Below, in pieces: positions 1 through 64,000 of a DNA stretch of 64,000 bases. The notes beneath the pieces were generated by a model, which ran no database searches, was not told the DNA's origin, and saw nothing but the letters and a program-made list of their open reading frames with translations. The stretch comes from Brevibacterium iodinum ATCC 49514 (GTDB taxonomy: Bacteria; Actinomycetota; Actinomycetes; Actinomycetales; Brevibacteriaceae). The position numbers and the translations under genes are program-made. Each line of letters starts with the position of its first letter. Position 1 is the stretch's first letter. The stretch lies in the NCBI RefSeq assembly GCF_900169265.1, contig NZ_FXYX01000001.1:186001-250000 (forward strand). Direction: 5' to 3'.

Positions 1-1857
1 CTGCCCGAGGGCGACGATCTCACCGTCGAGGATGCAGTCGACATCGATACACTCGACCAGTTCCTGAAGCTCCGGGTACGTGTTCGTCATGTCATGGCCG
101 TTGCGACTGGTCAGCTCGATGCTGCTGGTGCGCTCCTCGTCACCGGGCTGCACCCTCGCCAGCGCACGGATGCCGTCCCATTTCATCTCGAAGGCCCAAT
201 CCTCGGCCTCCCGCCGGAGGGAGCCGATGTCGCCGATGCTCGCGAGCATCGGAGCCAAATCCGCCGGCAGAGCCTCCTTCTTCGCGGCTCGCTTCTTGGA
301 GGTACGCCCGGACGGCGTGCCCTTCTTCGATGAGTCGTCCGCAGCCGCCGACTGCTTCTTCGGCTCGTCCTCCATGAGGTGGATCATCCAGTTCTTCTCG
401 GGCTCCTTGTTCGGTCCGTGGTCCCCGGTGTTGAACAGGGCGAACCGCCGCACTCCCCCGAGACCGCCATCCTCGCGCCCGTGGAGGACCGCGATGATCT
501 CCTTGCCTTCTTGCCACTTCTCGACCTCGATGGTGCCTGCGTCCCAGATCTCGACGTCGCCGGCCCCGTACTCCCCTTTCGGGATCGTGCCTTCGAAACT
601 GCCGTATTCGAGGGGGTGATCCTCGGTCTGGACCGCCAGGTGGTTCTTCCCGGGGTCGGTCGGCGGTCCCTTCGGCAACGCCCAGGACACCAATACCCCA
701 TCGTGTTCGAGTCGGAAATCCCAGTGGAGGCTCCTCGCATGGTGTTCCTGGATGACGAAGGTCAGCTCGTCCCCGCTCGTTCCCTGTTTCGCTGGCACGG
801 GTTCGCTCGTGCGCTTCGGATCCCGTTTGGACCGGTAGGCCTCCAGTCGGTCGCGCTCGGCTTTCGGGGCATCGTCCGACTTCGAGTCGGCTTGGGACTC
901 CGAATCGGCCCCGGACTCCGGGGCCGAAGCTGTTCCTCCGACCGCCTCGGCGAGGGGTTCGAGAAGATCCCCGAAGTCGTCCACGCGGTCGAGGACCTCT
1001 TCGAAGCGCACCTGCTCGACGGCGGCCGGATCGTCGAATTCGTCCCACCCGCGCGGTGCGGCGACCATGGGGGTGAAGCGTCCGCGCAGAGAATACGGAG
1101 CCACCGTAGTCTTCGCCGCCGAGTTCTGCGACCAGTCGATGAGGACCTTGTCCTCCCGCAGCGTCTTCTTCATCGCAGAGACGATGAGGTTCGTGTGGTC
1201 GGCCTCCAGACTGCGGGCGAGCTCATGGGCGACATCGGAGACCTGCTGCGAGCTCACCGACCCGTCCAGCGGCGCATAGAGGTGGACGCCTTTCGATCCG
1301 CTGGTCACCGGGTAGACCTCCAGGTCCATGCCCTCGAGAAGTTCGCGCACGAGCTGGGCCACCTCGATGCAGTCGGCCAGGCCTCGTCCGGGGCCCGGGT
1401 CCAGGTCGAAGACCATCCGGTCGGGGAATCGGGTCTCCGAGTCGATCGTGCCGGGGTCCTTCGCTCCCGCGCTCACCCTCCACTGGGGCACATGGACCTC
1501 GAGCGCGGCCATCTGCGTGAGATAGGTCAGGGTCGCAAGATCGTTGACCAGGGGATAGCGTTTGGTGCCCGTGGAGTGCCGGATCGCCCGTGTTCGGATC
1601 CACGACGGTGCGGAGTCCGGGAGGTTCTTCTCGAAGAACACATCCCCGGGGTCATCGGGAGTGCCGACGCCGTCGACCCAACGTTTGCGCGTGGCGATCC
1701 TGTCCCGGGCATGGCGGATGAGGTGCGGGGCGATCCTGGCGCAGTAGTCGAGGATCTCACCCTTCGTCGTGCCGGTCTCCGGGTAGAGAACCTTGTCCAG
1801 ATTGCTCAATGTCAGTCGATGGCCGTCGACCGTGACCTTCTGCTCGTGACCTGCCAC
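1..1857 (-). CDS. ligD: ATP-dependent DNA ligase LigD (polymerase, phosphoesterase and start of ligase domain), 3' end outside window
   Basis: This is the multifunctional repair enzyme of bacterial non-homologous end joining; with Ku it fills, trims and seals double-strand breaks. The frame is open from a GTG at 1857, preceded by GAGGAGG, to the left edge (about 619 codons). The N-terminal primase-polymerase domain shows the metal-binding DLDPGP at about residues 151-156. A 3'-phosphoesterase domain at about 365-520 carries QEHHARSLHWDFRLEHDG with its catalytic His/Asp residues. A Ser/Lys/Ala-rich linker follows. The ligase domain begins with EMKWDGIRA, whose Lys at about 559 is the expected adenylation site. 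The order POL-PE-LIG matches mycobacterial LigD. The rest of the ligase domain is cut off by the window. Ku lies on the other strand near 16.2 kb. Confidence 0.95.
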   Translation of the reverse strand, partial: MAGHEQKVTVDGHRLTLSNLDKVLYPETGTTKGEILDYCARIAPHLIRHARDRIATRKRWVDGVGTPDDPGDVFFEKNLPDSAPSWIRTRAIRHSTGTKRYPLVNDLATLTYLTQMAALEVHVPQWRVSAGAKDPGTIDSETRFPDRMVFDLDPGPGRGLADCIEVAQLVRELLEGMDLEVYPVTSGSKGVHLYAPLDGSVSSQQVSDVAHELARSLEADHTNLIVSAMKKTLREDKVLIDWSQNSAAKTTVAPYSLRGRFTPMVAAPRGWDEFDDPAAVEQVRFEEVLDRVDDFGDLLEPLAEAVGGTASAPESGADSESQADSKSDDAPKAERDRLEAYRSKRDPKRTSEPVPAKQGTSGDELTFVIQEHHARSLHWDFRLEHDGVLVSWALPKGPPTDPGKNHLAVQTEDHPLEYGSFEGTIPKGEYGAGDVEIWDAGTIEVEKWQEGKEIIAVLHGREDGGLGGVRRFALFNTGDHGPNKEPEKNWMIHLMEDEPKKQSAAADDSSKKGTPSGRTSKKRAAKKEALPADLAPMLASIGDIGSLRREAEDWAFEMKWDGIRALARVQPGDEERTSSIELTSRNGHDMTNTYPELQELVECIDVDCILDGEIVALGQ

Positions 1858-2040
1858 TGAGCACCTCCTCGCGTGCGCCGTTGGTGCTGGATAGTCCTTT
1901 CACCGTACTTCGCGCCGATCATGTGCAACAGGGGGTGCGGGGCCGCCCGAGCACCCCCGGCACCGGTGAACCCCCTTGTCGCGGCTTCCGAACGGGGTTA
2001 GGTTTGACGGACGTCGACAATGCTGTCTGGAGGCTCTCAC

Positions 2041-2553
2041 ATGGGACATTCGCTGCACCTCACCGTCGACGGCCAGGAGCACACTCTGGTCGTGGATTCC
2101 AGAACCACTCTTCTCGATGCGCTGCGGGACCGGTTGAGGGTGATGTCCGCGAAGAAGGGCTGCGACCACGGCCAATGCGGGGCCTGCACCGTCCTCGTCG
2201 ACGGTCGTCGGCTCAACTCGTGCCTGGCGCTCGCGCTCACCCACGACGGCGCCGAGGTCATGACCGCCGACGGTCTGGCCCCCGAGGGTGAACTCTCCAC
2301 TCTGCATCGGGCGTTCCTCGCCCACGACGCGTTCCAGTGCGGGTACTGCACCCCGGGCCAAGTCTGTTCGGCCGCAGGCATGCTGGCCGAGGCCGCCGAC
2401 AACGCACCGAGCGTGGTCACCGAAGACCTCGAGGGGCCCGTGGAGCTGTCCGAGGAGGAGATCCGCGAGCGGATGAGCGGGAACCTCTGCCGCTGCGGAG
2501 CCTATGTCAACATCGTCGCGGCCGTGAGCCGAGCCGCAGAGGAGTCACGATGA
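2041..2553 (+). CDS. [2Fe-2S] subunit of a xanthine dehydrogenase-family molybdenum hydroxylase (PaoA/YagT type)
   Basis: This small electron-transfer subunit carries two [2Fe-2S] clusters that pass electrons from the molybdenum site towards FAD. A plant-ferredoxin-like N-terminus has CDHGQCGAC plus a later Cys. The C-terminal all-helical domain has CGYCTPGQ and CRCGAY. At 170 residues the length is normal for the subunit. I chose the ATG at 2041 because GGAGG sits about 7 bases upstream; an in-frame ATG at 2020 has no such site. It is the first gene of a coupled operon: its TGA overlaps the ATG of the FAD subunit. Order and fusion state match the aldehyde-oxidising PaoABC (YagTSR) family, but the substrate cannot be read from sequence. 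Confidence 0.93.
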   Translation: MGHSLHLTVDGQEHTLVVDSRTTLLDALRDRLRVMSAKKGCDHGQCGACTVLVDGRRLNSCLALALTHDGAEVMTADGLAPEGELSTLHRAFLAHDAFQCGYCTPGQVCSAAGMLAEAADNAPSVVTEDLEGPVELSEEEIRERMSGNLCRCGAYVNIVAAVSRAAEESR

Positions 2554-3589
2554 ATCCCTTCGACTACGAACGCGCAGCCGATGCCGCCGGAGCCGTCACA
2601 ACTGTCACCGATCGTCCCGATGCGGTGTTCCTGGCCGGCGGCACGAACCTCGTCGATCATCTCAAACTGGGCGTCGCAGAACCGGATCTCGTCGTCGACA
2701 TCAATCCTCTCGAGCTCACGGAGGTCGAGGCACTCGATGACGGGGGCCTGCGGATCGGTGCGATGGTGCGCAACAGCGACGCCGCCGCCGACCCGCGCAT
2801 CCGATGCGACTACCCGATGCTCTCACGTGCCCTGCTCTCCGGTGCGTCCGGTCAGCTGCGCAACGCGGCCACGATGGGCGGGAATCTGCTGCAGCGCACG
2901 CGGTGCGTGTACTTCCAGGACACCTCGACCCCCTGCAACAAACGCGAGCCCGGTGCCGGCTGCTCGGCCATCGGCGGCTACACCCGCTACCACGCGATCC
3001 TCGGTGCCTCAGCGGACTGCGTGGCCACGCATCCCTCCGATATGGCCGTCGCTCTGACCGCACTCGATGCCACAGTCGTCGTCCTCGGCGCGACCGGTGA
3101 GCGCCGGATCCCGGTCACCGAGCTTCACCGGCTGCCCGGGGATCGCCCGGAGCAGGACACCGTCCTCGAGCATGGTGAACTCATCACGGCACTCGAGCTC
3201 CCTCCCCCGCGGCCCGGCGCCTCGACGTACCGGAAGATCCGCGACCGCGCCTCCTACGCCTTCGCTCTCGTCTCCGTCGCTGCCCGAGTCGACGTCGACA
3301 CCGCAGGGCACGCGCCGGTCATCCGTGAAGCCGCGATCGCCCTCGGCGGCGTCGCCCACAAACCCTGGCGTGCCCGCGCCGCCGAGGCGGTGCTGCGGGG
3401 GGGGGGGCGGAACCGACTGCCGAGACGTTCCTGGCAGCAGCCGACGCCGAGCTCGAGGCGGCGGAACCCCTCGACGGCAACCGCTTCAAGGTCCAAATGA
3501 CACGCGGATCGATCAGCACCGTGCTCGCCGAGCTCACCGGAGCCCCGGAAGTTCTGCCGGAATCGACCACGGGGGACACTCATGAGTGA
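2550..3589 (+). pseudogene. FAD-binding subunit of the molybdenum hydroxylase (PaoB/YagS type), frame broken at a poly-G run
   Basis: The FAD-binding middle subunit starts at an ATG overlapping the previous stop. FAD-binding signatures FLAGGTNL and ATMGGNLLQRTRC are present. Cys residues in PCNKREPGAGC and DCVATHPSD match the insertion that holds an extra [4Fe-4S] cluster in PaoB. As written, the frame passes through eleven G at 3397-3407 into an unrelated Arg/Ser-rich tail and stops at 3500. Moving to the frame reached by one extra G (or two fewer) restores a family-like C-terminus, with TFLAAADAELEAAE and GNRFKVQMTRGSISTVL, ending at TGA 3587-3589. That end overlaps the next start by 8 bases, which supports the restored frame. 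The break may be a sequencing slip, a real mutation or a switchable tract. Confidence 0.85.
3397..3407. repeat. Eleven-G homopolymer inside the FAD-subunit gene
   Basis: The run of eleven G is followed by CGG. I noticed no comparable run elsewhere in the window. It is exactly where the coding frame is lost. Long G tracts slip readily in replication and in sequencing. Confidence 0.95.
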
Positions 3590-5654
3590 CCTGCTCACGA
3601 CCACAGCCGTCGGTACCCATCAGGTCCGCCTCGACGGCCCCGCCAAGGTCCGCGGCCTCGCCCCCTACGCCTACGAGCACCCCCTCGACTATCCGCTCTT
3701 CCTCTACCCGCTGCAGGCGAAGATCGCCCGTGGGCGGGCAGCGCACATCGACCCTTCCGCAGCCGAAGCTGCGGAGGGAGTGGTGCATGTGCTCACCCAC
3801 GACAACGCCCCCGAGCTGGCGGACACGGATGACGGTGAGCTCGCGATCCTGCGCTCTGCTGAGATCGGATTCCGAGGCCAGTACCTCGGTGCCGTCATCG
3901 CCACCACTCCCGAGCAGGCCCGCCACGCAGCGAGCCTCATCGAGATCACCTATGTGCAGGACGATCACGACGTCGAGCTGCGCGAGGATCACCCTGCTTC
4001 CCAGGAACCGGAGTCGGGCAGCGGGGATGTGCGCACAGGCGATGTCGACACAGCCCTCGCTGAGGCGGCCGTATCCATCGATGAGCGCTACAGCACCCCC
4101 ATGGAGCACAACAATCCCATGGAACCGCATACCACCGTCGCCCTCTGGGACGGAGACGAACTGACCCTGTGGACCTCGACGCAGGGCGTGCACCCCGCAC
4201 GCGCGACATTGGCGCCGATCCTCGGGGTGGAGCAGGAGAAGATCCGCATCATCTCCCCGCACGTCGGCGGCGGCTTCGGCTCCAAGGGCGTCCCCCACGC
4301 GGACATGATGCTCGCTGTCCTCGCGGCGCAGGTGGTGCCGGGTCGACCCGTGAAATATGCCGTGACCCGGCAGCAGATGTTCTCGATCACCGGCTATCGA
4401 GCTCCGACCCTGCAGCACATCCGTCTGGGCGCGAGAGCCGACGGCACGCTCACGGCCTTCGCTTATGATGCGATCTCCATGTCCTCGCAGACCAAGGAGT
4501 TCCCCGAGGAGTCGACGAAGCCGGGCCGCATGATGTACGCAGGCGACAACCGCCGCATCACCCAGCGAGTGGTTCCGCTCGACGTGCCGGTGCCCTCCTG
4601 GATGCGTGCTCCCGGCGAGGCTTCAGGCATGGTCGGACTCGAAATCGCCATGGACGAACTCGCAGTGGCCGCCGGCCTCGACCCCATCGAGCTGCGGGTG
4701 CGCAATGACCCGACCACGGACCCGGACACCGGACTGCCGTTCAACCAGCGCCGCCTCGTCGACTGTCTGCGAGAAGGAGCAGACCGTTTCGGCTGGGAGA
4801 AGCGGAATCCGCAGCCGCGCGCCCGGCGGGAGAACGGCTGGTTCATCGGCATGGGCGTGGCCTCTGCGACCTACCCGGCAGGCAGGCAGCCGGGCTCTGT
4901 CGCGCGGATCCGCCGCACTCCCGAAGGCTTTGAGGTCTCGATCGGTGCCGCCGATCTGGGCACCGGGACGTGGACCGTCCTGTCTCAGACTGCCGCGGAC
5001 GCTCTCGGCGTTCCCATCGGGCAAGTCGAGCTGCGAATCGGCGACACCGCGCTGCCGAACGCGACTGTGGCCGGCTCATCCACGGGACTGGCGAGTTGGA
5101 GCACGGCGATCGTCACCGCAGCCCAGGAGCTCCGTTCCGAGCACGGAGCCGATCCTGCCATCGGCGCCGAGGCCCATGGTGAGGCCGAGGCCAATCCAGC
5201 GGCGGAGAAGTTCGCCCTACACTCTTTCGGAGCCCATTTCGCCGAGGTCCGCATCCAGCCGACCACCGGTGAGATCCGACTGAGGCGCATGTTCGGCATG
5301 TTCTCCGCCGGTCGGATCGTCAACCCGACCACCGCACGCTCACAGTTCATCGGCGGCATGACCATGGGCGTCGGGATGGCTCTGCATGAGAAGGGCGAGC
5401 TCGACCCGCGCTTCGGTCACGTAGTCAACCACGACCTCGCGGAGTATCACGTGCCCGTCAACGCCGACATCACCGACATCGAGGCAGATTGGCTCGATGA
5501 GAAGGACCCGCTGGCCGGTCCCCTCGGCGCGCGCGGCGTCGGTGAGATCGGCATCGTCGGTGCCGCAGCCGCGATCGCGAACGCAGCCTTCAACGCCACC
5601 GGAGTCCGAGTCCGCGATCTGCCGATCTTCGGCGACGCGTTCCTGCCGACGTGA
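3582..5654 (+). CDS. Molybdopterin-binding catalytic subunit of xanthine dehydrogenase-family enzyme (PaoC/YagR type)
   Basis: The large subunit binds the molybdenum cofactor and hydroxylates the substrate, probably an aldehyde or N-heterocycle. At 690 residues it has the normal length for the separate-subunit form. Glycine-rich cofactor motifs are visible, such as HVGGGFGSKG near residue 225. The C-terminal GARGVGEIG near residue 645 contains the Glu expected to be the catalytic base. The start at 3582 overlaps the restored end of the FAD subunit, and its own TGA overlaps the GTG of the next gene, so the four genes form one coupled operon. PaoABC relatives use the cytosine-dinucleotide form of the cofactor; that this one does too is inferred from the downstream nucleotidyltransferase. 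Confidence 0.93.
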   Translation: MSDLLTTTAVGTHQVRLDGPAKVRGLAPYAYEHPLDYPLFLYPLQAKIARGRAAHIDPSAAEAAEGVVHVLTHDNAPELADTDDGELAILRSAEIGFRGQYLGAVIATTPEQARHAASLIEITYVQDDHDVELREDHPASQEPESGSGDVRTGDVDTALAEAAVSIDERYSTPMEHNNPMEPHTTVALWDGDELTLWTSTQGVHPARATLAPILGVEQEKIRIISPHVGGGFGSKGVPHADMMLAVLAAQVVPGRPVKYAVTRQQMFSITGYRAPTLQHIRLGARADGTLTAFAYDAISMSSQTKEFPEESTKPGRMMYAGDNRRITQRVVPLDVPVPSWMRAPGEASGMVGLEIAMDELAVAAGLDPIELRVRNDPTTDPDTGLPFNQRRLVDCLREGADRFGWEKRNPQPRARRENGWFIGMGVASATYPAGRQPGSVARIRRTPEGFEVSIGAADLGTGTWTVLSQTAADALGVPIGQVELRIGDTALPNATVAGSSTGLASWSTAIVTAAQELRSEHGADPAIGAEAHGEAEANPAAEKFALHSFGAHFAEVRIQPTTGEIRLRRMFGMFSAGRIVNPTTARSQFIGGMTMGVGMALHEKGELDPRFGHVVNHDLAEYHVPVNADITDIEADWLDEKDPLAGPLGARGVGEIGIVGAAAAIANAAFNATGVRVRDLPIFGDAFLPT

Positions 5655-6310
5655 GCGGCGAGACCGGGTCGACTCCTCCCAAACGACCCGTCCCCGGTCC
5701 CCCAAGAGGACTCGTCCTCGCCGCCGGAGCGGGGCGACGCCTCGGCCGAGGGCCGAAGGCACTGCTGGTGCGGGAGGATGGGCTCACCCTGGTGGAGTCG
5801 ATGGTCCTCGCCCTGCTCGACGGTGGCTGCCGGGACGTCACAGTCGTCACCGGAGCCTGCAGCGAGCAGGTCGCGCGCCTGCTGGCCGGGTGTGACCGCG
5901 TGTCCGTCGCGTTCAACCCTGACTGGTCTTCGGGTATGGGTTCCTCGCTGCGCCGCGGCCTGCAGGCGATCGGCCCCGGACCCGACGTCATGGTCACACC
6001 TGTGGACCGTCCCGGAATCTGTGCGGCGGAAGTCGCTCGTCTCATCGCCGCCCATCGTCCCCGTGCGATCACTGCTGCGGGCCACTGTGATGCGAATGGG
6101 TCGCTGCGCCGCGGTCACCCTGTGCTCTTCGACGAGAGCTGGACGAGCCAGGCGGCGGCCGCCGCGCACGGCGACGTCGGTGCCCGCGACCTGCTCGAGA
6201 CGCGCAGAGCTGTCGTCGACCTCGTCGACTGCTCCGACCTCGACGACGGGGCCGATGTCGATGTGCCCGAGGATCTGCACAGGCTGACAGTCGTCAGTTC
6301 TCGCGATTAG
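5651..6310 (+). CDS. MobA-like nucleotidyltransferase, probable molybdenum cofactor cytidylyltransferase (MocA type)
   Basis: The protein (219 residues) opens with the nucleotidyltransferase motif LAAGAGRRLGRGPKALL near residues 20-36, followed by a TPVDRPG metal-binding segment near 117. Enzymes of this type attach CMP or GMP to molybdopterin. The gene is translationally coupled (GTGA overlap) to the hydroxylase subunits, and XdhC-family partners of such enzymes occur in the same pathway. A MocA role, making molybdopterin cytosine dinucleotide for the upstream enzyme, is therefore the best inference. The GTG start at 5651 is chosen for the overlap. Confidence 0.85.
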   Translation: MSGETGSTPPKRPVPGPPRGLVLAAGAGRRLGRGPKALLVREDGLTLVESMVLALLDGGCRDVTVVTGACSEQVARLLAGCDRVSVAFNPDWSSGMGSSLRRGLQAIGPGPDVMVTPVDRPGICAAEVARLIAAHRPRAITAAGHCDANGSLRRGHPVLFDESWTSQAAAAAHGDVGARDLLETRRAVVDLVDCSDLDDGADVDVPEDLHRLTVVSSRD

Positions 6311-6373
6311 CTCTGGGTTGTCGTGAACAACTCGGCCGGAGTCGACCTGAAGTGCTGTGAGCAGAGTCGGGTC

Positions 6374-7084
6374 TCATCGAAGGCTCTGCATAAAGCTGCT
6401 GAAGCCTCCCTCCGCGCGTCCCTCCAGACGGGCCGAGGTGAGAACCCGGCAGGTATCGGTGCGTCTCACGTTTCCCCCCGCGCCGAGCACTGCAGCAACG
6501 GTTGCGGCATCTTCGCCAAGTGGCAGCTGAGGCATGCCGCCGATGATGTTGAGATACGAGCCTCGAATGCCCAGGTTCGCGCCGAACACGTAGGGGTGGT
6601 CCTCAAGTAACGTGTGGTGAGAGTGCCATTTCGCGATCAGCGCTGCCGACCCAGTATCAGGTCGCGGCGACACTGTGCCGACTAGGCAGTCGCTTCCGGC
6701 TTCCGCCAAGGCAAGATGCGTCGTCAGCCAGTGAGTGGGAACTCTGCTGTCCGCATCGGTGAACGCAATCCATGTCAGGTCGAAGTTGACATCACGATCA
6801 GCTTCAACCATCTGCTTGAAGTGATTCCAGGCGAAATTCCGGGCACTGCCCACGTTCTTGAACGACGTCTCAAGTATCGTGACTTGTGGATGCTGTTCGG
6901 CGAAGTCTGCGACGCGGCTCACCGTTTCGTCGGTACAGGCGTCGGCCACGACGAGGATTCGAGTGGACAATGGCGCGAGCCCATCAGGGACCTGAGCACA
7001 CGCTTGGGCCACCGAGTCGAGACAGCCGAGGATCTCGTCTTGTTCATTGTGAGCCGGGATGACAATGCCCAAGTGCGTGATCAC
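6374..7084 (-). CDS. Family 2 glycosyltransferase
   Basis: This 236-residue cytosolic GT-A fold enzyme begins GIVIPAHNEQDEI, has VVADACTDET at about 46-54 and the metal/nucleotide-sugar motif DADSR at about 110-114. A likely catalytic region follows with LGEDAATVAAV near residue 200. No membrane helices are visible. The GTG start overlaps the stop of the upstream deacetylase-methyltransferase gene (GTGA), so it is the last gene of a three-gene coupled operon. It probably transfers a sugar onto, or builds, the glycan that the partner enzymes deacetylate and methylate. Donor and acceptor are unknown. Confidence 0.88.
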   Translation of the reverse strand: MITHLGIVIPAHNEQDEILGCLDSVAQACAQVPDGLAPLSTRILVVADACTDETVSRVADFAEQHPQVTILETSFKNVGSARNFAWNHFKQMVEADRDVNFDLTWIAFTDADSRVPTHWLTTHLALAEAGSDCLVGTVSPRPDTGSAALIAKWHSHHTLLEDHPYVFGANLGIRGSYLNIIGGMPQLPLGEDAATVAAVLGAGGNVRRTDTCRVLTSARLEGRAEGGFSSFMQSLR

Positions 7085-8499
7085 TCAACGGCTTCCGCAG
7101 GGAGGAAATCGTCAGTTTTGTCCACCGTCACGATATCGAGACGATACTCGGCCTCGGAGCGAAAATCGGTCCGCAGTCGGGGCCAGTAGTCCAGGCACGC
7201 GTCATGGACTTCATCGGCGGTCAGAGGCCAATCTTCGATGTCACCCTTCCAATGACAGAGAACGAGCACAAAGCGCGATGGGGTTGATTCATCAATGCGT
7301 TCCAACGTTCGTTGCAGCTGTGCACGTGTCAGATAGAAGCCGGTCTCTGAGAGGACGACGCAGTCGAAATGCCCTTCGGGCCATTCGTATGGGACAGTGG
7401 CGTGCAGGAAGGCTATTTCGGTTGCAGTGGTCGTCTGCAGACGTTTCGCTGTTTTCAGCGCCTCGCAGCTGGCATCGACAGCTGTCACTCTGACGCTGTA
7501 AGCGGCAAGCTCTCGAGTCAAAGCGCCGACTGAACAACCGATCTCGAGAATGTGGGAGAACGAGGTCGACGGGAGGTGGGACACAAGGGTCTCGCGTTTG
7601 GCGATTTCGTATTCGGAGTCCCACACCGTCCACGGATCGCTCCGTTCTCTGTGCACATCATCGAACACCGCCGACGCAGTGGACGCATCATTGATCCGCG
7701 AGCCTATTCCCTCCTGACCAGAGCTCGGCGATGCCTCACCGGATCTGAAATCCGTGATCACGAAAGTATCGTGGCTCCGGATGAAGTGTTCCAAATGGGC
7801 GCTGGTGAGGATCGCTTCGTCCCCGTGCTGATCCGACAGCGCTTCTGTCTGCGACGGGTAACACGCGAGCAGAGCGTTTCGATCGAGACCTTGTGGGTCG
7901 GCTAAGGTCTGCCAGGCCTGCCACCGAGGGTCTGTGGGAGCAGCCCAGTGCCAGAACCAGATGGGATATTCGAGCACTACGGCATGATGTGATCGCCCGA
8001 TGTCCAGCGCCGCGGCGCCCACCGCCTCGTGGTCACAGTGCCCATCCCGGCTGTAAGGCGCAACGAGTGTCACCGGCCCATGTGATCGTGCGATCTCCTG
8101 TCGGATCACGTCTCTGATCTTGCTTGAATATTCGGGCAGTTGACCGTCGGGCAGATCGAGAAAACGACTGGAGTGCGCCTTGTCGAAGGTGCTCAGCGCA
8201 CGATCGAACTCCTCCAGACGGATGCTTTTGAGCTGATCGCCGGTATACGTCGGTGACTCAGGGTGCGATTTTTCGCCTGCGCTGAAGAGTAGGACTTTCA
8301 GCTGGCAGCTCCACTCATCGGCACGTGCGAGCAGCGCAGCGGCTCCCAGCGCTTCATCGTCTGGGTGTGCGGCAAGGACGATGATGGTTCCGCCTGTGGC
8401 GATTGTGCTCTCTGGAAACGCCGGAAGATCAAGGGCACCCGCCTGCACCCAGGCATCTTCTCTGGTGCTGCGGTCTTGGTGGCTAAACCTCATCGACAT
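7081..8499 (-). CDS. PIG-L family deacetylase fused to a NodS-like SAM methyltransferase
   Basis: This is a two-domain protein of about 472 residues. Residues 35-250 form a PIG-L/LmbE zinc deacetylase with AAHPDDEALG at 43-52 and a second metal motif HCDHEAVG at about 154-161; such enzymes remove acetyl from N-acetylglucosaminyl groups. Residues 285-460 form a class I methyltransferase with LEIGCSVGALTREL near 318 and VTAVDAS, resembling the NodS N-methyltransferases of lipo-chitooligosaccharide synthesis. The start is ATG 8499 or 8493, both inside the end of the upstream gene; an earlier in-frame ATG would overlap that gene by over 120 bases. The fusion suggests deacetylation of an amino sugar followed by methylation. 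Substrate unknown. Confidence 0.88.
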   Translation of the reverse strand: MSMRFSHQDRSTREDAWVQAGALDLPAFPESTIATGGTIIVLAAHPDDEALGAAALLARADEWSCQLKVLLFSAGEKSHPESPTYTGDQLKSIRLEEFDRALSTFDKAHSSRFLDLPDGQLPEYSSKIRDVIRQEIARSHGPVTLVAPYSRDGHCDHEAVGAAALDIGRSHHAVVLEYPIWFWHWAAPTDPRWQAWQTLADPQGLDRNALLACYPSQTEALSDQHGDEAILTSAHLEHFIRSHDTFVITDFRSGEASPSSGQEGIGSRINDASTASAVFDDVHRERSDPWTVWDSEYEIAKRETLVSHLPSTSFSHILEIGCSVGALTRELAAYSVRVTAVDASCEALKTAKRLQTTTATEIAFLHATVPYEWPEGHFDCVVLSETGFYLTRAQLQRTLERIDESTPSRFVLVLCHWKGDIEDWPLTADEVHDACLDYWPRLRTDFRSEAEYRLDIVTVDKTDDFLPAEAVE

Positions 8500-9541
8500 C
8501 TGACTCTGCACAGATATTCTCGCCCAAAGCAGCTTCGTCCCGAGGCCCGTGATGCTGACTGAGGTAGACGGTGAGATCAGCGTCAGCTTTGGCAAATGCC
8601 GCATCACTCGTCAGAACCGCGGGACCGGCCAGCTCCCGGCTCAGAAGCTGGATCCGTTGGGCACTGCGGTATATGTTGTTGCGAACTCTCAGAGCCAGTC
8701 TCCACGCGTGTTCTCGCGAGAACTTCTCATCCCCATCCGCTGCAGCAGCAGTTTGCGCCAACATGGTGCGGACCGCGAAGATCTCAGCATCAAGCTGCCC
8801 GAGCTGCATCTCTCCCATCGGCGAGCGCCCAGCCCTGTTCAGGTGGGTTTGGGCTGCACGCCGGGCCAGTCCCAATGCTCCACCGAACCAGCAGGCTGCC
8901 ACGCGAATCCCGCCCCAAGCGAAAGAGGGGCGGTCAAGGTACCAATTCGGGGGGCCGACACTCGTCGCGGGTGCTCGGTCGAAGACGACTGAGCCGCTCG
9001 GGATTTCTCTGAGACCCAGACTCGGCCAAGCACCTGTCTGCGGTCGTACACGAGGGTGCCGAAGATTCACCGCGTAGGCTCGGTTCCCGTCGCTGCCGCT
9101 GGCGATGACGATCGCGTCGGTGAGTTCCGCGGCCAAAGAGCACCACGCTTTCGTGCCGGTGAGGAGGTTCTCCGCACCGGCATCGACCACGTTCACGCGA
9201 TGTGTGGGCAGGTCAGCCGCGTATACGCCCCAGGCCGAATCGGGGTCAGGTGTTTCGTGTCCGGCCTCGGCAAGGATGCCCAGAGCGTCGACGTGGGGTT
9301 CGAGCATACGAGCGACGCCGATGTCGATCGCAGCCAGTTGAAGCAGCCTTTCCCATTGATCGATCTGAGGTGAGCACCCTGTGAGCTGCAGAAGACGGGC
9401 AAGGGCGGTGATCTTGTCGACAGCAGACGCACTGCTCGTGACGACCTCGGTGAGATCATCCCTGAAGTCTGGAGTTTCCCACCACGGTTCGAACGGTGTG
9501 GCGATGATCCCAGACGAGGTTGAGTCGAACAGGGTTTCCAT
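8483..9541 (-). CDS. Acyl-CoA dehydrogenase-like flavoprotein
   Basis: The protein (352 residues) has the helical-barrel-helical layout of acyl-CoA dehydrogenases, with LTGTKAWCSLAAELTDA in the middle domain and a C-terminal helical domain ending in YLSQHHGPRDEAALGE. The ATG at 9541 follows GAAGGA at a good distance; longer in-frame starts lack a site and have atypical composition. It overlaps the start of the deacetylase-methyltransferase gene by about 16 bases and heads the operon. Its sequence looks divergent from beta-oxidation enzymes, so it may oxidise a special acyl or amine substrate. That role is inferred only from the neighbours. Confidence 0.82.
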   Translation of the reverse strand: METLFDSTSSGIIATPFEPWWETPDFRDDLTEVVTSSASAVDKITALARLLQLTGCSPQIDQWERLLQLAAIDIGVARMLEPHVDALGILAEAGHETPDPDSAWGVYAADLPTHRVNVVDAGAENLLTGTKAWCSLAAELTDAIVIASGSDGNRAYAVNLRHPRVRPQTGAWPSLGLREIPSGSVVFDRAPATSVGPPNWYLDRPSFAWGGIRVAACWFGGALGLARRAAQTHLNRAGRSPMGEMQLGQLDAEIFAVRTMLAQTAAAADGDEKFSREHAWRLALRVRNNIYRSAQRIQLLSRELAGPAVLTSDAAFAKADADLTVYLSQHHGPRDEAALGENICAESDVDEV

Positions 9542-9721
9542 TTCACGTCCTTCGGGCAGAACATTTCGTCGGAACTCGGTGTGTAGTGAACACGCAGGAG
9601 ACAGTCGGAGGTGATGGCTCTGAACACGCTTATATCTCAAGTGGGTGCAGATACCCAATTCCAGCCGGCTCTTCCACATCACCCCAATGTGCAGACTAGC
9701 GGCATGCTTGGCAGATCTCAG

Positions 9722-10810
9722 TCAACTGCTCTCCACCGTGTCGTCGGCATCTGTGCTGTTGTCTGTATAGACTCGTTGCCGCATCCGCTGGCCATGAGTC
9801 AGCTTCTGCACGTCGGCATCAGTGTCGAAGCTGGCACCGAGGCCGCCGGCGACCACACCCATAGCTGCGCTGAGCCATGCGATATCGAGGTAGTTGGTGA
9901 ACGACGCGTCTTGTTGAATCTGTTGGGTCATAAATGCCGGATCGATAACGACGAGGCCGCCCAGGAGAATGAGGACGACCAGTGTCGCGTAGAGAGCGAT
10001 CACAGTGATCAGCAGTGTGAGGACGGTGGAGAGGTTGTAGTACATGACCACCGTGGCCAGACTTTCGTTGACCGGTCGATCCCAGAGTCTGTGACTGACG
10101 ATCAACCAGGCGACCATCATTAGGATGGCGAGCGCGCCGATTGAGAGCAGCCGGAGGGTGGACAGGTAGGTCGACATCTGCCAGATCGAACTGTAGAAGA
10201 TGCCGAAAGCTCCGGTTGCCGAGGCTGCCGCGAGGGCTCCTGAGAGCTTCGGAGCCGTGCGCCAGGGTTCGTTGGCAATCGTCATCCCCATAATCAGCCG
10301 TGGGCCTCCGGTGATGGTGTGGGCATGCAGGGACTGATGGCTGGAGTCTTCATTGTTCGACCAGTTCGACCATCCGAGCAGAAATTTGCGCGCCGTGGCT
10401 TCGGGGTCCCACGGAACCAACTTGTTCACCGAGCTCATCATGACTTTGATGATGCGGCGCTTGGTGGCCAACGCGCCGAGTGTGGGGCATGAGATGACCG
10501 CAAGGTTGCGGTCAGAGTAGACTTCGGCGATCAGAGGGTCGCCCTGGGTGTGCCGGGGGATCTCTGTGAGGATGAGGATGATGTTGACGTCGGGGTAATC
10601 AGCGCGGAGATCTTCGACTGCGTCTAGAGCCAGCTCGCGCTCGGGTGTCAGATAGACCGTGTCGGTGCGAGTGTGCAGCGTCGTTGTGACCCCATACGCC
10701 TCACGCAGATAGCGCTCTAACGAGGAGTGGATGGAAGCCGCTCGCCTGCTGGGCAGACCTGGATCGGCCACGACCAGCACTTGAAGAGCCTGGGATGAGG
10801 TGGTGGGCAT
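9722..10810 (-). CDS. Membrane protein of unknown function with N-terminal soluble domain
   Basis: The protein has 362 residues. Residues 1-165 look like a soluble alpha/beta domain (LQVLVVADPGLPSRRA at the start, NIILILTEIPRHTQGD near 75). The remainder contains about four hydrophobic segments near residues 195-215, 220-240, 255-290 and 312-330. The C-terminal tail is hydrophilic and acidic. The ATG at 10810 lies downstream of a GGAGGA-like stretch. I do not recognise a functional family with certainty. It stands alone between the glycosyltransferase operon and the heat-shock region. Confidence 0.75.
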   Translation of the reverse strand: MPTTSSQALQVLVVADPGLPSRRAASIHSSLERYLREAYGVTTTLHTRTDTVYLTPERELALDAVEDLRADYPDVNIILILTEIPRHTQGDPLIAEVYSDRNLAVISCPTLGALATKRRIIKVMMSSVNKLVPWDPEATARKFLLGWSNWSNNEDSSHQSLHAHTITGGPRLIMGMTIANEPWRTAPKLSGALAAASATGAFGIFYSSIWQMSTYLSTLRLLSIGALAILMMVAWLIVSHRLWDRPVNESLATVVMYYNLSTVLTLLITVIALYATLVVLILLGGLVVIDPAFMTQQIQQDASFTNYLDIAWLSAAMGVVAGGLGASFDTDADVQKLTHGQRMRQRVYTDNSTDADDTVESS

Positions 10811-11045
10811 AAAGTCCTCCGCTACTCGACCAGCGAGTTGTGTAGAAGATTGTTCTGATTCCGAAGTCTAGTGAGCGTAATCACTATGGGGTAGTCCTAC
10901 ACGTCGGCTTCGCTGTCTGAAGCTTTATCGCCTGCGCAGCCGCGGACAACTGCTTCGGACTGGACGGCGAGCGGTCCCCCTGAATCGAGGTGATCAAGAC
11001 AGAGTGAGCAGCGACATACGCGGTGTCGAATTCCGCTGTGTCACA

Positions 11046-11333
11046 ATGGTCTCCATGGTCCCCGGCACTGTGCACGAACTGTCCGAGCATGATCGGTTGA
11101 TCCTCGACTTCGAGAAGACTGCGTCTACTGCGGCGGGGCGACACGAGTTGTGCCAGCGAATCGAACTTCCAGCAGAGAGGTACGCCATCGTGCTCGAGGG
11201 GATCGTGGATACGGATGCCGCATACGGTTACGCCCCGGACGTTGTGGAGCGGGTGAGGCGGTTGCGCGCGGAACGGTTCGCATTCGAACGCCGGCAAGGC
11301 CGATGGAAGAAGCACAGCAACTTCCCCCTATAG
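11046..11333 (+). CDS. DUF3263-like small protein
   Basis: This protein of about 95 residues has LSEHDRLILDFEKTA near the start, a middle part reading CQRIELPAERYAIVL and a C-terminal VVERVRRLRAERF. The layout matches the actinobacterial DUF3263 family, in which a helix-turn-helix-like region follows a conserved LSxRDxAILDFE motif. Those proteins are thought to be small DNA-binding or sigma-factor-like proteins; no function is established that I can name. I prefer the ATG at 11046 over an upstream GTG at 11004 because the family motif starts soon after it. The C-terminal tail is basic (RRQGRWKKH). Confidence 0.6.
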   Translation: MVSMVPGTVHELSEHDRLILDFEKTASTAAGRHELCQRIELPAERYAIVLEGIVDTDAAYGYAPDVVERVRRLRAERFAFERRQGRWKKHSNFPL

Positions 11334-11366
11334 CCCGATATGCCGCCATCAGATCAGCGCGGCCTC

Positions 11367-11561
11367 TCACCTGTCTTCATCATCAACCTCTACAACGATG
11401 GATTGATCGGCAACATCGCCCACATCCGCTTCGCGGATTGCTCCCCAGTGAGGCTCAGCCTCGTCGTAACCGTCGTCGATATGCGTTGCGGCGTCGACGA
11501 GCTGTTCGTTCCAATCCGGCCCGGGCACTTCGACGCCGGGGCGGACACTGTCTGCCATCAT
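11367..11561 (-). CDS. Small acidic hypothetical protein downstream of MerR regulator
   Basis: The protein has 64 residues, is strongly acidic (many Asp/Glu, ending VVEVDDEDR) and has no predicted membrane segment. Its ATG overlaps the stop of the MerR gene and a GAGGAGG site lies just upstream, so translation is coupled to the regulator. I do not recognise a family. The conserved-looking operon position and ribosome site argue it is real. Confidence 0.6.
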   Translation of the reverse strand: MMADSVRPGVEVPGPDWNEQLVDAATHIDDGYDEAEPHWGAIREADVGDVADQSIVVEVDDEDR

Positions 11562-11854
11562 TGCATCCTCCTCAATTCGTACCGAAGCGAGGTGTTCTCA
11601 TCCTGGAGATCGAGAATGATTCCGATGCTAGCAAGATTCGCGCCCACGTCAACCAGCTCCCGCACACGCCGCAGACGAGCAATATCCTCGCGGCTGAACC
11701 GCCGCGTCCCGCCTTCACTTCGCATAGGCGTCACGAGGCCGCGAGCCTCGTACTGCCGCAATGACTGCACCCCGACACCGGTCAACTCCGCAACACGCGA
11801 AATCGAGAACAAGCGCCCACCAGACTCTGAAGTCGCCGTCTCCCCATGTCCCAA
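11558..11854 (-). CDS. MerR-family regulator (HspR-like) divergent from Hsp20
   Basis: This is a 98-residue helix-turn-helix regulator. FSISRVAELTGVGVQSLRQYE and GTRRFSREDIARLRRVREL form the winged HTH of the MerR family, followed by a short dimerisation helix ending LRYELRRMQ. No metal-binding cysteines are present, which fits an HspR-like heat-shock repressor rather than a metal sensor. The start is TTG at 11854, supported by AGGAGG a few bases upstream. It is divergent from the small heat-shock gene and probably controls both directions through the palindrome between them. Confidence 0.85.
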   Translation of the reverse strand: MGHGETATSESGGRLFSISRVAELTGVGVQSLRQYEARGLVTPMRSEGGTRRFSREDIARLRRVRELVDVGANLASIGIILDLQDENTSLRYELRRMQ

Positions 11855-11873
11855 AATTCCTCCTGAAACAGTG

Positions 11874-11937
11874 TTGACATTCGCATTCTGATCGACTAAA
11901 TCATATGTCTATCAGATGATATAGATCATATCATCTG
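11874..11937 (+). promoter_or_regulatory. Hsp20 promoter region with perfect 10-bp inverted repeat
   Basis: TTGACA at 11874-11879 with TAAATC 17 bases on is a plausible promoter reading towards the heat-shock gene. Just downstream, CAGATGATAT (11913-11922) and ATATCATCTG (11928-11937) form a perfect 10-bp inverted repeat with a 5-bp centre. It is AT-rich against a GC-rich background. This is the most likely operator of the divergent MerR-family regulator; it does not match the CTTGAGT-type HAIR consensus known for HspR. Confidence 0.6.
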
Positions 11938-11972
11938 CACGAATCCGCCATCCAGCAAAGGAGGTTTCACCA

Positions 11973-12407
11973 ATGATCATGATGCGCACTGACCCATTCC
12001 GCGAAGTCGAACGCCTGAGCAGAGAAATCTTCGGAGCCACCGGCACAACGGCTCGCCCCGTGATGATGCCGATGGACGCCTGGCGCGACGGCGATACTTT
12101 CCGCGTCGAACTCGACCTGCCAGGAATTGATCCTGACAACATCGACCTCGACGTCGAGAACAACGTCGTCACCGTCAAAGCTGAACGGCCCGGCCCCGAC
12201 CACGGGGAGTCTTCGGTCGCGGCAGAGCGGCCCCGCGGGACCTTCAGCCGACAACTCGTCCTCGGCGACAACCTCGACACCAGCAACATCACGGCGAACT
12301 ACGACGCCGGTGTGCTCACACTCAGCATCCCGGTCGCGGAATCAGCGAAACCCCGCAAGATCGCTATCAACTCAGGCTCTGCTGAACCGGCAGCCATCAG
12401 CGCCTGA
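11973..12407 (+). CDS. Hsp20/alpha-crystallin small heat-shock protein
   Basis: This is a 144-residue ATP-independent holdase chaperone. The alpha-crystallin domain spans about residues 30-135: [20 protein letters not shown] opens it, NVVTVKAER is a central strand, and [16 protein letters not shown] is the conserved closing A-x-x-x-GVL motif. The ATG at 11973 follows a strong AAAGGAGG. It is expressed divergently from a MerR-family regulator, so heat or envelope stress induction is likely. Confidence 0.93.
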
Positions 12408-12429
12408 CCACAACTGGTGGGGTGTTCCC

Positions 12430-12693
12430 ATGCAGACGTGTGCACCAGACGTCCAGCTGGGTATCGATGCTGCGTTCTGGGCGATCATCCTCAGCGACCG
12501 CGAACTGCGCGACCTCGTCACGAGTCACCACGCAGATGATGAACCGCGGGTTATGAGCCACTGCGAGTGCCGGACCTTCAGGCACTCCTCACCGTGGCTG
12601 CTGTTCCGGTCTCCCGGTCTCTCAGCAGCCCAGGTTATCGCCCACCGAATCCTCGCTTGTCAGCGCTCTCCTCCCCGGTTCAAACGGCGCTGA
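12430..12693 (+). CDS. Possible small protein downstream of Hsp20
   Basis: An open frame of 87 codons begins at ATG 12430, 23 bases after the heat-shock gene, with GGTGGGGTG as a weak ribosome site. The first half (GIDAAFWAIILSDRELRDLV) looks like a structured helical peptide; the second half is Arg/Ser-rich with two close Cys residues and could be frameshifted or non-coding. No family is recognised. It may be a degraded gene remnant. Confidence 0.35.
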   Translation: MQTCAPDVQLGIDAAFWAIILSDRELRDLVTSHHADDEPRVMSHCECRTFRHSSPWLLFRSPGLSAAQVIAHRILACQRSPPRFKRR

Positions 12694-12856
12694 CATCTTC
12701 GATGAAAGGAGGTGAGACGTTTCCGCACCCAGGATGAGCTGCACAGCCGTGTGGTCGCGTCCGCAATTCTTTCTACCAGTGTGCTCGACGCAAGATGCGC
12801 GGCAGTGACGTCACAATGACGACGAAGTGATGCGGGCCCGTCCACGGCTTCCCCTT

Positions 12857-12884
12857 CTGGCCCCGGGCTATCCCCCGGGGCCAG
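12857..12884. terminator. Perfect 11-bp GC-rich hairpin without T tract
   Basis: CTGGCCCCGGG at 12857-12867 pairs perfectly with CCCGGGGCCAG at 12874-12884 across a six-base loop. No run of T follows on either strand, so it is either an actinobacterial-type terminator or another structured element. Confidence 0.45.
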
Positions 12885-12900
12885 ACCATGTTCGGTTGAG

Positions 12901-13026
12901 ATGAAAAACGAGGAGAACATGTTCGTCAGCTTCTTGGAGAAACTGCTGATTGTCTGGCCCTGGCACGCTCGAGCACTCACTCGCGCACTTATCGGCAAGA
13001 CTGCCACAGTCCGCCATCGCCCATGA
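12901..13026 (+). CDS. Very short possible ORF
   Basis: A frame of 41 codons from ATG 12901, or 35 from ATG 12919, encodes a short hydrophobic stretch FVSFLEKLLIVWPW then a basic tail. AACGAGGAGAAC precedes the second ATG as a ribosome site. There is no homology that I recognise, and it may be chance. Confidence 0.2.
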   Translation: MKNEENMFVSFLEKLLIVWPWHARALTRALIGKTATVRHRP

Positions 13027-13198
13027 CTGAGCGATCATCGCATATGAATGCTTCCCACGCTCGTCATGAGTTGTAGTCCTGAAGGTGAGGTCGTATCGCA
13101 CGCCAGGGGCAGGTACTACGAGGAACAACAGAATGCTATGACTGACATATCGAAGTCGAATGCGAAGATGCAGCCAGCGACTGGCGACTCGTTTCGCC

Positions 13199-14338
13199 TC
13201 AGTGAAGAGACGAATCTTCCCGTTCGTCGCTGAGGGGAACGACCTGCCGGTGGCCACCGCGTACAGCGAGGATCTCTGCGAGGATCGACACAGCCACCTC
13301 GGCGGGGGTGAACGTCTCCAAATGGAGACCGATCGGCGAATGCAACCGTGCCAGTGCTGGGCTAGCCACTCCCGCTTCGCGCAGCGCGGCGCGGCGGTCG
13401 CGGTCGCTGCGCCGCGAGCCCATCGCCCCGACGTAGGCCACGTCGAGGTCGAGTGCGACGGCCAGGGTGGGGATGTCGACCTTCGGGTCGTGGCTGAGGA
13501 CGCAGATCATGCTCCGGGTGTCGAACTCACCGGTGGCGGCCGCTTCGGTGAGGAATCGGTGCGGCCAGGCCCGAACCACCTCGGCGCCGGGAAACGATGT
13601 CTGGTCGGCGAAGGACGGACGGGGGTCGCACACTGTGATGCGCAGTCCCAAGGGTCTAGCCGCTTCGACGAGGGCGAGACTGAAGGCGTTGGCCCCGACG
13701 ACCAGCAGATGGGCCGGCTCGATGCGGGTCTCGACGAAGAGCTCGATCGGCTCGCTCCCGCCTTCCGGGGGCGCAAGGCGGATGCTGCCGGTGCGGCCGC
13801 CGCGGATAAAGGCCCCGACGCGCTGTGCGGCGGTCTCGACCACAGCTTCGGGCACCAGAGGATCGAGGCTGACAGCCAGAGCGTCGGTGCTCGGTCCGGA
13901 GACGTCGCCCACAGCGGCTGCGCAGACGGCTGCCGCTGGGGCATGGGCGCGGTCGTCGGACGGCAGCCGCAGCACCACGGCGACCGGCTCGCTCTCCGCT
14001 CGCAGTCCGGAGCAGCCAGCGCGGAACGGCTGGATGAGCACGTCGATGCGACCACCGCACATGAGCCCGACGGCAAAGGCATCCTCGTCGCTGTAGCCGA
14101 AGCCCTGCACCGAGGCGTCGCCGGTGGCGAGGGCGTCCTGACACGCCTCGAGCACGGCTCCTTCGACGCATCCGCCGGTGAGGGAGCCGACGATTCCGCC
14201 GACGGTATCCACGAGCATCGAGGTGCCTGCCGGGCGCGGCACTGAGCCTTCGGTTTCGATGATCGTCGCAACGGCGACGTCCTGCGGCTCCTCCGAGTCG
14301 AAGAGCCGTGACACGGCGATGGGAAGGATATCGAGCAT
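13199..14338 (-). CDS. XdhC/CoxI-family molybdenum cofactor insertion protein
   Basis: This 379-residue chaperone family protein binds the molybdenum cofactor and helps sulfurate and insert it into xanthine dehydrogenase-type enzymes. The N-terminal XdhC domain has ATIIETEGSVPRPAGTSML and the conserved GGCVEGAV. MCGGRIDVLIQPF follows near residue 95. The C-terminal Rossmann-like domain has HLLVVGANAFSLALVEAA near 215 and CVLSHDPKVD near 285. Length and layout match the long form. It lies 7 kb from the PaoABC-like operon, its likely client, on the opposite strand. Confidence 0.9.
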   Translation of the reverse strand: MLDILPIAVSRLFDSEEPQDVAVATIIETEGSVPRPAGTSMLVDTVGGIVGSLTGGCVEGAVLEACQDALATGDASVQGFGYSDEDAFAVGLMCGGRIDVLIQPFRAGCSGLRAESEPVAVVLRLPSDDRAHAPAAAVCAAAVGDVSGPSTDALAVSLDPLVPEAVVETAAQRVGAFIRGGRTGSIRLAPPEGGSEPIELFVETRIEPAHLLVVGANAFSLALVEAARPLGLRITVCDPRPSFADQTSFPGAEVVRAWPHRFLTEAAATGEFDTRSMICVLSHDPKVDIPTLAVALDLDVAYVGAMGSRRSDRDRRAALREAGVASPALARLHSPIGLHLETFTPAEVAVSILAEILAVRGGHRQVVPLSDEREDSSLH

Positions 14339-14544
14339 GAGCCGAGACTATACCGTCAGGAACGTCACCGACAGAGCCTTGACGCAAACGGATTCTTCGG
14401 GCAGTTCGTAGGTCAGACAGCCACGATGGGTGCCATCGGCTTCGAGCCCTCTCTGCGGGCAGGCCATCTCTTCCAGGCTGCCCTGACAGTGATCGCGATG
14501 GGAACGCCCATGAGATCAGCTGCGAAGAGTGAGGTAGGCCCGAT

Positions 14545-15801
14545 TCACAGCCAGGGGCGCATCGGCACGAGAGCGCGTTCGGCGAGTTTGGTCAGCCGGT
14601 GGCGGTTGAGCCACTCCGAACCGAGTTCGACACAGTGCATGGAGTCACTGTCGAAAACCTTCTCCATCTCGGCGGCGAATGCACGGTCGATGACTTCGAC
14701 ATTCGTCTCGTAGTTGAAGGTCAACGACAGCCGATCGATGTTCGCCGTGCCCACCGTCGACCATTCGCCGTCGACCGTCGCGACCTTCGAATGGATCATG
14801 CTCGCGGTGTAAAGCAGAACCGTGACCTTCGAATTGATCATCTGCTCGAAGAATCCTCGGGAGAGCCAATCGCCGAGGATGTGGTTCGACTCCTGCGGGA
14901 CCATAACGCGTACATCCACGCCGCGCTCGGCCGCCTCGATAAGAGAGCGCAGCAGCTGTTGATCGGGGATGAAATAGGGAGTGGTCAGCCAGATCCGCTT
15001 CCGCGCACGGGCGAAGGCGTTAAGATACATGCTGCGAATGGGATAGACGAGGTGGATCGGAAGATTCGCCGAGACCCGCAGCTTCGACTCCCAGGCCGCG
15101 GGCGGCACCCATGCGATCTGTTCGCCGGAGTCGTGGAACTCGTTCCACACTTCCGCGATGGTCTGCCGCAGCGCCCACGCTCCGGGCCCGATCGAGCGCA
15201 GATGGGTGTCGCGCCAATGGCGGGCGTAGAGAGAGCCGATGTTGAACCCGCCGACGAAGGCTACATCGTCGTCGATGACGAGGATCTTCGAATGGTTGAA
15301 ACCCGAATGCCGCATCGGCCCCCGCCAAAACCTCCGCGCCACCGTCGGCAGACGCAGCACACGGACCTGCTCGGAGAGCTGATGGTAGAACGAGCTGGGC
15401 ACCGACAGGTTGGCGAAGCCGTCGTAGATCAGGTGGATCTCTACGCCGCGGGCGGACGCTGCATTGAAAGCGTCGATGAATCTCTGCCCCACCTCGTCGT
15501 TCTTCCAGATGAACGTCTCCATGAGGATCGACTCACGTGCGGTGTCGATCGCATCGATCATAGCGTCGTAGAGGGTGGCGCCGTCGGTGTAGATGTCGAG
15601 CTCTGACTGCTCGACCGTCGAGCTGAACGTGCCCGGCCGCGGCGCAGGGCGCGACTTCCGTCCTCGCTGTTGGATGAGGTCGATGGCCATCGAGGCAGCG
15701 ACGGTCGTCGGCACTGCAGCGGCCAGGCCGGCGACCGTCCAGGGCACGGTTCGCCGCAAGCGGCTCAGGGGCCGGAGGGATGGATTTCTCAGCGCAGACA
15801 T
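14545..15801 (-). CDS. Phospholipase D-type cardiolipin synthase-like protein
   Basis: The protein (418 residues) has one N-terminal hydrophobic segment (near residues 18-40) and two HKD phosphatidyltransferase motifs. These are HSGFNHSKILVIDDDVAFVG near residue 165 and MIHSKVATVDGEWSTVGTAN near 340. It would condense phospholipid head groups at the membrane, as cardiolipin synthases do; other PLD-like activities are possible. Cls-type proteins often carry two N-terminal helices, so the single one here is slightly short. The start at 15801 is the only in-frame one that includes the helix. Confidence 0.85.
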   Translation of the reverse strand: MSALRNPSLRPLSRLRRTVPWTVAGLAAAVPTTVAASMAIDLIQQRGRKSRPAPRPGTFSSTVEQSELDIYTDGATLYDAMIDAIDTARESILMETFIWKNDEVGQRFIDAFNAASARGVEIHLIYDGFANLSVPSSFYHQLSEQVRVLRLPTVARRFWRGPMRHSGFNHSKILVIDDDVAFVGGFNIGSLYARHWRDTHLRSIGPGAWALRQTIAEVWNEFHDSGEQIAWVPPAAWESKLRVSANLPIHLVYPIRSMYLNAFARARKRIWLTTPYFIPDQQLLRSLIEAAERGVDVRVMVPQESNHILGDWLSRGFFEQMINSKVTVLLYTASMIHSKVATVDGEWSTVGTANIDRLSLTFNYETNVEVIDRAFAAEMEKVFDSDSMHCVELGSEWLNRHRLTKLAERALVPMRPWL

Positions 15802-15838
15802 CCGCTCACTCTACCCCTCCCGGGCCCGTCCGCCTGTC

Positions 15839-15982
15839 TCAGGTGAAGATGCTCACTCCCCCGGGCCCGACGAGGCAGCCGACCACGATGAGTACAACAC
15901 CCCAGAGAATCTGCTTCCTGAAGATGGCGAAGATTCCTGAGATGACGAGGATCGCTGCGAGGATCCAGAGAATGACTGCCAT
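15839..15982 (-). CDS. GPGG-motif small membrane protein
   Basis: The protein has 47 residues: two hydrophobic segments (AVILWILAAILVISGIFAIF and WGVVLIVVGCLV) and a GPGGVSIF C-terminus that defines a small actinobacterial membrane-protein family. The ATG at 15982 is preceded by AAAGGAG. Function is unknown in the family. A longer in-frame extension upstream to 16204 has no support. Confidence 0.8.
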   Translation of the reverse strand: MAVILWILAAILVISGIFAIFRKQILWGVVLIVVGCLVGPGGVSIFT

Positions 15983-16245
15983 GGGTGCTCCTTTACTCGA
16001 TGATTGCGAAGGTCGCTTTCCGGCAACCAGTTCGCGTTCGAACCGCCAATCTAACACCCCTGCGCTGCACGGACGGAATCGGCAGCCGGACGGTGGTGCC
16101 TCACCAGCAGGTCCGGAGGTGGTCACTATGGGTGAAGTCCAACGCGAAGCAACTGAGTGCCTCCGGCGGCCGAAAGTCGCCCCCGACCCGCTGCAGATCG
16201 CCAAGGGGTCTAGCCAGTGTTCGAAACCTGCGTTTCAATGGGGTC

Positions 16246-17136
16246 ATGAGAGCTATCTGGACCGGATCCATCGCCTTCGGCCTCGTGAATGTGCCCGTGA
16301 AACTGTATTCGGCCACGGAGAACCACGACGTGAGAATGCACCAGGTCCACGCGAAGGACGGCGGGCGGATCCGCAATCAGCATCGGTGCGAGAAGTGCGG
16401 GAAGACCGTCGAGTACGACGACATCGACAAGGCCTATGACGACGGCGAGCATCGCGTCGTCCTCACCGACGAAGACCTCGAGGCCCTTCCCGCAGAGGAC
16501 AACGACGACATCGACGTCCTCCAGTTCGTGCCCAGTGACGAAATCGACCCCATCATGCTGGAGAAGTCCTATTTCCTCGAGCCGACGTCGAAGACGCCGA
16601 AAGCCTACCTTTTGCTGCGCCAGACGCTTGAGGACACGGAGCGGACCGCGATCGTCAAACTCACCCTGCGCACCAGGACGCGCCTGGCCGTGTTGCGAGT
16701 GTGCGGAAAAGTCCTCATGATTCAGACCCTGCGCTGGGCCGATGAGATCCGTGACGTCGACTTCAAGGGCGTGAACTCGAAAGCAAAGATCTCGGGCAAA
16801 GAACTCGAGATGTCGAAGAAGCTCGTGGAATCGTATTCCGAGGACTTCACCCCCGAGGAGTTCAGCGACGACTACCAGGTCGAACTGCGCAAACTCATCG
16901 ACGCGAAGATCGAATCGGGCGAGAGTTTCGATGTCGAGAAGACCTTCGCCGAGGACGACGCCGAGGAGGGCTCCGAAGGCGACGTCATCGACCTTATGGA
17001 GGCCCTGCGGAAGTCCGTGGACAGTTCTCGATCATCGAAGCAGGGAACCTCAGGCAAGAAGTCGAGCGCAAAGAAGACCTCGTCGAAGAAATCGGAACCG
17101 AAGAAGTCGTCAGCCGCGAAGAAACGCACCGGATGA
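16246..17136 (+). CDS. ku: Ku DNA end-binding protein of non-homologous end joining
   Basis: This 296-residue homodimeric ring protein binds DNA ends and recruits LigD. The start MRAIWTGSIAFGLVNVPVKLY is the classic bacterial Ku opening. HRCEKCGKTVEYDDI and the core beta-barrel region IVKLTLRTRTRLAVLRVCGKV... follow to about residue 250. The C-terminal tail after about 265 is Lys/Ser-rich (KKSSAKKTSSKKSEPKKSS), like the lysine-rich extensions that aid DNA binding in other actinobacteria. It is followed by chaB and a stress-type dehydrogenase on the same strand. LigD is 14 kb away. Confidence 0.95.
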   Translation: MRAIWTGSIAFGLVNVPVKLYSATENHDVRMHQVHAKDGGRIRNQHRCEKCGKTVEYDDIDKAYDDGEHRVVLTDEDLEALPAEDNDDIDVLQFVPSDEIDPIMLEKSYFLEPTSKTPKAYLLLRQTLEDTERTAIVKLTLRTRTRLAVLRVCGKVLMIQTLRWADEIRDVDFKGVNSKAKISGKELEMSKKLVESYSEDFTPEEFSDDYQVELRKLIDAKIESGESFDVEKTFAEDDAEEGSEGDVIDLMEALRKSVDSSRSSKQGTSGKKSSAKKTSSKKSEPKKSSAAKKRTG

Positions 17137-17244
17137 GGAGACTCGCACGAGGATACCCCATGCATCCGTCCAGAGACCCGCCGACGGAGACACAACACCC
17201 GTCTGACCGAAACTGCGAACCGACCACGAAGGAGCTGCTCCACT

Positions 17245-17661
17245 ATGCCGAAGACGACGCAGACAGGAAAGCCGAAGGTGAGCGAGCTGCCCTCGACGCT
17301 GGAGAAGTCGAGCAAGAAGGCGCAGCGGACCTTCGCCGAAGCTTACGACTCGGCCATCGACCAATACGGAGACGAGAAGCGCGCTCACCAGGTCGCCTAC
17401 GACGCGCTCAAGCATAGCTATGAGAAGATCGGGGACAAATGGGAGGCGAAGGCCTCCTCCGGCCCGTCGGATGCGCAGAGCTCCGGCGGCAAGAACACCG
17501 ACCGCAATACCGCCGGTGGAGTCGACGCGAACGCCTCGAAGGACCACCTTTACGAACAGGCGAAGAAGCTCGGCATCTCGGGACGCTCGTCGATGACGAA
17601 GAACGAACTCGTCGATGCGCTCGAGCAGGAGAGCAAGCGCAAGACGAAGCAGAATTCCTGA
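17245..17661 (+). CDS. chaB: ChaB-family protein with C-terminal Rho-N/SAP-like helix pair
   Basis: The protein has 138 residues. The N-terminal part holds the ChaB fold signature LPSTLEKSSKKAQRTFAEAY and EKRAHQVAYDALKHSYEKIG. A Gly/Ser/Asn-rich linker follows, then DHLYEQAKKLGISGRSSMTKNELVDALE, which resembles a Rho N-terminal or SAP-like nucleic-acid-binding motif. ChaB function is uncertain; it is often seen with stress genes. It lies just behind ku, which hints at a DNA-protection role, but that is inference. Confidence 0.88.
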   Translation: MPKTTQTGKPKVSELPSTLEKSSKKAQRTFAEAYDSAIDQYGDEKRAHQVAYDALKHSYEKIGDKWEAKASSGPSDAQSSGGKNTDRNTAGGVDANASKDHLYEQAKKLGISGRSSMTKNELVDALEQESKRKTKQNS

Positions 17662-17692
17662 AACCGCCCCGAAGCGTCGAAACCGAAGCGGC

Positions 17693-17791
17693 ATGAAGAG
17701 ATCTTCCGGCAGCGGTGCCGATGACTCACCCACCGGTAAGGAGATTCCCATGGCTGCCTGCGACACCCGCGAAAACGACCATCAACGATAG
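17693..17791 (+). CDS. Very short possible ORF before the SDR gene
   Basis: ATG 17693 to TAG 17789-17791 encodes 32 hydrophilic residues. No ribosome site is obvious and no family is recognised. It ends 12 bases before the SDR start, so it could be a leader peptide or chance. Confidence 0.15.
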   Translation: MKRSSGSGADDSPTGKEIPMAACDTRENDHQR

Positions 17792-17803
17792 AGGAGGAAG
17801 ACG

Positions 17804-18697
17804 ATGAGCGACCAGCTGACCTTCCAAGACCCCACCACTCGCTTTCCCGACATCTCACCGCCGAAGCAGGATCAACCCGAACCGGGCCTCGACGCGGAAC
17901 TGATCCCCGGCACAGATCGCGGTGAGGACAGCTACACCGGCACAGGCAGGCTTCGCGGCCGCAGGGCGCTGATCACCGGCTCGGACTCCGGCATCGGAGC
18001 CGCGGTTGCGATCGCCTTCGCCCGAGAGGGAGCCGACGTCGCCCTGTCCTATCTGCCCGCCGAGGAGGAAGACGCCCAGCACGTCTGCGAGATCATCCGA
18101 GGAGCCGGCCGCAGAGCTGTGCCGCTGCCGGGCGACCTGTCCGATCCCGAGTACTGCCGCGAAGTGGTCCGCCGGGCGGCAGAAGAACTGGGCGGACTCG
18201 ACGCTCTGGTCAACAACGCCGGGCGACAGATCGCGGTCGAAGACATCGCCGACCTCACGGATGAGCAGTGGGAAGACACTTTCCGGACGAACATCCACGC
18301 GATGTTCAGGGTCTCCCAGGCCGCGCTCGAGCACCTCGAGCCCGGATCGACGATCGTCAACAGCACCTCCGTGCAGGCGTATTCCCCCTCCGCCCACCTC
18401 ATCGACTATGCGGCGACGAAAGCGGCAATCAACAATTTCACCAAGGGACTGGCCACCCAACTCGCACCGAGGGGAATCCGAGTGAACTCTGTGGCGCCAG
18501 GACCGATCTGGACTCCCTTGCAGGTTTCCGACGGCCAGCCGAAGGACGCCCTTCCGCACTTCGGGAAGAACACTCCGCTCGGGCGGGCGGGGCAGCCGAC
18601 GGAGCTGGCTCCCGCCTACGTCTTCCTCACCTCGTCGGAGTCGAGCTACGTCATCGGTGAGACCCTCAACGTCAATGGCGGCCAGCCGAGTCCCTGA
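17804..18697 (+). CDS. Short-chain dehydrogenase/reductase, general-stress type
   Basis: This is a 297-residue NAD(P)-dependent oxidoreductase. After a 45-residue N-terminal extension typical of the general stress protein 39/YghA group, the Rossmann motif is ITGSDSGIGAAVAIAFAREG. The NNAG motif is LDALVNNAGRQ. The active-site Ser lies in IVNSTSVQAY and the Tyr/Lys in YAATKAA (YxxxK). The C-terminus GETLNVNGGQPSP is typical. GAGGAGGAAG precedes the ATG. Its place behind ku and chaB supports a stress role; the substrate is unknown. Confidence 0.9.
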   Translation: MSDQLTFQDPTTRFPDISPPKQDQPEPGLDAELIPGTDRGEDSYTGTGRLRGRRALITGSDSGIGAAVAIAFAREGADVALSYLPAEEEDAQHVCEIIRGAGRRAVPLPGDLSDPEYCREVVRRAAEELGGLDALVNNAGRQIAVEDIADLTDEQWEDTFRTNIHAMFRVSQAALEHLEPGSTIVNSTSVQAYSPSAHLIDYAATKAAINNFTKGLATQLAPRGIRVNSVAPGPIWTPLQVSDGQPKDALPHFGKNTPLGRAGQPTELAPAYVFLTSSESSYVIGETLNVNGGQPSP

Positions 18698-18763
18698 TCG
18701 TCGGTTCCAGGGATGATCGTCGAAGCGGTGGGACCCGAAGCGAGAGGAGCGCCGCATTTGCCC

Positions 18764-19038
18764 TTAGGCCCGGTGCTCTCCCGGTCGGCCGTTCGCGTCG
18801 TCGGCCAGTAGGCCCTGCGGACGATCGGCTTCGGTCATGGCGGAGAGGAACCGCAGCACGGTCTCGCGTTCCCGGCTGTTGAGATGTTCCAGCAGAAGAC
18901 GGACGGCTGCATCAAGGTCATTCTCGATCCGAACGCGGGATGATGATCCGTCCGCCGCTTCAGCACACGGAGCTCCACGAGTGCGCGGATCGTCGCTACC
19001 GTCGGCACACGCCAACGCAGGAATGAAAGTCCTGTCAT
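18764..19038 (-). pseudogene. Remnant of a MarR-like regulator, split over two frames
   Basis: Two overlapping minus-strand frames together resemble the C-terminal two-thirds of a MarR-type regulator. The upstream frame reads ATIRALVELRVLKRRTD, like the recognition helix and wing. The downstream frame reads VRIENDLDAAVRLLLEHL then ERETVLRFLSAMTEADRP, like the dimerisation helices. A frameshift in the region about 18920-18960 would join them. The N-terminal part is missing because the next gene starts immediately upstream on the other strand. The 83-codon downstream frame alone could still be a small gene. Confidence 0.4.
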
Positions 19039-19053
19039 CAGTGAGGAGACATC

Positions 19054-19473
19054 ATGAGTTCAGAAGAACGTCCAACCATTCCCGGCAGACCCGGCTCCCG
19101 CACTCCGGACTTCGAAGAACCGACGACACCTGCCGCGAAAGTCACGAGGCGAATCAGCAGACGTATGGACGATCAGAACCCGAAGCGCATCGACACCCAC
19201 TCCGGTTACTCGTTCTCAGACGAGCGCGCGATCATCAGGCGGAGGCAGCTCACGGAGGCCGTTGATTTCTGGAACATATCGGTTGCCGGAGCGTGGTTGC
19301 ACTATGTCAGCCTTGGCGGTGAACTCACCGAATACGAGCTCGATGCCTACCTCCACAAGGCTTACTTCCTGGCGCCCTATCAGCACGACATTCTGGCCGA
19401 GGCCGTCAATGAACTCATCGATATGCTTCCTCCGCCTCCGCGAGCCCCGCTGACCGACGAACCCGGTCTATGA
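19054..19473 (+). CDS. Hypothetical protein
   Basis: This 139-residue soluble protein has a Pro/Thr/Arg-rich N-terminus (1-65) and a helical C-terminal part: RRRQLTEAVDFWNISVAGAW, LTEYELDAYLHKAYFLAPYQ and DILAEAVNELIDMLPPPP. A GTGAGGAG site precedes the ATG. I do not recognise the family. The end overlaps the end of the convergent MFS gene by 6 bases. Confidence 0.65.
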   Translation: MSSEERPTIPGRPGSRTPDFEEPTTPAAKVTRRISRRMDDQNPKRIDTHSGYSFSDERAIIRRRQLTEAVDFWNISVAGAWLHYVSLGGELTEYELDAYLHKAYFLAPYQHDILAEAVNELIDMLPPPPRAPLTDEPGL

Positions 19474-21309
19474 TCGGTCGCCTCGGTATTCCAGCCTGCC
19501 GCGGCGGTTGCGATGGACGGCTCCCTGCCGCACTGCTTCACGCACCGCCGCACGGAAGCGTCCTGGGCCCCATCGTCGAGCCCCGATCGCACGGTAGAGT
19601 TCGACCTCACCGACAGGTTCCATGTCGCGGACGAAATCGATGATGCCGTTGACCTCGTTGGCCGAGACCTCGGGCGGAACGTCGCGAGAGGACACCGAAG
19701 GCCACGGCGCATAGACGCCGGCCGATCCCGGGCCCGGACGCAGACGCTCCCTTCGGCTTCCCGCCTCGGGGCCCGCCGACGATTCGGCTGCGGCGGCGGA
19801 GCCCGCCCGGTCACTGCGCTCGGTCCGCTCGGAACCGCTTTCCGCAGCGCTTTCGGCACCCTCAGCGTCCTCGGCCGTCAAGGGGCGGGCGATGTCTTCG
19901 AGGTCGGCACCTTCCGCCTTGACGCCGAAGAGCAGCTCGGCCACCCCGCCGAGCGCCATGACCGCCGCCCCGATGCAGAACGCCCAGGCCACTTGGGAGC
20001 GGTCACCGGACTCGATCATGCCGCCGAAGAGCAGCGGACCGGCGATGCCTCCGGCGGCCGTACCGACGGCGTAGAAGAACGCGATGGCCAGTGCTCGAGT
20101 CTCCATCGGGAAGATCTCGCTGACCGTGAGATAGGCTGCGCTGGCACCGGACGACGCGAGGAAGAAGCACACGACGAGGATCAGGAGAAAGAGCCATTCG
20201 CCGCCGACTTCACCATTGAAGACGAAGGCGAGGACGACTGCGACGACCGCCGATCCGAGGTAGCTGAACGAGATCATCGGCTTCCGACCGATCGTGTCGA
20301 AGAGCCTGCCGAGGACGACGGGGCCGGCGAAGTTGCTCAGCGACCACAGGATGATGAAGATCGGCACCGAGGCTGCGGCGACTCCGTAGAAACCGCTGAA
20401 GATCGTGCCGAGGTTGAAGGTGATGCCGTTGTAGAGGAACGCCTGACCGACGAAGAGGACGAGGCAGAGGATCGCGCGTTTGGGGTAGATCGTGAAAGCG
20501 ACCTTCATGATCTCGACGAAGGAGATCGTCTTCCGCTGCCGGACGGTGATGGTCTTCTGCGGCGGCGGCAGGGGCTGTGAGGTCTCCGACTCGATGCCGT
20601 CTTCGATCTCACCGACGATGCGTTCGGCTTCATCGTTCTGGCCGTGGATGAACAGCCACCTCGGACTCTCTGGAACGTTCTTGCGCACGACGAAGACGAA
20701 GATCGCCAGCAGCATGCCGACGGCGAAGGCCAGGCGCCAGCCGATCATTTTCGGCAGGATATCGGTGTTGAGGAAAAGCAGCGTCGTCGCCGCACCGCCG
20801 GCGGCGCCGAGCCAGTAGGAGCCGTTGATGATGAGATCGATGCGGCCTCGCACGCGGGCGGGGATGAGTTCGTCGATGGCCGAATTGACGGCCGCGTATT
20901 CCCCGCCGATGCCGGCACCGGTGAGAAAGCGGACGAGGAAGAAGTACCAGGCGGAGAACGAGAACGCCGTGGCGACGGTGGCGACGAGATAGAGCACGAG
21001 AGTGATGAGGAAGAGCTTGCGGCGACCGAATCGGTCGGTGAGCTGACCGAAGACGATCGCACCGACACAAGCACCGAGCACGTAGATTGCTCCGGCCGTG
21101 CCGATCTGCCCCGCAGTCATGTCGATGCCGCTGCCCTCTTCGGTCATCCGAGCCGCGACGTTGCCGACCATCGTGACCTCGAGACCATCGAGGATCCACA
21201 CACTGCCGAGCCCGGCGACGACCATCCAGTGAAACCGGGCCCAGGGCAGCCGATCCAACCGTGCCGGCACGTCGGTCTTGACCGTCCCGAGTTCAACCTT
21301 CTCACTCAT
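19468..21309 (-). CDS. MFS transporter (sugar-porter type) with a C-terminal winged-helix-like extension
   Basis: This 613-residue inner-membrane carrier has about 12 helices over residues 25-475. MFS signatures are GQLTDRFGRRKLFL after helix 2, RFLTGAGIGGEYAAV on helix 4, PESPRWL after helix 6 and GRLFDTIGRKPM in the second half. After the last helix a Glu/Ser/Ala-rich linker (about 480-550) leads to a compact domain of about 60 residues, VNGIIDFVRDMEPVGEVELY then RFRAAVREAVRQGAVHRNRR. That domain looks like a winged helix. The fusion is unusual for MFS. The ATG at 21309 follows AGGAGG. Substrate unknown. Confidence 0.88.
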   Translation of the reverse strand: MSEKVELGTVKTDVPARLDRLPWARFHWMVVAGLGSVWILDGLEVTMVGNVAARMTEEGSGIDMTAGQIGTAGAIYVLGACVGAIVFGQLTDRFGRRKLFLITLVLYLVATVATAFSFSAWYFFLVRFLTGAGIGGEYAAVNSAIDELIPARVRGRIDLIINGSYWLGAAGGAATTLLFLNTDILPKMIGWRLAFAVGMLLAIFVFVVRKNVPESPRWLFIHGQNDEAERIVGEIEDGIESETSQPLPPPQKTITVRQRKTISFVEIMKVAFTIYPKRAILCLVLFVGQAFLYNGITFNLGTIFSGFYGVAAASVPIFIILWSLSNFAGPVVLGRLFDTIGRKPMISFSYLGSAVVAVVLAFVFNGEVGGEWLFLLILVVCFFLASSGASAAYLTVSEIFPMETRALAIAFFYAVGTAAGGIAGPLLFGGMIESGDRSQVAWAFCIGAAVMALGGVAELLFGVKAEGADLEDIARPLTAEDAEGAESAAESGSERTERSDRAGSAAAAESSAGPEAGSRRERLRPGPGSAGVYAPWPSVSSRDVPPEVSANEVNGIIDFVRDMEPVGEVELYRAIGARRWGPGRFRAAVREAVRQGAVHRNRRGRLEYRGDRS

Positions 21310-21469
21310 CACACGCCTCCTGGACAATTCCTGGACAGAGTCTTCTGATTGCCAGGAAGTCTAAGCACACTCTGCGGGGCCGACAAGGCATGGTGGGAAT
21401 GCCCGAAGGAGAGTACTCTGCGCCCACAGCGCACGGTGGCGCTGAGTCGAAGGATCGAGGGCAGGCGCG

Positions 21470-22209
21470 AATACAGTTCAGTGTCGCGCGGCCTTGTGAG
21501 GTTCTCCCCGGAGGCCCGGTTCACGATCACGGCCGAAGGACGAGTCATTGGCGAGTGCAACGGCTTCATCCTCGTTCGCGACCGAGTAGACGACCACGAC
21601 AGGCCCGAACAGCTCCTCCGAGCAGGCACGCATCTGTTCGGTCACCCCGGTCAGCACCGTGGGGTCGACGACGGCACCCGGCCGGTCGGCTCGGTGCTCT
21701 CCGGTGTGGACCTTCGCGCCGTGGGCGACAGCGTCCTCGACCTGCTCCATGAGGTCACGGGCGGCCTGTTCGGAGGACAGAGGTGCCATCGTGGTGACGG
21801 AGTCTACAGGGTCTCCTGCGACGAACTGCGACATCTTCGCCGTCATCAGATCCACGAACTCGTCGTAGAGATCTTCGACCACGATGAGGCGCTTGGAGGC
21901 GATGCAGCTCTGGCCGGAGTTCGTCATCCGCCCTTTCACGGCGGCGGTGACGGTCGCGTCCGGATCCGCGGAGTCGAGGACGATGAACGGGTCGCTTCCG
22001 CCGAGTTCGAGGACGGACTCCTTCAGACTGTGTCCGGCGGCCACTGCCGCTCCAACGCCTTCGGAACCGGTCAGCGAGGCGCGGCGAACTCTCTCGTCCG
22101 CGGTGATCATCTGGATCTGATCATTGTCGGAGAGGACGTTGCGATAGCAGTCGGACGGCAGCAGCGCATCGTTCATGACCTGTCCGACGTGCAGAGCCGT
22201 CTTCGGCAC
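21470..22209 (-). pseudogene. Aldehyde dehydrogenase remnant, truncated at both ends
   Basis: The central part of an NAD-dependent aldehyde dehydrogenase of the succinate-semialdehyde type is readable. [18 protein letters not shown], the catalytic-Glu motif LELGGSDPF and the catalytic-Cys motif [11 protein letters not shown] are present, then EELFGPVVVVYSVANEDEAV. The first about 150 residues expected of the family are absent. After NDSSFG the frame reads into an unrelated tail; VIVNRASGEN appears in another frame, consistent with an internal deletion. No intact cofactor and oligomerisation regions remain. An intact relative is at the right edge of the window. Confidence 0.85.
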
Positions 22210-22237
22210 GGCGGGTGATGGCAGGCCGAAATGCGAC

Positions 22238-22324
22238 TCAGGCAGGCACGCCGCCCAGCATGGTGGCGATCAGCCCCAGTACCGCCAAGGCCGCGATGAC
22301 GATAACGATCACACGTTTGCGCAT
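22238..22324 (-). CDS. Tiny single-pass membrane protein
   Basis: A frame of 28 residues starts MRKRV and continues with one hydrophobic helix (VIVIVIAALAVLGLIATML). Basic N-terminus and single helix are typical of small actinobacterial membrane proteins. It stands between the aldehyde dehydrogenase remnant and the next hypothetical gene. No ribosome site of note. Confidence 0.45.
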   Translation of the reverse strand: MRKRVIVIVIAALAVLGLIATMLGGVPA

Positions 22325-22403
22325 GTTCCGGATTCTACTGCGACCCACCCGCCGAATGTCCAAGGCGCCCGACTGCGGGCCACCGTCATCACAGAGTCGC
22401 CCA

Positions 22404-22763
22404 TCACCACGGGTTGGCCTCCTGCCAGCGGGTGAACCAATAGCGGTCGCCCTGGTAGTGCGACTTCTCCGGCTTGCACCCTTTGAGATCCGAATGCTCG
22501 CCCAGCCACGTCCGCACCAGCGGCATGACCTCGTCCAGACGATCGACCCACTCATCGAGTGGCAGCAGCAGAACCGAACCGTCATCGGAGTCCAGTCGGC
22601 ATGAATAGTTCGGCAGTCCCTCGGTGATCTGCGAATGCGTATACCTGATCTGATCGCAGCCGGTGGTGAGATAGAAGCGGATGAACTCACCGCAGACGTA
22701 GGAGCACAGCGTTTTGAAATTCCGGTAGCGGATCATCCACGCCGGAGGATCATATTCAGACAT
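22404..22763 (-). CDS. Hypothetical protein, probably from a leaderless transcript
   Basis: This soluble protein of 119 residues contains two Cys near TLCSYVCGEFIRF and an aromatic-rich C-terminus (GDRYWFTRWQEANPW). No family is recognised. The ATG at 22763 lacks a ribosome site, but TACAAT lies 7 bases upstream, the expected place of a -10 box if transcription starts at the ATG. Codon use looks normal for the window. Confidence 0.6.
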   Translation of the reverse strand: MSEYDPPAWMIRYRNFKTLCSYVCGEFIRFYLTTGCDQIRYTHSQITEGLPNYSCRLDSDDGSVLLLPLDEWVDRLDEVMPLVRTWLGEHSDLKGCKPEKSHYQGDRYWFTRWQEANPW

Positions 22764-22770
22764 GTGTTCT

Positions 22771-22776
22771 ATTGTA
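22771..22776 (-). promoter_or_regulatory. -10 box (TACAAT) for leaderless expression of the hypothetical gene
   Basis: Read on the minus strand, TACAAT is separated from the ATG at 22763 by seven bases, so RNA would start at or next to the A of the ATG. No -35 box is convincing. Confidence 0.45.
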
Positions 22777-22897
22777 GGCACACGTCGCCCCGATCTTCGG
22801 TCCCGATCTCATACGGGCCGCCTCGGCGCCGGGAAGGCACTCGGGACGAGACCCCTCGCTCCGGCTGAACGGCAGGTCGACTGTGGTCGACTGCTTC

Positions 22898-24193
22898 TCA
22901 GCTGCGGCGGGAGCTTGAGCGGATGAGGATGAGCGCGAGGATCACGCACAGCAGATAGGTGGCACCTACGGCGACCCAGCCGAGTTCGAACCCGCCGGGC
23001 GAGCCGACGATGACACCCATGAGCAGCGGCCCGAGCGCGAAGCCGAAGAACATTCCGGCCGTCACCACCCCGCTGGCCGAGGCCATCGAAGCAGCGGGAA
23101 TAGCCCGCATGAGTGCGGCCATGAGCACCACCGAGACGCCGAGAGCCGAGATCCCGTGGAAGGCCACGGCGACCCAAACGAGCAGAGCCCACCCAGCCGC
23201 GTCGGCAAGGAGGAACAGCACCGCTCCAGCCAGGGCGACGAGGGCGAGGAGCCGCAGCAGGCGCGGCCCCGAGGCGCCTTTGGCCATGCGTCTGGCCCAG
23301 GTGACGCGGGCGATGACGCCGATGACGCCGGCCAGTGCGGCAGTGGCACCGCCGAGGACGAGGCTGAAGCTCATCTCGCGCACGGCGAAGAGGGGCATGT
23401 ACACGTTCGTCGCCTGCACGCCGATGCCGTTGATCAGCCCGAACAGCGCCAGGACCCACACCATGCCGGGGTGCCTGGCCGGACGGGTGGGTGACGGTCC
23501 TGGGTCGGGTCGGGCCGCCTCGGCGGGAGTGTCGGTCTCGGCGATGTCAGGGTTGAGGTCGGCCGCCTCGGCGGGGGTATCGGCTGAGGTTTTCGCAGCG
23601 ATCAGCAGCGGGGTGGTACGCAGGGAATACCAGGTCATCGCAAGCAGGATGAGCGGGATGATCGCGACGGTCAGGGCTGCGCCGCGCCAGCCGATGCCGA
23701 GCGCGAGGACGGGGAAGGCGAGGCTGGCGACGAGCTGGCTGACCTGGACCCCGGACTGCTTGATGCCGACCCAGCCGATGCGTTTGATGTCGGGGACGCG
23801 TTCGAGCAGGATCCGGTTGGTCACCCCGTTGGGGAAGGACTGGGCGATGCCGGACAGGCCGGCGGCGAGCAGCAGCATCCCGAACCCGTCCGGCACGGCC
23901 ACCAGAAGCAGTGCGAGCGCGGAGAGAACGAAGATGAACGCCATGAGCGAGAGGTCGGAGTGCCTGTCGGCGAGCCTGCCCAGGGTGGCGCTGCCGACGG
24001 CTGCGGCACCGAAGCAGGTGGTGGCCAGCAGTCCGAAGTGGGCTTCGGAGATGCCGAGCTCGGCGATGATCGAATCGCTCGTGGCACTGAGCCCGTAGAG
24101 CAGGATGGGCCCGGCGGCGACGGCACCGAGGAGAACGGTGAGCAGACCGATCCCAGGGGGCTTCTGGTCCAGTTTCCGGCCATGGTCGGCCAT
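22898..24193 (-). CDS. MFS transporter with Ala/Glu/Pro-rich central loop
   Basis: The carrier has about 431 residues and 12 hydrophobic segments. The A-motif-like GRLADRHSDLS follows helix 2. The central cytoplasmic loop (about residues 205-245) contains the near-repeat DTPAEAADLNPD then DTPAEAARPDPG; each copy is encoded by a GGCCGCCTCGGCGGG element. The ATG at 24193 follows AGGAGGTGAGTG. It lies upstream of fdhD and mogA on the same strand, but about 100 bases away. Substrate unknown. Confidence 0.85.
   Translation of the reverse strand: MADHGRKLDQKPPGIGLLTVLLGAVAAGPILLYGLSATSDSIIAELGISEAHFGLLATTCFGAAAVGSATLGRLADRHSDLSLMAFIFVLSALALLLVAVPDGFGMLLLAAGLSGIAQSFPNGVTNRILLERVPDIKRIGWVGIKQSGVQVSQLVASLAFPVLALGIGWRGAALTVAIIPLILLAMTWYSLRTTPLLIAAKTSADTPAEAADLNPDIAETDTPAEAARPDPGPSPTRPARHPGMVWVLALFGLINGIGVQATNVYMPLFAVREMSFSLVLGGATAALAGVIGVIARVTWARRMAKGASGPRLLRLLALVALAGAVLFLLADAAGWALLVWVAVAFHGISALGVSVVLMAALMRAIPAASMASASGVVTAGMFFGFALGPLLMGVIVGSPGGFELGWVAVGATYLLCVILALILIRSSSRRS
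23515..23571. repeat. Two copies of the dispersed CCGCCTCGG element within a transporter loop
   Basis: CCGCCTCGG occurs at 23515-23523 and 23563-23571 in the same orientation, each preceded by GG and followed by CGGG. They encode the DTPAEAA repeat in the MFS central loop. They belong to the larger set of similar elements scattered over the window. Confidence 0.7.
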
Positions 24194-24290
24194 CACTCAC
24201 CTCCTGTCGAGGGCATGCTTCAACTAAGCATGCTGGCCGGAGGCCGACGGCAAGTGTGGAGATGTCTCAGGCGCGGCTGCAGCGTCGAAG

Positions 24291-25172
24291 TCACGCCACG
24301 CGTTCGGGGTACGAGTACGCGTTGAACTTGCCTTTGCGGTTGAAGCCGATGACGCTCACGCCGACGTCCTTGCCGTAGTCGACGGCCATCGCCGATGGGG
24401 CGCTGACGGCGGACATCATCGGGATGCCCGCCATCGCGCACTTCTGGACGAGTTCGAACGATGCCCGCGCGGACACCTGCAGGACGGTCGATCGCAGCGG
24501 CAGGCCACGGTTGGCCATGGCCCAGCCGATGACCTTGTCGACGGCATTGTGCCGGCCGACGTCCTCGCGACCGACGAGCAGTTCGGGTTCTGCGTTAGGG
24601 TCGTCTCCGACGGCGAAGAGTGCCGCGGCGTGGACCCCGCCGGTCTTGGCGAAGATCTCCTGCGTCTGCCGCAGTCGATCGGGCAGCTCACCGATCCGGG
24701 CGGCAGAGAGGAGCTGCGGAAACTCGTATTCCCCCTGGTCCTCGACATGAAAGGCGGCGGGGATGAGCGGGAACGCGGAGGTCTTCGTCACCGCATCGGC
24801 GGCCGCGGTTCCGCAGATTCCACACGACGACGAGGTGTAGACGTTGCGAGCAGGCGCTGTCTCGGGCTTCCAGATCCCAGGAGCCAGACGCACTTGGGCT
24901 ACGTTGTAGTTCCGGCTGCCATCGGGGGCGAGCCCGGCGGAGAAGTTGACCTCGTCGATATCGTCCATCGAGGTCACGACAGCCTCGGAGAGCAGGTATC
25001 CGGCGATGAGTTCGACGTCGTGTCCGGCGGTGCGCATGGTCACGGTGTACTGCTCACCGTTGAGCTGGATCTCCAGCGGCTCCTCGCCTGCCAGGGAATC
25101 CGGGCCGGCCGAGATCTCACCAGTGGCGTCGAACTTATAGACCCAGGCTCGCACGGCCTTGCGCATCTGCAT
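24291..25172 (-). CDS. fdhD: FdhD, sulfur carrier for formate dehydrogenase molybdenum cofactor
   Basis: FdhD (293 residues here) moves sulfur from a cysteine desulfurase to the molybdenum cofactor of formate dehydrogenases. The reactive-Cys motif is SSSCGICGTAAADA near residue 115. Other family segments are EEPLEIQLNG, TMRTAGHDVELIAGYLL, GGVHAAALF, GREDVGRHNAVDK and VSARASFELVQKCAMAGIP. Length is normal. It lies 15 bases downstream of mogA, so they form an operon. No formate dehydrogenase gene is in this window. Confidence 0.95.
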   Translation of the reverse strand: MQMRKAVRAWVYKFDATGEISAGPDSLAGEEPLEIQLNGEQYTVTMRTAGHDVELIAGYLLSEAVVTSMDDIDEVNFSAGLAPDGSRNYNVAQVRLAPGIWKPETAPARNVYTSSSCGICGTAAADAVTKTSAFPLIPAAFHVEDQGEYEFPQLLSAARIGELPDRLRQTQEIFAKTGGVHAAALFAVGDDPNAEPELLVGREDVGRHNAVDKVIGWAMANRGLPLRSTVLQVSARASFELVQKCAMAGIPMMSAVSAPSAMAVDYGKDVGVSVIGFNRKGKFNAYSYPERVA

Positions 25173-25187
25173 GGTCTCGTTCCTCTC

Positions 25188-25721
25188 TCAGGCCCGGGGG
25201 CCGTGGTCGGTGGTGTCCTCGACGGAGGTCTGAATGTGCTCGAGTAGGTCATCGATGACGGTGATTCCGTCCTTGACCCCTCCCTTCGAACCGGGGAAGT
25301 TGATGACGAAGCTGCGTCCGCGCACTCCCGCGACCCCGCGGCTCATCACCGCCGAGGATGTTGTCTCGAGACCCTTGCGCCACATCGCATAGATGAGGCC
25401 CGGGGACTGGCGTTCGAGGAGTTCGGCAGTGAACTCCGGCGTGCGATCATCGGGAGCGAGCCCGGTGCCGCCGCTGGTGACGATGATGCGAGGACGGCCG
25501 GCTTCCGGAGTGTCGACGAGAAGAGTCCTCAAGGCCTCACCGACAGGTTCGCCGTCTCGGACGACGATGGCATCGGGAGTCTCATAACCGCGGCCGCGCA
25601 GCCAGTCGACGAGGATCGGACCCGTCGTGTCCGCGGCCCCTCCCCGAGCCGCCGAGGTGGAGGCGATGATGACCGCAGCCTTGCGTCCCGCTCCGAGGAG
25701 TTCGCTGTTCTCTTCGCTCAC
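25188..25721 (-). CDS. mogA: MogA/MoaB-family molybdopterin adenylyltransferase
   Basis: This 177-residue enzyme adenylates molybdopterin before molybdenum insertion. Typical motifs are AAVIIASTSAARGGAADTTG near the start, VTSGGTGLAPDDRTPE near residue 90 and INFPGSKGGVKDG near 150. I take the GTG at 25721, which has AAGAGGGCAGACAG upstream; an ATG at 25796 would add 25 atypical residues. It is first in an operon with fdhD. It supports the molybdenum enzymes elsewhere in the window. Confidence 0.9.
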   Translation of the reverse strand: MSEENSELLGAGRKAAVIIASTSAARGGAADTTGPILVDWLRGRGYETPDAIVVRDGEPVGEALRTLLVDTPEAGRPRIIVTSGGTGLAPDDRTPEFTAELLERQSPGLIYAMWRKGLETTSSAVMSRGVAGVRGRSFVINFPGSKGGVKDGITVIDDLLEHIQTSVEDTTDHGPRA

Positions 25722-26051
25722 CTGTCTGCCCTCTTCCCCATTCAGTTTCAATCGCGCTCGTGGACAGCACAGCTGGTACGTGCGCTTGCTCACCATCCCT
25801 GCGCTCGCCCACGAGGACGGTTACTGCCTCCATTGTCCCACTCCGGTCGGGGATGGCCAGAGACGGCACGACCCCGGGCGGCTTGCCGAGACGACGTCCG
25901 TTTCACCCATCTGGTGCCACTTGTTCAACCACCACAGACATTCACCTTCAAGACTGCCCGCATCTCACCCCACGCAGCCCAGGTAATGTGAGGGCGAAAC
26001 ACGTCGACCGCCAGGTCAGCGGCCACTACGCAGTCAGGAGAAGGAGAAGCG
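25722..26051. other. 330-bp divergent intergenic stretch
   Basis: This lies between mogA (minus) and the MarR gene (plus). No convincing gene fills it. It must hold both promoters, but I see no strong -35/-10 pair. AGGAGAAGGAGAAG at its right end is the ribosome site of the MarR gene. Confidence 0.5.
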
Positions 26052-26498
26052 GTGGAAGATCTGAGCCTGAGCACGCTCATCTGGCTGCGCATGGCCCGCT
26101 TCGTCCAGAACAGCAACCAGCTCTCCAATGAGCACCTGCGCCGATTCGGGCTCACCGTCGCCCAGTTCGAAGCCCTTGCCCATATCCGCAATTTCGAGCC
26201 GATCACGCAATCCGAACTCGCAGAAGGACTGACCGTCAGCGGCGGCGGCATCTCCCGCATGCTCGCCCGGCTCGAGTCCGAGGGCCTGATCTCCCGCGAA
26301 CAGGACTGGAAGACCAAACACATCTCGCTGACGGCCAAAGGCCGCGAACTCCTCGAGCGCGCGTTCCCCTCGCAGCAGAGACAGCAGGCGTCCCTGTTCG
26401 ACGATTCCTTGAGCGAGGACGAGAAAGTGCAGCTGCACGCACTGATGAAGAAGCTCTACGACACCAGCCGGAAGCGCGGCGAGAACCCGCAGGAATAA
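26052..26498 (+). CDS. MarR-family transcriptional regulator
   Basis: This is a 148-residue winged-helix repressor. The DNA-binding part runs LTVAQFEALAHIRNFEPITQ, SELAEGLTVSGGGISRMLAR and LESEGLISREQDWKTKHISL; terminal helices form the dimer interface. The start is GTG with a strong purine-rich site (AAGGAGAAG) just before. It is followed by a luciferase-like monooxygenase and a flavin reductase on the same strand, which it most likely controls in response to a small aromatic or electrophilic ligand. Confidence 0.9.
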   Translation: MEDLSLSTLIWLRMARFVQNSNQLSNEHLRRFGLTVAQFEALAHIRNFEPITQSELAEGLTVSGGGISRMLARLESEGLISREQDWKTKHISLTAKGRELLERAFPSQQRQQASLFDDSLSEDEKVQLHALMKKLYDTSRKRGENPQE

Positions 26499-26560
26499 TC
26501 CCGCGGCCGTATCAGTTGACATGGCAAATGACATTTTCGTCGCCGTCACGAGGAGAGACC

Positions 26561-27787
26561 TTGAGCGAGTCCGCGCAGCCGCACATCACCCCACCGCAGC
26601 ACTCCGAAACGACTGATTCCCAGCCGACACAGCAGCCGAACTATATGCACGAATTCGGTCTCGACCGAGGTCAGGGACTGCAGTTCGGCATCTACAGCCT
26701 CGGCGATCATCTGCCTGACCCGAACGACGGATCGCGCGTCGATGCGGGACAGCGCATCCACGAGTTCATCGGCTACGCCCAAGCCGCCGAAGCAGCCGGA
26801 CTCGACTTCTTCAGCCTCGGCGAGAGCCACCAGGAGTTCTTCGCCTCGCAGGCCCATGCCGTCATCCTCGGCGCCATCGCCCAAGCCACGGACACGATCC
26901 GCATCGGCAGCTCGTCGACGATCCTGTCGACCTCGGACCCGGTCAGGGTGTTCGAGAACTTCGCGACGATCGATCTCATCTCCGGCGGTCGTGCCGAACT
27001 CGTCGCCGGTCGCGCCTCCCGGGTCGGTCTTTTCGAGCTCCTCGGCTACGATCTGCGCGACTACGAAGAGCTCTACGAGGAGAAGCTCGATCTGCTGCTG
27101 AAGATCAACCGCGAGAAGCAGGTCACCTGGTCCGGGCAGTTCCGGGCACCGCTCAACGACGCCGAGGTCCTCCCCCGCCCCACCGGGCAGGCGCTGCGCA
27201 TCTGGCGCGCCGTCGGCGGGGCACCGGCGAGCGCGGTGAAAGCGGGACTGGCCGGGGTTCCCATGGTCATGGCCCACCTCGGCGGGACCACCTCGGTGTT
27301 CAAGGGCACCGTCGACGCTTACCGTCGCGCGGCCGCGCAAGCCGGATTCAATCCGGCGACCCTGCCGATCGCCACGGCGGGATTCTTCCATGCCGCAGAG
27401 ACCTCGCAGGAGGCGCTGCGGGCGATGTATCCGCACATCAACGAGGGGATGAAGCGCACGAACGGACAGGGCATGCCCAAGCAGCATTTCGCGCAGAGCG
27501 TCCATCCGGCTTCCATCGCGAACATCGGCAGCCCGCAGCAGATCATCGAGAAGATCCTCCACCAGCATGAGGTCTTCGGTCACCAGCGCTACCTCGCGCA
27601 GGTCGACTTCGGCGGGATGGCCTATGCCGACGTGATGAACCAGATCGACATCATCGGCACCGAGATCCTGCCCGCCGTCAAGAAGTACACCGCCACCGAG
27701 CCTGGGGTTTCGGGAGTCGGATCCGCCGGTTCCGCGTCCGGCCCTGCTGGTTCCGCATTCGATTCCGCCGAGGAGGCGCTGGCATGA
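26561..27787 (+). CDS. LLM-class flavin-dependent monooxygenase
   Basis: This 408-residue luciferase-like TIM-barrel oxygenase uses reduced FMN from a partner reductase. Family features are GLQFGIYSLGDHLPD, AEAAGLDFFSLGESHQ, IRIGSSSTILSTSDPVRVFE and LISGGRAELVAGRAS, followed by the flavin-binding region with GVPMVMAHLGG. The last about 30 residues are a low-complexity Gly/Ser/Ala tail. I take the TTG at 26561, with GAGGAG 6-7 bases before it. The end overlaps the reductase start (ATGA). Substrate unknown. Confidence 0.88.
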   Translation: MSESAQPHITPPQHSETTDSQPTQQPNYMHEFGLDRGQGLQFGIYSLGDHLPDPNDGSRVDAGQRIHEFIGYAQAAEAAGLDFFSLGESHQEFFASQAHAVILGAIAQATDTIRIGSSSTILSTSDPVRVFENFATIDLISGGRAELVAGRASRVGLFELLGYDLRDYEELYEEKLDLLLKINREKQVTWSGQFRAPLNDAEVLPRPTGQALRIWRAVGGAPASAVKAGLAGVPMVMAHLGGTTSVFKGTVDAYRRAAAQAGFNPATLPIATAGFFHAAETSQEALRAMYPHINEGMKRTNGQGMPKQHFAQSVHPASIANIGSPQQIIEKILHQHEVFGHQRYLAQVDFGGMAYADVMNQIDIIGTEILPAVKKYTATEPGVSGVGSAGSASGPAGSAFDSAEEALA

Positions 27788-28350
27788 AGATGATTCTGCT
27801 GTCCGGGTCGAACGTCGGAACGAAGACCCGGACCGTGATCGATCACCTCGCCGAGGCGGTCGCCGCCTACGACTCCACCATCGAGCTGAGCGTCATCGAC
27901 CTCGCCGAGGCGGACATGGTCTTTGCCGACGGTCGGAACTTCACCGAGTACACCGGTGATACCGGTCGGGTGGCCCGGGAGCTCATGGACGCCGATGCGA
28001 TCATCATCGGCACCCCGATCTTCCAGGCCTCGATCCCGGCGGCACTGAAGAACGTCTTCGACTTGCTGCCGATCAGCGCATTCCTCGACAAGGTCGTCGG
28101 CGTCGTCGCCACGGCCGGTTCGTCGAAGCACTACCTCATTCCGGCCCAGCACCTGCTGCCGATACTGAGCTACATGAAGGCACAGGTAGTCCAGCCGTAT
28201 GTGTTCGTCGAGGAAAGCGACCTGCACCGCGGCGAGATCGTCAGCCACGACGTTCTCCAGCGCCTCGACCGCCTCCTCGAGGACACGATCGTGCTCACCC
28301 GCACTTTCGCATCGATCCGGGAGGAGCGGGACGCCGCTTACGGGTTCTGA
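27784..28350 (+). CDS. NAD(P)H-dependent FMN reductase
   Basis: This is a 188-residue flavodoxin-like reductase. The phosphate-binding loop is LLSGSNVGTKTRTVI, and DAIIIGTPIFQASIPAALKNVF with ATAGSSKHYL near 115-120 matches the FMN-binding region of SsuE/MsuE-type enzymes. It is translationally coupled to the monooxygenase and would supply reduced FMN. SsuE/MsuE partners act on sulfonates, but the substrate here is not determinable. Confidence 0.9.
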   Translation: MKMILLSGSNVGTKTRTVIDHLAEAVAAYDSTIELSVIDLAEADMVFADGRNFTEYTGDTGRVARELMDADAIIIGTPIFQASIPAALKNVFDLLPISAFLDKVVGVVATAGSSKHYLIPAQHLLPILSYMKAQVVQPYVFVEESDLHRGEIVSHDVLQRLDRLLEDTIVLTRTFASIREERDAAYGF

Positions 28351-28715
28351 GGAACGCTCCTGCGCCAACTGGCATTGCCGCCCGGGCCGTGAGTCGCACC
28401 CCATGTAGGGCGCTCTGCAGTCGACGCGGCAGCACGATCCGGCGAATTGGTACACCTCTCTCTGAAGTGCTCAGCGAGGAAAGTGGGCATTCTAGAAGAA
28501 CATGTACCAAAACAGACTGAGCGACCGGCTTCGCCCGCGCTCCGTCAAACGCCTCCAGCCAACGTCGGGTCACACGAACCCATCCGGTGCCCCAGACCAC
28601 CGGATTTGCCGGGCAAGACGCCCCTGGATACCCTGACAGCGGCAGGTACCAACCGGGACGACCCGGCTGAGTGAGAATCACGATGAGGACGGCCTCAGAG
28701 ACAGGAAGACCTTTC
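28351..28715. other. 365-bp intergenic stretch before the Ca2+/H+ antiporter
   Basis: No gene is supported. The right half (28560-28670) is rich in short GC complementary segments and could fold as a structured leader. I could not match it to a named riboswitch. AGGAAG at the right end is the antiporter ribosome site. Confidence 0.4.
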
Positions 28716-29942
28716 ATGACCGCCGCCCTCCGCACCATCACGCCGACCGCGATTCTTCGACTCATCCTCGGCTGGGGCGTGTTCATCGCCCTGCAGTTCA
28801 TGGGCTCTCTGCTCGCACCGCCGGTACCCACTCCCCTGCTCGTGACTGCGCTTCTCGTCATCATCGCGGTCATCCTCATCTGCGCCTTCGGGGTCGTCAC
28901 CGAGGCCGAACACCTCGCGAACCGCCTCGGCGATCCCTACGGTTCGCTCGTCCTCACGATCTCGATCTGCCTCATCGAGGTCATTCTCATCGCCGCGGTG
29001 CTGCTGGGTCCCGGCGACCACGCGACGATCGCCCGCGATTCGGTGATGGCGGTGTCGATGATCATCCTCAACGCTGTCATCGGCCTCTGCCTGCTCGTCG
29101 GCGGACTGCGCCACGGCGCACTCACCCACAATCGCACCGGCGTCTCGAACTATCTGGTCATGATCGTCGTCTTCGCTGCCCTCGCCTTCGCCCTGCCCGC
29201 CCTCATCGGCACCCCCGACGGTGCCTACGAGATCTGGCAGGAGATCCCGATCATCGTGGTCACCGTCGGCACCTACGTCTTCTTCCTCTACCGACAGATG
29301 GGACCGCAGGCCCACGAATTCACCGAGGCGGCCCCCGTCGGGCCTGCTTCGGCGGGCGCCTCATCGACTGCCGGAACGACGCAGCCCTCCCTCACCGAGG
29401 CGGCCGACCAGTCCGAATCACGCCCGCCGGAGGCGGCCGGCCGGGCTGGCGACGCACCTCACGGAATCGTCGAGATCCTCTCGACCCACCGCGTGGAGAT
29501 CGCCCTTCGGCTGGTCCTCCTCGTTGCCACTGTGCTGCCGATTGTGCTGCTCTCCCATGACATGGCCAAGCTCCTCGATGACGGCCTGGGCCGCCTCGGC
29601 GCTCCGGTGGCCCTGTCCGGAGTGGTCATTGCGATGATCGTGTTCCTGCCCGAGACACTCACCTCTCTGCGAGCGGCGTGGAACGGCGAGATCCAGCGAG
29701 TGAGCAACCTCTGCCACGGCGCACAGGTCTCGACGGTGGGACTGACGATTCCCACGGTGCTGGTCATCGGCATGCTCACCGATCAGCAGATCGTGCTCGC
29801 CGAGTCACCGATCAACCTCGCGCTGCTGGCGATCACGCTCCTGGTCTCCATCATCGGGTTCGCCGGCAAGAGGGTCACCGCCGTCCAAGGCGCCGCTCAC
29901 CTCATCATCTTCGTCGTGTTCGGTCTCGCGCTCTTCGCGTGA
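28716..29942 (+). CDS. Calcium/proton antiporter (ChaA-like, CaCA family)
   Basis: The protein has 408 residues and about 11 hydrophobic segments. Two copies of the CaCA ion-binding repeat are visible: VVTEAEHLANRLGDPYGSLV near residue 60 and FLPETLTSLRAAWNGEIQR near 310, with acidic residues in hydrophobic context. The central loop (about 195-265) is hydrophilic and contains FTEAAPVGP and LTEAADQSE, each encoded by a CACCGAGGCGGCC element. The ATG at 28716 follows AGGAAG; an ATG at 28683 is possible. Confidence 0.88.
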   Translation: MTAALRTITPTAILRLILGWGVFIALQFMGSLLAPPVPTPLLVTALLVIIAVILICAFGVVTEAEHLANRLGDPYGSLVLTISICLIEVILIAAVLLGPGDHATIARDSVMAVSMIILNAVIGLCLLVGGLRHGALTHNRTGVSNYLVMIVVFAALAFALPALIGTPDGAYEIWQEIPIIVVTVGTYVFFLYRQMGPQAHEFTEAAPVGPASAGASSTAGTTQPSLTEAADQSESRPPEAAGRAGDAPHGIVEILSTHRVEIALRLVLLVATVLPIVLLSHDMAKLLDDGLGRLGAPVALSGVVIAMIVFLPETLTSLRAAWNGEIQRVSNLCHGAQVSTVGLTIPTVLVIGMLTDQQIVLAESPINLALLAITLLVSIIGFAGKRVTAVQGAAHLIIFVVFGLALFA

Positions 29943-30098
29943 GCTGCCGCCACAACGACGGAGTGGGCCGGCGCGGACGGCGAGCACTCACGGGTAGGCT
30001 GAACTCCGAACGTTCAATCAGCTCCCGACTCCGCCCTGCGCGAATGAGATCGCGGTAGGCCTCGCCGCCGACTTCGCGCACGAAGTCGGCAGAGCGCC

Positions 30099-31700
30099 TC
30101 AGCTCCCAGCCATCTCCCGCAGGGCATTCTTGCGGATCTTGCCGGTCGACGTCGTCGGCAGCTCATCGACGAACTCGATACCCGCCGGTGCCTTATAGGA
30201 GGCGATGCGGGTCTTGACGAAGGCGATGAGGTCGTCTTCGGCCACCTCGGTGCCGGACGCAAGGACGACGTAGGCCAGCGGTCGCTGTCCCCACTTCTCG
30301 TCGGGCATTCCGACCACGGCCGCCTCGGCGACGGATTCGTGGGCGACGAGCGCCTGCTCGACCTCGATCGTGGAGATGTTCTCTCCCCCGGAGATGACGA
30401 TGTCCTTGGCGCGGTCGAGGATCTGGACGTACCCGTCCTCGTGCATCACGGCGAGGTCGCCGGTGTGGAACCAGCCGCCGCGGAATGCCTCGGCGGTGGC
30501 TTCGGGAGCGCCCAAATAGCCCTTCATGACGTTGTTGCCGCGCATGACGATCTCGCCCATCGTCACCCCATCGCGGGGCACGTCGGTGAGCACATCATCG
30601 GCGCGCAGCTCGACCACGCGCATGCGTTCGGCGCTGATCATGCCGATCCCCTGCCGGGATTTCAGCTTCGCGCGCTCCTCCACCGGCAGGCCGGTCCATT
30701 CGGGCTGCGGTTCGCATGAGGAGTACGGGCCATAGGATTCGGTGAGTCCGTAGACGTGGATGACCTCGATGCCGAGCCCCTCGAGCAGGGCGATCGTCGT
30801 CGGCGACGGCGGGGCACCGGCCGTGGTGATCGACAGCGAACTGCCCAGATCGTGGGCCTCCTTGGCCCCGGCGATGGTGTTGAGCACGACGGGAGCACCG
30901 GCCATACGGGTGACCTTCTCGTCGTCGATGAGCCGCCAGGCTTCGGGCCCGCGTACGGCTCGGATGCACACGTGCGTGCCCGACACCGCGGTCAGCGCCC
31001 AGGTCGTGCACCAGCCGTTGCAGTGGAACATCGGCAGCGTCCACAGGTACCGAGTCAGCGCCGCAAAATCCTGCGTGACGACCTCGCCGAGCGAGTTCAG
31101 ATACGCCCCACGGTGGGTGTACATGACGCCCTTGGGCCGGCCCGTCGTGCCCGAGGTGTAGTTGACGGTGATCGTCGTGGTCTCGTCCTCGACCTCATAG
31201 GCTCGGGGTGTTTCCGGCGCCGAGGCGGTCCAGTCGGCATACGCTTCCACGTTGAGATCCGTCGCGGTGACCTTGCCAGGGGTTCCGTCTTCGTCGGGGT
31301 GGACGACGATGGTTTCGACCGCGTTCGCGGCTCCTGCGTCGATGACCGGCTGGAGGAGTCCGGCATCGCCGAAGAGGAACTTCACCTCGCTGTGGCCGAG
31401 GATGTATTCGACCTCGGGCGGGGCCAGCCGGGTGTTGAGCATGACGAGCACGCCGCCTGCCAGCGGGACCGCGTAGTGGGCGATGAGCGCCTCGGCGCTG
31501 TTCGGAGCGAGCACCGCAACCGTGTCCCCGGGTTCCAGTCCACGACGGACCAGCCCTTCGGCGAGGTTCTGCACGGTCTCGGCCATCTGACGGTAGGTGA
31601 ACCGGCGCGGGCCGTCGACGATCGCCTCCCGGTCGGGGTGAGCCTCGAGCGAACGCTCGAGGAAGCGCAGCGGAGTCAGGGCGGTATCGAGTCCGGACAT
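30099..31700 (-). CDS. AMP-dependent acyl-CoA synthetase
   Basis: The enzyme (533 residues) activates a fatty or carboxylic acid to its CoA thioester through an acyl-AMP. The P-loop-like motif is NYTSGTTGRPKGVMYTHRG at about residue 180. The hinge region has GWFHTGDLAVMHEDGYVQI and DRAKDIVISGGENIST, and the catalytic Lys lies in PTTSTGKIRKNAL near the C-terminus. GGAGA precedes the ATG at 31700. Thioesterase and broken enoyl-CoA hydratase genes lie within 5 kb, but not in one operon. Chain length is uncertain. Confidence 0.92.
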   Translation of the reverse strand: MSGLDTALTPLRFLERSLEAHPDREAIVDGPRRFTYRQMAETVQNLAEGLVRRGLEPGDTVAVLAPNSAEALIAHYAVPLAGGVLVMLNTRLAPPEVEYILGHSEVKFLFGDAGLLQPVIDAGAANAVETIVVHPDEDGTPGKVTATDLNVEAYADWTASAPETPRAYEVEDETTTITVNYTSGTTGRPKGVMYTHRGAYLNSLGEVVTQDFAALTRYLWTLPMFHCNGWCTTWALTAVSGTHVCIRAVRGPEAWRLIDDEKVTRMAGAPVVLNTIAGAKEAHDLGSSLSITTAGAPPSPTTIALLEGLGIEVIHVYGLTESYGPYSSCEPQPEWTGLPVEERAKLKSRQGIGMISAERMRVVELRADDVLTDVPRDGVTMGEIVMRGNNVMKGYLGAPEATAEAFRGGWFHTGDLAVMHEDGYVQILDRAKDIVISGGENISTIEVEQALVAHESVAEAAVVGMPDEKWGQRPLAYVVLASGTEVAEDDLIAFVKTRIASYKAPAGIEFVDELPTTSTGKIRKNALREMAGS

Positions 31701-31887
31701 GGCAGGTCTCCTCATCGTCGATGATCGTGGCGGCCGTCGACAGGAGCAGCTGCGACGGTGTTCGACATCAGACTACCGAGCGAGTGTGATCGCGTGCACA
31801 CCGCCCCTCGCCGAGGCGGCCGGCCGGCAGCGTGACCGCTTCCTGTCCGCGCTTCGGTTCCATGCGAATGTGAGCGTGACGCCTCAG

Positions 31888-32994
31888 CTATTCGCAGCCG
31901 ACTCCGTCGCCGTCGCGGTCGAGGTGCGACCCGTATCCGGGGTCGCCGCTGCGCACGGGTGCGGCACCGGCTTCGCGGGCGGCTGTGCAGTTCTCGAAGA
32001 AGGTCGACGAGCCTGAGCTTGAGGAGCTGCTGGATGATCCGCTCGACGAGGAGCCCGACCCTGACGCGCCGGACCCGGACCTGGACGTTCCTGAGCTCGA
32101 GGACTTCTGACCAGCAGGGCGGGTCTCTTCCTTCGTGGTGACATTGTCACCGTCGCCGGGACCGGGCCAGTCCGCATCCTCGGTGAATGCGGGCTGGTCG
32201 TCGCATTTGCCGAGGACGCGTTCCATGGCATCCTTCTCGGCCGGGACCACCCACAGTTCGTATTTGTGCTTCACGGCGATCTGTCGGGCGACGTATTCGC
32301 AGCGAAAGCTCTTGTTCGGCGGCAGCCAGGTCGCGGCGTCGCCGTCGCCCTTCTGTCGGTTGAGGCTTGAGCTGACGGCGAGCAGATTGAGCGGGTCGTT
32401 GCCGAACTCTTTGAGTGTCTCCTCGTCGAAGTTGAATGCGCCTGTCTGCCACGCGTTCGATCGGGCGACGACGTGGTCGATGTCGACGGCGTTCGCGCTG
32501 CGGTCGAAGTCGTAGGTCTCGCCGGCGTAGGGGTCGGCGAGAATCCCGGCCAGGACGATGCATCCGCGGGTTCCGGCCTTGAGCGTGATGGTCGTGAGAT
32601 CGCGGCGGAGCACGTCGTTGCGGGTGTCGCAGCCGTTGTGGTCGGTGTCCGAGCGCCACTTGAATAGTTCACCGTTGTAGCCGGACTTCGGTGCGCGGCC
32701 CTTGACCGTGAGTTCGTCCAACATCGCCGAGGCGGTCCCCGTCGCCGAGCTGCCCGCGCGGCCTTCGTCCCCTTCCTCGCTTTCGCGATCTTCGTCTGTG
32801 TCGCCGGACTTCGACGGCGAAGGAGTTTCCTCGCTCGTTGCCGTGGCTTCTCGAGTGGGTTTGGGATCGGCCGAGCTGGATGAGGCGGTGTCGATGGCCG
32901 GTTGGGCATCCTCGGCGCATCCGGAGAGGAGGCCGAGAGACAGGACTGCTGCAAGTGCCGCAAGTGCGCGGCGTGAGGAAGAGAGCAAGGGCAT
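31888..32994 (-). CDS. Secreted lipoprotein with HNH-type nuclease domain and Excalibur calcium-binding C-terminus
   Basis: The protein has 368 residues. The N-terminus is a lipoprotein signal: basic start, hydrophobic stretch and LLSGCAED with the lipobox Cys at about 26. Residues 30-85 are a Ser/Thr/Glu-rich spacer. The nuclease domain at about 95-265 has AVDIDHVVARSNAWQTGA and NDPLNLLAVSSSLNRQKGD, matching the DUF1524/HNH group. A long Ser/Gly stretch leads to a C-terminal Excalibur motif with SHLDRDGDGVGCE. It is likely surface-anchored and metal dependent, degrading extracellular DNA. Confidence 0.92.
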   Translation of the reverse strand: MPLLSSSRRALAALAAVLSLGLLSGCAEDAQPAIDTASSSSADPKPTREATATSEETPSPSKSGDTDEDRESEEGDEGRAGSSATGTASAMLDELTVKGRAPKSGYNGELFKWRSDTDHNGCDTRNDVLRRDLTTITLKAGTRGCIVLAGILADPYAGETYDFDRSANAVDIDHVVARSNAWQTGAFNFDEETLKEFGNDPLNLLAVSSSLNRQKGDGDAATWLPPNKSFRCEYVARQIAVKHKYELWVVPAEKDAMERVLGKCDDQPAFTEDADWPGPGDGDNVTTKEETRPAGQKSSSSGTSRSGSGASGSGSSSSGSSSSSSSSGSSTFFENCTAAREAGAAPVRSGDPGYGSHLDRDGDGVGCE

Positions 32995-33283
32995 GGACTT
33001 TCGGGCGTGCAGGCTCGCCGGTTCGGCGAGATGGCACAGACGTGGTCGTGGACCGAGCCGACACGAATGTCGCTGCTCGATCCACTTCGATCAGTCTAGA
33101 GCCGGCGGCGCGGCGGTGGCATACGGTCGGCAGGAACGTATCCCTTTCGTTAGATCCCCGGATGATCGTCGAGATGAGATTCTCGGCGGTTGCCTCAGTT
33201 CTACCGAGGGGAGGGTGAGGTCACCGGCGGGTGGGTGCATGATTGAGGGGAACGGTGAGCAGCCTCGGCGAGGAGGATTTTCG

Positions 33284-33955
33284 ATGCGACACGATGAGGA
33301 GCGCCCGCGCACCAGCGGGTTCCTGGCCGACGGGACGGTACCGGGGCACTGGACTCAGGTGCTCGGGGCGATGCGGGCGAATCCGTTCACGCATCTTGCG
33401 CTGGATGAGGTACGCACCGAGGCGGCCCACCACCTCATCGTCGCGCCTTCCCCGGAGGTGGCCCGGGCGTGCTTCGGGAAGTTGCTCGACGCGTGCGGGG
33501 ACTCGGTTGAGATCGTCACCGTCGAGGAGCTCGTACCGGATCGCGTCCCCGCGGGGACGTGGGTGTTTCTGCCGCACAGACAGGACGGGTGGACGGATCT
33601 CGAATCCGCCTCGGCGAAATTGCGGGCGGGACTGCTCCAGGAGAACTCGTCACGCGAGACCGGCGACAACCTGGTCCTCATGGAGTACGGGATCAACCTG
33701 TGGATGTGGGCCGAGCCGCCGTCGAGCGGAGGCGACCCTGTCTGCCACGCCGGTGAGCTCATCAGCTGGGAAAGCGCGTGGGCGCTGGGCACGAGTGATG
33801 CCGGCAGTGAGAGTGACACCGGGGCCAGCGCGGATGGCGCGAACGGCGCCAGCAACACGGCCGCCGCGAAGTCTTCACCACCGGTGCCGTCCGCTCGCCC
33901 GCCGATCTACTTCGGCCTGCCGCCTATCCTGCGTCAGCGCCGCTGGGAAAGCTGA
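33284..33955 (+). CDS. Hypothetical protein
   Basis: This is a 223-residue soluble protein. A folded part spans about residues 15-165 (HLIVAPSPEVARACFGKLLD, EIVTVEELVPDRVPAGTWVF, NLVLMEYGINLWMWAEPP). The tail is Ser/Ala/Gly-rich and ends in PPIYFGLPPILRQRRWES. The ATG at 33284 follows AGGAGG about 7 bases upstream; the frame is open much further upstream but without support. No family recognised. Confidence 0.6.
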   Translation: MRHDEERPRTSGFLADGTVPGHWTQVLGAMRANPFTHLALDEVRTEAAHHLIVAPSPEVARACFGKLLDACGDSVEIVTVEELVPDRVPAGTWVFLPHRQDGWTDLESASAKLRAGLLQENSSRETGDNLVLMEYGINLWMWAEPPSSGGDPVCHAGELISWESAWALGTSDAGSESDTGASADGANGASNTAAAKSSPPVPSARPPIYFGLPPILRQRRWES

Positions 33956-33985
33956 GCACATTCTCTGGCTCCCCCGCTCACACCC

Positions 33986-34786
33986 TCACGCCACGGCAAC
34001 AACCACTCCGGCCGCAAGCAGCAGCACGAAGTAGCCCCAGGCGTGGAGGATCTCGGGGATCTTCGGCACTCGGCGGCGCAGGAACACGATGATCGGCAAT
34101 CCGCCGATGAGCAGCGCCGCGGCCGCCACCAGGTCGAGCGATCCGACGATGCCCGGGGCGTCGATCGCTGCCGGGGTCAGGATCGTCACGAGCACGGCCG
34201 GGCTCATGATCACCAAGGTCAGCGGGTTGGCCAGGGTCGTGGCCACGGTCATCGTCGCCCCGGATCGGCGCATCATCGGCACCGTCATCACCGACCCGCC
34301 GACGCCGAGGAACGACGCCAGACCACCGATCGGCACACCCCAGACCGCTGCGATTCCGCGTCCGCCTTCACTGACCTCGCCGACCTCATCGACAACTGCA
34401 GCCTTGCGCCGGAAGAATCCGGGCCGGGCGAGCAGATCGATGGCAGTAGCCGCGATATACGCAACGAATCCCCACTGCAGCATAACTTCCGGAGCGAACC
34501 GTCCCGCGAAGGCACCGAGGCCTCCCCCGAGTGCGAGCAAGCCGAGCAGCCACCACCGCCCCTTGAGATGAGCGAGCGTGGATCGTTTCGTCGACACCGT
34601 CGCGACGATTGCGTTGACGAGCATCACCAGCGCCGAGGTGGCCGCCGCCACCCGCGCCGTGTCCTGTCCGAGGTCCGCATCGACCAGGGTGATGATCGGG
34701 ACCGTGACGAAGCCTCCGCCGAACCCGAAGAGCACGGTGGTCAGGCCGACGAGGCAGCCGATGAGGACGAGCCCGAGGAGTTCCAC
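33986..34786 (-). CDS. TauE/SafE-family membrane permease
   Basis: The protein has 266 residues and about 8 hydrophobic segments in two halves. Each half has a family-like motif: TTVLFGFGGGFVTVPI near residue 18 and PIGGLASFLGVGGSVMTVPM near 155. The family exports sulfite, sulfonates or related small anions. It starts at ATG 34786 just downstream of the thioesterase-like gene on the same strand (15-base gap), so they may be co-transcribed. Substrate unknown. Confidence 0.9.
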   Translation of the reverse strand: MELLGLVLIGCLVGLTTVLFGFGGGFVTVPIITLVDADLGQDTARVAAATSALVMLVNAIVATVSTKRSTLAHLKGRWWLLGLLALGGGLGAFAGRFAPEVMLQWGFVAYIAATAIDLLARPGFFRRKAAVVDEVGEVSEGGRGIAAVWGVPIGGLASFLGVGGSVMTVPMMRRSGATMTVATTLANPLTLVIMSPAVLVTILTPAAIDAPGIVGSLDLVAAAALLIGGLPIIVFLRRRVPKIPEILHAWGYFVLLLAAGVVVAVA

Positions 34787-34801
34787 GCGGTCAGGCGAGC
34801 C

Positions 34802-35608
34802 TCAGAGCCGGGCGATGAGCAACGGTTGGGTCACGGCTCCAACGTAGCCGATCTCGTCAGCCAGGTCGCCGTTGGCAACACCGCGACCATCGGGTCCGAC
34901 ATGAGTGCGAACGTTCATGTTCAGCCATTCGGACTTCGGTTCGCGTGCAAAGGTCAGCGACAGCGACGGTGGGATGAACGTCCACTCGCCGTACGGCACA
35001 GCCGCCGAGACGCCGTTCGCCGAGTCCGCCACGATGACGAAGCGCTGGATCGGGCTGGTGTCCTCCCCTGCGACGAGCGGGATGCGCGGACGCACCCAGA
35101 CGTCGGCGGCTCCGAGTTCCTGAAGGCCGCCGGAGACGAATCGCCATTCGATGGCACGCCCGTAGCCCCAGTCAGGGCTGATGCCGGGGAAGTACTTCTG
35201 CTCCTGCGGTTCCGGCACCGAGGATGTGTCGAAGTTCGCAGCCACCTCGGCGCTGGATTCGGGTGTCGAGCGCATCCGCCACGCGGTCGCGGTGACGGCA
35301 AGACGGTCTTCGGCCCAGAGTTTGGCTTCGACGAGTTCGATGCGCTTTCCGGGTCGGACGATGGTCGCCTCGGTGCGGATCCGACCCTGCGGGATCGGCC
35401 CGAGCATGTCGATGGTCAGCCGGCCGATGCTCATCGCCTCGTCTTCGCGGATTTGTTCGACGGCACGGGCGAGCAGTGCCGCGGGCGGCCCGCCGTGCTG
35501 CATCCGCTCGTCCCACGGGCTCGTCGTGGCCCGGGTCGAGTCGAATTCGTTCTCGCCGCGAGGAAGGTAGAAAGCCTCGGGCAGTGGTGTGACCTCGTTG
35601 TCTGTCAC
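34802..35608 (-). CDS. Acyl-CoA thioesterase-like protein (TesB-type double hotdog)
   Basis: The protein has 268 residues in two hotdog-like halves. TTSPWDERMQHGGPPAALLA is the typical N-terminal segment with substrate-side His/Gly/Gly residues. RLTIDMLGPIPQGRIRTEAT follows; the second half has RFVIVADSANGVSAAV and SLTFAREPKSEWLNMNVRTH. It would hydrolyse an acyl-CoA. A broken enoyl-CoA hydratase lies immediately upstream. Confidence 0.85.
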   Translation of the reverse strand: MTDNEVTPLPEAFYLPRGENEFDSTRATTSPWDERMQHGGPPAALLARAVEQIREDEAMSIGRLTIDMLGPIPQGRIRTEATIVRPGKRIELVEAKLWAEDRLAVTATAWRMRSTPESSAEVAANFDTSSVPEPQEQKYFPGISPDWGYGRAIEWRFVSGGLQELGAADVWVRPRIPLVAGEDTSPIQRFVIVADSANGVSAAVPYGEWTFIPPSLSLTFAREPKSEWLNMNVRTHVGPDGRGVANGDLADEIGYVGAVTQPLLIARL

Positions 35609-35641
35609 GCGTTCTCCTCAATCGTTCGTTAAGTACTCAGG

Positions 35642-36227
35642 CTATTGTCTCTCTGCTTTCGCGGCGAACGCGAGTGCGAATTCCTTCTTGCTGTCGGCAA
35701 TCGCCTCGACCTCGAAGGTGTTCTTCCACGTTCTCAGCAGTCGTTTCTGCTGGGCGATGACTGCACGGTCGGCTTCGTCCAGCCCATGAGGCGGTGGAGG
35801 TTGACCGATTCGAGCACCGAGGGGATGCCGATGCGCACCTCTGGCATCGAATACCAGGAGTCGCTGCTGCCTATGCGGAAGTCCGCGGCCGCTGCGATCT
35901 CGGACGCTCCGTCGATGCAGAAGCCGTCGATTGCGACGGCGACCGGAAGGTCGCAGTTCTTAATCGCTTCGCACACCTCGCCGAGGCGGCTGATCGACTC
36001 GTACGCTCGTTCCGCACTCGTATGTGCGAACTGCGCGGTGTCCATTCCCGCCGAGAATCCGCGCCCACCGGCAGAGGTGAGGAGAACTGCGCGCAGATCT
36101 CGTTCGCGCTCGCCTCGGTGAAGGCGTCGGTGAGTTGGCCCAGCATCTCCTCGGTCAGTGCGTTTGCCTGCGCAGTGTTGTCGATGGTGAGGGTGAGGAC
36201 GTTGACGGTGCGGTCTTCTCTGATCAT
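35642..36227 (-). pseudogene. Enoyl-CoA hydratase/isomerase remnant with frameshift and internal deletion
   Basis: ATG 36227, preceded by GGAG, starts a normal crotonase N-terminus (VNVLTLTIDNTAQANALTEE) that loses frame near residue 43. The next part continues in another frame with AVLLTSAGGRGFSAGMDTAQ, AVAIDGFCIDGASEIAAAAD and YSMPEVRIGIPSVLESVNL. After RLMGWTK the frame is lost again and about 70 residues of the family are missing. The C-terminus ADRAVIAQQKRLLRTWKN then resumes in a third frame to TAG 35642-35644. At least two lesions make it non-functional. Confidence 0.88.
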
Positions 36228-36265
36228 GCGGGGCTCCTGCCAGTGAGATTGTCGCTGCCACAACC

Positions 36266-37147
36266 TTATTCCGCATCGAGGCTCGCCAGGGCAGCCTCGA
36301 TAAATGCCGTCGCGGCGGGACTCGGATTGAATTCGCTCCATGCGAGGTATTCGACGCGCTTCGGCCCGTCGGTCACGGGCACGGTGACAAGTCCCCGTCC
36401 CTTCGGTACTACCGCCGGGGCAAGCAGCGCAATACCGAGGCCCTGGACAACCAGGTCGAGCATCATGTCGACGAGCATCGATTCGAACGCGACAGTGCGG
36501 GTCAGTCCCGCCTCGGCGAAGGCCCGATCGGACTGCGAACGGCCGGGACTGTCCGAGGGGAAGTCAACGAATGTCTCATCAGTCAGATCAGCCAGCCGCA
36601 GCCGCTTGCGTCCGGAGAACCGATGACCGGGTCCGAGCACGGCCACGAGCCGTTCCCGTGCCAGAACGGCTTTCGCCACCCCCGTCGGCTCCACGTATTC
36701 AGGTAGACCGAGGACTGCCGCATCGAGACTGCCTGCTCGGATCCGTTCGATGAAATCGAGACTTCCGCCCACGCTCATGCCTATGCTCACCTGCGGGTAT
36801 GTGCGATGGAAGCGGCCGAGCACCGCGGTGAGGTCGAGCCGTGTCACAGTCGGGATCGCCCCGACGCTCAGACTTCCTCGCATCTGACCGGTCGTGGCTA
36901 CCGCCTCGGTGACGGTCCGTTCGGCGGCATCGAGAGTGGCCCGAGCACCGGCTACGAAAGCATGTCCGGCTTCGGTGAGTTCGACGCGTCGGCTTGTCCG
37001 GGCGAAGAGCTGGACACCGAGTTCGCGTTCGAGAGCTTTGATCTGATGGCTGAGCGCCGATTGGACGACATGCGTATTCTGAGCCGCTCGGGTGAAATTC
37101 CGCTCCTCGGCGACAGCGAGAACATAGCGCAGCTGCTGCAGTTCCAT
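36266..37147 (-). CDS. LysR-family transcriptional regulator
   Basis: This 293-residue regulator has an N-terminal winged HTH LRYVLAVAEERNFTRAAQNT and SALSHQIKALERELGVQLFA. The rest is the periplasmic-binding-like effector domain (RGSLSVGAIPTVTRLDL, GLGIALLAPAVVPKG). The ATG at 37147 begins the MELQQLRY opening typical of the family; seven upstream residues to an earlier ATG are possible. It is divergent from an EamA transporter gene 80 bases away and probably controls it. Confidence 0.92.
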   Translation of the reverse strand: MELQQLRYVLAVAEERNFTRAAQNTHVVQSALSHQIKALERELGVQLFARTSRRVELTEAGHAFVAGARATLDAAERTVTEAVATTGQMRGSLSVGAIPTVTRLDLTAVLGRFHRTYPQVSIGMSVGGSLDFIERIRAGSLDAAVLGLPEYVEPTGVAKAVLARERLVAVLGPGHRFSGRKRLRLADLTDETFVDFPSDSPGRSQSDRAFAEAGLTRTVAFESMLVDMMLDLVVQGLGIALLAPAVVPKGRGLVTVPVTDGPKRVEYLAWSEFNPSPAATAFIEAALASLDAE

Positions 37148-37226
37148 TTGTCCATGATCGCAGTTCATTAAATCAATGAAAACTATGTGTTGGACTCATA
37201 TACCGTCGCAGGTCGACTCTGGAGGC

Positions 37227-38162
37227 ATGACAACAGCGACTACTTCCGCACCACCGACCGCCTCCCCGTCCGGTCCACAGATCGGCACAACCCTGCTCAC
37301 AGCACTGGCCCCCGCGGTATGGGGCACGACCTACATCGTGACCACCGAGTTCCTGCCCGCCGGCCACCCGCTTCTCGCCGCACTCGTGCGCGCCCTGCCG
37401 GCCGGACTCATCGGCCTCCTCATCGCCCGCCGCCTGCCCACCGGATCCTGGTGGTGGAAAGCCGCGGCTCTCGGAACGCTCAACATCGGGGTCTTCTTCC
37501 CACTCCTGTTCGTCGCGGCCGCCCGCCTGCCCGGCGGAGTCGCCGCGACGCTGGGTGCTGCCCAGCCGATCCTCATCACCATCCTCGCCGTCTTCGTCCT
37601 CGGCGAACGCCTGTCCGCTTGGCGACTGGGCTGGGGAATCGTCGGCGTCATCGGAGTCGGTCTCGTCGTCCTCGGGCCAGGCGCCGGCTTCGACATCGTC
37701 GGAATTGCGGCTGGCATCCTCGGTGCCGCCTCGATGGGAACCGGCGTCATCCTCGTCAAGAAATGGGGACTGCCGTCCGGCATCGGTCCGGTCGGCTTCG
37801 CAAGCTGGCAGCTCAGTGCCGGCGGGCTCGTCCTTCTCCTGCCCACTCTGCTCATCGAAGGCGTCCCTGCTCATGTCGACGTTCCGGGCATCGCCGGTTA
37901 CCTGTGGCTGGGCGGCATCGGCGGGCTACTCGCATACACCCTGTGGTTCCGCGGCCTCGGTCGCCTGCCAGTCACCGCCACCGCCCTACTCGGGCTGCTC
38001 TCCCCACTGGTGGCCGCTGGACTCGGAATCGCCTTCGCTGGCGAGAGCCTCAACCCCGCACAGATCGCCGGCTTCGCCCTGGCTCTGGCGGCACTGGCAT
38101 GCGGGCAACTCTCCCCGACAGCATTCACCCGCGCACGCACAGAAAAGGAGACCGCAGCATGA
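37227..38162 (+). CDS. EamA (DMT-superfamily) transporter
   Basis: The protein has 311 residues and about ten hydrophobic segments in two EamA repeats; the first starts PAVWGTTYIVTTEFLPAGHP, the second SFASWQLSAGGLVLLLPTL-like. RhtA/YdcZ-type relatives export amino acids or metabolites. The ATG at 37227 has GGAGG almost touching it, an unusually short spacing; an earlier ATG at 37176 is the alternative. Its stop overlaps the start of the next gene. Confidence 0.88.
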   Translation: MTTATTSAPPTASPSGPQIGTTLLTALAPAVWGTTYIVTTEFLPAGHPLLAALVRALPAGLIGLLIARRLPTGSWWWKAAALGTLNIGVFFPLLFVAAARLPGGVAATLGAAQPILITILAVFVLGERLSAWRLGWGIVGVIGVGLVVLGPGAGFDIVGIAAGILGAASMGTGVILVKKWGLPSGIGPVGFASWQLSAGGLVLLLPTLLIEGVPAHVDVPGIAGYLWLGGIGGLLAYTLWFRGLGRLPVTATALLGLLSPLVAAGLGIAFAGESLNPAQIAGFALALAALACGQLSPTAFTRARTEKETAA

Positions 38163-38815
38163 GAATCACCGTCATCGGAGCCACCGGCATGGTCGGGTCC
38201 TGCATCGTCGACGAGGCAGCTAATCGCGGCCATAACGTCGTCGCCGCCTCACGCCACCCGAACAGCACTTCCACCAGTTCGACCACCGCGACTCGACCCA
38301 GGGTTCAGCCGATGACTGTCGACGCTCGCGTCGCCTCCGACCTCGACATAGCGCTGACCGATGCCGATGCGGCCGTGCTCACCGTCCGGGCAGCGCCCGG
38401 CCAGACAACACAGTTCCTCTCCCTCACCGAGGCGGTGCTGTCCGCGACCGCACACGCGCAGGTCCCGCTACTCATCATCGGCGGTGCCGGACCGCTCCAA
38501 TCACCGAACGATCCTGAATCCTTTGTCCTCGACGACCCGGAATTCGTCGCCGAGGAGTGGAGAGAGCTCGCCGCCGCCAGCGTCGCTCAGCTCGAGGCCT
38601 GCCGGAACCATTCGACAGACCACTGGGCCTACCTCAGCCCTCCGGCCGTGCTCGAACCCGGCGCCTGCCTCGGCGAGTATCGGCGCGGAACAACGGCTCT
38701 CCTGGTCGGGCAGGACGGACGCTCACGAATCAGCGTCGAAGATCTGGCCGTGGCCGTCGTCGACGAAATCGAGGTGCCGAGCGCCGAACGCCACTTCACC
38801 GTTGCCTCTCGCTGA
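38159..38815 (+). CDS. NAD(P)-binding protein (atypical short-chain dehydrogenase type)
   Basis: This 218-residue Rossmann protein begins with the nucleotide-binding ITVIGATGMVGSCIVDEAANRG. LLIIGGAGPL near residue 103 matches the NAD(P)H-binding family of flavin reductase-like and epimerase-like proteins (YwnB/BLVRB type). No YxxxK catalytic pair is evident. It is coupled (ATGA) to the EamA transporter and probably under the same LysR control. Substrate unknown. Confidence 0.85.
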   Translation: MRITVIGATGMVGSCIVDEAANRGHNVVAASRHPNSTSTSSTTATRPRVQPMTVDARVASDLDIALTDADAAVLTVRAAPGQTTQFLSLTEAVLSATAHAQVPLLIIGGAGPLQSPNDPESFVLDDPEFVAEEWRELAAASVAQLEACRNHSTDHWAYLSPPAVLEPGACLGEYRRGTTALLVGQDGRSRISVEDLAVAVVDEIEVPSAERHFTVASR

Positions 38816-38836
38816 CCCGATGCGTTCTGTGCGGCC

Positions 38837-38885
38837 AGACTCACTCTTGTATCCAAGATGGATGCAAGTTAATGTGAGTGAGTCT
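38837..38885. promoter_or_regulatory. Nested palindrome, probable GntR operator upstream of MFS-GntR operon
   Basis: An outer perfect inverted repeat AGACTCACTC (38837-38846) / GAGTGAGTCT (38876-38885) encloses an inner one, CTTGTATCCA (38846-38855) / TGGATGCAAG (38859-38868), with one mismatch and a 3-bp centre. Inner size and spacing suit a dimeric FCD-type GntR regulator; such a gene closes the operon that begins 28 bases downstream. Confidence 0.6.
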
Positions 38886-38912
38886 TGACCACCACGACGA
38901 CGTGAGACCACC

Positions 38913-40316
38913 ATGACGAGCCACATCCGCGAACAGGCCAAACTCATCACCGCCCAGCTCCTCTCCGGGGCCGGCATCGCCTCCGGATATGCCGTCGGCG
39001 GACTGCTCGCCGAAGAGATCACCGGGCAGACGTCGATGGCCGGATTCGCGCAGATGAGCGTCATCCTCGGAGCTGGTCTCATCGCCTACCCTCTCGCCGT
39101 CCTCGCCGGTCGCTCCGGCCGTCGCAAGGCGCTGACCTTGGGGTTCGGAATCGGCGCACTCGGGGCGGTGGTCGTCCTCATCGGCGTCGCCCTCCAATTC
39201 CTCCCCCTGTTCATGCTCGGGATGATGATGTGCGGTTCAGCGACGGCTTCAGGCCTGCAGGCCCGTTACGCCGCCGTCGACCTCGCCGACCCGGCCGCCG
39301 CCGGTCGTGCCATGTCGCTAGTGGTGTGGGCAACGACCGTCGGCTCCGTCCTCGGCCCGAGCTTCACCGCCCCCGGTGCCCACCTCGGCGAGACGTTGGG
39401 CATGAACGGTCTGGCCGGGCCCTACCTCATCTCCATGGTCGCGTTCGCCCTGGCCACGCTGTCAGCCTCGACCCTGACGAAGTCCGTGGCCGCCGGCACC
39501 GATCACCCGGGCGAACCCGACCTCGATGATCCCAGCCACGACGGAGAGGCCACAACCGAGGCCAACGCCAGCGCCGCCTCGGCGAGGGAACCCGCCGCGC
39601 CCAACGGATCCACCGCCCAGGCGGCCGCCCCTCCCCCGATGAAACTCGGCGAAGCGCTGCGCTTCGCTCTGGCCCGCCCGGTGCCGCTGTTCGCGATGAT
39701 CACGATCATCGCCGGGCAGATGATGATGACCAACGTCATGGTCATGACCCCGGTGCACATGGATCATCAGGAGTTCAGCCTCGGCGCCATCGGCATCGTC
39801 GTGAGCATCCACATCGCCGGGATGTACGCCCTGTCCCCCGTGTTCGGCTGGATGGCCGACCGGTGGGGCTCGGGCGTCGTCATCGCAGGTGGGGCCGGTA
39901 TCTTCGTCCTCACGATCGTCCTCGGCGTCATCGACGCTGTGGCCCCGGAGTCGTCGATGGTGCTGCTGTCGATCGCGCTGGTCCTGCTCGGAATCGGATG
40001 GTCGATGTTCCTCATCGGCGGATCGTCCCTGCTGACCGCCTCGGTGCCGGCACATGCGAAGGTGCCCCTGCAGGGCGCATCGGATTCGGCCATGAACCTC
40101 GGCGGGGCCCTCATGGCAGCGATGGCCGGGTCCGTGCTCGGCGCCGGCGGGTTCCTCTGGATCAATCTCATGGCCACGTTCGTCCTGCTCATCGCCGTCG
40201 GATTCTCGATTCGGGCGATCCCGCTCATGAGCTGGCCGGGACGTCGCGCCTCCACCCTCACCGAGGATGCCGACCAGTCCGCTTCCGCCGCGGGACAGGA
40301 CGGGGCGGGGAAATGA
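38913..40316 (+). CDS. MFS transporter
   Basis: This 467-residue carrier has about 12 hydrophobic segments. VLAGRSGRRKALTLGFGIGA is the A-motif region after helix 2. A long Ala/Glu-rich central loop (about 195-245) includes ASAASAREPAAP, encoded by a CCGCCTCGGCGAGG element. The second half has GWMADRWGSGVVIAGGAG. It is coupled to the GntR gene by ATGA overlap. A drug, sugar or organic-acid substrate is possible; none can be assigned. Confidence 0.88.
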   Translation: MTSHIREQAKLITAQLLSGAGIASGYAVGGLLAEEITGQTSMAGFAQMSVILGAGLIAYPLAVLAGRSGRRKALTLGFGIGALGAVVVLIGVALQFLPLFMLGMMMCGSATASGLQARYAAVDLADPAAAGRAMSLVVWATTVGSVLGPSFTAPGAHLGETLGMNGLAGPYLISMVAFALATLSASTLTKSVAAGTDHPGEPDLDDPSHDGEATTEANASAASAREPAAPNGSTAQAAAPPPMKLGEALRFALARPVPLFAMITIIAGQMMMTNVMVMTPVHMDHQEFSLGAIGIVVSIHIAGMYALSPVFGWMADRWGSGVVIAGGAGIFVLTIVLGVIDAVAPESSMVLLSIALVLLGIGWSMFLIGGSSLLTASVPAHAKVPLQGASDSAMNLGGALMAAMAGSVLGAGGFLWINLMATFVLLIAVGFSIRAIPLMSWPGRRASTLTEDADQSASAAGQDGAGK

Positions 40317-40954
40317 GCACGAAGACTGAGTCGATGAGCGCGGCCGAACGCGCCTATGCCTACGTTCGCGGGCAGATCCTCGATGGCGAGCATCCGCCGG
40401 GAACGATGCTCGGCGAGGCCGCGCTGGCCACCGAGATCGGGGTCAGCCGCACCCCGGTGCGTGTGGCCCTGGCCCGTCTGCAGGACGAGGGGTGGATCCA
40501 CATCTACCCCAAGCGCGGGGCGATCGTCCAAGGCATCGATGAACGCACCGTTGCCGAGCTCGCCGATGCCCGCTTCGTACTTGAGACGACCGCGGTCGAA
40601 CGCGCCTCCGAACCCATGCGGCAGCGCTTAGCGGAGAAACTCGACGGTCTCATCACACAGCATCGCGCCGCCTTCGCCGAGGGGGATGTCGCCCGGTTCA
40701 TCGAACTCACCCTGGAGTTCCACCGTGGTTTCGTCGAGGCCGGGGACAACAGGGTCATGCTCGAGATGTATGCGCTGCTCTCCGACTGGCACCGGTTCAC
40801 TCTGTTCATGAACAGCCGGCATCTCCTCGAGCGTTCGGACGAACTCATCGCCGAGCACGAGGCGCTCGTCGCACATCTGCGCGCCGGCGATTCAGCAGCG
40901 TTCGCGACGACACTGCAGGGGCATATCGCGGAGAATGCTGCGCCGACGCGCTGA
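40313..40954 (+). CDS. GntR-family regulator, FCD type
   Basis: The protein has 213 residues. The winged HTH is AYAYVRGQILDGEHPPGTML and LATEIGVSRTPVRVALARLQDEG, followed by KRGAIVQGIDERTVAELAD. The all-helical FCD ligand domain has FIELTLEFHRGFVEAGDN and HEALVAHLRAGD with His residues suited to a metal site. It is coupled to the MFS gene and probably autoregulates through the nested palindrome before that gene. Confidence 0.92.
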   Translation: MSTKTESMSAAERAYAYVRGQILDGEHPPGTMLGEAALATEIGVSRTPVRVALARLQDEGWIHIYPKRGAIVQGIDERTVAELADARFVLETTAVERASEPMRQRLAEKLDGLITQHRAAFAEGDVARFIELTLEFHRGFVEAGDNRVMLEMYALLSDWHRFTLFMNSRHLLERSDELIAEHEALVAHLRAGDSAAFATTLQGHIAENAAPTR

Positions 40955-41029
40955 TGCGCTGATTCTCCGGGGCCCTCCTGCGCCGGCCCGACTCGACGTC
41001 TCCTCGTAACGGCACAGTTGAGGGTGAGC

Positions 41030-41051
41030 AGCCCATGTTCAAACATGGGCT
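41030..41051. terminator. Perfect 10-bp palindromic hairpin after the MFS-GntR operon
   Basis: AGCCCATGTT (41030-41039) and AACATGGGCT (41042-41051) pair perfectly across two bases. Partial pairing extends outward (GTGAG with ACTCA). It lacks a T run, so it may be a terminator or a regulatory dyad for the next gene. Confidence 0.5.
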
Positions 41052-41141
41052 ACTCAACTCAAACTGGGCCGTGGCCAAATTCGCCCACCGCCGCCTCGCC
41101 GAGGGGTTCCCCACTCTGCCACCCGGTCGTAGGCTGAGGTC

Positions 41142-42152
41142 ATGGAGCACAGATATCTGGGAAACAGCGGACTCAAGATCTCCGAGATCACCTACGGCAA
41201 CTGGCTCACGCACGGTTCGCAGGTGGAGAACGACACCGCCACGAAGTGCGTGCACGCCGCCCTCGACGCGGGCATCTCCACCTTCGACACCGCCGACGTC
41301 TACGCGAACACCGTCGCCGAACAGGTCCTCGGCGATGCACTCAAGGGCCAACGACGCGAATCGCTCGAAATCTTCACGAAGGTCTACTTCCCCACCGGGC
41401 CCAAGGGACACAACGACACCGGCCTGTCGCGCAAGCACATGATGGAGTCGATCGACGGCTCGCTGCGCCGACTCGGCACCGACTACGTCGACCTCTACCA
41501 AGCCCACCGCTACGACTACGAAACCCCGCTGGAAGAGACGATGCAGGCCTTCGCCGACATCGTCCGCTCCGGCAAAGCTCTTTACATCGGCGTGAGCGAA
41601 TGGAACGCCGACCAGCTGCGCGCCGCCCACCACCTGGCCAAGGAACTCGGCATCCAGCTCGTGTCGAACCAACCGCAGTACAACATGCTCTGGCGCGTCA
41701 TCGAGGAACGGGTCGTCCCGACGTCGAAGGAACTCGGCATCTCGCAGATCGTCTGGTCCCCGATCGCCCAGGGCGCGCTGACCGGCAAGTACAAACCCGG
41801 CCATCCGGTCCCCGCCGGATCCCGGGCAACCGACGAGGACGGCGGCGGTGCGGAGTCGATCAGGAGCCGCTATCTTCACGACGACAAACTGACAGCAGTG
41901 GCAAAGCTCGAACCGATCGCAGCCGAGCTCGGGATCACGATGGCACAGCTGGCGATCGCCTGGGTGCTGGCCAACGACAACGTCGCCACCGCCCTCGTCG
42001 GCGCCTCCCGCCCAGAGCAGATCGCCTCGAACGCCGAGGCCGCCGGGGTCGCCCTCGACGCGGACGTCCTCACTCGCATCGACGACATCCTCGGCGACCT
42101 GCCGGAGACCGACCCCAACAAGACCCAGTCGCCGGCCACACGGCTGACCTAA
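41142..42152 (+). CDS. Aldo/keto reductase
   Basis: This is a 336-residue NADPH-dependent TIM-barrel reductase. The catalytic tetrad appears as Asp in FDTADVYANTVAE (about 46), Lys in EIFTKVYFP (about 76) and His in LYQAHRYDY (about 117). WSPIAQGALTGKY and the C-terminal VGASRPEQIASNAEA form the cofactor site. The layout resembles the voltage-gated channel beta-subunit/YghZ group. It stands alone with hairpins on both sides. Confidence 0.92.
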   Translation: MEHRYLGNSGLKISEITYGNWLTHGSQVENDTATKCVHAALDAGISTFDTADVYANTVAEQVLGDALKGQRRESLEIFTKVYFPTGPKGHNDTGLSRKHMMESIDGSLRRLGTDYVDLYQAHRYDYETPLEETMQAFADIVRSGKALYIGVSEWNADQLRAAHHLAKELGIQLVSNQPQYNMLWRVIEERVVPTSKELGISQIVWSPIAQGALTGKYKPGHPVPAGSRATDEDGGGAESIRSRYLHDDKLTAVAKLEPIAAELGITMAQLAIAWVLANDNVATALVGASRPEQIASNAEAAGVALDADVLTRIDDILGDLPETDPNKTQSPATRLT

Positions 42153-42154
42153 TC

Positions 42155-42303
42155 CCCTCACCGAGGCGGCCGACCGTCTTGATTCCGACCGCGGTCCTCC
42201 GGTGGGGCCACGGTCGGAATCATCCGCGGCGGCGGGTGTCCGTCACCCAACCGGGAGATGAACTCGACGAATCTCACACCGACCCGGGGCCGCCTCGGCG
42301 AGG
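42155..42303. repeat. Inverted pair of the dispersed CACCGAGGCGGCC element around a terminator hairpin
   Basis: CTCACCGAGGCGGCC at about 42155-42169 and its inverse form GGCCGCCTCGGCGAGG at about 42288-42303 face each other across about 118 bases that contain the hairpin at 42180-42222. They differ at the fourth base of the element. Confidence 0.65.
42180..42222 (+). terminator. Hairpin after the aldo/keto reductase gene
   Basis: TGATTCCGACCGCGG (42180-42194) pairs with CCACGGTCGGAATCA (42208-42222) with one mismatch in 15, across 13 bases. It lies 28 bases after the reductase stop. There is no T run, as is common in high-GC bacteria. Confidence 0.65.
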
Positions 42304-42327
42304 GTGGTGGGTTAAACTGCATGAAGC

Positions 42328-42339
42328 GGTTATATAACC
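42328..42339. promoter_or_regulatory. Perfect 12-bp palindrome GGTTATATAACC upstream of DHA2 transporter
   Basis: An AT-rich palindrome in otherwise GC-rich intergenic DNA, about 105 bases before the transporter start. TTAAAC 10 bases upstream and TATAAC within it could be promoter boxes. It may be a repressor operator; no regulator is adjacent except the TetR gene after the transporter. Confidence 0.45.
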
Positions 42340-42444
42340 AAGGAATTTATTTCCGGGCGCGAAGAGGAGCCGAATCAGGACACCGCCTCGGGCGCGCTGA
42401 CGCTGGTAGACGAGTAGAAACACAGACGACGAACAGGTGAGGGG

Positions 42445-43896
42445 ATGCCATTGGCGAACGGAGACGACATTCAGAAGGACCCGTCAGAAGGCACTCCGGT
42501 CAACCGGAACCTGGTGCTTGCGGTTCTCGTCTCCGGCGCGTTCGTCATCATTCTCAATCAGACGCTGCTCAACACCGCCCTGCCGGCGTTCATGCACTAC
42601 TTCGAAATCACCTCCGGTGCCGCACAGTGGGTGACGACGAGCTTCATGCTCGTCAACGGCATCATGATTCCGGTGACCGCATTCCTCATCGAGAAGTTCA
42701 CGACGAGGGGCTTGTTCTTCACCGCGATGGGCCTATTCATCATCGGCACCCTCGTCTGCGCGATCGCCCCGGTCTATCCGGTGATGCTCATCGGACGCGT
42801 CATCCAAGCCTCGGCCGGCGGCATTATCATGCCGCTCATGCAGACGATTCTCTTCGCGATCTTCCCTGTCGAGAAACGCGGATCGGCCATGGGCACCTTC
42901 GGCCTCGTCATCGCCTTCGCCCCGGCCATCGGCCCCAGCCTCTCCGGCTGGATCGTCGACCACCTTCCGTGGCAGACGCTGTTCTACATGATGCTGCCGA
43001 TCGCGATCATCGATCTCATCGTCGCCTATTTCCTGCTGAAGAACGTCACCGAACGCACCTTCCCCCGACTCGACGTCCTCTCGATCATCCTCTCCACCCT
43101 CGGCTTCGGCGGACTGCTGTTCGGCTTCGGCACCGCCGGTGACGCCGGCTGGCTCAGCGCCGAGGTGCTCATCCCGCTGGTCATCGGCGCGATCACGCTG
43201 ACGTTCTTCATCACCCGTCAGTTCAAGCTCGAACAGCCGATCCTCGAGTTCCGCATCCTCCGCTACCGCATGTTCACGCTCAATACCCTGTTGGGCATGT
43301 GCGTGTTCATCGTCATGGTCGGCGGCATGATGGTCCTGCCGCTGTACATGCAGAACATGAATGACTTCTCGGCCATGGAGTCGGGTCTGGTCCTGCTTCC
43401 CGGTGCCGCGGTGATGGGACTGATGTCGCCGGTGACCGGTCGCGTGTTCGACGCCGTGGGCGCGAAATGGCTCGCGATCGCCGGCTTCGTCCTGCTCACC
43501 GGAACCACGTTCCTCTTCACCCGGCTGGAACCGGACACGTCGTTCGTCTACCTCGCCGTCGTCAACACGGTCCGCATGTTCGGTGTCGCCATGGTGATGA
43601 TGCCGGTGACCACGGCCGCGCTCAACCAGCTGCCCTCGCACCTCATCCCGCACGGCACCGCCCTGAACAACACGCTGCGCCAGATCGCCGCGTCCGTCGG
43701 CACCGCGGCGCTCGTAACGATCATGGTCTCGGCCGCGCGGAACCCGGAGACCTACGGCATGGCGGGCCTGGTCCACGGCGCGAACGTCGCGTTCTTCGTC
43801 GCCGCCTGCGTCGGCATCCTCGGCGTCATCGGTGCGTTCTTCATCAAGAACTCCCACGGACTCGAACCAGGGCAGAAGAAGACCGCCGGCAAGTGA
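42445..43896 (+). CDS. MFS multidrug transporter, DHA2 (EmrB/QacA) type
   Basis: This is a 483-residue proton-driven exporter with about 14 hydrophobic segments. LNQTLLNTALPAFMHYF near residue 36 and WVTTSFMLVNGIMIPVTAFL are the DHA2 helix 1-2 signature. The antiporter C-motif is FAPAIGPSLSGWIVDHLPW near 155. RLDVLSIILSTLGFGGLLFG is the usual start of the second block. The ATG at 42445 follows GTGAGGGG closely. A TetR gene lies convergent behind it. Confidence 0.9.
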   Translation: MPLANGDDIQKDPSEGTPVNRNLVLAVLVSGAFVIILNQTLLNTALPAFMHYFEITSGAAQWVTTSFMLVNGIMIPVTAFLIEKFTTRGLFFTAMGLFIIGTLVCAIAPVYPVMLIGRVIQASAGGIIMPLMQTILFAIFPVEKRGSAMGTFGLVIAFAPAIGPSLSGWIVDHLPWQTLFYMMLPIAIIDLIVAYFLLKNVTERTFPRLDVLSIILSTLGFGGLLFGFGTAGDAGWLSAEVLIPLVIGAITLTFFITRQFKLEQPILEFRILRYRMFTLNTLLGMCVFIVMVGGMMVLPLYMQNMNDFSAMESGLVLLPGAAVMGLMSPVTGRVFDAVGAKWLAIAGFVLLTGTTFLFTRLEPDTSFVYLAVVNTVRMFGVAMVMMPVTTAALNQLPSHLIPHGTALNNTLRQIAASVGTAALVTIMVSAARNPETYGMAGLVHGANVAFFVAACVGILGVIGAFFIKNSHGLEPGQKKTAGK

Positions 43897-43950
43897 TTCC
43901 GGGGTACCGCAGGTGCCTCACCGCCACATCAGCGGATCCGCCCCGACTCC

Positions 43951-44502
43951 TCAACCGCTCCTGTCCGCACCCTCAACGAGGTGGCCTGCCACGATGCGCG
44001 CCTGTTTGAGTGCGTCTTCGGACTCCACTGCGCCGCTGAGCACCAGAGTGGCGTATCCGTGGACGATCGACCATGCCGCCACCCCGAAGTCGGAGTCCGG
44101 CCCCGATCTGGTCGTCGCCACTCCGACCGAGAGCGCCGCCCACGCCCGCTGACGGGCCGCAGTCAGTTCGGCGTCGCCATCGCGGAGCAGCCGGGGTTGG
44201 AACATCACCGTGAAGTGGGATGGGCAGGCGAGCGCGAATTCGACATAGGCGACTCCGCGGTCAATGAGCCCGCCGTCTTCGTCGACTCCGGCCATCGCTT
44301 CCGCCAGACAGTCGAACCCTTCTGCCGCGAGGGCCGTGAGCAGACCGGATTTGTCACCGAAATGGTAAGTCGGAGCGGCGTTGGAGACTCCGGCTCGTTT
44401 CGCCAGCGCACGCATGCTCAGCTTGGCCACGCCGTCCTCGGCAATCGCCGAAGCGGTCTCCGCCAACAGAGTCCGACGCAGATCCCCATGATGATAAGTC
44501 AC
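43951..44502 (-). CDS. TetR-family repressor
   Basis: The regulator has 183 residues. The HTH segment is RTLLAETASAIAEDGVAKLS followed by LAKRAGVSNAAPTYHFGDKS. The C-terminal part (FTVMFQPRLLRDGDAELT) resembles the WHG/TetR_C ligand domain. It is divergent from a DoxX-family gene; tandem operator-like sites lie between. It likely represses that gene and itself. Confidence 0.92.
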   Translation of the reverse strand: MTYHHGDLRRTLLAETASAIAEDGVAKLSMRALAKRAGVSNAAPTYHFGDKSGLLTALAAEGFDCLAEAMAGVDEDGGLIDRGVAYVEFALACPSHFTVMFQPRLLRDGDAELTAARQRAWAALSVGVATTRSGPDSDFGVAAWSIVHGYATLVLSGAVESEDALKQARIVAGHLVEGADRSG

Positions 44503-44531
44503 AGTCCGATCGTACCGGAGCTAACTTTTCA

Positions 44532-44575
44532 TTGACAAGATACGCGTCGGCGGCCTATCTTTTCATTATAAAGAT
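44532..44575 (+). promoter_or_regulatory. DoxX promoter overlapped by tandem operator-like sites
   Basis: TTGACA (44532-44537) and TATCTT (44556-44561) are 18 bases apart and read towards the DoxX gene. CTTTTCATT occurs twice, each ending a few bases before AAG. The second copy forms a perfect dyad ATCTTT-TCATTAT-AAAGAT (44557-44575). Overlap of the sites with the promoter suggests repression by the divergent TetR protein. Confidence 0.65.
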
Positions 44576-44616
44576 TCGCCGAGGCCGCGAGGCTCCGCTC
44601 ATCGAAGGAGCCTCTC

Positions 44617-45132
44617 ATGGCATCCTTGCTGTTTCTCCTCACCACAACTCTCGCCGTCTACGCCGTCGGGCGCTTCAACTCGGCGGCGGCCGAACATGGC
44701 CTCGGCACGTGGCCTGTGGCGATCAGGTTCGGGCTGGCCGTGATGTTCGTCGTCACCGGTGTCTCCCATTTCGTCGGCATGCGCGAGACTCTCATCGACA
44801 TGGTGCCGCCATGGCCTCCCGGCGCGGCCGCGCTCGTCACCGTGACCGGGGCGCTCGAACTGCTCAGAGCCATCGGCCTGCTGCTGCACCCGACTCGCCC
44901 GTGGGCGACCGGCGGGTTGGGGCTGATGCTCATCCTCATGTTCCCGGCGAATGCGCATCTGGCGCTGACCGGCGAGAATCTGCCGTGGGACGATCAGTTG
45001 GTGCCACGCACACTGATGCAGGCCGTCTTCCTTGCCGCGGCCCTCGCAGTGCTCATTCCGGAGATCCGGGGGCAGCGCGGAGCGCACAGGCAGTACGCCC
45101 CGGGCACGGCGTCGAAGCCGTCCGCCCACTGA
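44617..45132 (+). CDS. DoxX-family membrane protein
   Basis: The protein has 171 residues and four hydrophobic segments. RFGLAVMFVVTGVSHFVGMR near residue 38 and the ALELLRAIGLLL segment are DoxX-like. The family takes part in redox or quinone-linked membrane functions, mostly undefined. The C-terminal tail is basic. Divergent TetR control is likely. Confidence 0.85.
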   Translation: MASLLFLLTTTLAVYAVGRFNSAAAEHGLGTWPVAIRFGLAVMFVVTGVSHFVGMRETLIDMVPPWPPGAAALVTVTGALELLRAIGLLLHPTRPWATGGLGLMLILMFPANAHLALTGENLPWDDQLVPRTLMQAVFLAAALAVLIPEIRGQRGAHRQYAPGTASKPSAH

Positions 45133-45142
45133 CGCTCCGGGC

Positions 45143-45355
45143 TTATCTGTAATAGCCCTCGCGGAGGTTGATTCCGTGCTCGATCCAGACCTTGAGCGCC
45201 GAGAGCATTCCGGTCCAGCCCATGCAGTTGCCGAAGGCCCCCTGAGCTCCACCCTCGGTGAGCTTCCAGGACTTCTCCGTGATCGTCACGAGAGTCCTGG
45301 CCCCGTCGTCGACGGGGTGAAGTAGCGCGAGAGCTGTTCGAGGTCGGCGGGCAAG
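45143..45355 (-). pseudogene. Truncated duplicate of the SRPBCC gene at 50.5 kb
   Basis: The last about 56 codons (TITEKSWKLTEGGAQGAFGN through INLREGYYR and TAA 45143) match the SRPBCC/AHSA1 gene at 50483-50998 almost residue for residue. By eye there are about 14 base differences in 170. Upstream, after GTCGTCGACGGGG, it jumps to GTGAAGTAGCGCGAGAGCTG, which matches the other gene about 180 bases further 5'. So the middle is deleted and the start is missing. No ribosome site or start remains. Confidence 0.88.
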
Positions 45356-45363
45356 GGCCGCAC

Positions 45364-46392
45364 TCACGCTTCCCGAAGTGGGCCGGTCGAGCCGCGAACG
45401 ATGAGCTCAACGGGTTCCCGATGGTTCCCGAGTCCGGGTTCGGTGAGTCGCCGATATGCCTGGCGTCCCATTTCGCGAAGGTCCAGTCGGACCGTAGTCA
45501 GTCCAGGTGACAGCAGCGACGAGGTGGCGAGATCGTCATGACCGATTACGGAGATATCTCGACCGACAATGAGACCCAGGTGACGAATCGCATGATAGAC
45601 ATAGGCAGCTGTGTGATCCGAGTTCGTAATAATTGCCGTCGGACGTTCTGCAGTCGGCATTCCGAACACTTCGGACAAATGCTCTGTAAGGCCGTCGCCT
45701 CTCAGCGAAGCGTAGATGGGACTAGGCAGAACATGATGCTCCGAACACAGCTGCAGATACCGTGCCGTCCGGTCTCCATCTGGCATGAGCTGGGGCGGAG
45801 CAGACAAGAGTGCAATTTTTCTGTGCCCCATTTCGTAAAGATGGTGGAAGGCGAGATCCACTGCTGTCTCATCGTCCGGCGTCACATGAGGGATCTCAGG
45901 TGCCGCTGTGAGTCGCGCATTGACGATGGCAAGCGGCGCCGTCGGCTGCAGCTGTTGCCATAACCGGACGGTGGACGCATCACCGACGGGCACGATGGCC
46001 AGTCCAGCCGTACGGCGGGAAGCCAGCGAACGAACGTGCGCCTCTTCGCGCGCGGCATCAAACTGACTGTCCATCGCGAGAACCGATACGCCATCGCCTT
46101 CCGCTCTCTCCTGCATCCCCATGAGGATTTCGTTGAAGAACGGATTGGCGACGTTTCTGACAACGAGGCCCATAATCGTTGCTTTTCCAGTCCGCAGCTC
46201 GCGAGCACGCGGGTCTGGCTGGTAGCCGAGCTCAGCAGCAACATTGCGGACGTGTTGTCGAGTCGGCTCGGAGACTCCAGGACGTTCGTTGAAGACGAAG
46301 CTGACAAGGGAGGGAGATACGTCTGCCGCTTCAGCTACTGTCCGAACCGTGGGTCGACGGTTTGACGTTCCTCGCTCATTGTTCGGAACCAT
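45364..46392 (-). CDS. LacI-family transcriptional regulator
   Basis: This is a 342-residue repressor. The HTH begins PTVRTVAEAADVSPSLVSFV with the hinge helix following QPDPRARELRTGK. The ligand domain is a periplasmic-binding fold (IMGLVVRNVANPFFNEILMG, AIITNSDHTAAYVYHAI, DISVIGHDDLATSSLLSPGL). The ATG at 46392 gives a normal length; an extra 25 residues upstream are possible. It lies beside the metallophosphoesterase-MFS operon on the same strand. A LacI-type palindrome sits before that operon. Confidence 0.92.
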   Translation of the reverse strand: MVPNNERGTSNRRPTVRTVAEAADVSPSLVSFVFNERPGVSEPTRQHVRNVAAELGYQPDPRARELRTGKATIMGLVVRNVANPFFNEILMGMQERAEGDGVSVLAMDSQFDAAREEAHVRSLASRRTAGLAIVPVGDASTVRLWQQLQPTAPLAIVNARLTAAPEIPHVTPDDETAVDLAFHHLYEMGHRKIALLSAPPQLMPDGDRTARYLQLCSEHHVLPSPIYASLRGDGLTEHLSEVFGMPTAERPTAIITNSDHTAAYVYHAIRHLGLIVGRDISVIGHDDLATSSLLSPGLTTVRLDLREMGRQAYRRLTEPGLGNHREPVELIVRGSTGPLREA

Positions 46393-46598
46393 CCGTCGTC
46401 TGCCTCGCTCTATCTGTCGGTCCGTCGCGGTTCGCCGGCGGCTCAAATTCGGATCGGTGACTTTCACCGAGCTCCATTATCCCGGAAATCTGCCTGCCGA
46501 CTTCTCGGTCGGCAGATAGATACGAACTCAGTCTGATCATTTAGACTCGGCACCGCTTTCTACACGTGCACTCCAGTGGCCGGCTTCGGCAGCCAGCT

Positions 46599-48248
46599 TC
46601 AAGAGACCCCCAATGCTGTAAGAAGCTCATTCGAGACTGAAACCAGAAGGTCCTGATTACGATCGGCAACGGCCCCTTCAGCGTATAGTCCACCGACAGA
46701 ACCTTCGTCGTTGGCCGCGATCTCCCGGTGAAGAGACGCGAGATCCTCAAGGCTCAGGGTTCCGTCCGGTGTCGCCGGTGCCTGGGAATCAACCATCGTC
46801 GTCCGCATCCTGACCATCGACGGGCCTGCAGAGATCTCTATGCCACGGAATTGCACGGGCCATTCGGCGATGGAGCCAGTCGAAGCCTCCCAGAAACCGC
46901 CGCCTTCGCCAGGCCGAGGGGTGATTTTGTTGACATGGGTATGCCCCGACAGCCACAGTGCCACATTCGCAAAGCGGTGCAGAAGCTTTTCGACCTCGTC
47001 AGCAAGATACAGCTTCCCACGTCGGTCCTCTCCTGCCCCAGAGCCTGCCCCGAAGCCGTTGGTCATCGTAGAGAGACCATGGTGCGACGCGATGACGACC
47101 AACCGGTCGTCCCCGCCTCCGCTAACGGCCTCCCCGCTCTCGGAGAGATACGAGGTATGGACCTCGACGAGTTTCTCCTCCAGCCATTCGAACTGTCGCT
47201 GGTCCACGCACCCATCGACGTGCCCGGCGATGTTGGTGGTGTCCAGAACGATCATTCTCACTCCGGGAAGTTCGTCGTAGACGTAGTACGCGCGACCGGA
47301 TGCTCTGTTGTCCTCGGTGAATCCGTGCCCCTGCGGAGAGCCGAGGGCGCAGAGATGTCTATTGACATACTCAGCCTTCGTCACCATCCGCCGCCCCGAG
47401 TCGCTTTCGATAGGATGGCTCGCCCCTTGAGAGACCCACGTCGGGTCCTCGACGTATGCGGACAGCTTATCTCCGCGGGGACCGGCATCCTCCGCTACTC
47501 CAATGGGCTTGGCTCGGCCAGTGAGAAAGTCGTCGTATCCGCGCGGCTCGGCGGAACGCCCCTGTACCAGGCAGTCATGATTGCCGAAGCAGCTCAGCCA
47601 GGGAAGCTTCAGGCCCTCGCCGTCAAACGGTTTGGCAGATGCCGTCAAGGCTCCCGCATGTGTCGGCAGCCCTTTCGTCTTCTTCCACTGGTCGTGCGAC
47701 GAAGGCTCGGGGTTGTAGTAATTCTCGTCATCCAGGCCCACTGGCGCATCGCTGAAACCGCGTGTGCCAGCTGCTGGCTCGATTGTGCCGCCCGCGAGGT
47801 ATGTGAGGAACGCATCGAGCTCATTCGACTGCGCCGAGTCTGTGTTATCCCCGGTTGTCAGAGCGATGTCCCATCGTCCCGGTTCCCTGGCGACTAGTCC
47901 GTTGATGGTGCGCACCGTCATTTCAATCGCGTGCGCCAGAAGAAACTCTTGTGGCCGGTAGGCGGGAAGCATGCGCGCCCAGTCTGGTTGCCCTTCGCGT
48001 CGTTGGAGGAACTCCACTCGACTCGGCGAGGCAAGGTCTGCGATCTGAAAGTCAGTGAAGTGAACCAGCCCGGCAAGCCGGACTTCATCGCGGGCAGGCT
48101 CTCCGTCTGGCGTCGCAGGCACCAGGTCATTGCGCACAGTATGCTGTTCACCGGAGTGGAGGTGGAGCCGACGATACGGCTCGGCCTGGTCGGGAACCAG
48201 AGTCGTTTCGACGGTGGTGATCACCTTAATGTCATCGCGCTCAGGCAT
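46599..48248 (-). CDS. Metallophosphoesterase (TIGR03767-like)
   Basis: The enzyme has 549 residues. The calcineurin-like metal motifs are spread out: HFTDFQIADL near residue 62, TTGDNTDS near 132, CFGNHD near 222, VVIASHHGLS near 390 and SGHTHVNKITP near 440. It has no clear signal peptide, so a cytosolic phosphodi- or monoester hydrolase is expected. Long insertions between motifs fit the TIGR03767 group. Its start overlaps the end of the MFS gene (ATGA-type), so uptake and hydrolysis are coupled. Confidence 0.85.
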   Translation of the reverse strand: MPERDDIKVITTVETTLVPDQAEPYRRLHLHSGEQHTVRNDLVPATPDGEPARDEVRLAGLVHFTDFQIADLASPSRVEFLQRREGQPDWARMLPAYRPQEFLLAHAIEMTVRTINGLVAREPGRWDIALTTGDNTDSAQSNELDAFLTYLAGGTIEPAAGTRGFSDAPVGLDDENYYNPEPSSHDQWKKTKGLPTHAGALTASAKPFDGEGLKLPWLSCFGNHDCLVQGRSAEPRGYDDFLTGRAKPIGVAEDAGPRGDKLSAYVEDPTWVSQGASHPIESDSGRRMVTKAEYVNRHLCALGSPQGHGFTEDNRASGRAYYVYDELPGVRMIVLDTTNIAGHVDGCVDQRQFEWLEEKLVEVHTSYLSESGEAVSGGGDDRLVVIASHHGLSTMTNGFGAGSGAGEDRRGKLYLADEVEKLLHRFANVALWLSGHTHVNKITPRPGEGGGFWEASTGSIAEWPVQFRGIEISAGPSMVRMRTTMVDSQAPATPDGTLSLEDLASLHREIAANDEGSVGGLYAEGAVADRNQDLLVSVSNELLTALGVS

Positions 48249-49578
48249 GAGCAGGCTCCTCGAAGTTGATCTCTTCCAGGCTGCGGTTCTTCGTCTCCGG
48301 TGCCATAAACAGGCAGATCAGCAAGCCCGCGGCACCGACGGCGGCAAACACCCAGAGTGCCGCATTGTTCCCCCATGCCGCCACGAGGTTGGGGAAAGCC
48401 AGCACACCCAGGATCGATCCGATGCGGCTTACCGAGGTCGCCAGTCCCGAGCCCGTTGCACGCAGTGATGTCGGGAACAGTTCTGTGGGGTAGACGAAGT
48501 TGAGGATGCCGCCACCGGAGTTGGCGAAGAGTACGGCGATGCTGAAGAGGACAACGAGGAATCCGAAGCTCGGTCCGATGACAGAGGCCAAGACGATGAG
48601 TGCCACGGTGAGGCCGGCAAAAGAGGTGATGATGAGTGGACGTCGTCCCCAGTTGTCGACGAGATTCATGCCGATGATGGAACCGGCCAGTCCGAGGAGG
48701 GCAACAACTCCGGACCCGATAATCACACTGACGTGAGAGCCGTTGGTGAACGGTTCCAGGATGGTCGGCGTGTACATCGAGATGCCGTAATAGGCAGTGG
48801 CGTAGCAAAACCAGAATCCGCAGACGAACAAGGTCCGTCGACGCTGGACACCGACGAAGAGCTTTGCCGACTCGCCCGGCTTCGGCTGGTCACTTTCAGT
48901 GAGCTCGGCATCGGTCGGTCGTACACCGGTGACCTTTTCGACGACATTCTTCGCGTCCTCTGTTCGGCCGTGGGCGAGGAGCCAGCGAGGCGATTCGGGG
49001 AGCTGCACGCGGAAGATGAAGACGATGAGCGCGAAGACTGCTCCCACCAGCAAGAGCGCGCGCCAGGCGTAATCTCCCAGCGGCAGCACAACCAACCCGA
49101 CCAGATATGCGGCGACCGCTCCGACGAACCACATCGCACCGAGCGACGTGGAGAGCTTCCCTCGCCCCTTCTTAGAGGCGAATTCAGAGACAATGGTCGC
49201 CGAGATGGGGTAGTCGGCACCGATTCCGATGCCGAGCAGGAATCGGAAGATGATGAGCTGCCAGACATCTTGTGAGAATGCTGTCAGGGCCGCAAATACG
49301 ACGAAGGCGAGCAGATCGATGACATACATCGCCTTGCGGCCGAAACGATCAGTGAGATTGCCGAGTACGGCGGCGCCGATGAAAGAGCCTATGATCGCCG
49401 AACTGGTGATGAGGGACTTCTCGCCCGCACTGACATCCCATTCATTTGCAATCATCGGCAGAGCCACAGCGATGACCGTCAAATCGAAGCCGTCAAGGAA
49501 TGTGCCGCCTGCAGATAGGACAGTCACCTTCCGTTGAAACCGTTTCGTCTGTGGACTCTCGAAGCCGTCAAAGTTCAT
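48241..49578 (-). CDS. MFS transporter, sugar-porter/organic-anion type
   Basis: This 445-residue carrier has 12 hydrophobic segments. TFLDGFDLTVIAVALPMI opens helix 1, GNLTDRFGRKAMYVIDLLAF is the A-motif, RFLLGIGIGADYPISATIVS is helix 4 and PESPRWLLAHGR follows helix 6. NLVDNWGRRPLIITSFAGL repeats the A-motif. The closest types carry inositol, phosphate esters or aromatic acids. It is coupled to the phosphoesterase and divergent from a histidine phosphatase. Confidence 0.9.
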   Translation of the reverse strand: MNFDGFESPQTKRFQRKVTVLSAGGTFLDGFDLTVIAVALPMIANEWDVSAGEKSLITSSAIIGSFIGAAVLGNLTDRFGRKAMYVIDLLAFVVFAALTAFSQDVWQLIIFRFLLGIGIGADYPISATIVSEFASKKGRGKLSTSLGAMWFVGAVAAYLVGLVVLPLGDYAWRALLLVGAVFALIVFIFRVQLPESPRWLLAHGRTEDAKNVVEKVTGVRPTDAELTESDQPKPGESAKLFVGVQRRRTLFVCGFWFCYATAYYGISMYTPTILEPFTNGSHVSVIIGSGVVALLGLAGSIIGMNLVDNWGRRPLIITSFAGLTVALIVLASVIGPSFGFLVVLFSIAVLFANSGGGILNFVYPTELFPTSLRATGSGLATSVSRIGSILGVLAFPNLVAAWGNNAALWVFAAVGAAGLLICLFMAPETKNRSLEEINFEEPAHA

Positions 49579-49648
49579 GATCCGCCCTCTCTCGGGGATG
49601 GAAAACCACCAAATAGGTGATCGTCTGAAGTCTCGTAATCTCGGGGTC

Positions 49649-49660
49649 TAAATCGATTTA
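49649..49660. promoter_or_regulatory. LacI-type operator palindrome TAAATCGATTTA
   Basis: A perfect 12-bp palindrome with a central CG, the form bound by many LacI-family repressors, lies in the divergent intergenic region 71 bases before the MFS start. It is the likely operator of the LacI-family regulator encoded at 45364-46392. Confidence 0.6.
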
Positions 49661-49794
49661 AACGCTACACTGGCTGTTGCGCGATGCACAATAGAATTTT
49701 TGCCTGAAATCCAATCGACTCCTGCCCTTCATTCTGGGGTCAGATGAGGACACATAATGTTCACGTTCAAGTCATGAAAGGACCGGAGGCTGCT

Positions 49795-50394
49795 GTGGAC
49801 GACATCCTCAACAACCGCTGCAATCGACTGTGGGGACTGCGGCACGGAGAGAGCCGAGCAAACGTCGAGCAGATTGTTGTCAGCCGCCCAGGCCGTCTTG
49901 CCTTCGAGTGGGCCTCGCTGACCGACCGGGGAAGGCAACAAGCAGAAGAGACCGCCCGAAACAATCGAATGCCCTCGGGCTCGCTTCTGATCACCAGTGA
50001 TTTTGCGCGCGCCCACGAAACCGCTCAGATAGCAGCCACGGCCTGGGGAACCCGTCCCGTAAGGATCGATACGCGCTTACGAGAGAGGGATTTCGGTTCC
50101 CTCGAAGATGGCCCGGCAGCTCGATATGACGAGGTGTGGGCAGCAGATTCCGAAAATCGAGGCTGGCCCGACGGCGTTGAGACTCCGCAACATGTCGCCG
50201 CGCGGACTCGTGCACTTATCGAGTCACTCATTGACGATCCCGAAAATGAAGCTTCTGAAATCGTCCTCGTGGCTCATGGCGACGTACTGCAAATCATGGA
50301 AGCCTGGCTGAAGGGACTCGACCCGTCACAGCATCGCTCGCTTCCCCACCTTCGCAACGCCGAACTTCGCCTTCTCACTCCAACTAAGGTATAA
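49795..50394 (+). CDS. Histidine phosphatase family protein
   Basis: This 199-residue protein has the catalytic RHG motif WGLRHGESRANV near residue 15, the second-site TSDFARAHETAQ near 69 and the C-terminal catalytic His in VLVAHGDVLQIM near 162. Proteins of this fold remove phosphate from sugars, nucleotides or phosphoproteins. I take the GTG at 49795, with GGAGG 5 bases upstream; ATGs at 49744 and 49774 are alternatives. It is divergent from the MFS-phosphoesterase operon and may share the LacI operator. Confidence 0.88.
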   Translation: MDDILNNRCNRLWGLRHGESRANVEQIVVSRPGRLAFEWASLTDRGRQQAEETARNNRMPSGSLLITSDFARAHETAQIAATAWGTRPVRIDTRLRERDFGSLEDGPAARYDEVWAADSENRGWPDGVETPQHVAARTRALIESLIDDPENEASEIVLVAHGDVLQIMEAWLKGLDPSQHRSLPHLRNAELRLLTPTKV

Positions 50395-50482
50395 GTTCGA
50401 AGAATCCAAGAATGCGCCTTGGAGGTTCAGCCTCGGCTTCGACCTGATTACGTTAAGGAACTTGGCAAGAGTTCGGATCAGC

Positions 50483-50998
50483 TCACTTGTAGTAGCCCTC
50501 GCGGAGGTTGATTCCGTGCTCAATCCAGACCTTGAGTGCCGAGAGCATTCCGGTCCAACCCATGCAGTTACCGAAGGCGCCTTGAGCTCCGCCCTCGGTG
50601 AGCTTCCAGGACTTTTCTGTGATCGTCACGAGGGTCCGTGCCCCGTCGTCGACGGGAGCGAACTCGAAGGTTGTTGTCGTGTCCTTGTCCACGGAGTCGT
50701 CGGACCCCTCCCAGCGGATGACGATCTTCTCGTCCTGGATGTTCTCGACGACTTCGACGGGGAATCGACCCGGAAAGTCAGCGAAATCCCATGTCACCTC
50801 TGCCCCGGCTTCCAGGCGGCCCTGGGCGCCGCCGGTCGTGAAGTAGTGCGAGAGCTGCTCGGGATCGGCAACTGCCTCATAGGTTTCATGCGGAGTCTTC
50901 GAGATATAGCCGGTGACGGTGAAGGACAACTCCTCCAGTGGGCGGGACTGATCGGCCTGCTCGGCGGGTGTGTTCTGAGTGCTCTGCTCATCTGTCAT
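50483..50998 (-). CDS. SRPBCC/AHSA1-family protein
   Basis: The protein (171 residues) has the helix-grip fold of the START-like/AHSA1 family: ELSFTVTGYISKTPHETYEA, GAEVTWDFADFPGRFPVEVV, DEKIVIRWEGSDDSVDKDTT and a C-terminal long helix GWTGMLSALKVWIEHGI. Such proteins bind hydrophobic ligands or act with Hsp90-like partners; function unknown. It is divergent from an ArsR gene with only 16 bases between the two start codons. ArsR-SRPBCC pairs are a common autoregulated arrangement. A truncated copy is at 45.2 kb. Confidence 0.9.
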   Translation of the reverse strand: MTDEQSTQNTPAEQADQSRPLEELSFTVTGYISKTPHETYEAVADPEQLSHYFTTGGAQGRLEAGAEVTWDFADFPGRFPVEVVENIQDEKIVIRWEGSDDSVDKDTTTTFEFAPVDDGARTLVTITEKSWKLTEGGAQGAFGNCMGWTGMLSALKVWIEHGINLREGYYK

Positions 50999-51020
50999 GT
51001 GATATTTTTACCACATGTCA
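50993..51020. promoter_or_regulatory. 16-bp divergent spacer with dyad covering both start codons
   Basis: CATGTG and CACATG at the two ends of the spacer form an inverted repeat that includes both ATGs. TATTTT (51003-51008) lies 6 bases before the ArsR ATG, where a -10 box would give a leaderless transcript. A TAAAAAT-like element in the other direction could do the same for the SRPBCC gene. ArsR autorepression here is likely. Confidence 0.5.
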
Positions 51021-51353
51021 CAGGTGGAGGGAACAGGTTCGGACGAATCCGATGACGCGGTGTTCAAAGCACTAGCCAACCTCACACGGCGACGCATCCT
51101 CGACCTGCTCCGGACTCAACCGCGCACGACCGGTGAGGTCTGCGAAGCGTTTTCCGACCTCGACCGCACGACAGTGCTGCAGCATATTCGCGTGCTCGAA
51201 GGCGCCGAGCTGGTCACCGGCCGCAAGGAAGGACGCACCCGCCTGCTGGCCCTGGCGCCGCTGCCGATCAAACGAATCCACGATCGATGGATCGGCGAGT
51301 ACACGCGTGCGGCCGTCGGCCTGTTGGCGCAGCTCGATGAGGATTCGCCGTGA
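51015..51353 (+). CDS. ArsR-family winged-helix regulator
   Basis: The protein has 112 residues. ALANLTRRRILDLLRTQPRT then VLQHIRVLEGAELVTGRKEG is the ArsR winged helix. There are no metal-binding Cys motifs, so it belongs to the non-metal group often paired with SRPBCC proteins. It probably represses the divergent SRPBCC gene and itself. Confidence 0.92.
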   Translation: MSQVEGTGSDESDDAVFKALANLTRRRILDLLRTQPRTTGEVCEAFSDLDRTTVLQHIRVLEGAELVTGRKEGRTRLLALAPLPIKRIHDRWIGEYTRAAVGLLAQLDEDSP

Positions 51354-51370
51354 TGACCGGCTCAGCCGTC

Positions 51371-52594
51371 TCAGTTGTTCCGCGTCTGCAGAGTCCGTGC
51401 GATCCATGACAGTGCTCCCGCGAACAGCAGAACAAGGGCACACACCAAGAAGGTCGATGAAGACCCGAGATAGGTGAAACCGAGTCCGCCGACCACGCCG
51501 GCGATGGCCAGGCCGATGTCGAAGTTCATATTCCAGGCGACGCTGGCCCGGCTCGGCGAGCTGACCGAGGCGAAGGCCATGACGAGGCTCGCCGACTGCA
51601 TGGCGCCCAGCCCGAGACCGATGATGAGCATTGCGACGAACAGCGTTGCGTCATAGGATACGACGGCGCAGACCAATCCGATCGCGGTCAGGACGAGACC
51701 CAAGATATTGAGCGCGAACGGCGGTAAATGGTCCGCAATCGCTCCGACGACGAAGCGGCCGATAACCGCCGATACCTGCATACCCGCGATGAACAGCGCC
51801 GCCACCGCGACGTCCTCGCCCGGCCCGAAGCCGATGATGATCCCGAAGACGATCATGCCGATGAGGAACGGCGAGAGCATGAGGATGAGCCCGAAGACCT
51901 CCCCCGCCCGGCGCCCCACCTTCCGCAGGCTCCTTTTCTCATTGTGTCCGGGCCGAACCCCGACAGTCTCATTGCCGCGCGCCGAATCTCCCGCATCGTC
52001 TTTTCCTCGCCGAGGCGACCGCCCGGGCACATATTTGAGCACCGTGGGGATGGCCAACAGCAGACAGGCGCAGACGATGATGCGGAAGATCCAGATCGGA
52101 ATCGTCTCGACCAACCACAGTCCCAGCGGCGCCCCGACGGCTGATGCCAAGGAGGTGATTCCACCGAAGAAGCCCAGTGCCTTGCCGATCCGCCCCGGTG
52201 CGGTCGTACCCGGAACCGCCGCATTGGCGAGGACGACGAAGAGTCCGAACCCGACGCCTCCGCAGAGTCCGGCGAGGACGAGCGCCAACAGCGGCGGGGA
52301 GACGAAGAGACCCAGGAGTTGGCCGAGGAACTGCAGTACGAGAGCCATCAGCAGCGATGCCTTGAAGCCGAAGACCCGGCCGGCCCACGGAGCGAAGGGC
52401 TGGGCGACGATGACACCGATCATCATCGTCGTCAGCACGGACCCTCCGGTGACGGTCGACAGTCCGTCCGTCGCGGCGATCGTCACCATCGTCGAATAGC
52501 TGAAGAAGAAGGCGGAGAACCCGAACATCGCCGACCACACCAGACCCAGCAGGGCTGGGGTGTACGTCGCCTGAGGCTGGGGATCGGGGCTCAT
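51371..52594 (-). CDS. MFS transporter
   Basis: The protein has 407 residues and 12 hydrophobic segments; the central loop (about 205-245) is basic (RRGKDDAGDSARG, KRSLRKVGRRAG). The first half contains GFSAFFFSYSTMVTIAATDG and the second GRFVVGAIADHLPPFALNIL, an A-motif-like turn. The closest layout is the oxalate/formate antiporter-like group, but with low certainty. It is convergent with the ArsR gene. Confidence 0.82.
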   Translation of the reverse strand: MSPDPQPQATYTPALLGLVWSAMFGFSAFFFSYSTMVTIAATDGLSTVTGGSVLTTMMIGVIVAQPFAPWAGRVFGFKASLLMALVLQFLGQLLGLFVSPPLLALVLAGLCGGVGFGLFVVLANAAVPGTTAPGRIGKALGFFGGITSLASAVGAPLGLWLVETIPIWIFRIIVCACLLLAIPTVLKYVPGRSPRRGKDDAGDSARGNETVGVRPGHNEKRSLRKVGRRAGEVFGLILMLSPFLIGMIVFGIIIGFGPGEDVAVAALFIAGMQVSAVIGRFVVGAIADHLPPFALNILGLVLTAIGLVCAVVSYDATLFVAMLIIGLGLGAMQSASLVMAFASVSSPSRASVAWNMNFDIGLAIAGVVGGLGFTYLGSSSTFLVCALVLLFAGALSWIARTLQTRNN

Positions 52595-52704
52595 AGTCCG
52601 AGGTTACGACATCGGCACTGCATCTGCCGTGTCCGAACCGTTCGCCTTCCTTCCGAGCAATAACTGTTCACCTGCGCGTCAGAATGGTCGTCTACCATCG
52701 GCCC

Positions 52705-53256
52705 ATGACCTCATCGGAACTGAACCGCGAAGCCCCCAGCGGCACCGTCGACACCGCATTCGTCCTCAAGTTCGAACCGCTCTATGTGCTCACGGACCTC
52801 GAATCGGAGATCTTCAGCGAAGTCGGTCCGAAGACGAAGGTCCGCGAATCGTTCAAACGCAAACACTTCCTCAAGGTCGCCGAGTGGAAGGCCATCGGAG
52901 TCCTGTCGGGTCTCGAGGAGCTCTCGTCCGATGACATCGACTTCGTCACCGGCGTCGCTCTCGACGAGGACACACCCAATCGCTTCCGTCTTCCTCTGCT
53001 CCAGATGCTGCCCGGAGTGGGAATCCCGATGGCGAGCACTCTGCTCACCGTGGTGAATCCGAAGAAGTTCTCCATCATGGATTCCCGGGCGCTGACGGTG
53101 CTGCACGACTTCAATCTCGTGCCCACGGACAACCCGTCGCACATGGATTACCAGACCTACCGCAAACTCATGAAGTCCCTGGCCAAGGGCGCCAATTGTG
53201 CGCCGATCGATCTGTATCGGGCACTCATCGCCTATTCGCGACAGGATCAGGACTGA
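52705..53256 (+). CDS. Helix-hairpin-helix-like hypothetical protein
   Basis: This is a 183-residue soluble protein. LLQMLPGVGIPMASTLLTVV near residue 100 looks like a helix-hairpin-helix, followed by NPKKFSIMDSRALTVLHDF. This order resembles the HhH-GPD DNA glycosylase core, where a conserved Asp follows the HhH; MDSRAL could supply it. Many insertions make the family uncertain. The ATG at 52705 has TACCAT 6 bases upstream and no ribosome site, suggesting a leaderless transcript. Confidence 0.6.
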   Translation: MTSSELNREAPSGTVDTAFVLKFEPLYVLTDLESEIFSEVGPKTKVRESFKRKHFLKVAEWKAIGVLSGLEELSSDDIDFVTGVALDEDTPNRFRLPLLQMLPGVGIPMASTLLTVVNPKKFSIMDSRALTVLHDFNLVPTDNPSHMDYQTYRKLMKSLAKGANCAPIDLYRALIAYSRQDQD

Positions 53257-53333
53257 GTCTTCGGTATCAGGACGCGGTTCGCTGCCGACGCCCGGTGCCG
53301 AAGTCCCTGCGCCGAAGTCTCAGGGGCGAACAT

Positions 53334-54554
53334 TCAGGCGGCCAGCTCCTCCAGACGCTTCTGCCAGAACGCGATCTCGTCAGTCAGCCGAGCCGGGTCG
53401 AGACCGTCTGCGTACCGGACCAGCTCTTCCTCCTGAGACGGTGACATGACTCCGGCTGCGCGCAGCCGCTCGAACGGAGTGCGCGGCTCGTCGTAGATGC
53501 GACGCTGCTCGCCATCCTCGCCTTCTGCCCAGCCGGCTGGTTTGCGCGTAGGGGTGAAGTAGTTGAGCCGGTCGTCGACGGCACGCCAGAGTCCGTTGAG
53601 TGCAGACCGTGCCTCGTCGGTGTCATAGCGGCGGACATTGCCGTACTCGTGAACGAGATGCTGATGCCGCGATGCTTCCGGAAGCCGATCACGACGGAGG
53701 TCTTTGAGCACCGGACTGAAATGGATGTCCAGGCTGCGTGCCCACCGGTCGGTCGCCTCGTGGACGGTGTCATCGGCGTTGCTCAGCTCGATGGCGTTTA
53801 CCCAGAAGGGAATCCCCTGGACCTCATCGAGCGACCATTGCAGCACGTCCACCATGGTGCCCGCGGCGTTGTCGGGAAGACTGCGTGTGAAGACCCAACC
53901 CGTGTGCAGGCAGGAGGCGCTGATCGTGAACACACAGTTCGAGGCGCGGGTCGGACCGGCGTGCGCAATCGTGTCGACGAGGAAGAACCCGGGCTCAAAC
54001 TCGTTCGGTCCCGACGCGAAGTCGAGGAAGTCTTCGCTGGGACTGGTGAACCGCTTCGTCGACACCCGACGGTCCCGGAAGTCCTCGGCTCGTGCGGTGC
54101 GCAGATACCGGTCGATCGACGCCGGACTGACGGCGAGCAACTCGGCGCGGACCTCGAGACTGTACCCATCGCGGTCAGGCACCAGTGCGCCGTGGCGTTC
54201 GGCGGCGTCGAGCAGCAGCGGCATCACCGCGGCCAGGTACTTGCCGCTCTGATACCCCGACCACTCCCAGATCCGAACGAGGAGCGCGCGAGATTCGGGC
54301 GAATATTTGCAGCACCTCGACCGTGCCTGTTCGGTGGCCTCATCATCGAAGTCGTCCTCTCCGTCGTGCAGGGCGGCCAGGCGGCGCCGCGCATGGTCAC
54401 GGGACCATCCGGTGAGGATCATGACCTCGTCGAGGATCCACCCTTTGTCCTTCTTCCGTGCCGAGGAATACAACTCGAGATAGTCATCGACATCGAATTC
54501 TGTTTCTGTTGTCACTGGGGAAGGAATACTCTGAATATTCTGCTGTTCGTGCAT
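53334..54554 (-). CDS. Transposase-like protein with integrase-type core, catalytic residues apparently altered
   Basis: The protein has about 406 residues. The N-terminal part looks like an HTH region (MILTGWSRDHARRRLAALHD, LLAVSPASIDRYLRTARA). The centre, PGFFLVDTIAHAG and FTISASCLHTGWVFTRSLPD, matches the RNase-H-like core of integrase-type transposases, with the first Asp in VDTIAH. The usual DNGSEF-type second Asp position reads ELSNADDTVH and the third Glu region reads RLPEASRHQHLV, so the DDE triad may be incomplete. LNYFTPTRKPAGW is family-typical. No terminal inverted repeats are visible. The ATG at 54554 has GGAGG 14 bases upstream, rather far. Confidence 0.7.
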   Translation of the reverse strand: MHEQQNIQSIPSPVTTETEFDVDDYLELYSSARKKDKGWILDEVMILTGWSRDHARRRLAALHDGEDDFDDEATEQARSRCCKYSPESRALLVRIWEWSGYQSGKYLAAVMPLLLDAAERHGALVPDRDGYSLEVRAELLAVSPASIDRYLRTARAEDFRDRRVSTKRFTSPSEDFLDFASGPNEFEPGFFLVDTIAHAGPTRASNCVFTISASCLHTGWVFTRSLPDNAAGTMVDVLQWSLDEVQGIPFWVNAIELSNADDTVHEATDRWARSLDIHFSPVLKDLRRDRLPEASRHQHLVHEYGNVRRYDTDEARSALNGLWRAVDDRLNYFTPTRKPAGWAEGEDGEQRRIYDEPRTPFERLRAAGVMSPSQEEELVRYADGLDPARLTDEIAFWQKRLEELAA

Positions 54555-54680
54555 CAATTTTGATTGTTCCTCCGAATTCGGGGAAGCCACTTCATTGTTT
54601 TCGCTCTACCCCGGAACGATTTGCATAATGCTATTCTTAGTTCAGGCAGGAGGTCTTCCTAAACGACAGAAGACGCAGAG

Positions 54681-55742
54681 ATGTCACAGACTGCAGCACG
54701 GCTGCTCGGGTTATTGTCACTGCTGATGGTTCCCCGAACCTGGTCGGGAAACGAATTGGCAGATCGTCTGGAAGTGAGTCCGCGGACCGTCCGGAACGAT
54801 ATCGGCACGCTACGCGATATCGGCTACTCGATCGACGGGACGCGCGGAACCGAAGGCGGTTATCGCCTGTCCTCCAACGGGGTGGGCATCCCACCGCTCA
54901 TGTTCGACGCCGATGAGGCGGTGGCGGTCGCCGTCGGCCTCCACTCGGGCCTGAGCTGCATCATCGGCGGAATGGAAGAGACCTCGGCTCTGGCCCTGGC
55001 GAAGCTCGAGACCATTCTCCCCGCCGCAGTCCGAGCCCAAGTGCAGAGCCTCGCACACTTCACCGTTCCGGTCGCCGGAAATCAGCCGATGCCGATCGTC
55101 GACCCCAACCTCATCGTCACCCTCATCGACCACTGTCGCCGGCACGAACGCCTGCGCTTCACGTACCTCGACACCGGTGAGTCCCTGCTGCCAGAGTCCA
55201 CCAGCAGTTCCCCGGCGCACGAGGTCCATCTGGAAGTCGAGGCCTACCGACTCGTCAACCGTCAGCACAGCTGGCAGCTGCTGGCCTTCGATCCCAGGGC
55301 CGAGGATTGGCGGGTCTTCAGCGCCGAACGCATTGTGCCGAAGACCCCGAGCGGTCCCAGCTTCACTCCGCGCCCGCTGCCTGCCGAGGACATCGGAGAC
55401 TTCGTCGAACGTCATTCGACGGAACCCAGGTGGCGGCATTCGGCCCAAGTCATCGTCGACGCCCCAGCGTCCACGGTGATGAAGAGACTCGCTTCCGCCG
55501 AGGGCACCGTCGAAGCGCTCGAGGACGATCGCTGCCTCGTCACTGTCGGCGGGCAGAGCCTGGCCACCATGGCCCTGACACTGGCACGGCTGGACACCGA
55601 CTTCACCGTCGTCGACAGCCCCGAACTCCGCGACACCCTCGATCGAATCTCGCGCCTGCTCGGTCGCGCGGCAGAGGATCATGCCGTGCCTGACCTCGCG
55701 ACTGCCCGATCGAAGAATGCGCCTCGGCGAGCAGCCAAATAG
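54681..55742 (+). CDS. WYL-domain transcriptional regulator (YafY/DeoR type)
   Basis: The regulator has 353 residues. The HTH is SGNELADRLEVSPRTVRNDI then LRDIGYSIDGTRGTEGGYRL. The WYL domain at about 140-240 has RRHERLRFTYLD and EVEAYRLVNRQHSWQLLAFD (WQLL in place of WYL). The C-terminal WCX-like extension follows. These regulators bind nucleotides or nucleic acids and often control DNA-damage or defence genes. It is divergent from the transposase-like gene. Confidence 0.9.
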   Translation: MSQTAARLLGLLSLLMVPRTWSGNELADRLEVSPRTVRNDIGTLRDIGYSIDGTRGTEGGYRLSSNGVGIPPLMFDADEAVAVAVGLHSGLSCIIGGMEETSALALAKLETILPAAVRAQVQSLAHFTVPVAGNQPMPIVDPNLIVTLIDHCRRHERLRFTYLDTGESLLPESTSSSPAHEVHLEVEAYRLVNRQHSWQLLAFDPRAEDWRVFSAERIVPKTPSGPSFTPRPLPAEDIGDFVERHSTEPRWRHSAQVIVDAPASTVMKRLASAEGTVEALEDDRCLVTVGGQSLATMALTLARLDTDFTVVDSPELRDTLDRISRLLGRAAEDHAVPDLATARSKNAPRRAAK

Positions 55743-55799
55743 GGATAAAGTCACAACCCGGTATAAAAGCCTTTGTGCGAATATGTGAAATTTCGCGGG

Positions 55800-55817
55800 C
55801 ATGACACGTGAGTCATG
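55800..55817. promoter_or_regulatory. Inverted repeat CATGAC-ACGTGA-GTCATG
   Basis: A perfect 6-bp inverted repeat with a 6-bp centre, 58 bases after the WYL gene and about 210 before the next one. GTATAAAAG lies about 30 bases upstream and could be a -10 region. It could be an operator; the regulator is unknown. Confidence 0.4.
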
Positions 55818-56025
55818 ACCATTCCTTGTCTCGTGAGAACACCGAGCGGTAACTTTCCTGGATACGTTTCAGGTTTCGACCCGCCTTGATGACGACTAAT
55901 CCATTCGCGCCATTGTCGACCACAATCCCCTAACTCCCTGATTGGAGAAATGCGATGCTTCTGCCGTGCTTCGGCACAGCAACGAGTCCTCGTGCCACCC
56001 GCCTCGACACCGAGGGCGGGCCACG

Positions 56026-56529
56026 GTGACGGCGACAGACGACGACCGGTCGATGACGACCGGGCAGCTCCGCCGCGCCGACGACCTCGCCCAGCGCATC
56101 CGACGTACGAACATCGTCTATGCCCGCCTCTATGGACCGTTGGTGGTGATGGTCATCGCCGCTTCGTTCTTCCCCTACTACTCCCCCGAACCGGACAGTT
56201 CGGTCACGTACGGGAACCTGTGGCAGGAAGTCCTCATCATCGGACGGGGAGTCGATGTCTTCGCGCTCTTCGCTCTGCTGTTCACCACCGGTCTGCTGTG
56301 CCTGGCTGCGGTGGGACGAACGACGATCGCCGTCCTGATTGCGATCCTCACCGGCGCAATCGTCATCGGCTGCACCCTCCTGCAGGCACCCGGCTATGTC
56401 AGCCCACCGGCACTGACGATCTTCGGCATCATCGACATCTCACTGAGCTTCCTCATCGCAGCGATCACCCTGGTGCACTCCCTGCATCTGTTCACCCTCG
56501 ACCTCGCGTTCCAACGCCGCGCCGTGTGA
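56026..56529 (+). CDS. Four-helix membrane protein of unknown function
   Basis: The protein is about 167 residues with four hydrophobic segments (LVVMVIAASFFPYYS, VDVFALFALLFTTGLLCLAA, TTIAVLIAILTGAIVIGCTL, LTIFGIIDISLSFLIAAITL). I take the GTG at 56026 because GAGGGCGGG lies before it; an ATG at 56053 is also possible. No family recognised. Confidence 0.65.
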   Translation: MTATDDDRSMTTGQLRRADDLAQRIRRTNIVYARLYGPLVVMVIAASFFPYYSPEPDSSVTYGNLWQEVLIIGRGVDVFALFALLFTTGLLCLAAVGRTTIAVLIAILTGAIVIGCTLLQAPGYVSPPALTIFGIIDISLSFLIAAITLVHSLHLFTLDLAFQRRAV

Positions 56530-56606
56530 GAACAGCCGCCGCGCCGTGTGAATCGAATGGCGCACCACGTGAACCCAGTGCCACACCGCGTGCGCGGCGC
56601 CGCCGG

Positions 56607-57050
56607 TCAGCCTGACGATCTCCCCGCTGCTTGCAACGCCGGGATCACCTCATTGCGGATCAGCGGTGCGAACTGGCGGGTCTCGGTGTCCGCGGGCAGC
56701 GGATCGATGGGAAACCACCCGGCTTCGGCGATCTCGGCCAGATGCGCGATGTTCTCCACATCGAGCCCCTTCGGCTGGCCGTCGTAGCAGAACACGTCGC
56801 CGATGACTCGGTGATCGGCCTCGTTCGCCGCCGCCGCGGCGAACGTACCCAGGGCGTGCAGCCGGTGTCGGTCCAGATCGAGTCCGAGCTCCTCGGCGAT
56901 CTCGCGCACGATGGTGTCCTCAGCGGTCTCCCCCTCTTCGGGTTTGCCGCCGGGCAACATGAATGACGTCGTCCCGGCCTTGCGCACCATGAGCAGCCCC
57001 GGACGCTGCGGGTGGAGGAGGACGAGCGCGGAAACGCGGATGTCATTCAT
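56607..57050 (-). CDS. NUDIX hydrolase
   Basis: The protein has 147 residues. The Nudix box is GGKPEEGETAEDTIVREIAE with ELGLD following, matching G-x5-E-x7-REUxEExGU. It hydrolyses a nucleoside diphosphate linked to another group; the substrate is not determinable. Its ATG overlaps the stop of the DNA glycosylase gene, which suggests a joint role in cleaning or repairing damaged nucleotides. Confidence 0.92.
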   Translation of the reverse strand: MNDIRVSALVLLHPQRPGLLMVRKAGTTSFMLPGGKPEEGETAEDTIVREIAEELGLDLDRHRLHALGTFAAAAANEADHRVIGDVFCYDGQPKGLDVENIAHLAEIAEAGWFPIDPLPADTETRQFAPLIRNEVIPALQAAGRSSG

Positions 57051-57667
57051 TTCGACCACACTCCGGAGGCACCTCGCCGGTGGGAGTCGAGCAGGTGCGT
57101 ATCGACCATGCCGATGGCCTCCATCAGGGCATACATCGTGGTCGGTCCGACGAAGCGGAATCCCTTCTTCTTCAGAGCCTTCGACAGGGCCACGGACTCC
57201 GGTCCGGTCGTCGGGATCTCGGCGACGGTGCGCGGGCGCGGCGTCTGCGCAGGCTGGAACGACCACAGAAACGCATCGAGCCCGCCATCTTCACGCAGCT
57301 CGATCACGCGAGCAGCGTTGTTGATGCAAGCTTCGATCTTGCCCCGATGGCGAATGATCCCGGGGTCGGTCAGCAGCTGCTCGATCTCGACGTCGCCGAA
57401 GCGGGCAACGGCCTCGGGATCGAATCCGGCGAAGACCTCACGGAATCGCTCCCGCTTCTTCAGAATCGTCAGCCAGGAGAGTCCGGCCTGGAATCCTTCG
57501 AGGCTCATCCGCTCGAACAGCCCCGCCTCGTCATGGATGGGCAGGCCCCATTCGCTGTCGTAGTAGTCCAGCAGCATCGGGTCGCCGTACGCCCAAGGAG
57601 TGCGGGCCAGTCCGTCGTCGCCGATGACGGCTCCGCCGGAATGGCTTGGCTGTGTTTCGTCGTCCAT
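57047..57667 (-). CDS. tag: DNA-3-methyladenine glycosylase I (Tag-like)
   Basis: The protein has 206 residues. Family segments are LARTPWAYGDPMLLDYYDSE, GLSWLTILKKRERFREVFAG, IIRHRGKIEACINNAARVIE and KGFRFVGPTTMYALMEAIGM. E. coli Tag binds zinc with Cys and His near both ends; here the N-terminal Cys is Thr and YHD is YYD, so the zinc site appears lost. It excises alkylated adenine from DNA. The ATG at 57667 gives the normal length; upstream 50 codons look like extension. The end overlaps the NUDIX start. Confidence 0.9.
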   Translation of the reverse strand: MDDETQPSHSGGAVIGDDGLARTPWAYGDPMLLDYYDSEWGLPIHDEAGLFERMSLEGFQAGLSWLTILKKRERFREVFAGFDPEAVARFGDVEIEQLLTDPGIIRHRGKIEACINNAARVIELREDGGLDAFLWSFQPAQTPRPRTVAEIPTTGPESVALSKALKKKGFRFVGPTTMYALMEAIGMVDTHLLDSHRRGASGVWSK

Positions 57668-57782
57668 TCTGCAACCGTATCGCGTCGCACTGACATTGCC
57701 CGCACGCCCCATACTCCGGTCCCCCAGGTCATGGTCACGCCGGTCTGAGCCCCATGTCAGTGATCTCCGATAGGGTGCGGCC

Positions 57783-58667
57783 ATGACCTCAGTGCTCCTC
57801 CTCGGATTCGGTGCCATCGGCCGTCACGTCGCCCAGCTGCTCTCTCCCGAGCTCGCCGCCGGGACGCTCAGCCTGACCGCTCTGGTCTCTGATCGAGCCA
57901 AGCATGACGGCCGCCCGAATCACGGCGCCGAGGTAGTCGACCTCCCTGGTCTTGCCCGGCTCGCCGGTCGTGCCGACATCGACACTTCACCCTCACCGAG
58001 GATGTTCGACGGTTTCGACGTCATCGTCGAATGCGCCGGTGTCCCTGCCGCCGCCCAGCTCGGTCCGTCGGCTATTGCGTCCGGTCGCCCTCTCGTCCTC
58101 ACCAGTGTCGGTGCCCTGGCAGCGCCCGAGGCCCGTGCGGGTCTGCTCGCTGGCCCCGGCCGGTTGTATGTGACCAACGGGGCGATCGGTGGACTCGATG
58201 TGCTCGAGGCGGCGGCGCAGGCCGATGGCCTCGACACCGTCGAAATCACCACTTCGAAGGAGGCGAGCGGACTCATCCGACCGTGGATGTCCGAGACCGA
58301 GGCCGCGCGTCTGCGTGACCTCCGCCCCGGGGACGGACCCTTGACGGTGTTCACGGGCAACCCCGCCGAGGCGATCGAGAAGTTCCCGGCCAACGTCAAT
58401 ATCGCCGTCGCTCTCGCTTGGTCCACCCGCGGACTGTCCGCCGGCACGTCCGATGCCGACATGCTCGGCGCATCGTTGGAGCGGGTGCAGGTCGTACTCC
58501 AAGCGGTGGCCGGTCAGACCCAGTCCGCCCATCGGATCCGAGCAGCCGGGTCGGCAGGAGAGTTCACCTTCGACATCCGCTCGACGCCGAGCCCGGAGAA
58601 CCCCGCCACCAGCGGGCTCACGGCCCTGTCCGTCACCCGCACCCTGCGCAATGTGATTGCGGGGTGA
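57783..58667 (+). CDS. nadX: L-aspartate dehydrogenase-like protein
   Basis: The protein has 294 residues. The N-terminal Rossmann motif is VLLLGFGAIGRHVAQLL; IVECAGVPAAAQL and TSVGALAAPEARAGL follow. The catalytic domain has VEITTSKEASGLIRPW and KFPANVNIAVALAWST, family-typical of the DUF108 aspartate dehydrogenases that make iminoaspartate for NAD synthesis. No nad genes are nearby, so its role could be amino-acid catabolism instead. Length is slightly above normal. Confidence 0.85.
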   Translation: MTSVLLLGFGAIGRHVAQLLSPELAAGTLSLTALVSDRAKHDGRPNHGAEVVDLPGLARLAGRADIDTSPSPRMFDGFDVIVECAGVPAAAQLGPSAIASGRPLVLTSVGALAAPEARAGLLAGPGRLYVTNGAIGGLDVLEAAAQADGLDTVEITTSKEASGLIRPWMSETEAARLRDLRPGDGPLTVFTGNPAEAIEKFPANVNIAVALAWSTRGLSAGTSDADMLGASLERVQVVLQAVAGQTQSAHRIRAAGSAGEFTFDIRSTPSPENPATSGLTALSVTRTLRNVIAG

Positions 58668-58752
58668 TCGCCTGACCTTTCCCGGGCTCGCCACGCACCG
58701 TCCGGCCGCCTCGATGCGGGAGAAACGTGCCGCCTCGGTGCGAGAAACGACA

Positions 58753-58793
58753 ACGCCCGGGACCGCCGACCATCAGGCCAGGATCCCGGGCGT
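58753..58793. terminator. Hairpin between two convergent genes
   Basis: ACGCCCGGGA (58753-58762) pairs perfectly with TCCCGGGCGT (58784-58793) across 21 bases. It lies between the dehydrogenase-like gene (plus) and the BCCT gene (minus) and would serve both directions. Confidence 0.65.
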
Positions 58794-58811
58794 CGCTCTC
58801 ACCCAGCGGAT

Positions 58812-60893
58812 TCAGTCATCGCCGTGGATGACGTTCTCCTGCAGCTGGAGGAATTCGACGTGGCGTTCGTACTGGTCGAGCACGTCATCGATGATCTGCT
58901 CCTTCGAGAACCCCATGATGTCGTAGCCCTGACCGGTGCCGCCGTCGAGGTAGACCTCCATCCGGTAGTAGTCCTCGCCGGTTCCGCGCGGAACCATTCC
59001 GCCGAACGACGGCACACTGACCTTGTGCGGCCAGACCTGATAGCGGAACGGGTATTCCCCGTCTCCGTCGACCTCGAACTGGAAGAGTTCGCCGTCGTCG
59101 ACGAACACGCCTTCGGAATCGACGCGACCGCAGCGCGAAGAGATCCCACGGCCTTCCATCTCTGCGGCCACCTCGTTGAGGGTGGGGATGAGCACCTTCT
59201 GCTCGAACTCCTGGGCACGCGCCTGATTCGGGAAGGACAGCACTCGGCCGAGCTGACGCTGCCAGGTCTCGTGACCGGGGCCGCGGGAACGACGCGCCAA
59301 CGAACCGGGCAGGGTCGTATCGACGCTGTCGACGCGGTTCGCCTCCACCCGCAGTGCCTTGTAGAGGCCGATCATGACGAGGATAACGACGAAGGCGAAG
59401 GGCAGACCCATGATCACCGTCGCGCTCTGCAGCGCGCCGATGCCTCCGACGAGCAGCATCGCCACCGTCAGGGCACCGGTGAGCACGGCCCAGAAGATGC
59501 GCAGACCGGCGCGTCCATCCTCGGCGGGGTTGCGCAGATTCGACGACAGGTTCGCCATCACCAGGGCCGCAGAGTCCGCGGTGGTGACGTAGAACAGCAG
59601 AGCCGTGAGCGTGGCCAGACCCGCGATGAGGAAGAAGGCCGGGTAGCGGGAGAGCAGGTCGTAGAAGCCGCCCTCGGGGCTGACCATGACCGCTTCGCCG
59701 AACTTCACATCACCGTTGCGGATGATGTCCAGGGCCGAGTTTCCGTAGATCGAGATCCACATGAAGATGTAGATGAACGGAATCGTCAGGGTGCCCAGCA
59801 CGAACTGACGGATCGTGCGTCCGCGGGAGATGCGGGCGAGGAAGAGCCCGACGAACGAAGCGAAGGCGATCCACCAGGCCCAGAAGAACAGGGTCCAGTC
59901 GGTCATCCATGTGCCGGTGTCTTCGAAGGCGAAGGTCTGTCCGGCCATGTCCGGGAACAGGCGGACGAAATCCGTGATGTTGAGGACGAAGGCGTTGAGC
60001 AGGAACTTCGTATTTCCCGCCACGAGCACCCAGAGGCTCAGCGCGATGGCGAACACGACGTTGAGGACGGAGAGGAACTTGATGCCTTTGTCCACACCCG
60101 AGACCGCCGAGAGCGTGGCGACGCCGACTCCGACGACGACGATGCCGACCTGGGTAGCGGTGCCGATCGGGATCCCGAAGACCGTGTTGAGGCCGACGTT
60201 GACCATGACGACGCCGATGCCCAGCGAGGTGGCCACGCCGAAGATCGTTCCCAGCAGAGCAGCGAAGTCGACCGTCTCGCCCAGAGCACCGTGGACACGT
60301 TTGCCGAAGATCGGGGCCAGCGCCGAACGGATCGCCAGCGGCATGTTCATCCGGTAGGCGAAGTAGGCCAGAGCCATACCCATGAGGGCGTAGAGTCCCC
60401 AACCGCTCAGGCCGTAGTGGAAGAGCGCCCAGACCGTCGATTCGCGGGCGGCATCGACCGTTTCGGGTTCGGTGCTCGGTGGGGTGAGGTACATCGTGAC
60501 CGGTTCGGCCACGGCGAAGAACATGAGGTCGGTGCTGATGCCGGCGGCGAAGAGCATCGACGCCCAGGCGACGAGGCCGAATTCGGGCTTCGAGTGTTCG
60601 GGGCCGAGCTTCGTGTTTCCGTAGCGGGAGGCCGCCAGGTAGATGACGAAGACGAGGACGGCGAGGACGAGGAGGACGTAGAACCAGCCGAACCAATCGG
60701 AGGTCCAGCCGACGACGGCACCGAGGACCGTCTCGGCATTGGTCGGTGAAATGAGAGCCCACACGGTGATGGCGAGCGCCACCAGGGCCGCCGCCAGGAA
60801 CACCTTCTTATTCACGGGAGGAAGCGAGGGCTTCACCTTGGCCTTCGCCTCTCCCTTCGGGTCACCCGGCGGGGTGTCGACTGATGCTGACAT
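58812..60893 (-). CDS. BCCT-family betaine/carnitine/choline transporter
   Basis: This 693-residue carrier has 12 hydrophobic segments and long hydrophilic ends. The BCCT signature region includes STVWALFHYGLSGWGLYALM near residue 165 and the Trp-rich TDWTLFFWAWWIAFASFVGL near 350. The C-terminal about 140 residues are charged, like regulatory tails in osmosensing BetP-type carriers. The ATG at 60893 follows GGAGT. Compatible-solute import under salt stress is likely. Confidence 0.93.
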   Translation of the reverse strand: MSASVDTPPGDPKGEAKAKVKPSLPPVNKKVFLAAALVALAITVWALISPTNAETVLGAVVGWTSDWFGWFYVLLVLAVLVFVIYLAASRYGNTKLGPEHSKPEFGLVAWASMLFAAGISTDLMFFAVAEPVTMYLTPPSTEPETVDAARESTVWALFHYGLSGWGLYALMGMALAYFAYRMNMPLAIRSALAPIFGKRVHGALGETVDFAALLGTIFGVATSLGIGVVMVNVGLNTVFGIPIGTATQVGIVVVGVGVATLSAVSGVDKGIKFLSVLNVVFAIALSLWVLVAGNTKFLLNAFVLNITDFVRLFPDMAGQTFAFEDTGTWMTDWTLFFWAWWIAFASFVGLFLARISRGRTIRQFVLGTLTIPFIYIFMWISIYGNSALDIIRNGDVKFGEAVMVSPEGGFYDLLSRYPAFFLIAGLATLTALLFYVTTADSAALVMANLSSNLRNPAEDGRAGLRIFWAVLTGALTVAMLLVGGIGALQSATVIMGLPFAFVVILVMIGLYKALRVEANRVDSVDTTLPGSLARRSRGPGHETWQRQLGRVLSFPNQARAQEFEQKVLIPTLNEVAAEMEGRGISSRCGRVDSEGVFVDDGELFQFEVDGDGEYPFRYQVWPHKVSVPSFGGMVPRGTGEDYYRMEVYLDGGTGQGYDIMGFSKEQIIDDVLDQYERHVEFLQLQENVIHGDD

Positions 60894-60904
60894 GGTTGTA
60901 CTCC

Positions 60905-61000
60905 TTATCCGGACGCGTTGGCGTCGTGGCATCGGACTCGGTCGAGCAGAGTGCTCAACCGAGCATAATCAACGGCTGTTGCTTCAAGATTTTCCGTCAT
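60905..61000 (-). CDS. Possible 31-residue leader ORF upstream of the BCCT gene
   Basis: ATG 61000 to TAA 60905-60907 encodes 31 residues (start MTENLEATAVDYARLSTLLD). It ends immediately before the GGAGT ribosome site of the transporter gene. No clear ribosome site of its own. It may be a leader peptide that modulates the transporter, or chance. Confidence 0.3.
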   Translation of the reverse strand: MTENLEATAVDYARLSTLLDRVRCHDANASG

Positions 61001-61118
61001 CGCCGCATCCCCGGTTCCACGGGGACGGCCAACAACGGAGGTTACCACATAGACACTTAAGGTCACTTTATGCCAAGCGAATCTTCAGATCAGCGACTCA
61101 CCCTCGCCGAGGTGGGGC

Positions 61119-62498
61119 TCAGAGGGAGACGAAGAGCAGCGCGGCCGCCATCACCACCCCTGCGCCGAGGAATGTGATGACGGTGTAGCCGAGGACGTCG
61201 CGCATCTTCAGACCGGCGATCGCCAGCACCGGCAGCGCCCAGAACGGCTGGAGCATGTTCGTCCACTGGTCGCCGTAAGACACGGCCATGATCGCAATCG
61301 ACGGGTCGACGCCGAGCTGGTTGGCCGCATCGAGCATGATCGGTCCCTGGACCGCGAACTGGCCGCCGCCGGAGGGGACAAAGAAGTTGACGAGTCCGGC
61401 CGAGAGCAGCGCGAGAACCCCGAACGAGGCCGGGTTCGCGATCGAGACGATGGCGTCGGAGAACACGGCGATGAGTCCGGTCGAGGACATGATGCCCAGG
61501 ATTCCGGCGTAGAGCGGGAACTGCAGAAGGATCTCGCCGACGTTCGAGGCCGCCTCCTTCGTCAGGTGGATGAGCTCGAAGGGGTTGCGCACGAGCAGGA
61601 GGATGAGCGCGAGGAACGACCAGTTGACGATATCGAGCGTGAGTCCCCCGCCTTGGGCGAAGTGGATGATGAGGTAGGCGACGAGCGCGAGACCGACGAC
61701 CAGGGTGAGCACCCGTGAGGCATCGATCCGGTCGGCCGGGGTGACGACCTCTTCGTCGACCTGCGACTGTTTCTCCGAGCTCACCGAGGCGGGGAGTTCG
61801 TAGACGGGGGCGCCGGCCCTCGGAGCGACGAGGAAGAAGAGGAGCCCACAGACGATGATGACGCCGGCGATGGCCAGCAGGTTCCAACCGGCGAAGATGG
61901 TCTCCGACACGGGAACCGTCTTCCCGCCGAGGGATTCGGAGAGGAAGGAGTCCGGAGTGGCCGCGGTCAGCGGGCCCGATCCCGAATAGCCCATATGCCA
62001 GACGACGAACCCGGAGTAGCCGGCGGCGACGAGCAGCGGGAAGTGGACCTTGATTCCGCGGTCACGTGACTGGACGGCGACCTCACGGGCGAGCAGCGCA
62101 CCGACGACGAGGCCGAGCCCCCAGGTGACGAGGCTGGCGAGGGCGGCGACGAGGAAGACGAAGACATAGGCGAAGGTGGCGTTGCCCGGAACGCGGGCGA
62201 GCCAGGCGAGCAGCTTCCGCACGGGGCCGGTGTTGGCGAGGATGTGGCCGAGCAGGAGGATCAGACACATCTGCGTCATGAACTCGAGCAGTCCTGCCAG
62301 TCCCTCACCCCAGCCGGTGACGACGTCGACCGGGCCGGCGCCGGTGAAGACGAACGCGAGGACCGCGACGATGAGGGTGAGGACGATGGCGAAGGTCAGG
62401 GCCGAGGGAATCCACTGTTCGAGGAATCGGTTGACCGGCCGCATGATCCCTTTTGAGGCTGCGGCGTTGACCTGGGTCGACGGCTTCGGTGCCGACAT
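61119..62498 (-). CDS. atoE: Short-chain fatty acid transporter, AtoE family
   Basis: This is a 459-residue membrane carrier. Family segments are FMTQMCLILLLGHILANTGP, LVTWGLGLVVGALLAREVA, AAGYSGFVVWHMGYSGSGPL, VNFFVPSGGGQFAVQGPIML and AVSYGDQWTNMLQPFWALPV. The family takes up butyrate or acetoacetate-like acids. The upstream aldehyde dehydrogenase on the same strand is separated by a strong terminator, so the genes are likely transcribed separately. Confidence 0.93.
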   Translation of the reverse strand: MSAPKPSTQVNAAASKGIMRPVNRFLEQWIPSALTFAIVLTLIVAVLAFVFTGAGPVDVVTGWGEGLAGLLEFMTQMCLILLLGHILANTGPVRKLLAWLARVPGNATFAYVFVFLVAALASLVTWGLGLVVGALLAREVAVQSRDRGIKVHFPLLVAAGYSGFVVWHMGYSGSGPLTAATPDSFLSESLGGKTVPVSETIFAGWNLLAIAGVIIVCGLLFFLVAPRAGAPVYELPASVSSEKQSQVDEEVVTPADRIDASRVLTLVVGLALVAYLIIHFAQGGGLTLDIVNWSFLALILLLVRNPFELIHLTKEAASNVGEILLQFPLYAGILGIMSSTGLIAVFSDAIVSIANPASFGVLALLSAGLVNFFVPSGGGQFAVQGPIMLDAANQLGVDPSIAIMAVSYGDQWTNMLQPFWALPVLAIAGLKMRDVLGYTVITFLGAGVVMAAALLFVSL

Positions 62499-62556
62499 GG
62501 GAAGACCTCCCGCTGAGATTTATGAGAATTGGCTGTGCGTGGTCTCAGCATACAAT

Positions 62557-62591
62557 CAGGGCGCTGTCTCCCGGTAGGAGACAGCGCCCTG
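62557..62591 (-). terminator. Strong terminator hairpin after the aldehyde dehydrogenase gene
   Basis: CAGGGCGCTGTCTCC (62557-62571) and GGAGACAGCGCCCTG (62577-62591) form a perfect 15-bp stem with a 5-base loop. On the minus strand it is followed by ATTGTATGC, a weak T-containing tail. It lies about 60 bases after the dehydrogenase stop. Confidence 0.85.
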
Positions 62592-62650
62592 ACGGCGATC
62601 ACAACCCGGTCACGATCGGAGCCCGGATTCTCGGGCTCCGGTCGTACCGA

Positions 62651-64000
62651 TCAGCTCTGTTTGTACACGAGCTGCTTGTTGACGAATTCGTCCATCGCCA
62701 GCGGCCCGAGTTCCCGGCCGACGCCGGAGCGCTTGACTCCGCCGAAGGGCAGGTATTCGCGGCTTCCTTCGGGAGCGTTGAGGAAGACCATGCCGGAATC
62801 GATCTGGTCTCCGACGCGTTCGGCCCGGGCGATATCGGTGGAGAACACGGCGGCGCCCAGACCGAAGGGGGTGTCGTTGGCGAGTTCGACGGCTTCCTCT
62901 TCGCTGCTGACCTTATAGACGATGACGGCGGGGCCGAAGAGCTCTTCGTAGTATCCGCGCATACCCTTCTTCACATCGGTGAGGACGACGGGTTCGACAT
63001 AGGCGCCGCCGCCGTCGTACTTCTTGCCGCCGGCGAGCAGGGTCGCGCCCTCGCTGACGGTGTCCTGGACCTGTTCGACGAAGCGGTCGGCGGCGGCCAC
63101 CGACGACAGCGGGGACAGTCGGGAGCCCTCCTCACTGGGAACGGCGGGGGTGTTCTTCTGGGCCGCCTCGGTGATGGAGGAGACGAAGTCGTCGTAGATG
63201 TCGTCCATGACGATCATCCGCTTGGGCGAGTTGCAGGCTTGGCCGGTGTTGCCCATGCGGGTGTCGAAGAACGTCTTCGCGGACTTCTGGACGTCGTCCG
63301 TGTCGAGCAGGATGTACGGATCGGATCCGCCGAGTTCGAGCACGACCTTCTTGAGGTTCTTTCCGGCCTCGGCAGCGACGGCGGCACCGGCGCGTTCGGA
63401 TCCGGTCAGGGACACTCCGTGGTTGCGCGGGTCGGTCAGGATGATGTCGGCGACCTGCTCGTTGCTGGCGTAGATGTTGATGTACGCGCCTTCGGGCAGG
63501 CCTGCCTCGATGAAGATCTCTTCCATGATCTGTGCCGAGCGGGGGCACTGCGGGGCGTGCTTGAGCAGGATGGTGTTGCCCAGGGCCAGGTTCGGGGCGG
63601 CGAAGCGGGCGACCTGGTAGTAGGGGAAGTTCCACGGCATGATGCCCAGCAGCGAGCCGACGGGCTTGCGGCGGATCATGGCGGTGGCGTCCTTGGGTCC
63701 GCGCAGTGGTTCGTCGGCCATGAAGGCTTCGGCGTTGTCGGCGAAGTACTTGTAGATCATCGAGCTCAGCTGGACTTCGCCCTTGCCTTCGGGCACGGAT
63801 TTGCCCATTTCGAGCTTGATGACTTCGGCGAGCTCCTCGGCGCGCTCGGCGTAGATCTCGGACACGCGGGTCAGCAGCGCAGCGCGCTCGGCCACCGTGG
63901 TCCGGCTCCACTCGTCGAATGTCGTCGCCGAACGATCGAGGGCCGCGAGGATCTCGGCATCGGTGGCGGTGGGGAATTCTTCGGCGACTTGGCCGGTCGC
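62651..64000 (-). CDS. NAD(P)-dependent aldehyde dehydrogenase, succinate-semialdehyde type, 5' end outside window
   Basis: The frame is open to the right edge, about 450 codons seen. [20 protein letters not shown] is the NAD-binding opening. [20 protein letters not shown], the catalytic-Glu motif LELGGSDPY and the catalytic-Cys motif [13 protein letters not shown] follow. The C-terminus is [16 protein letters not shown]. These features are typical of GabD-like enzymes; close relatives oxidise succinate semialdehyde or other aldehydes. The start lies outside. A decayed relative is at 21.5-22.2 kb. Confidence 0.93.

Follow-up and report, generated by a model that had tools for sequence, protein, structure and literature searches.

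The window analysed here, a stretch of 64,000 nucleotides from Brevibacterium iodinum ATCC 49514, contains a three-gene operon at 6374-9541 (Table 1). The coordinates given in a preliminary description of this DNA were right, with all three genes on the minus strand, and its claim that the genes are coupled is borne out by their stop-to-start overlaps, which amount to 17 nt between ORF1 and ORF2 and to 4 nt (GTGA) between the ORF2 stop and the start of ORF3. ORF1 starts with an ATG that is preceded by AAGGA, ORF3 starts with a GTG, and ORF2 could equally well begin at an in-frame ATG at 8493. The ORF2 protein is 95-98% identical to its counterparts in B. linens, B. permense, B. sediminis and B. 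renqingii.

Table 1. Features of the operon, numbered from the first letter of the window
Feature	Position	Strand	Details
ORF1, ACAD-fold flavoprotein, first operon gene	8483..9541	(-)	352 aa; sub-threshold ACAD Pfam matches, AlphaFold pLDDT 86.6
ORF2, PIG-L deacetylase and NodS-like SAM methyltransferase fusion	7081..8499	(-)	472 aa; Pfam, motifs, model
ORF3, soluble GT-A glycosyltransferase of family 2	6374..7084	(-)	236 aa; PF00535, conserved acidic motifs
Intergenic region upstream of ORF1 (180 bp), likely operon promoter site	9542..9721	(-)	gap to next upstream gene

A promoter of the SigB/SigF type (GTTT-N14-18-GGGTA) was rejected for the window, as no match to the consensus was found upstream of ORF1. 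A GGGTAT lies ~115 bp upstream of this gene, without a matching -35. Across actinobacterial loci, SigB/SigF-type sites with at most one mismatch were found at 10 of 43, with 13 sites against ~1.8 expected from mononucleotide shuffles.

The reading of ORF2 as a fusion of a GlcNAc-type deacetylase family member with a methyltransferase is upheld by Pfam, as PIG-L (PF02585; 83 bits against a cut-off of 28.2, residues 41-166) and NodS (PF05401; 46.1 bits against 24, residues 286-395) both score above their cut-offs; ORF2 also matches Methyltransf_25. The AlphaFold model contains two well-predicted domains, PIG-L at residues ~27-250 and the NodS-like methyltransferase at ~275-460, connected by a low-confidence, flexible linker (255-268). 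The motifs of the Zn and SAM sites are intact, and their key residues are conserved at 96-100% in relatives: H45, D47, D48, H154, D156 and H157 of the HPDD and HxDH motifs are present in 100% of 79 PIG-L sequences (P46 in 93%), and among 83 methyltransferase sequences E385 reaches 100% and E319, C322, G325 and D342 reach 96-98%. The two domains share one reading frame at 26 of the 86 loci that we collected, of which only one, L116 of the Pseudomonadota sample, is not actinobacterial; beyond actinobacteria, the deacetylase and the methyltransferase are mostly encoded by separate, adjacent genes. Because its distribution is narrow, the fusion is probably the derived state, and it supports the notion that the two enzymes act in consecutive steps. 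An apparent triple fusion (L017) was set aside as a likely frameshift.

The third gene was correctly identified as a GT2 glycosyltransferase: PF00535 scores 60.6 bits against a cut-off of 23.3, and the catalytic acidic motifs are kept, with D110-A111-D112 and E191 at 100% and D192 at 97% in 75 sequences. No hydrophobic or membrane segment was found in ORF3 (maximum 19-residue hydropathy, 1.04), and the GT2 enzyme of the set scores far under every named NCBIfam glycosyltransferase model.

For ORF1, the description as acyl-CoA dehydrogenase-like stands as far as the fold is concerned, since the AlphaFold model has the ACAD fold and resembles isobutyryl-CoA dehydrogenase with a TM of up to 0.80, but it does not extend to the sequence family or the catalytic residues. 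The Pfam scores fall below cut-off (Acyl-CoA_dh_M, 23.1 against 33.3; Acyl-CoA_dh_1, 15.9 against 22.4), and the catalytic glutamates are largely replaced: 80 of 86 sequences have H, S, P, A or C at position 330 and 85 of 86 have G at position 210, if these positions are, as we assume from motif knowledge and a low-identity alignment, the catalytic site of MCAD (376) and the alternative site of IVD (254). ORF1 has its own set of residues that are invariant or nearly so (E81, H83, Y201, R287 and Q329). Its top fold match is the sugar N-oxygenase KijD3 (4kcf; E 2.3e-13, TM 0.77/0.67), directly followed by dehydrogenases with nearly equal E values and slightly higher TM scores, and profile alignment places a CSGA-type flavin-loop motif in common between ORF1 and both DszC and TdsC. 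Compared with the ACAD-fold monooxygenases (the nitrososynthases KijD3, DnmZ and ORF36, DszC/TdsC and MsuC), ORF1 has an identity of 15-19%, a shorter N-terminal domain and invariant residues of its own. Judged from sequence and model, ORF1 is probably an oxidising enzyme and not an acyl-CoA dehydrogenase, and the 'acyl-CoA dehydrogenase' labels of these proteins should not be taken to imply fatty-acid enzymes.

A search across genomes with the ORF2 fusion recovered the order ORF1-ORF2-ORF3 in 21 of 21 actinobacterial loci, and because every one of these loci keeps it, the gene order is conserved far beyond chance. Searches with the flavoprotein alone were run on even per-phylum genome samples, in which strong relatives occurred in 25 of 396 Actinomycetota genomes (E <=1e-20, our own genome counted) and in 33 of 398 Pseudomonadota genomes (E <1e-30); a score gap separates them from ordinary dehydrogenases. 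The four families (glycosyltransferase, sugar deacetylase, N-methyltransferase and flavoprotein) all lie within 5 kb at 43 of the 56 loci found in this way, in several gene orders, and at least two of the other three families are near the flavoprotein at 50. At 20 control loci with ordinary ACADs from the same Pseudomonadota sample, the full set was found at none, a PIG-L or glycosyltransferase match at none and a weak methyltransferase match at one. Chance clustering of the four genes is therefore rejected. The flavoprotein, regarded in the preliminary description as an addition to the other activities, thus turns out to be a core part of a four-enzyme set, and it is the most diagnostic member.

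Complete sets are present at 72 of the 86 loci in our collection, which includes near-duplicate Brevibacterium and Pseudarthrobacter. The order ACAD-PIGL-MT-GT is found at 43 of these 86 loci and GT-ACAD-PIGL-MT at 11; further orders occur, and at some loci the glycosyltransferase gene lies on the opposite strand. As the set persists through many reorderings, there is strong evidence for one shared pathway, and we consider it virtually certain that the four genes belong to a single one. Records of Nostoc, Methylobacterium, Streptomyces, A. baumannii and Deinococcus likewise contain complete sets, and Legionella lytica has all four genes, with the flavoprotein annotated merely as hypothetical. 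What had been presented as a feature of one non-symbiotic actinobacterium is thus widespread and spans no fewer than four phyla of bacteria, namely Actinomycetota, Pseudomonadota, Deinococcota and Cyanobacteriota. The patchiness of this spread within Actinomycetota and Pseudomonadota, together with plasmid-borne sets in Bradyrhizobium, Acinetobacter, Pandoraea, Komagataeibacter and Sulfitobacter, would suit a secreted specialised metabolite, antibiotic-like or a signal, in which a KijD3-like flavoprotein would generate an N-oxidised amino sugar; the rank of KijD3 among the fold matches and the MFS transporter genes that adjoin some sets point the same way. We nevertheless hold this to be quite unlikely, as exporter, regulator, NRPS/PKS and resistance genes are not consistently present, the genes that recur beside the set serve stress responses and DNA repair, and the fold comparison does not tell N-oxygenases and dehydrogenases apart.

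The deacetylase, methyltransferase and glycosyltransferase had been likened to NodB, NodS and NodC, which build the Nod-factor backbone, and this analogy holds for the methyltransferase only. Among characterised proteins, NodS is the nearest to this domain (hmmsearch E 6e-22) and ranks second among its Foldseek matches, and a profile of the methyltransferases of the set gives NodS proteins 94-102 bits against 7-42 for generic methyltransferases in three genomes. The NodS equivalog NF041650 lies well out of reach of ORF2 (43.7 against a cut-off of 300). In a tree, five NodS proteins form one clade that is sister to the methyltransferases of the set, with a support of 85/58 for the joint branch and long outgroup branches; the tree thus gives NodS as a sister group and does not place its origin inside the set. 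The first Foldseek match, 4isc from Pseudomonas syringae, belongs by sequence to the methyltransferase family of the set and is 65-69% identical to four of its Pseudomonadota members (L088, L090, L092 and L093); it is a stand-alone protein, whereas the domain is fused in ORF2, and the PDB entry is titled 'putative methyltransferase' without an assigned function. In contrast, NodB is a polysaccharide deacetylase (PF01522) and ORF2 a PIG-L protein, with no PF01522 match in Pfam at E values up to 0.1, and NodC, a large chito-oligosaccharide synthase of the membrane, differs from ORF3, which is small and soluble. Furthermore, nodA, nodU and nodI have no counterpart at the operon, the flavoprotein has none among the Nod-factor genes, and no nod genes were found around the operon, unlike at true nodS loci. 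Membership in a Nod-factor pathway was rejected on the NodB and NodC features.

With a confidence just short of even, we propose a conserved four-enzyme pathway that is deployed with stress-survival genes and whose product would be a small conjugate of an N-methylated amino sugar; for the N-methylated amino sugar as product, taken by itself, the case is evenly balanced. The soluble GT2 enzyme would first attach an N-acetylhexosamine (most likely GlcNAc, donated by UDP-GlcNAc) to a small acceptor in the cytosol. The PIG-L domain, which depends on a metal, would next remove the acetyl group from the sugar conjugate, and the NodS-like domain would use SAM to methylate the freed amine, with the fusion holding the latter two steps together. 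The ACAD-fold flavoprotein may then oxidise the product, and for this step an oxygenase or N-oxidising activity is more likely than acyl-CoA dehydrogenation. In this scheme we infer the substrates, the order of the steps, the flavoprotein reaction and the protective role. The nearest characterised relatives of the ORF2 domains (diacetylchitobiose deacetylase, MshB, BshB and NodS) act on GlcNAc or its amine, and the solved PIG-L relatives further include TT1542 and, by Foldseek, LnmX; PIG-L and NodS-like folds also serve other molecules, which counts against an amino sugar. Because PIG-L proteins include the catabolic diacetylchitobiose deacetylases, the set might instead degrade, salvage or detoxify an acylated amino compound, and in Deinococcus the flavoprotein is fused to a glycosidase-like domain and a family-1 glycosylhydrolase gene adjoins the set. 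Such a catabolic role is highly improbable, as methylation by SAM and glycosyl transfer from an NDP-sugar cost energy, which argues for synthesis, and genes for uptake and sugar kinases are not recurrent.

The biosynthetic scheme follows a logic similar to that of mycothiol (MshA/MshB) and bacillithiol (BshA/BshB), in which PIG-L frees the amine of a GlcNAc conjugate built by a glycosyltransferase and a third enzyme modifies that amine. MshA and BshA are GT4 enzymes; the operon has a GT2 enzyme instead, lacks a ligase or thiol-forming enzyme, and would use N-methylation and oxidation in their place. Identity of ORF2 with the deacetylases of these pathways was rejected, as it falls below the NCBIfam equivalog cut-offs for MshB (15.2 against 224), BshB1 (33.1 against 182.5) and BshB2 (21.1 against 195). 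A bolder version of our proposal, that this is a hitherto undescribed cross-phylum small-molecule pathway of the standing of mycothiol or bacillithiol, yielding an N-methylated, possibly N-oxidised glucosamine conjugate for stress survival by means of a methyltransferase that shares a close ancestor with rhizobial NodS, seems rather unlikely at present.

The neighbourhood of the set is rich in stress genes. Recurrent neighbours are a large KatE-type catalase, trehalose-6-phosphate synthase (OtsA), Ku, LigD, DUF421 and topoisomerase IB, and in one Pseudomonadota group alpha-amylase-family (glucan/trehalose) enzymes adjoin the set. The catalase occurs at 10 loci, where a rough estimate (1-2 per genome, 20-kb stretches) predicts fewer than one by chance in ~77 loci that are not all independent. 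In the window, genes for Hsp20, a PLD enzyme, Ku, ChaB and an SDR lie within ~9 kb. In A. baumannii, ACICU_02432-02435 are marked as one operon whose expression drops 31-62 fold in colistin-dependent mutants, in which otsAB falls 12-50 fold (PMC5660220), and the set adjoins blsA (PMC6240043). For stress protection as the role of the pathway, we see an even chance; the absence of a stress-type promoter from the window counts against it, and the set might lie near stress genes because such places are hot spots for insertion and not because of a shared function. In M. smegmatis, the group-2 glycosyltransferase MSMEG_1097 of the SigF regulon (PMC4694148) is a possible first gene of a set in mycobacteria, given that the glycosyltransferase gene comes first in several actinobacterial loci. 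No link to the set was established for the EcfG stress-controlled glycosyltransferase cluster #3505-3509 of S. melonis, and the other EcfG regulon papers searched held no trace of it.

Extra glycosyltransferases (GT4, GT2 and GT28-type) also lie beside the set at many loci, as in Novosphingobium, where katE-GT4-GT2-GT-ACAD-PIGL-MT-GT2 all run in one direction. They would be expected if the set decorated the cell envelope, with the GT2 enzyme glycosylating a lipid or a glycan to give a glycolipid, capsule or LPS-type product, and glf beside the set in Deinococcus and the lower expression in LPS-deficient A. baumannii (PMC5660220) fit such a role as well. We regard it as unlikely, however, since all three proteins lack a membrane segment, flippase, ligase and polymerase genes are not recurrent among the neighbours, and the identical minimal set recurs in hosts whose envelopes differ greatly (Gram-positive, Gram-negative and cyanobacterial).

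In the full-text literature searched, which covered few subscription papers, no characterised pathway or product was found for the set, in agreement with the preliminary description; its genes appear there only in gene lists, annotated or differentially expressed. The pathway is real, widespread and, as far as found, uncharacterised. The set supplies the nearest non-symbiotic relatives of NodS, and its recurrence in four phyla beside catalase, trehalose and DNA-repair genes makes it a strong starting point in the search for an as yet unknown stress metabolite.

In the window, the operon adjoins genes for the Mo and FAD subunits of a molybdenum hydroxylase, for its 2Fe-2S-like small subunit, which was recognised from the sequence of that protein, and for a MobA-like nucleotidyltransferase; on the opposite side of the operon lies an XdhC gene. 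In M. smegmatis, a Mo oxidoreductase is listed as SigF-controlled (PMC4694148). A Pfam search of the predicted membrane protein encoded upstream of the operon returned no match.

Elsewhere, the set has other neighbours. In Acinetobacter baumannii, the blue-light receptor gene blsA directly adjoins it (PMC6240043). Plasmid pHR1a of Novosphingobium resinovorum carries an extended form of the set, in which eight genes (katE-GT4-GT2-GT-ACAD-PIGL-MT-GT2) run in the same direction throughout. At four further Pseudomonadota loci (L088, L090, L092 and L093), the set is followed downstream by an additional PIG-L gene, which adjoins alpha-amylase-family genes.

Coordinates of the features (window, or locus handle with its own numbering)
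Feature	Coordinates	Strand	Location
Molybdenum hydroxylase with MobA-like gene	window 2020-6310	+	adjoins operon
Predicted membrane protein	window 9722-10810	-	upstream of operon
XdhC gene	window 13199-14338	-	opposite side of operon
Eight-gene run	L155:755-9367		N. resinovorum pHR1a
Flavoprotein with N-terminal glycosidase-like domain	L047:2050-4512	+	Deinococcus plasmid
Flavoprotein with N-terminal glycosidase-like domain	L147:5647-8010	+	Deinococcus plasmid
Triple fusion	L154:4312-7401	+	Rhizobium sp. WYJ-E13 plasmid NZ_CP076854.1

Fused proteins were also observed. On Deinococcus plasmids, the flavoprotein follows a large N-terminal glycosidase-like domain in one protein totalling ~820 aa. 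In Rhizobium sp. WYJ-E13, a GT2 is fused to a NodS-like methyltransferase and to a deacetylase domain of the NodB type (PF01522), all within a single frame of 1029 aa; in the methyltransferase tree, this protein is the closest row to NodS, and it is a real triple fusion, NodC/NodS/NodB-like in its make-up.
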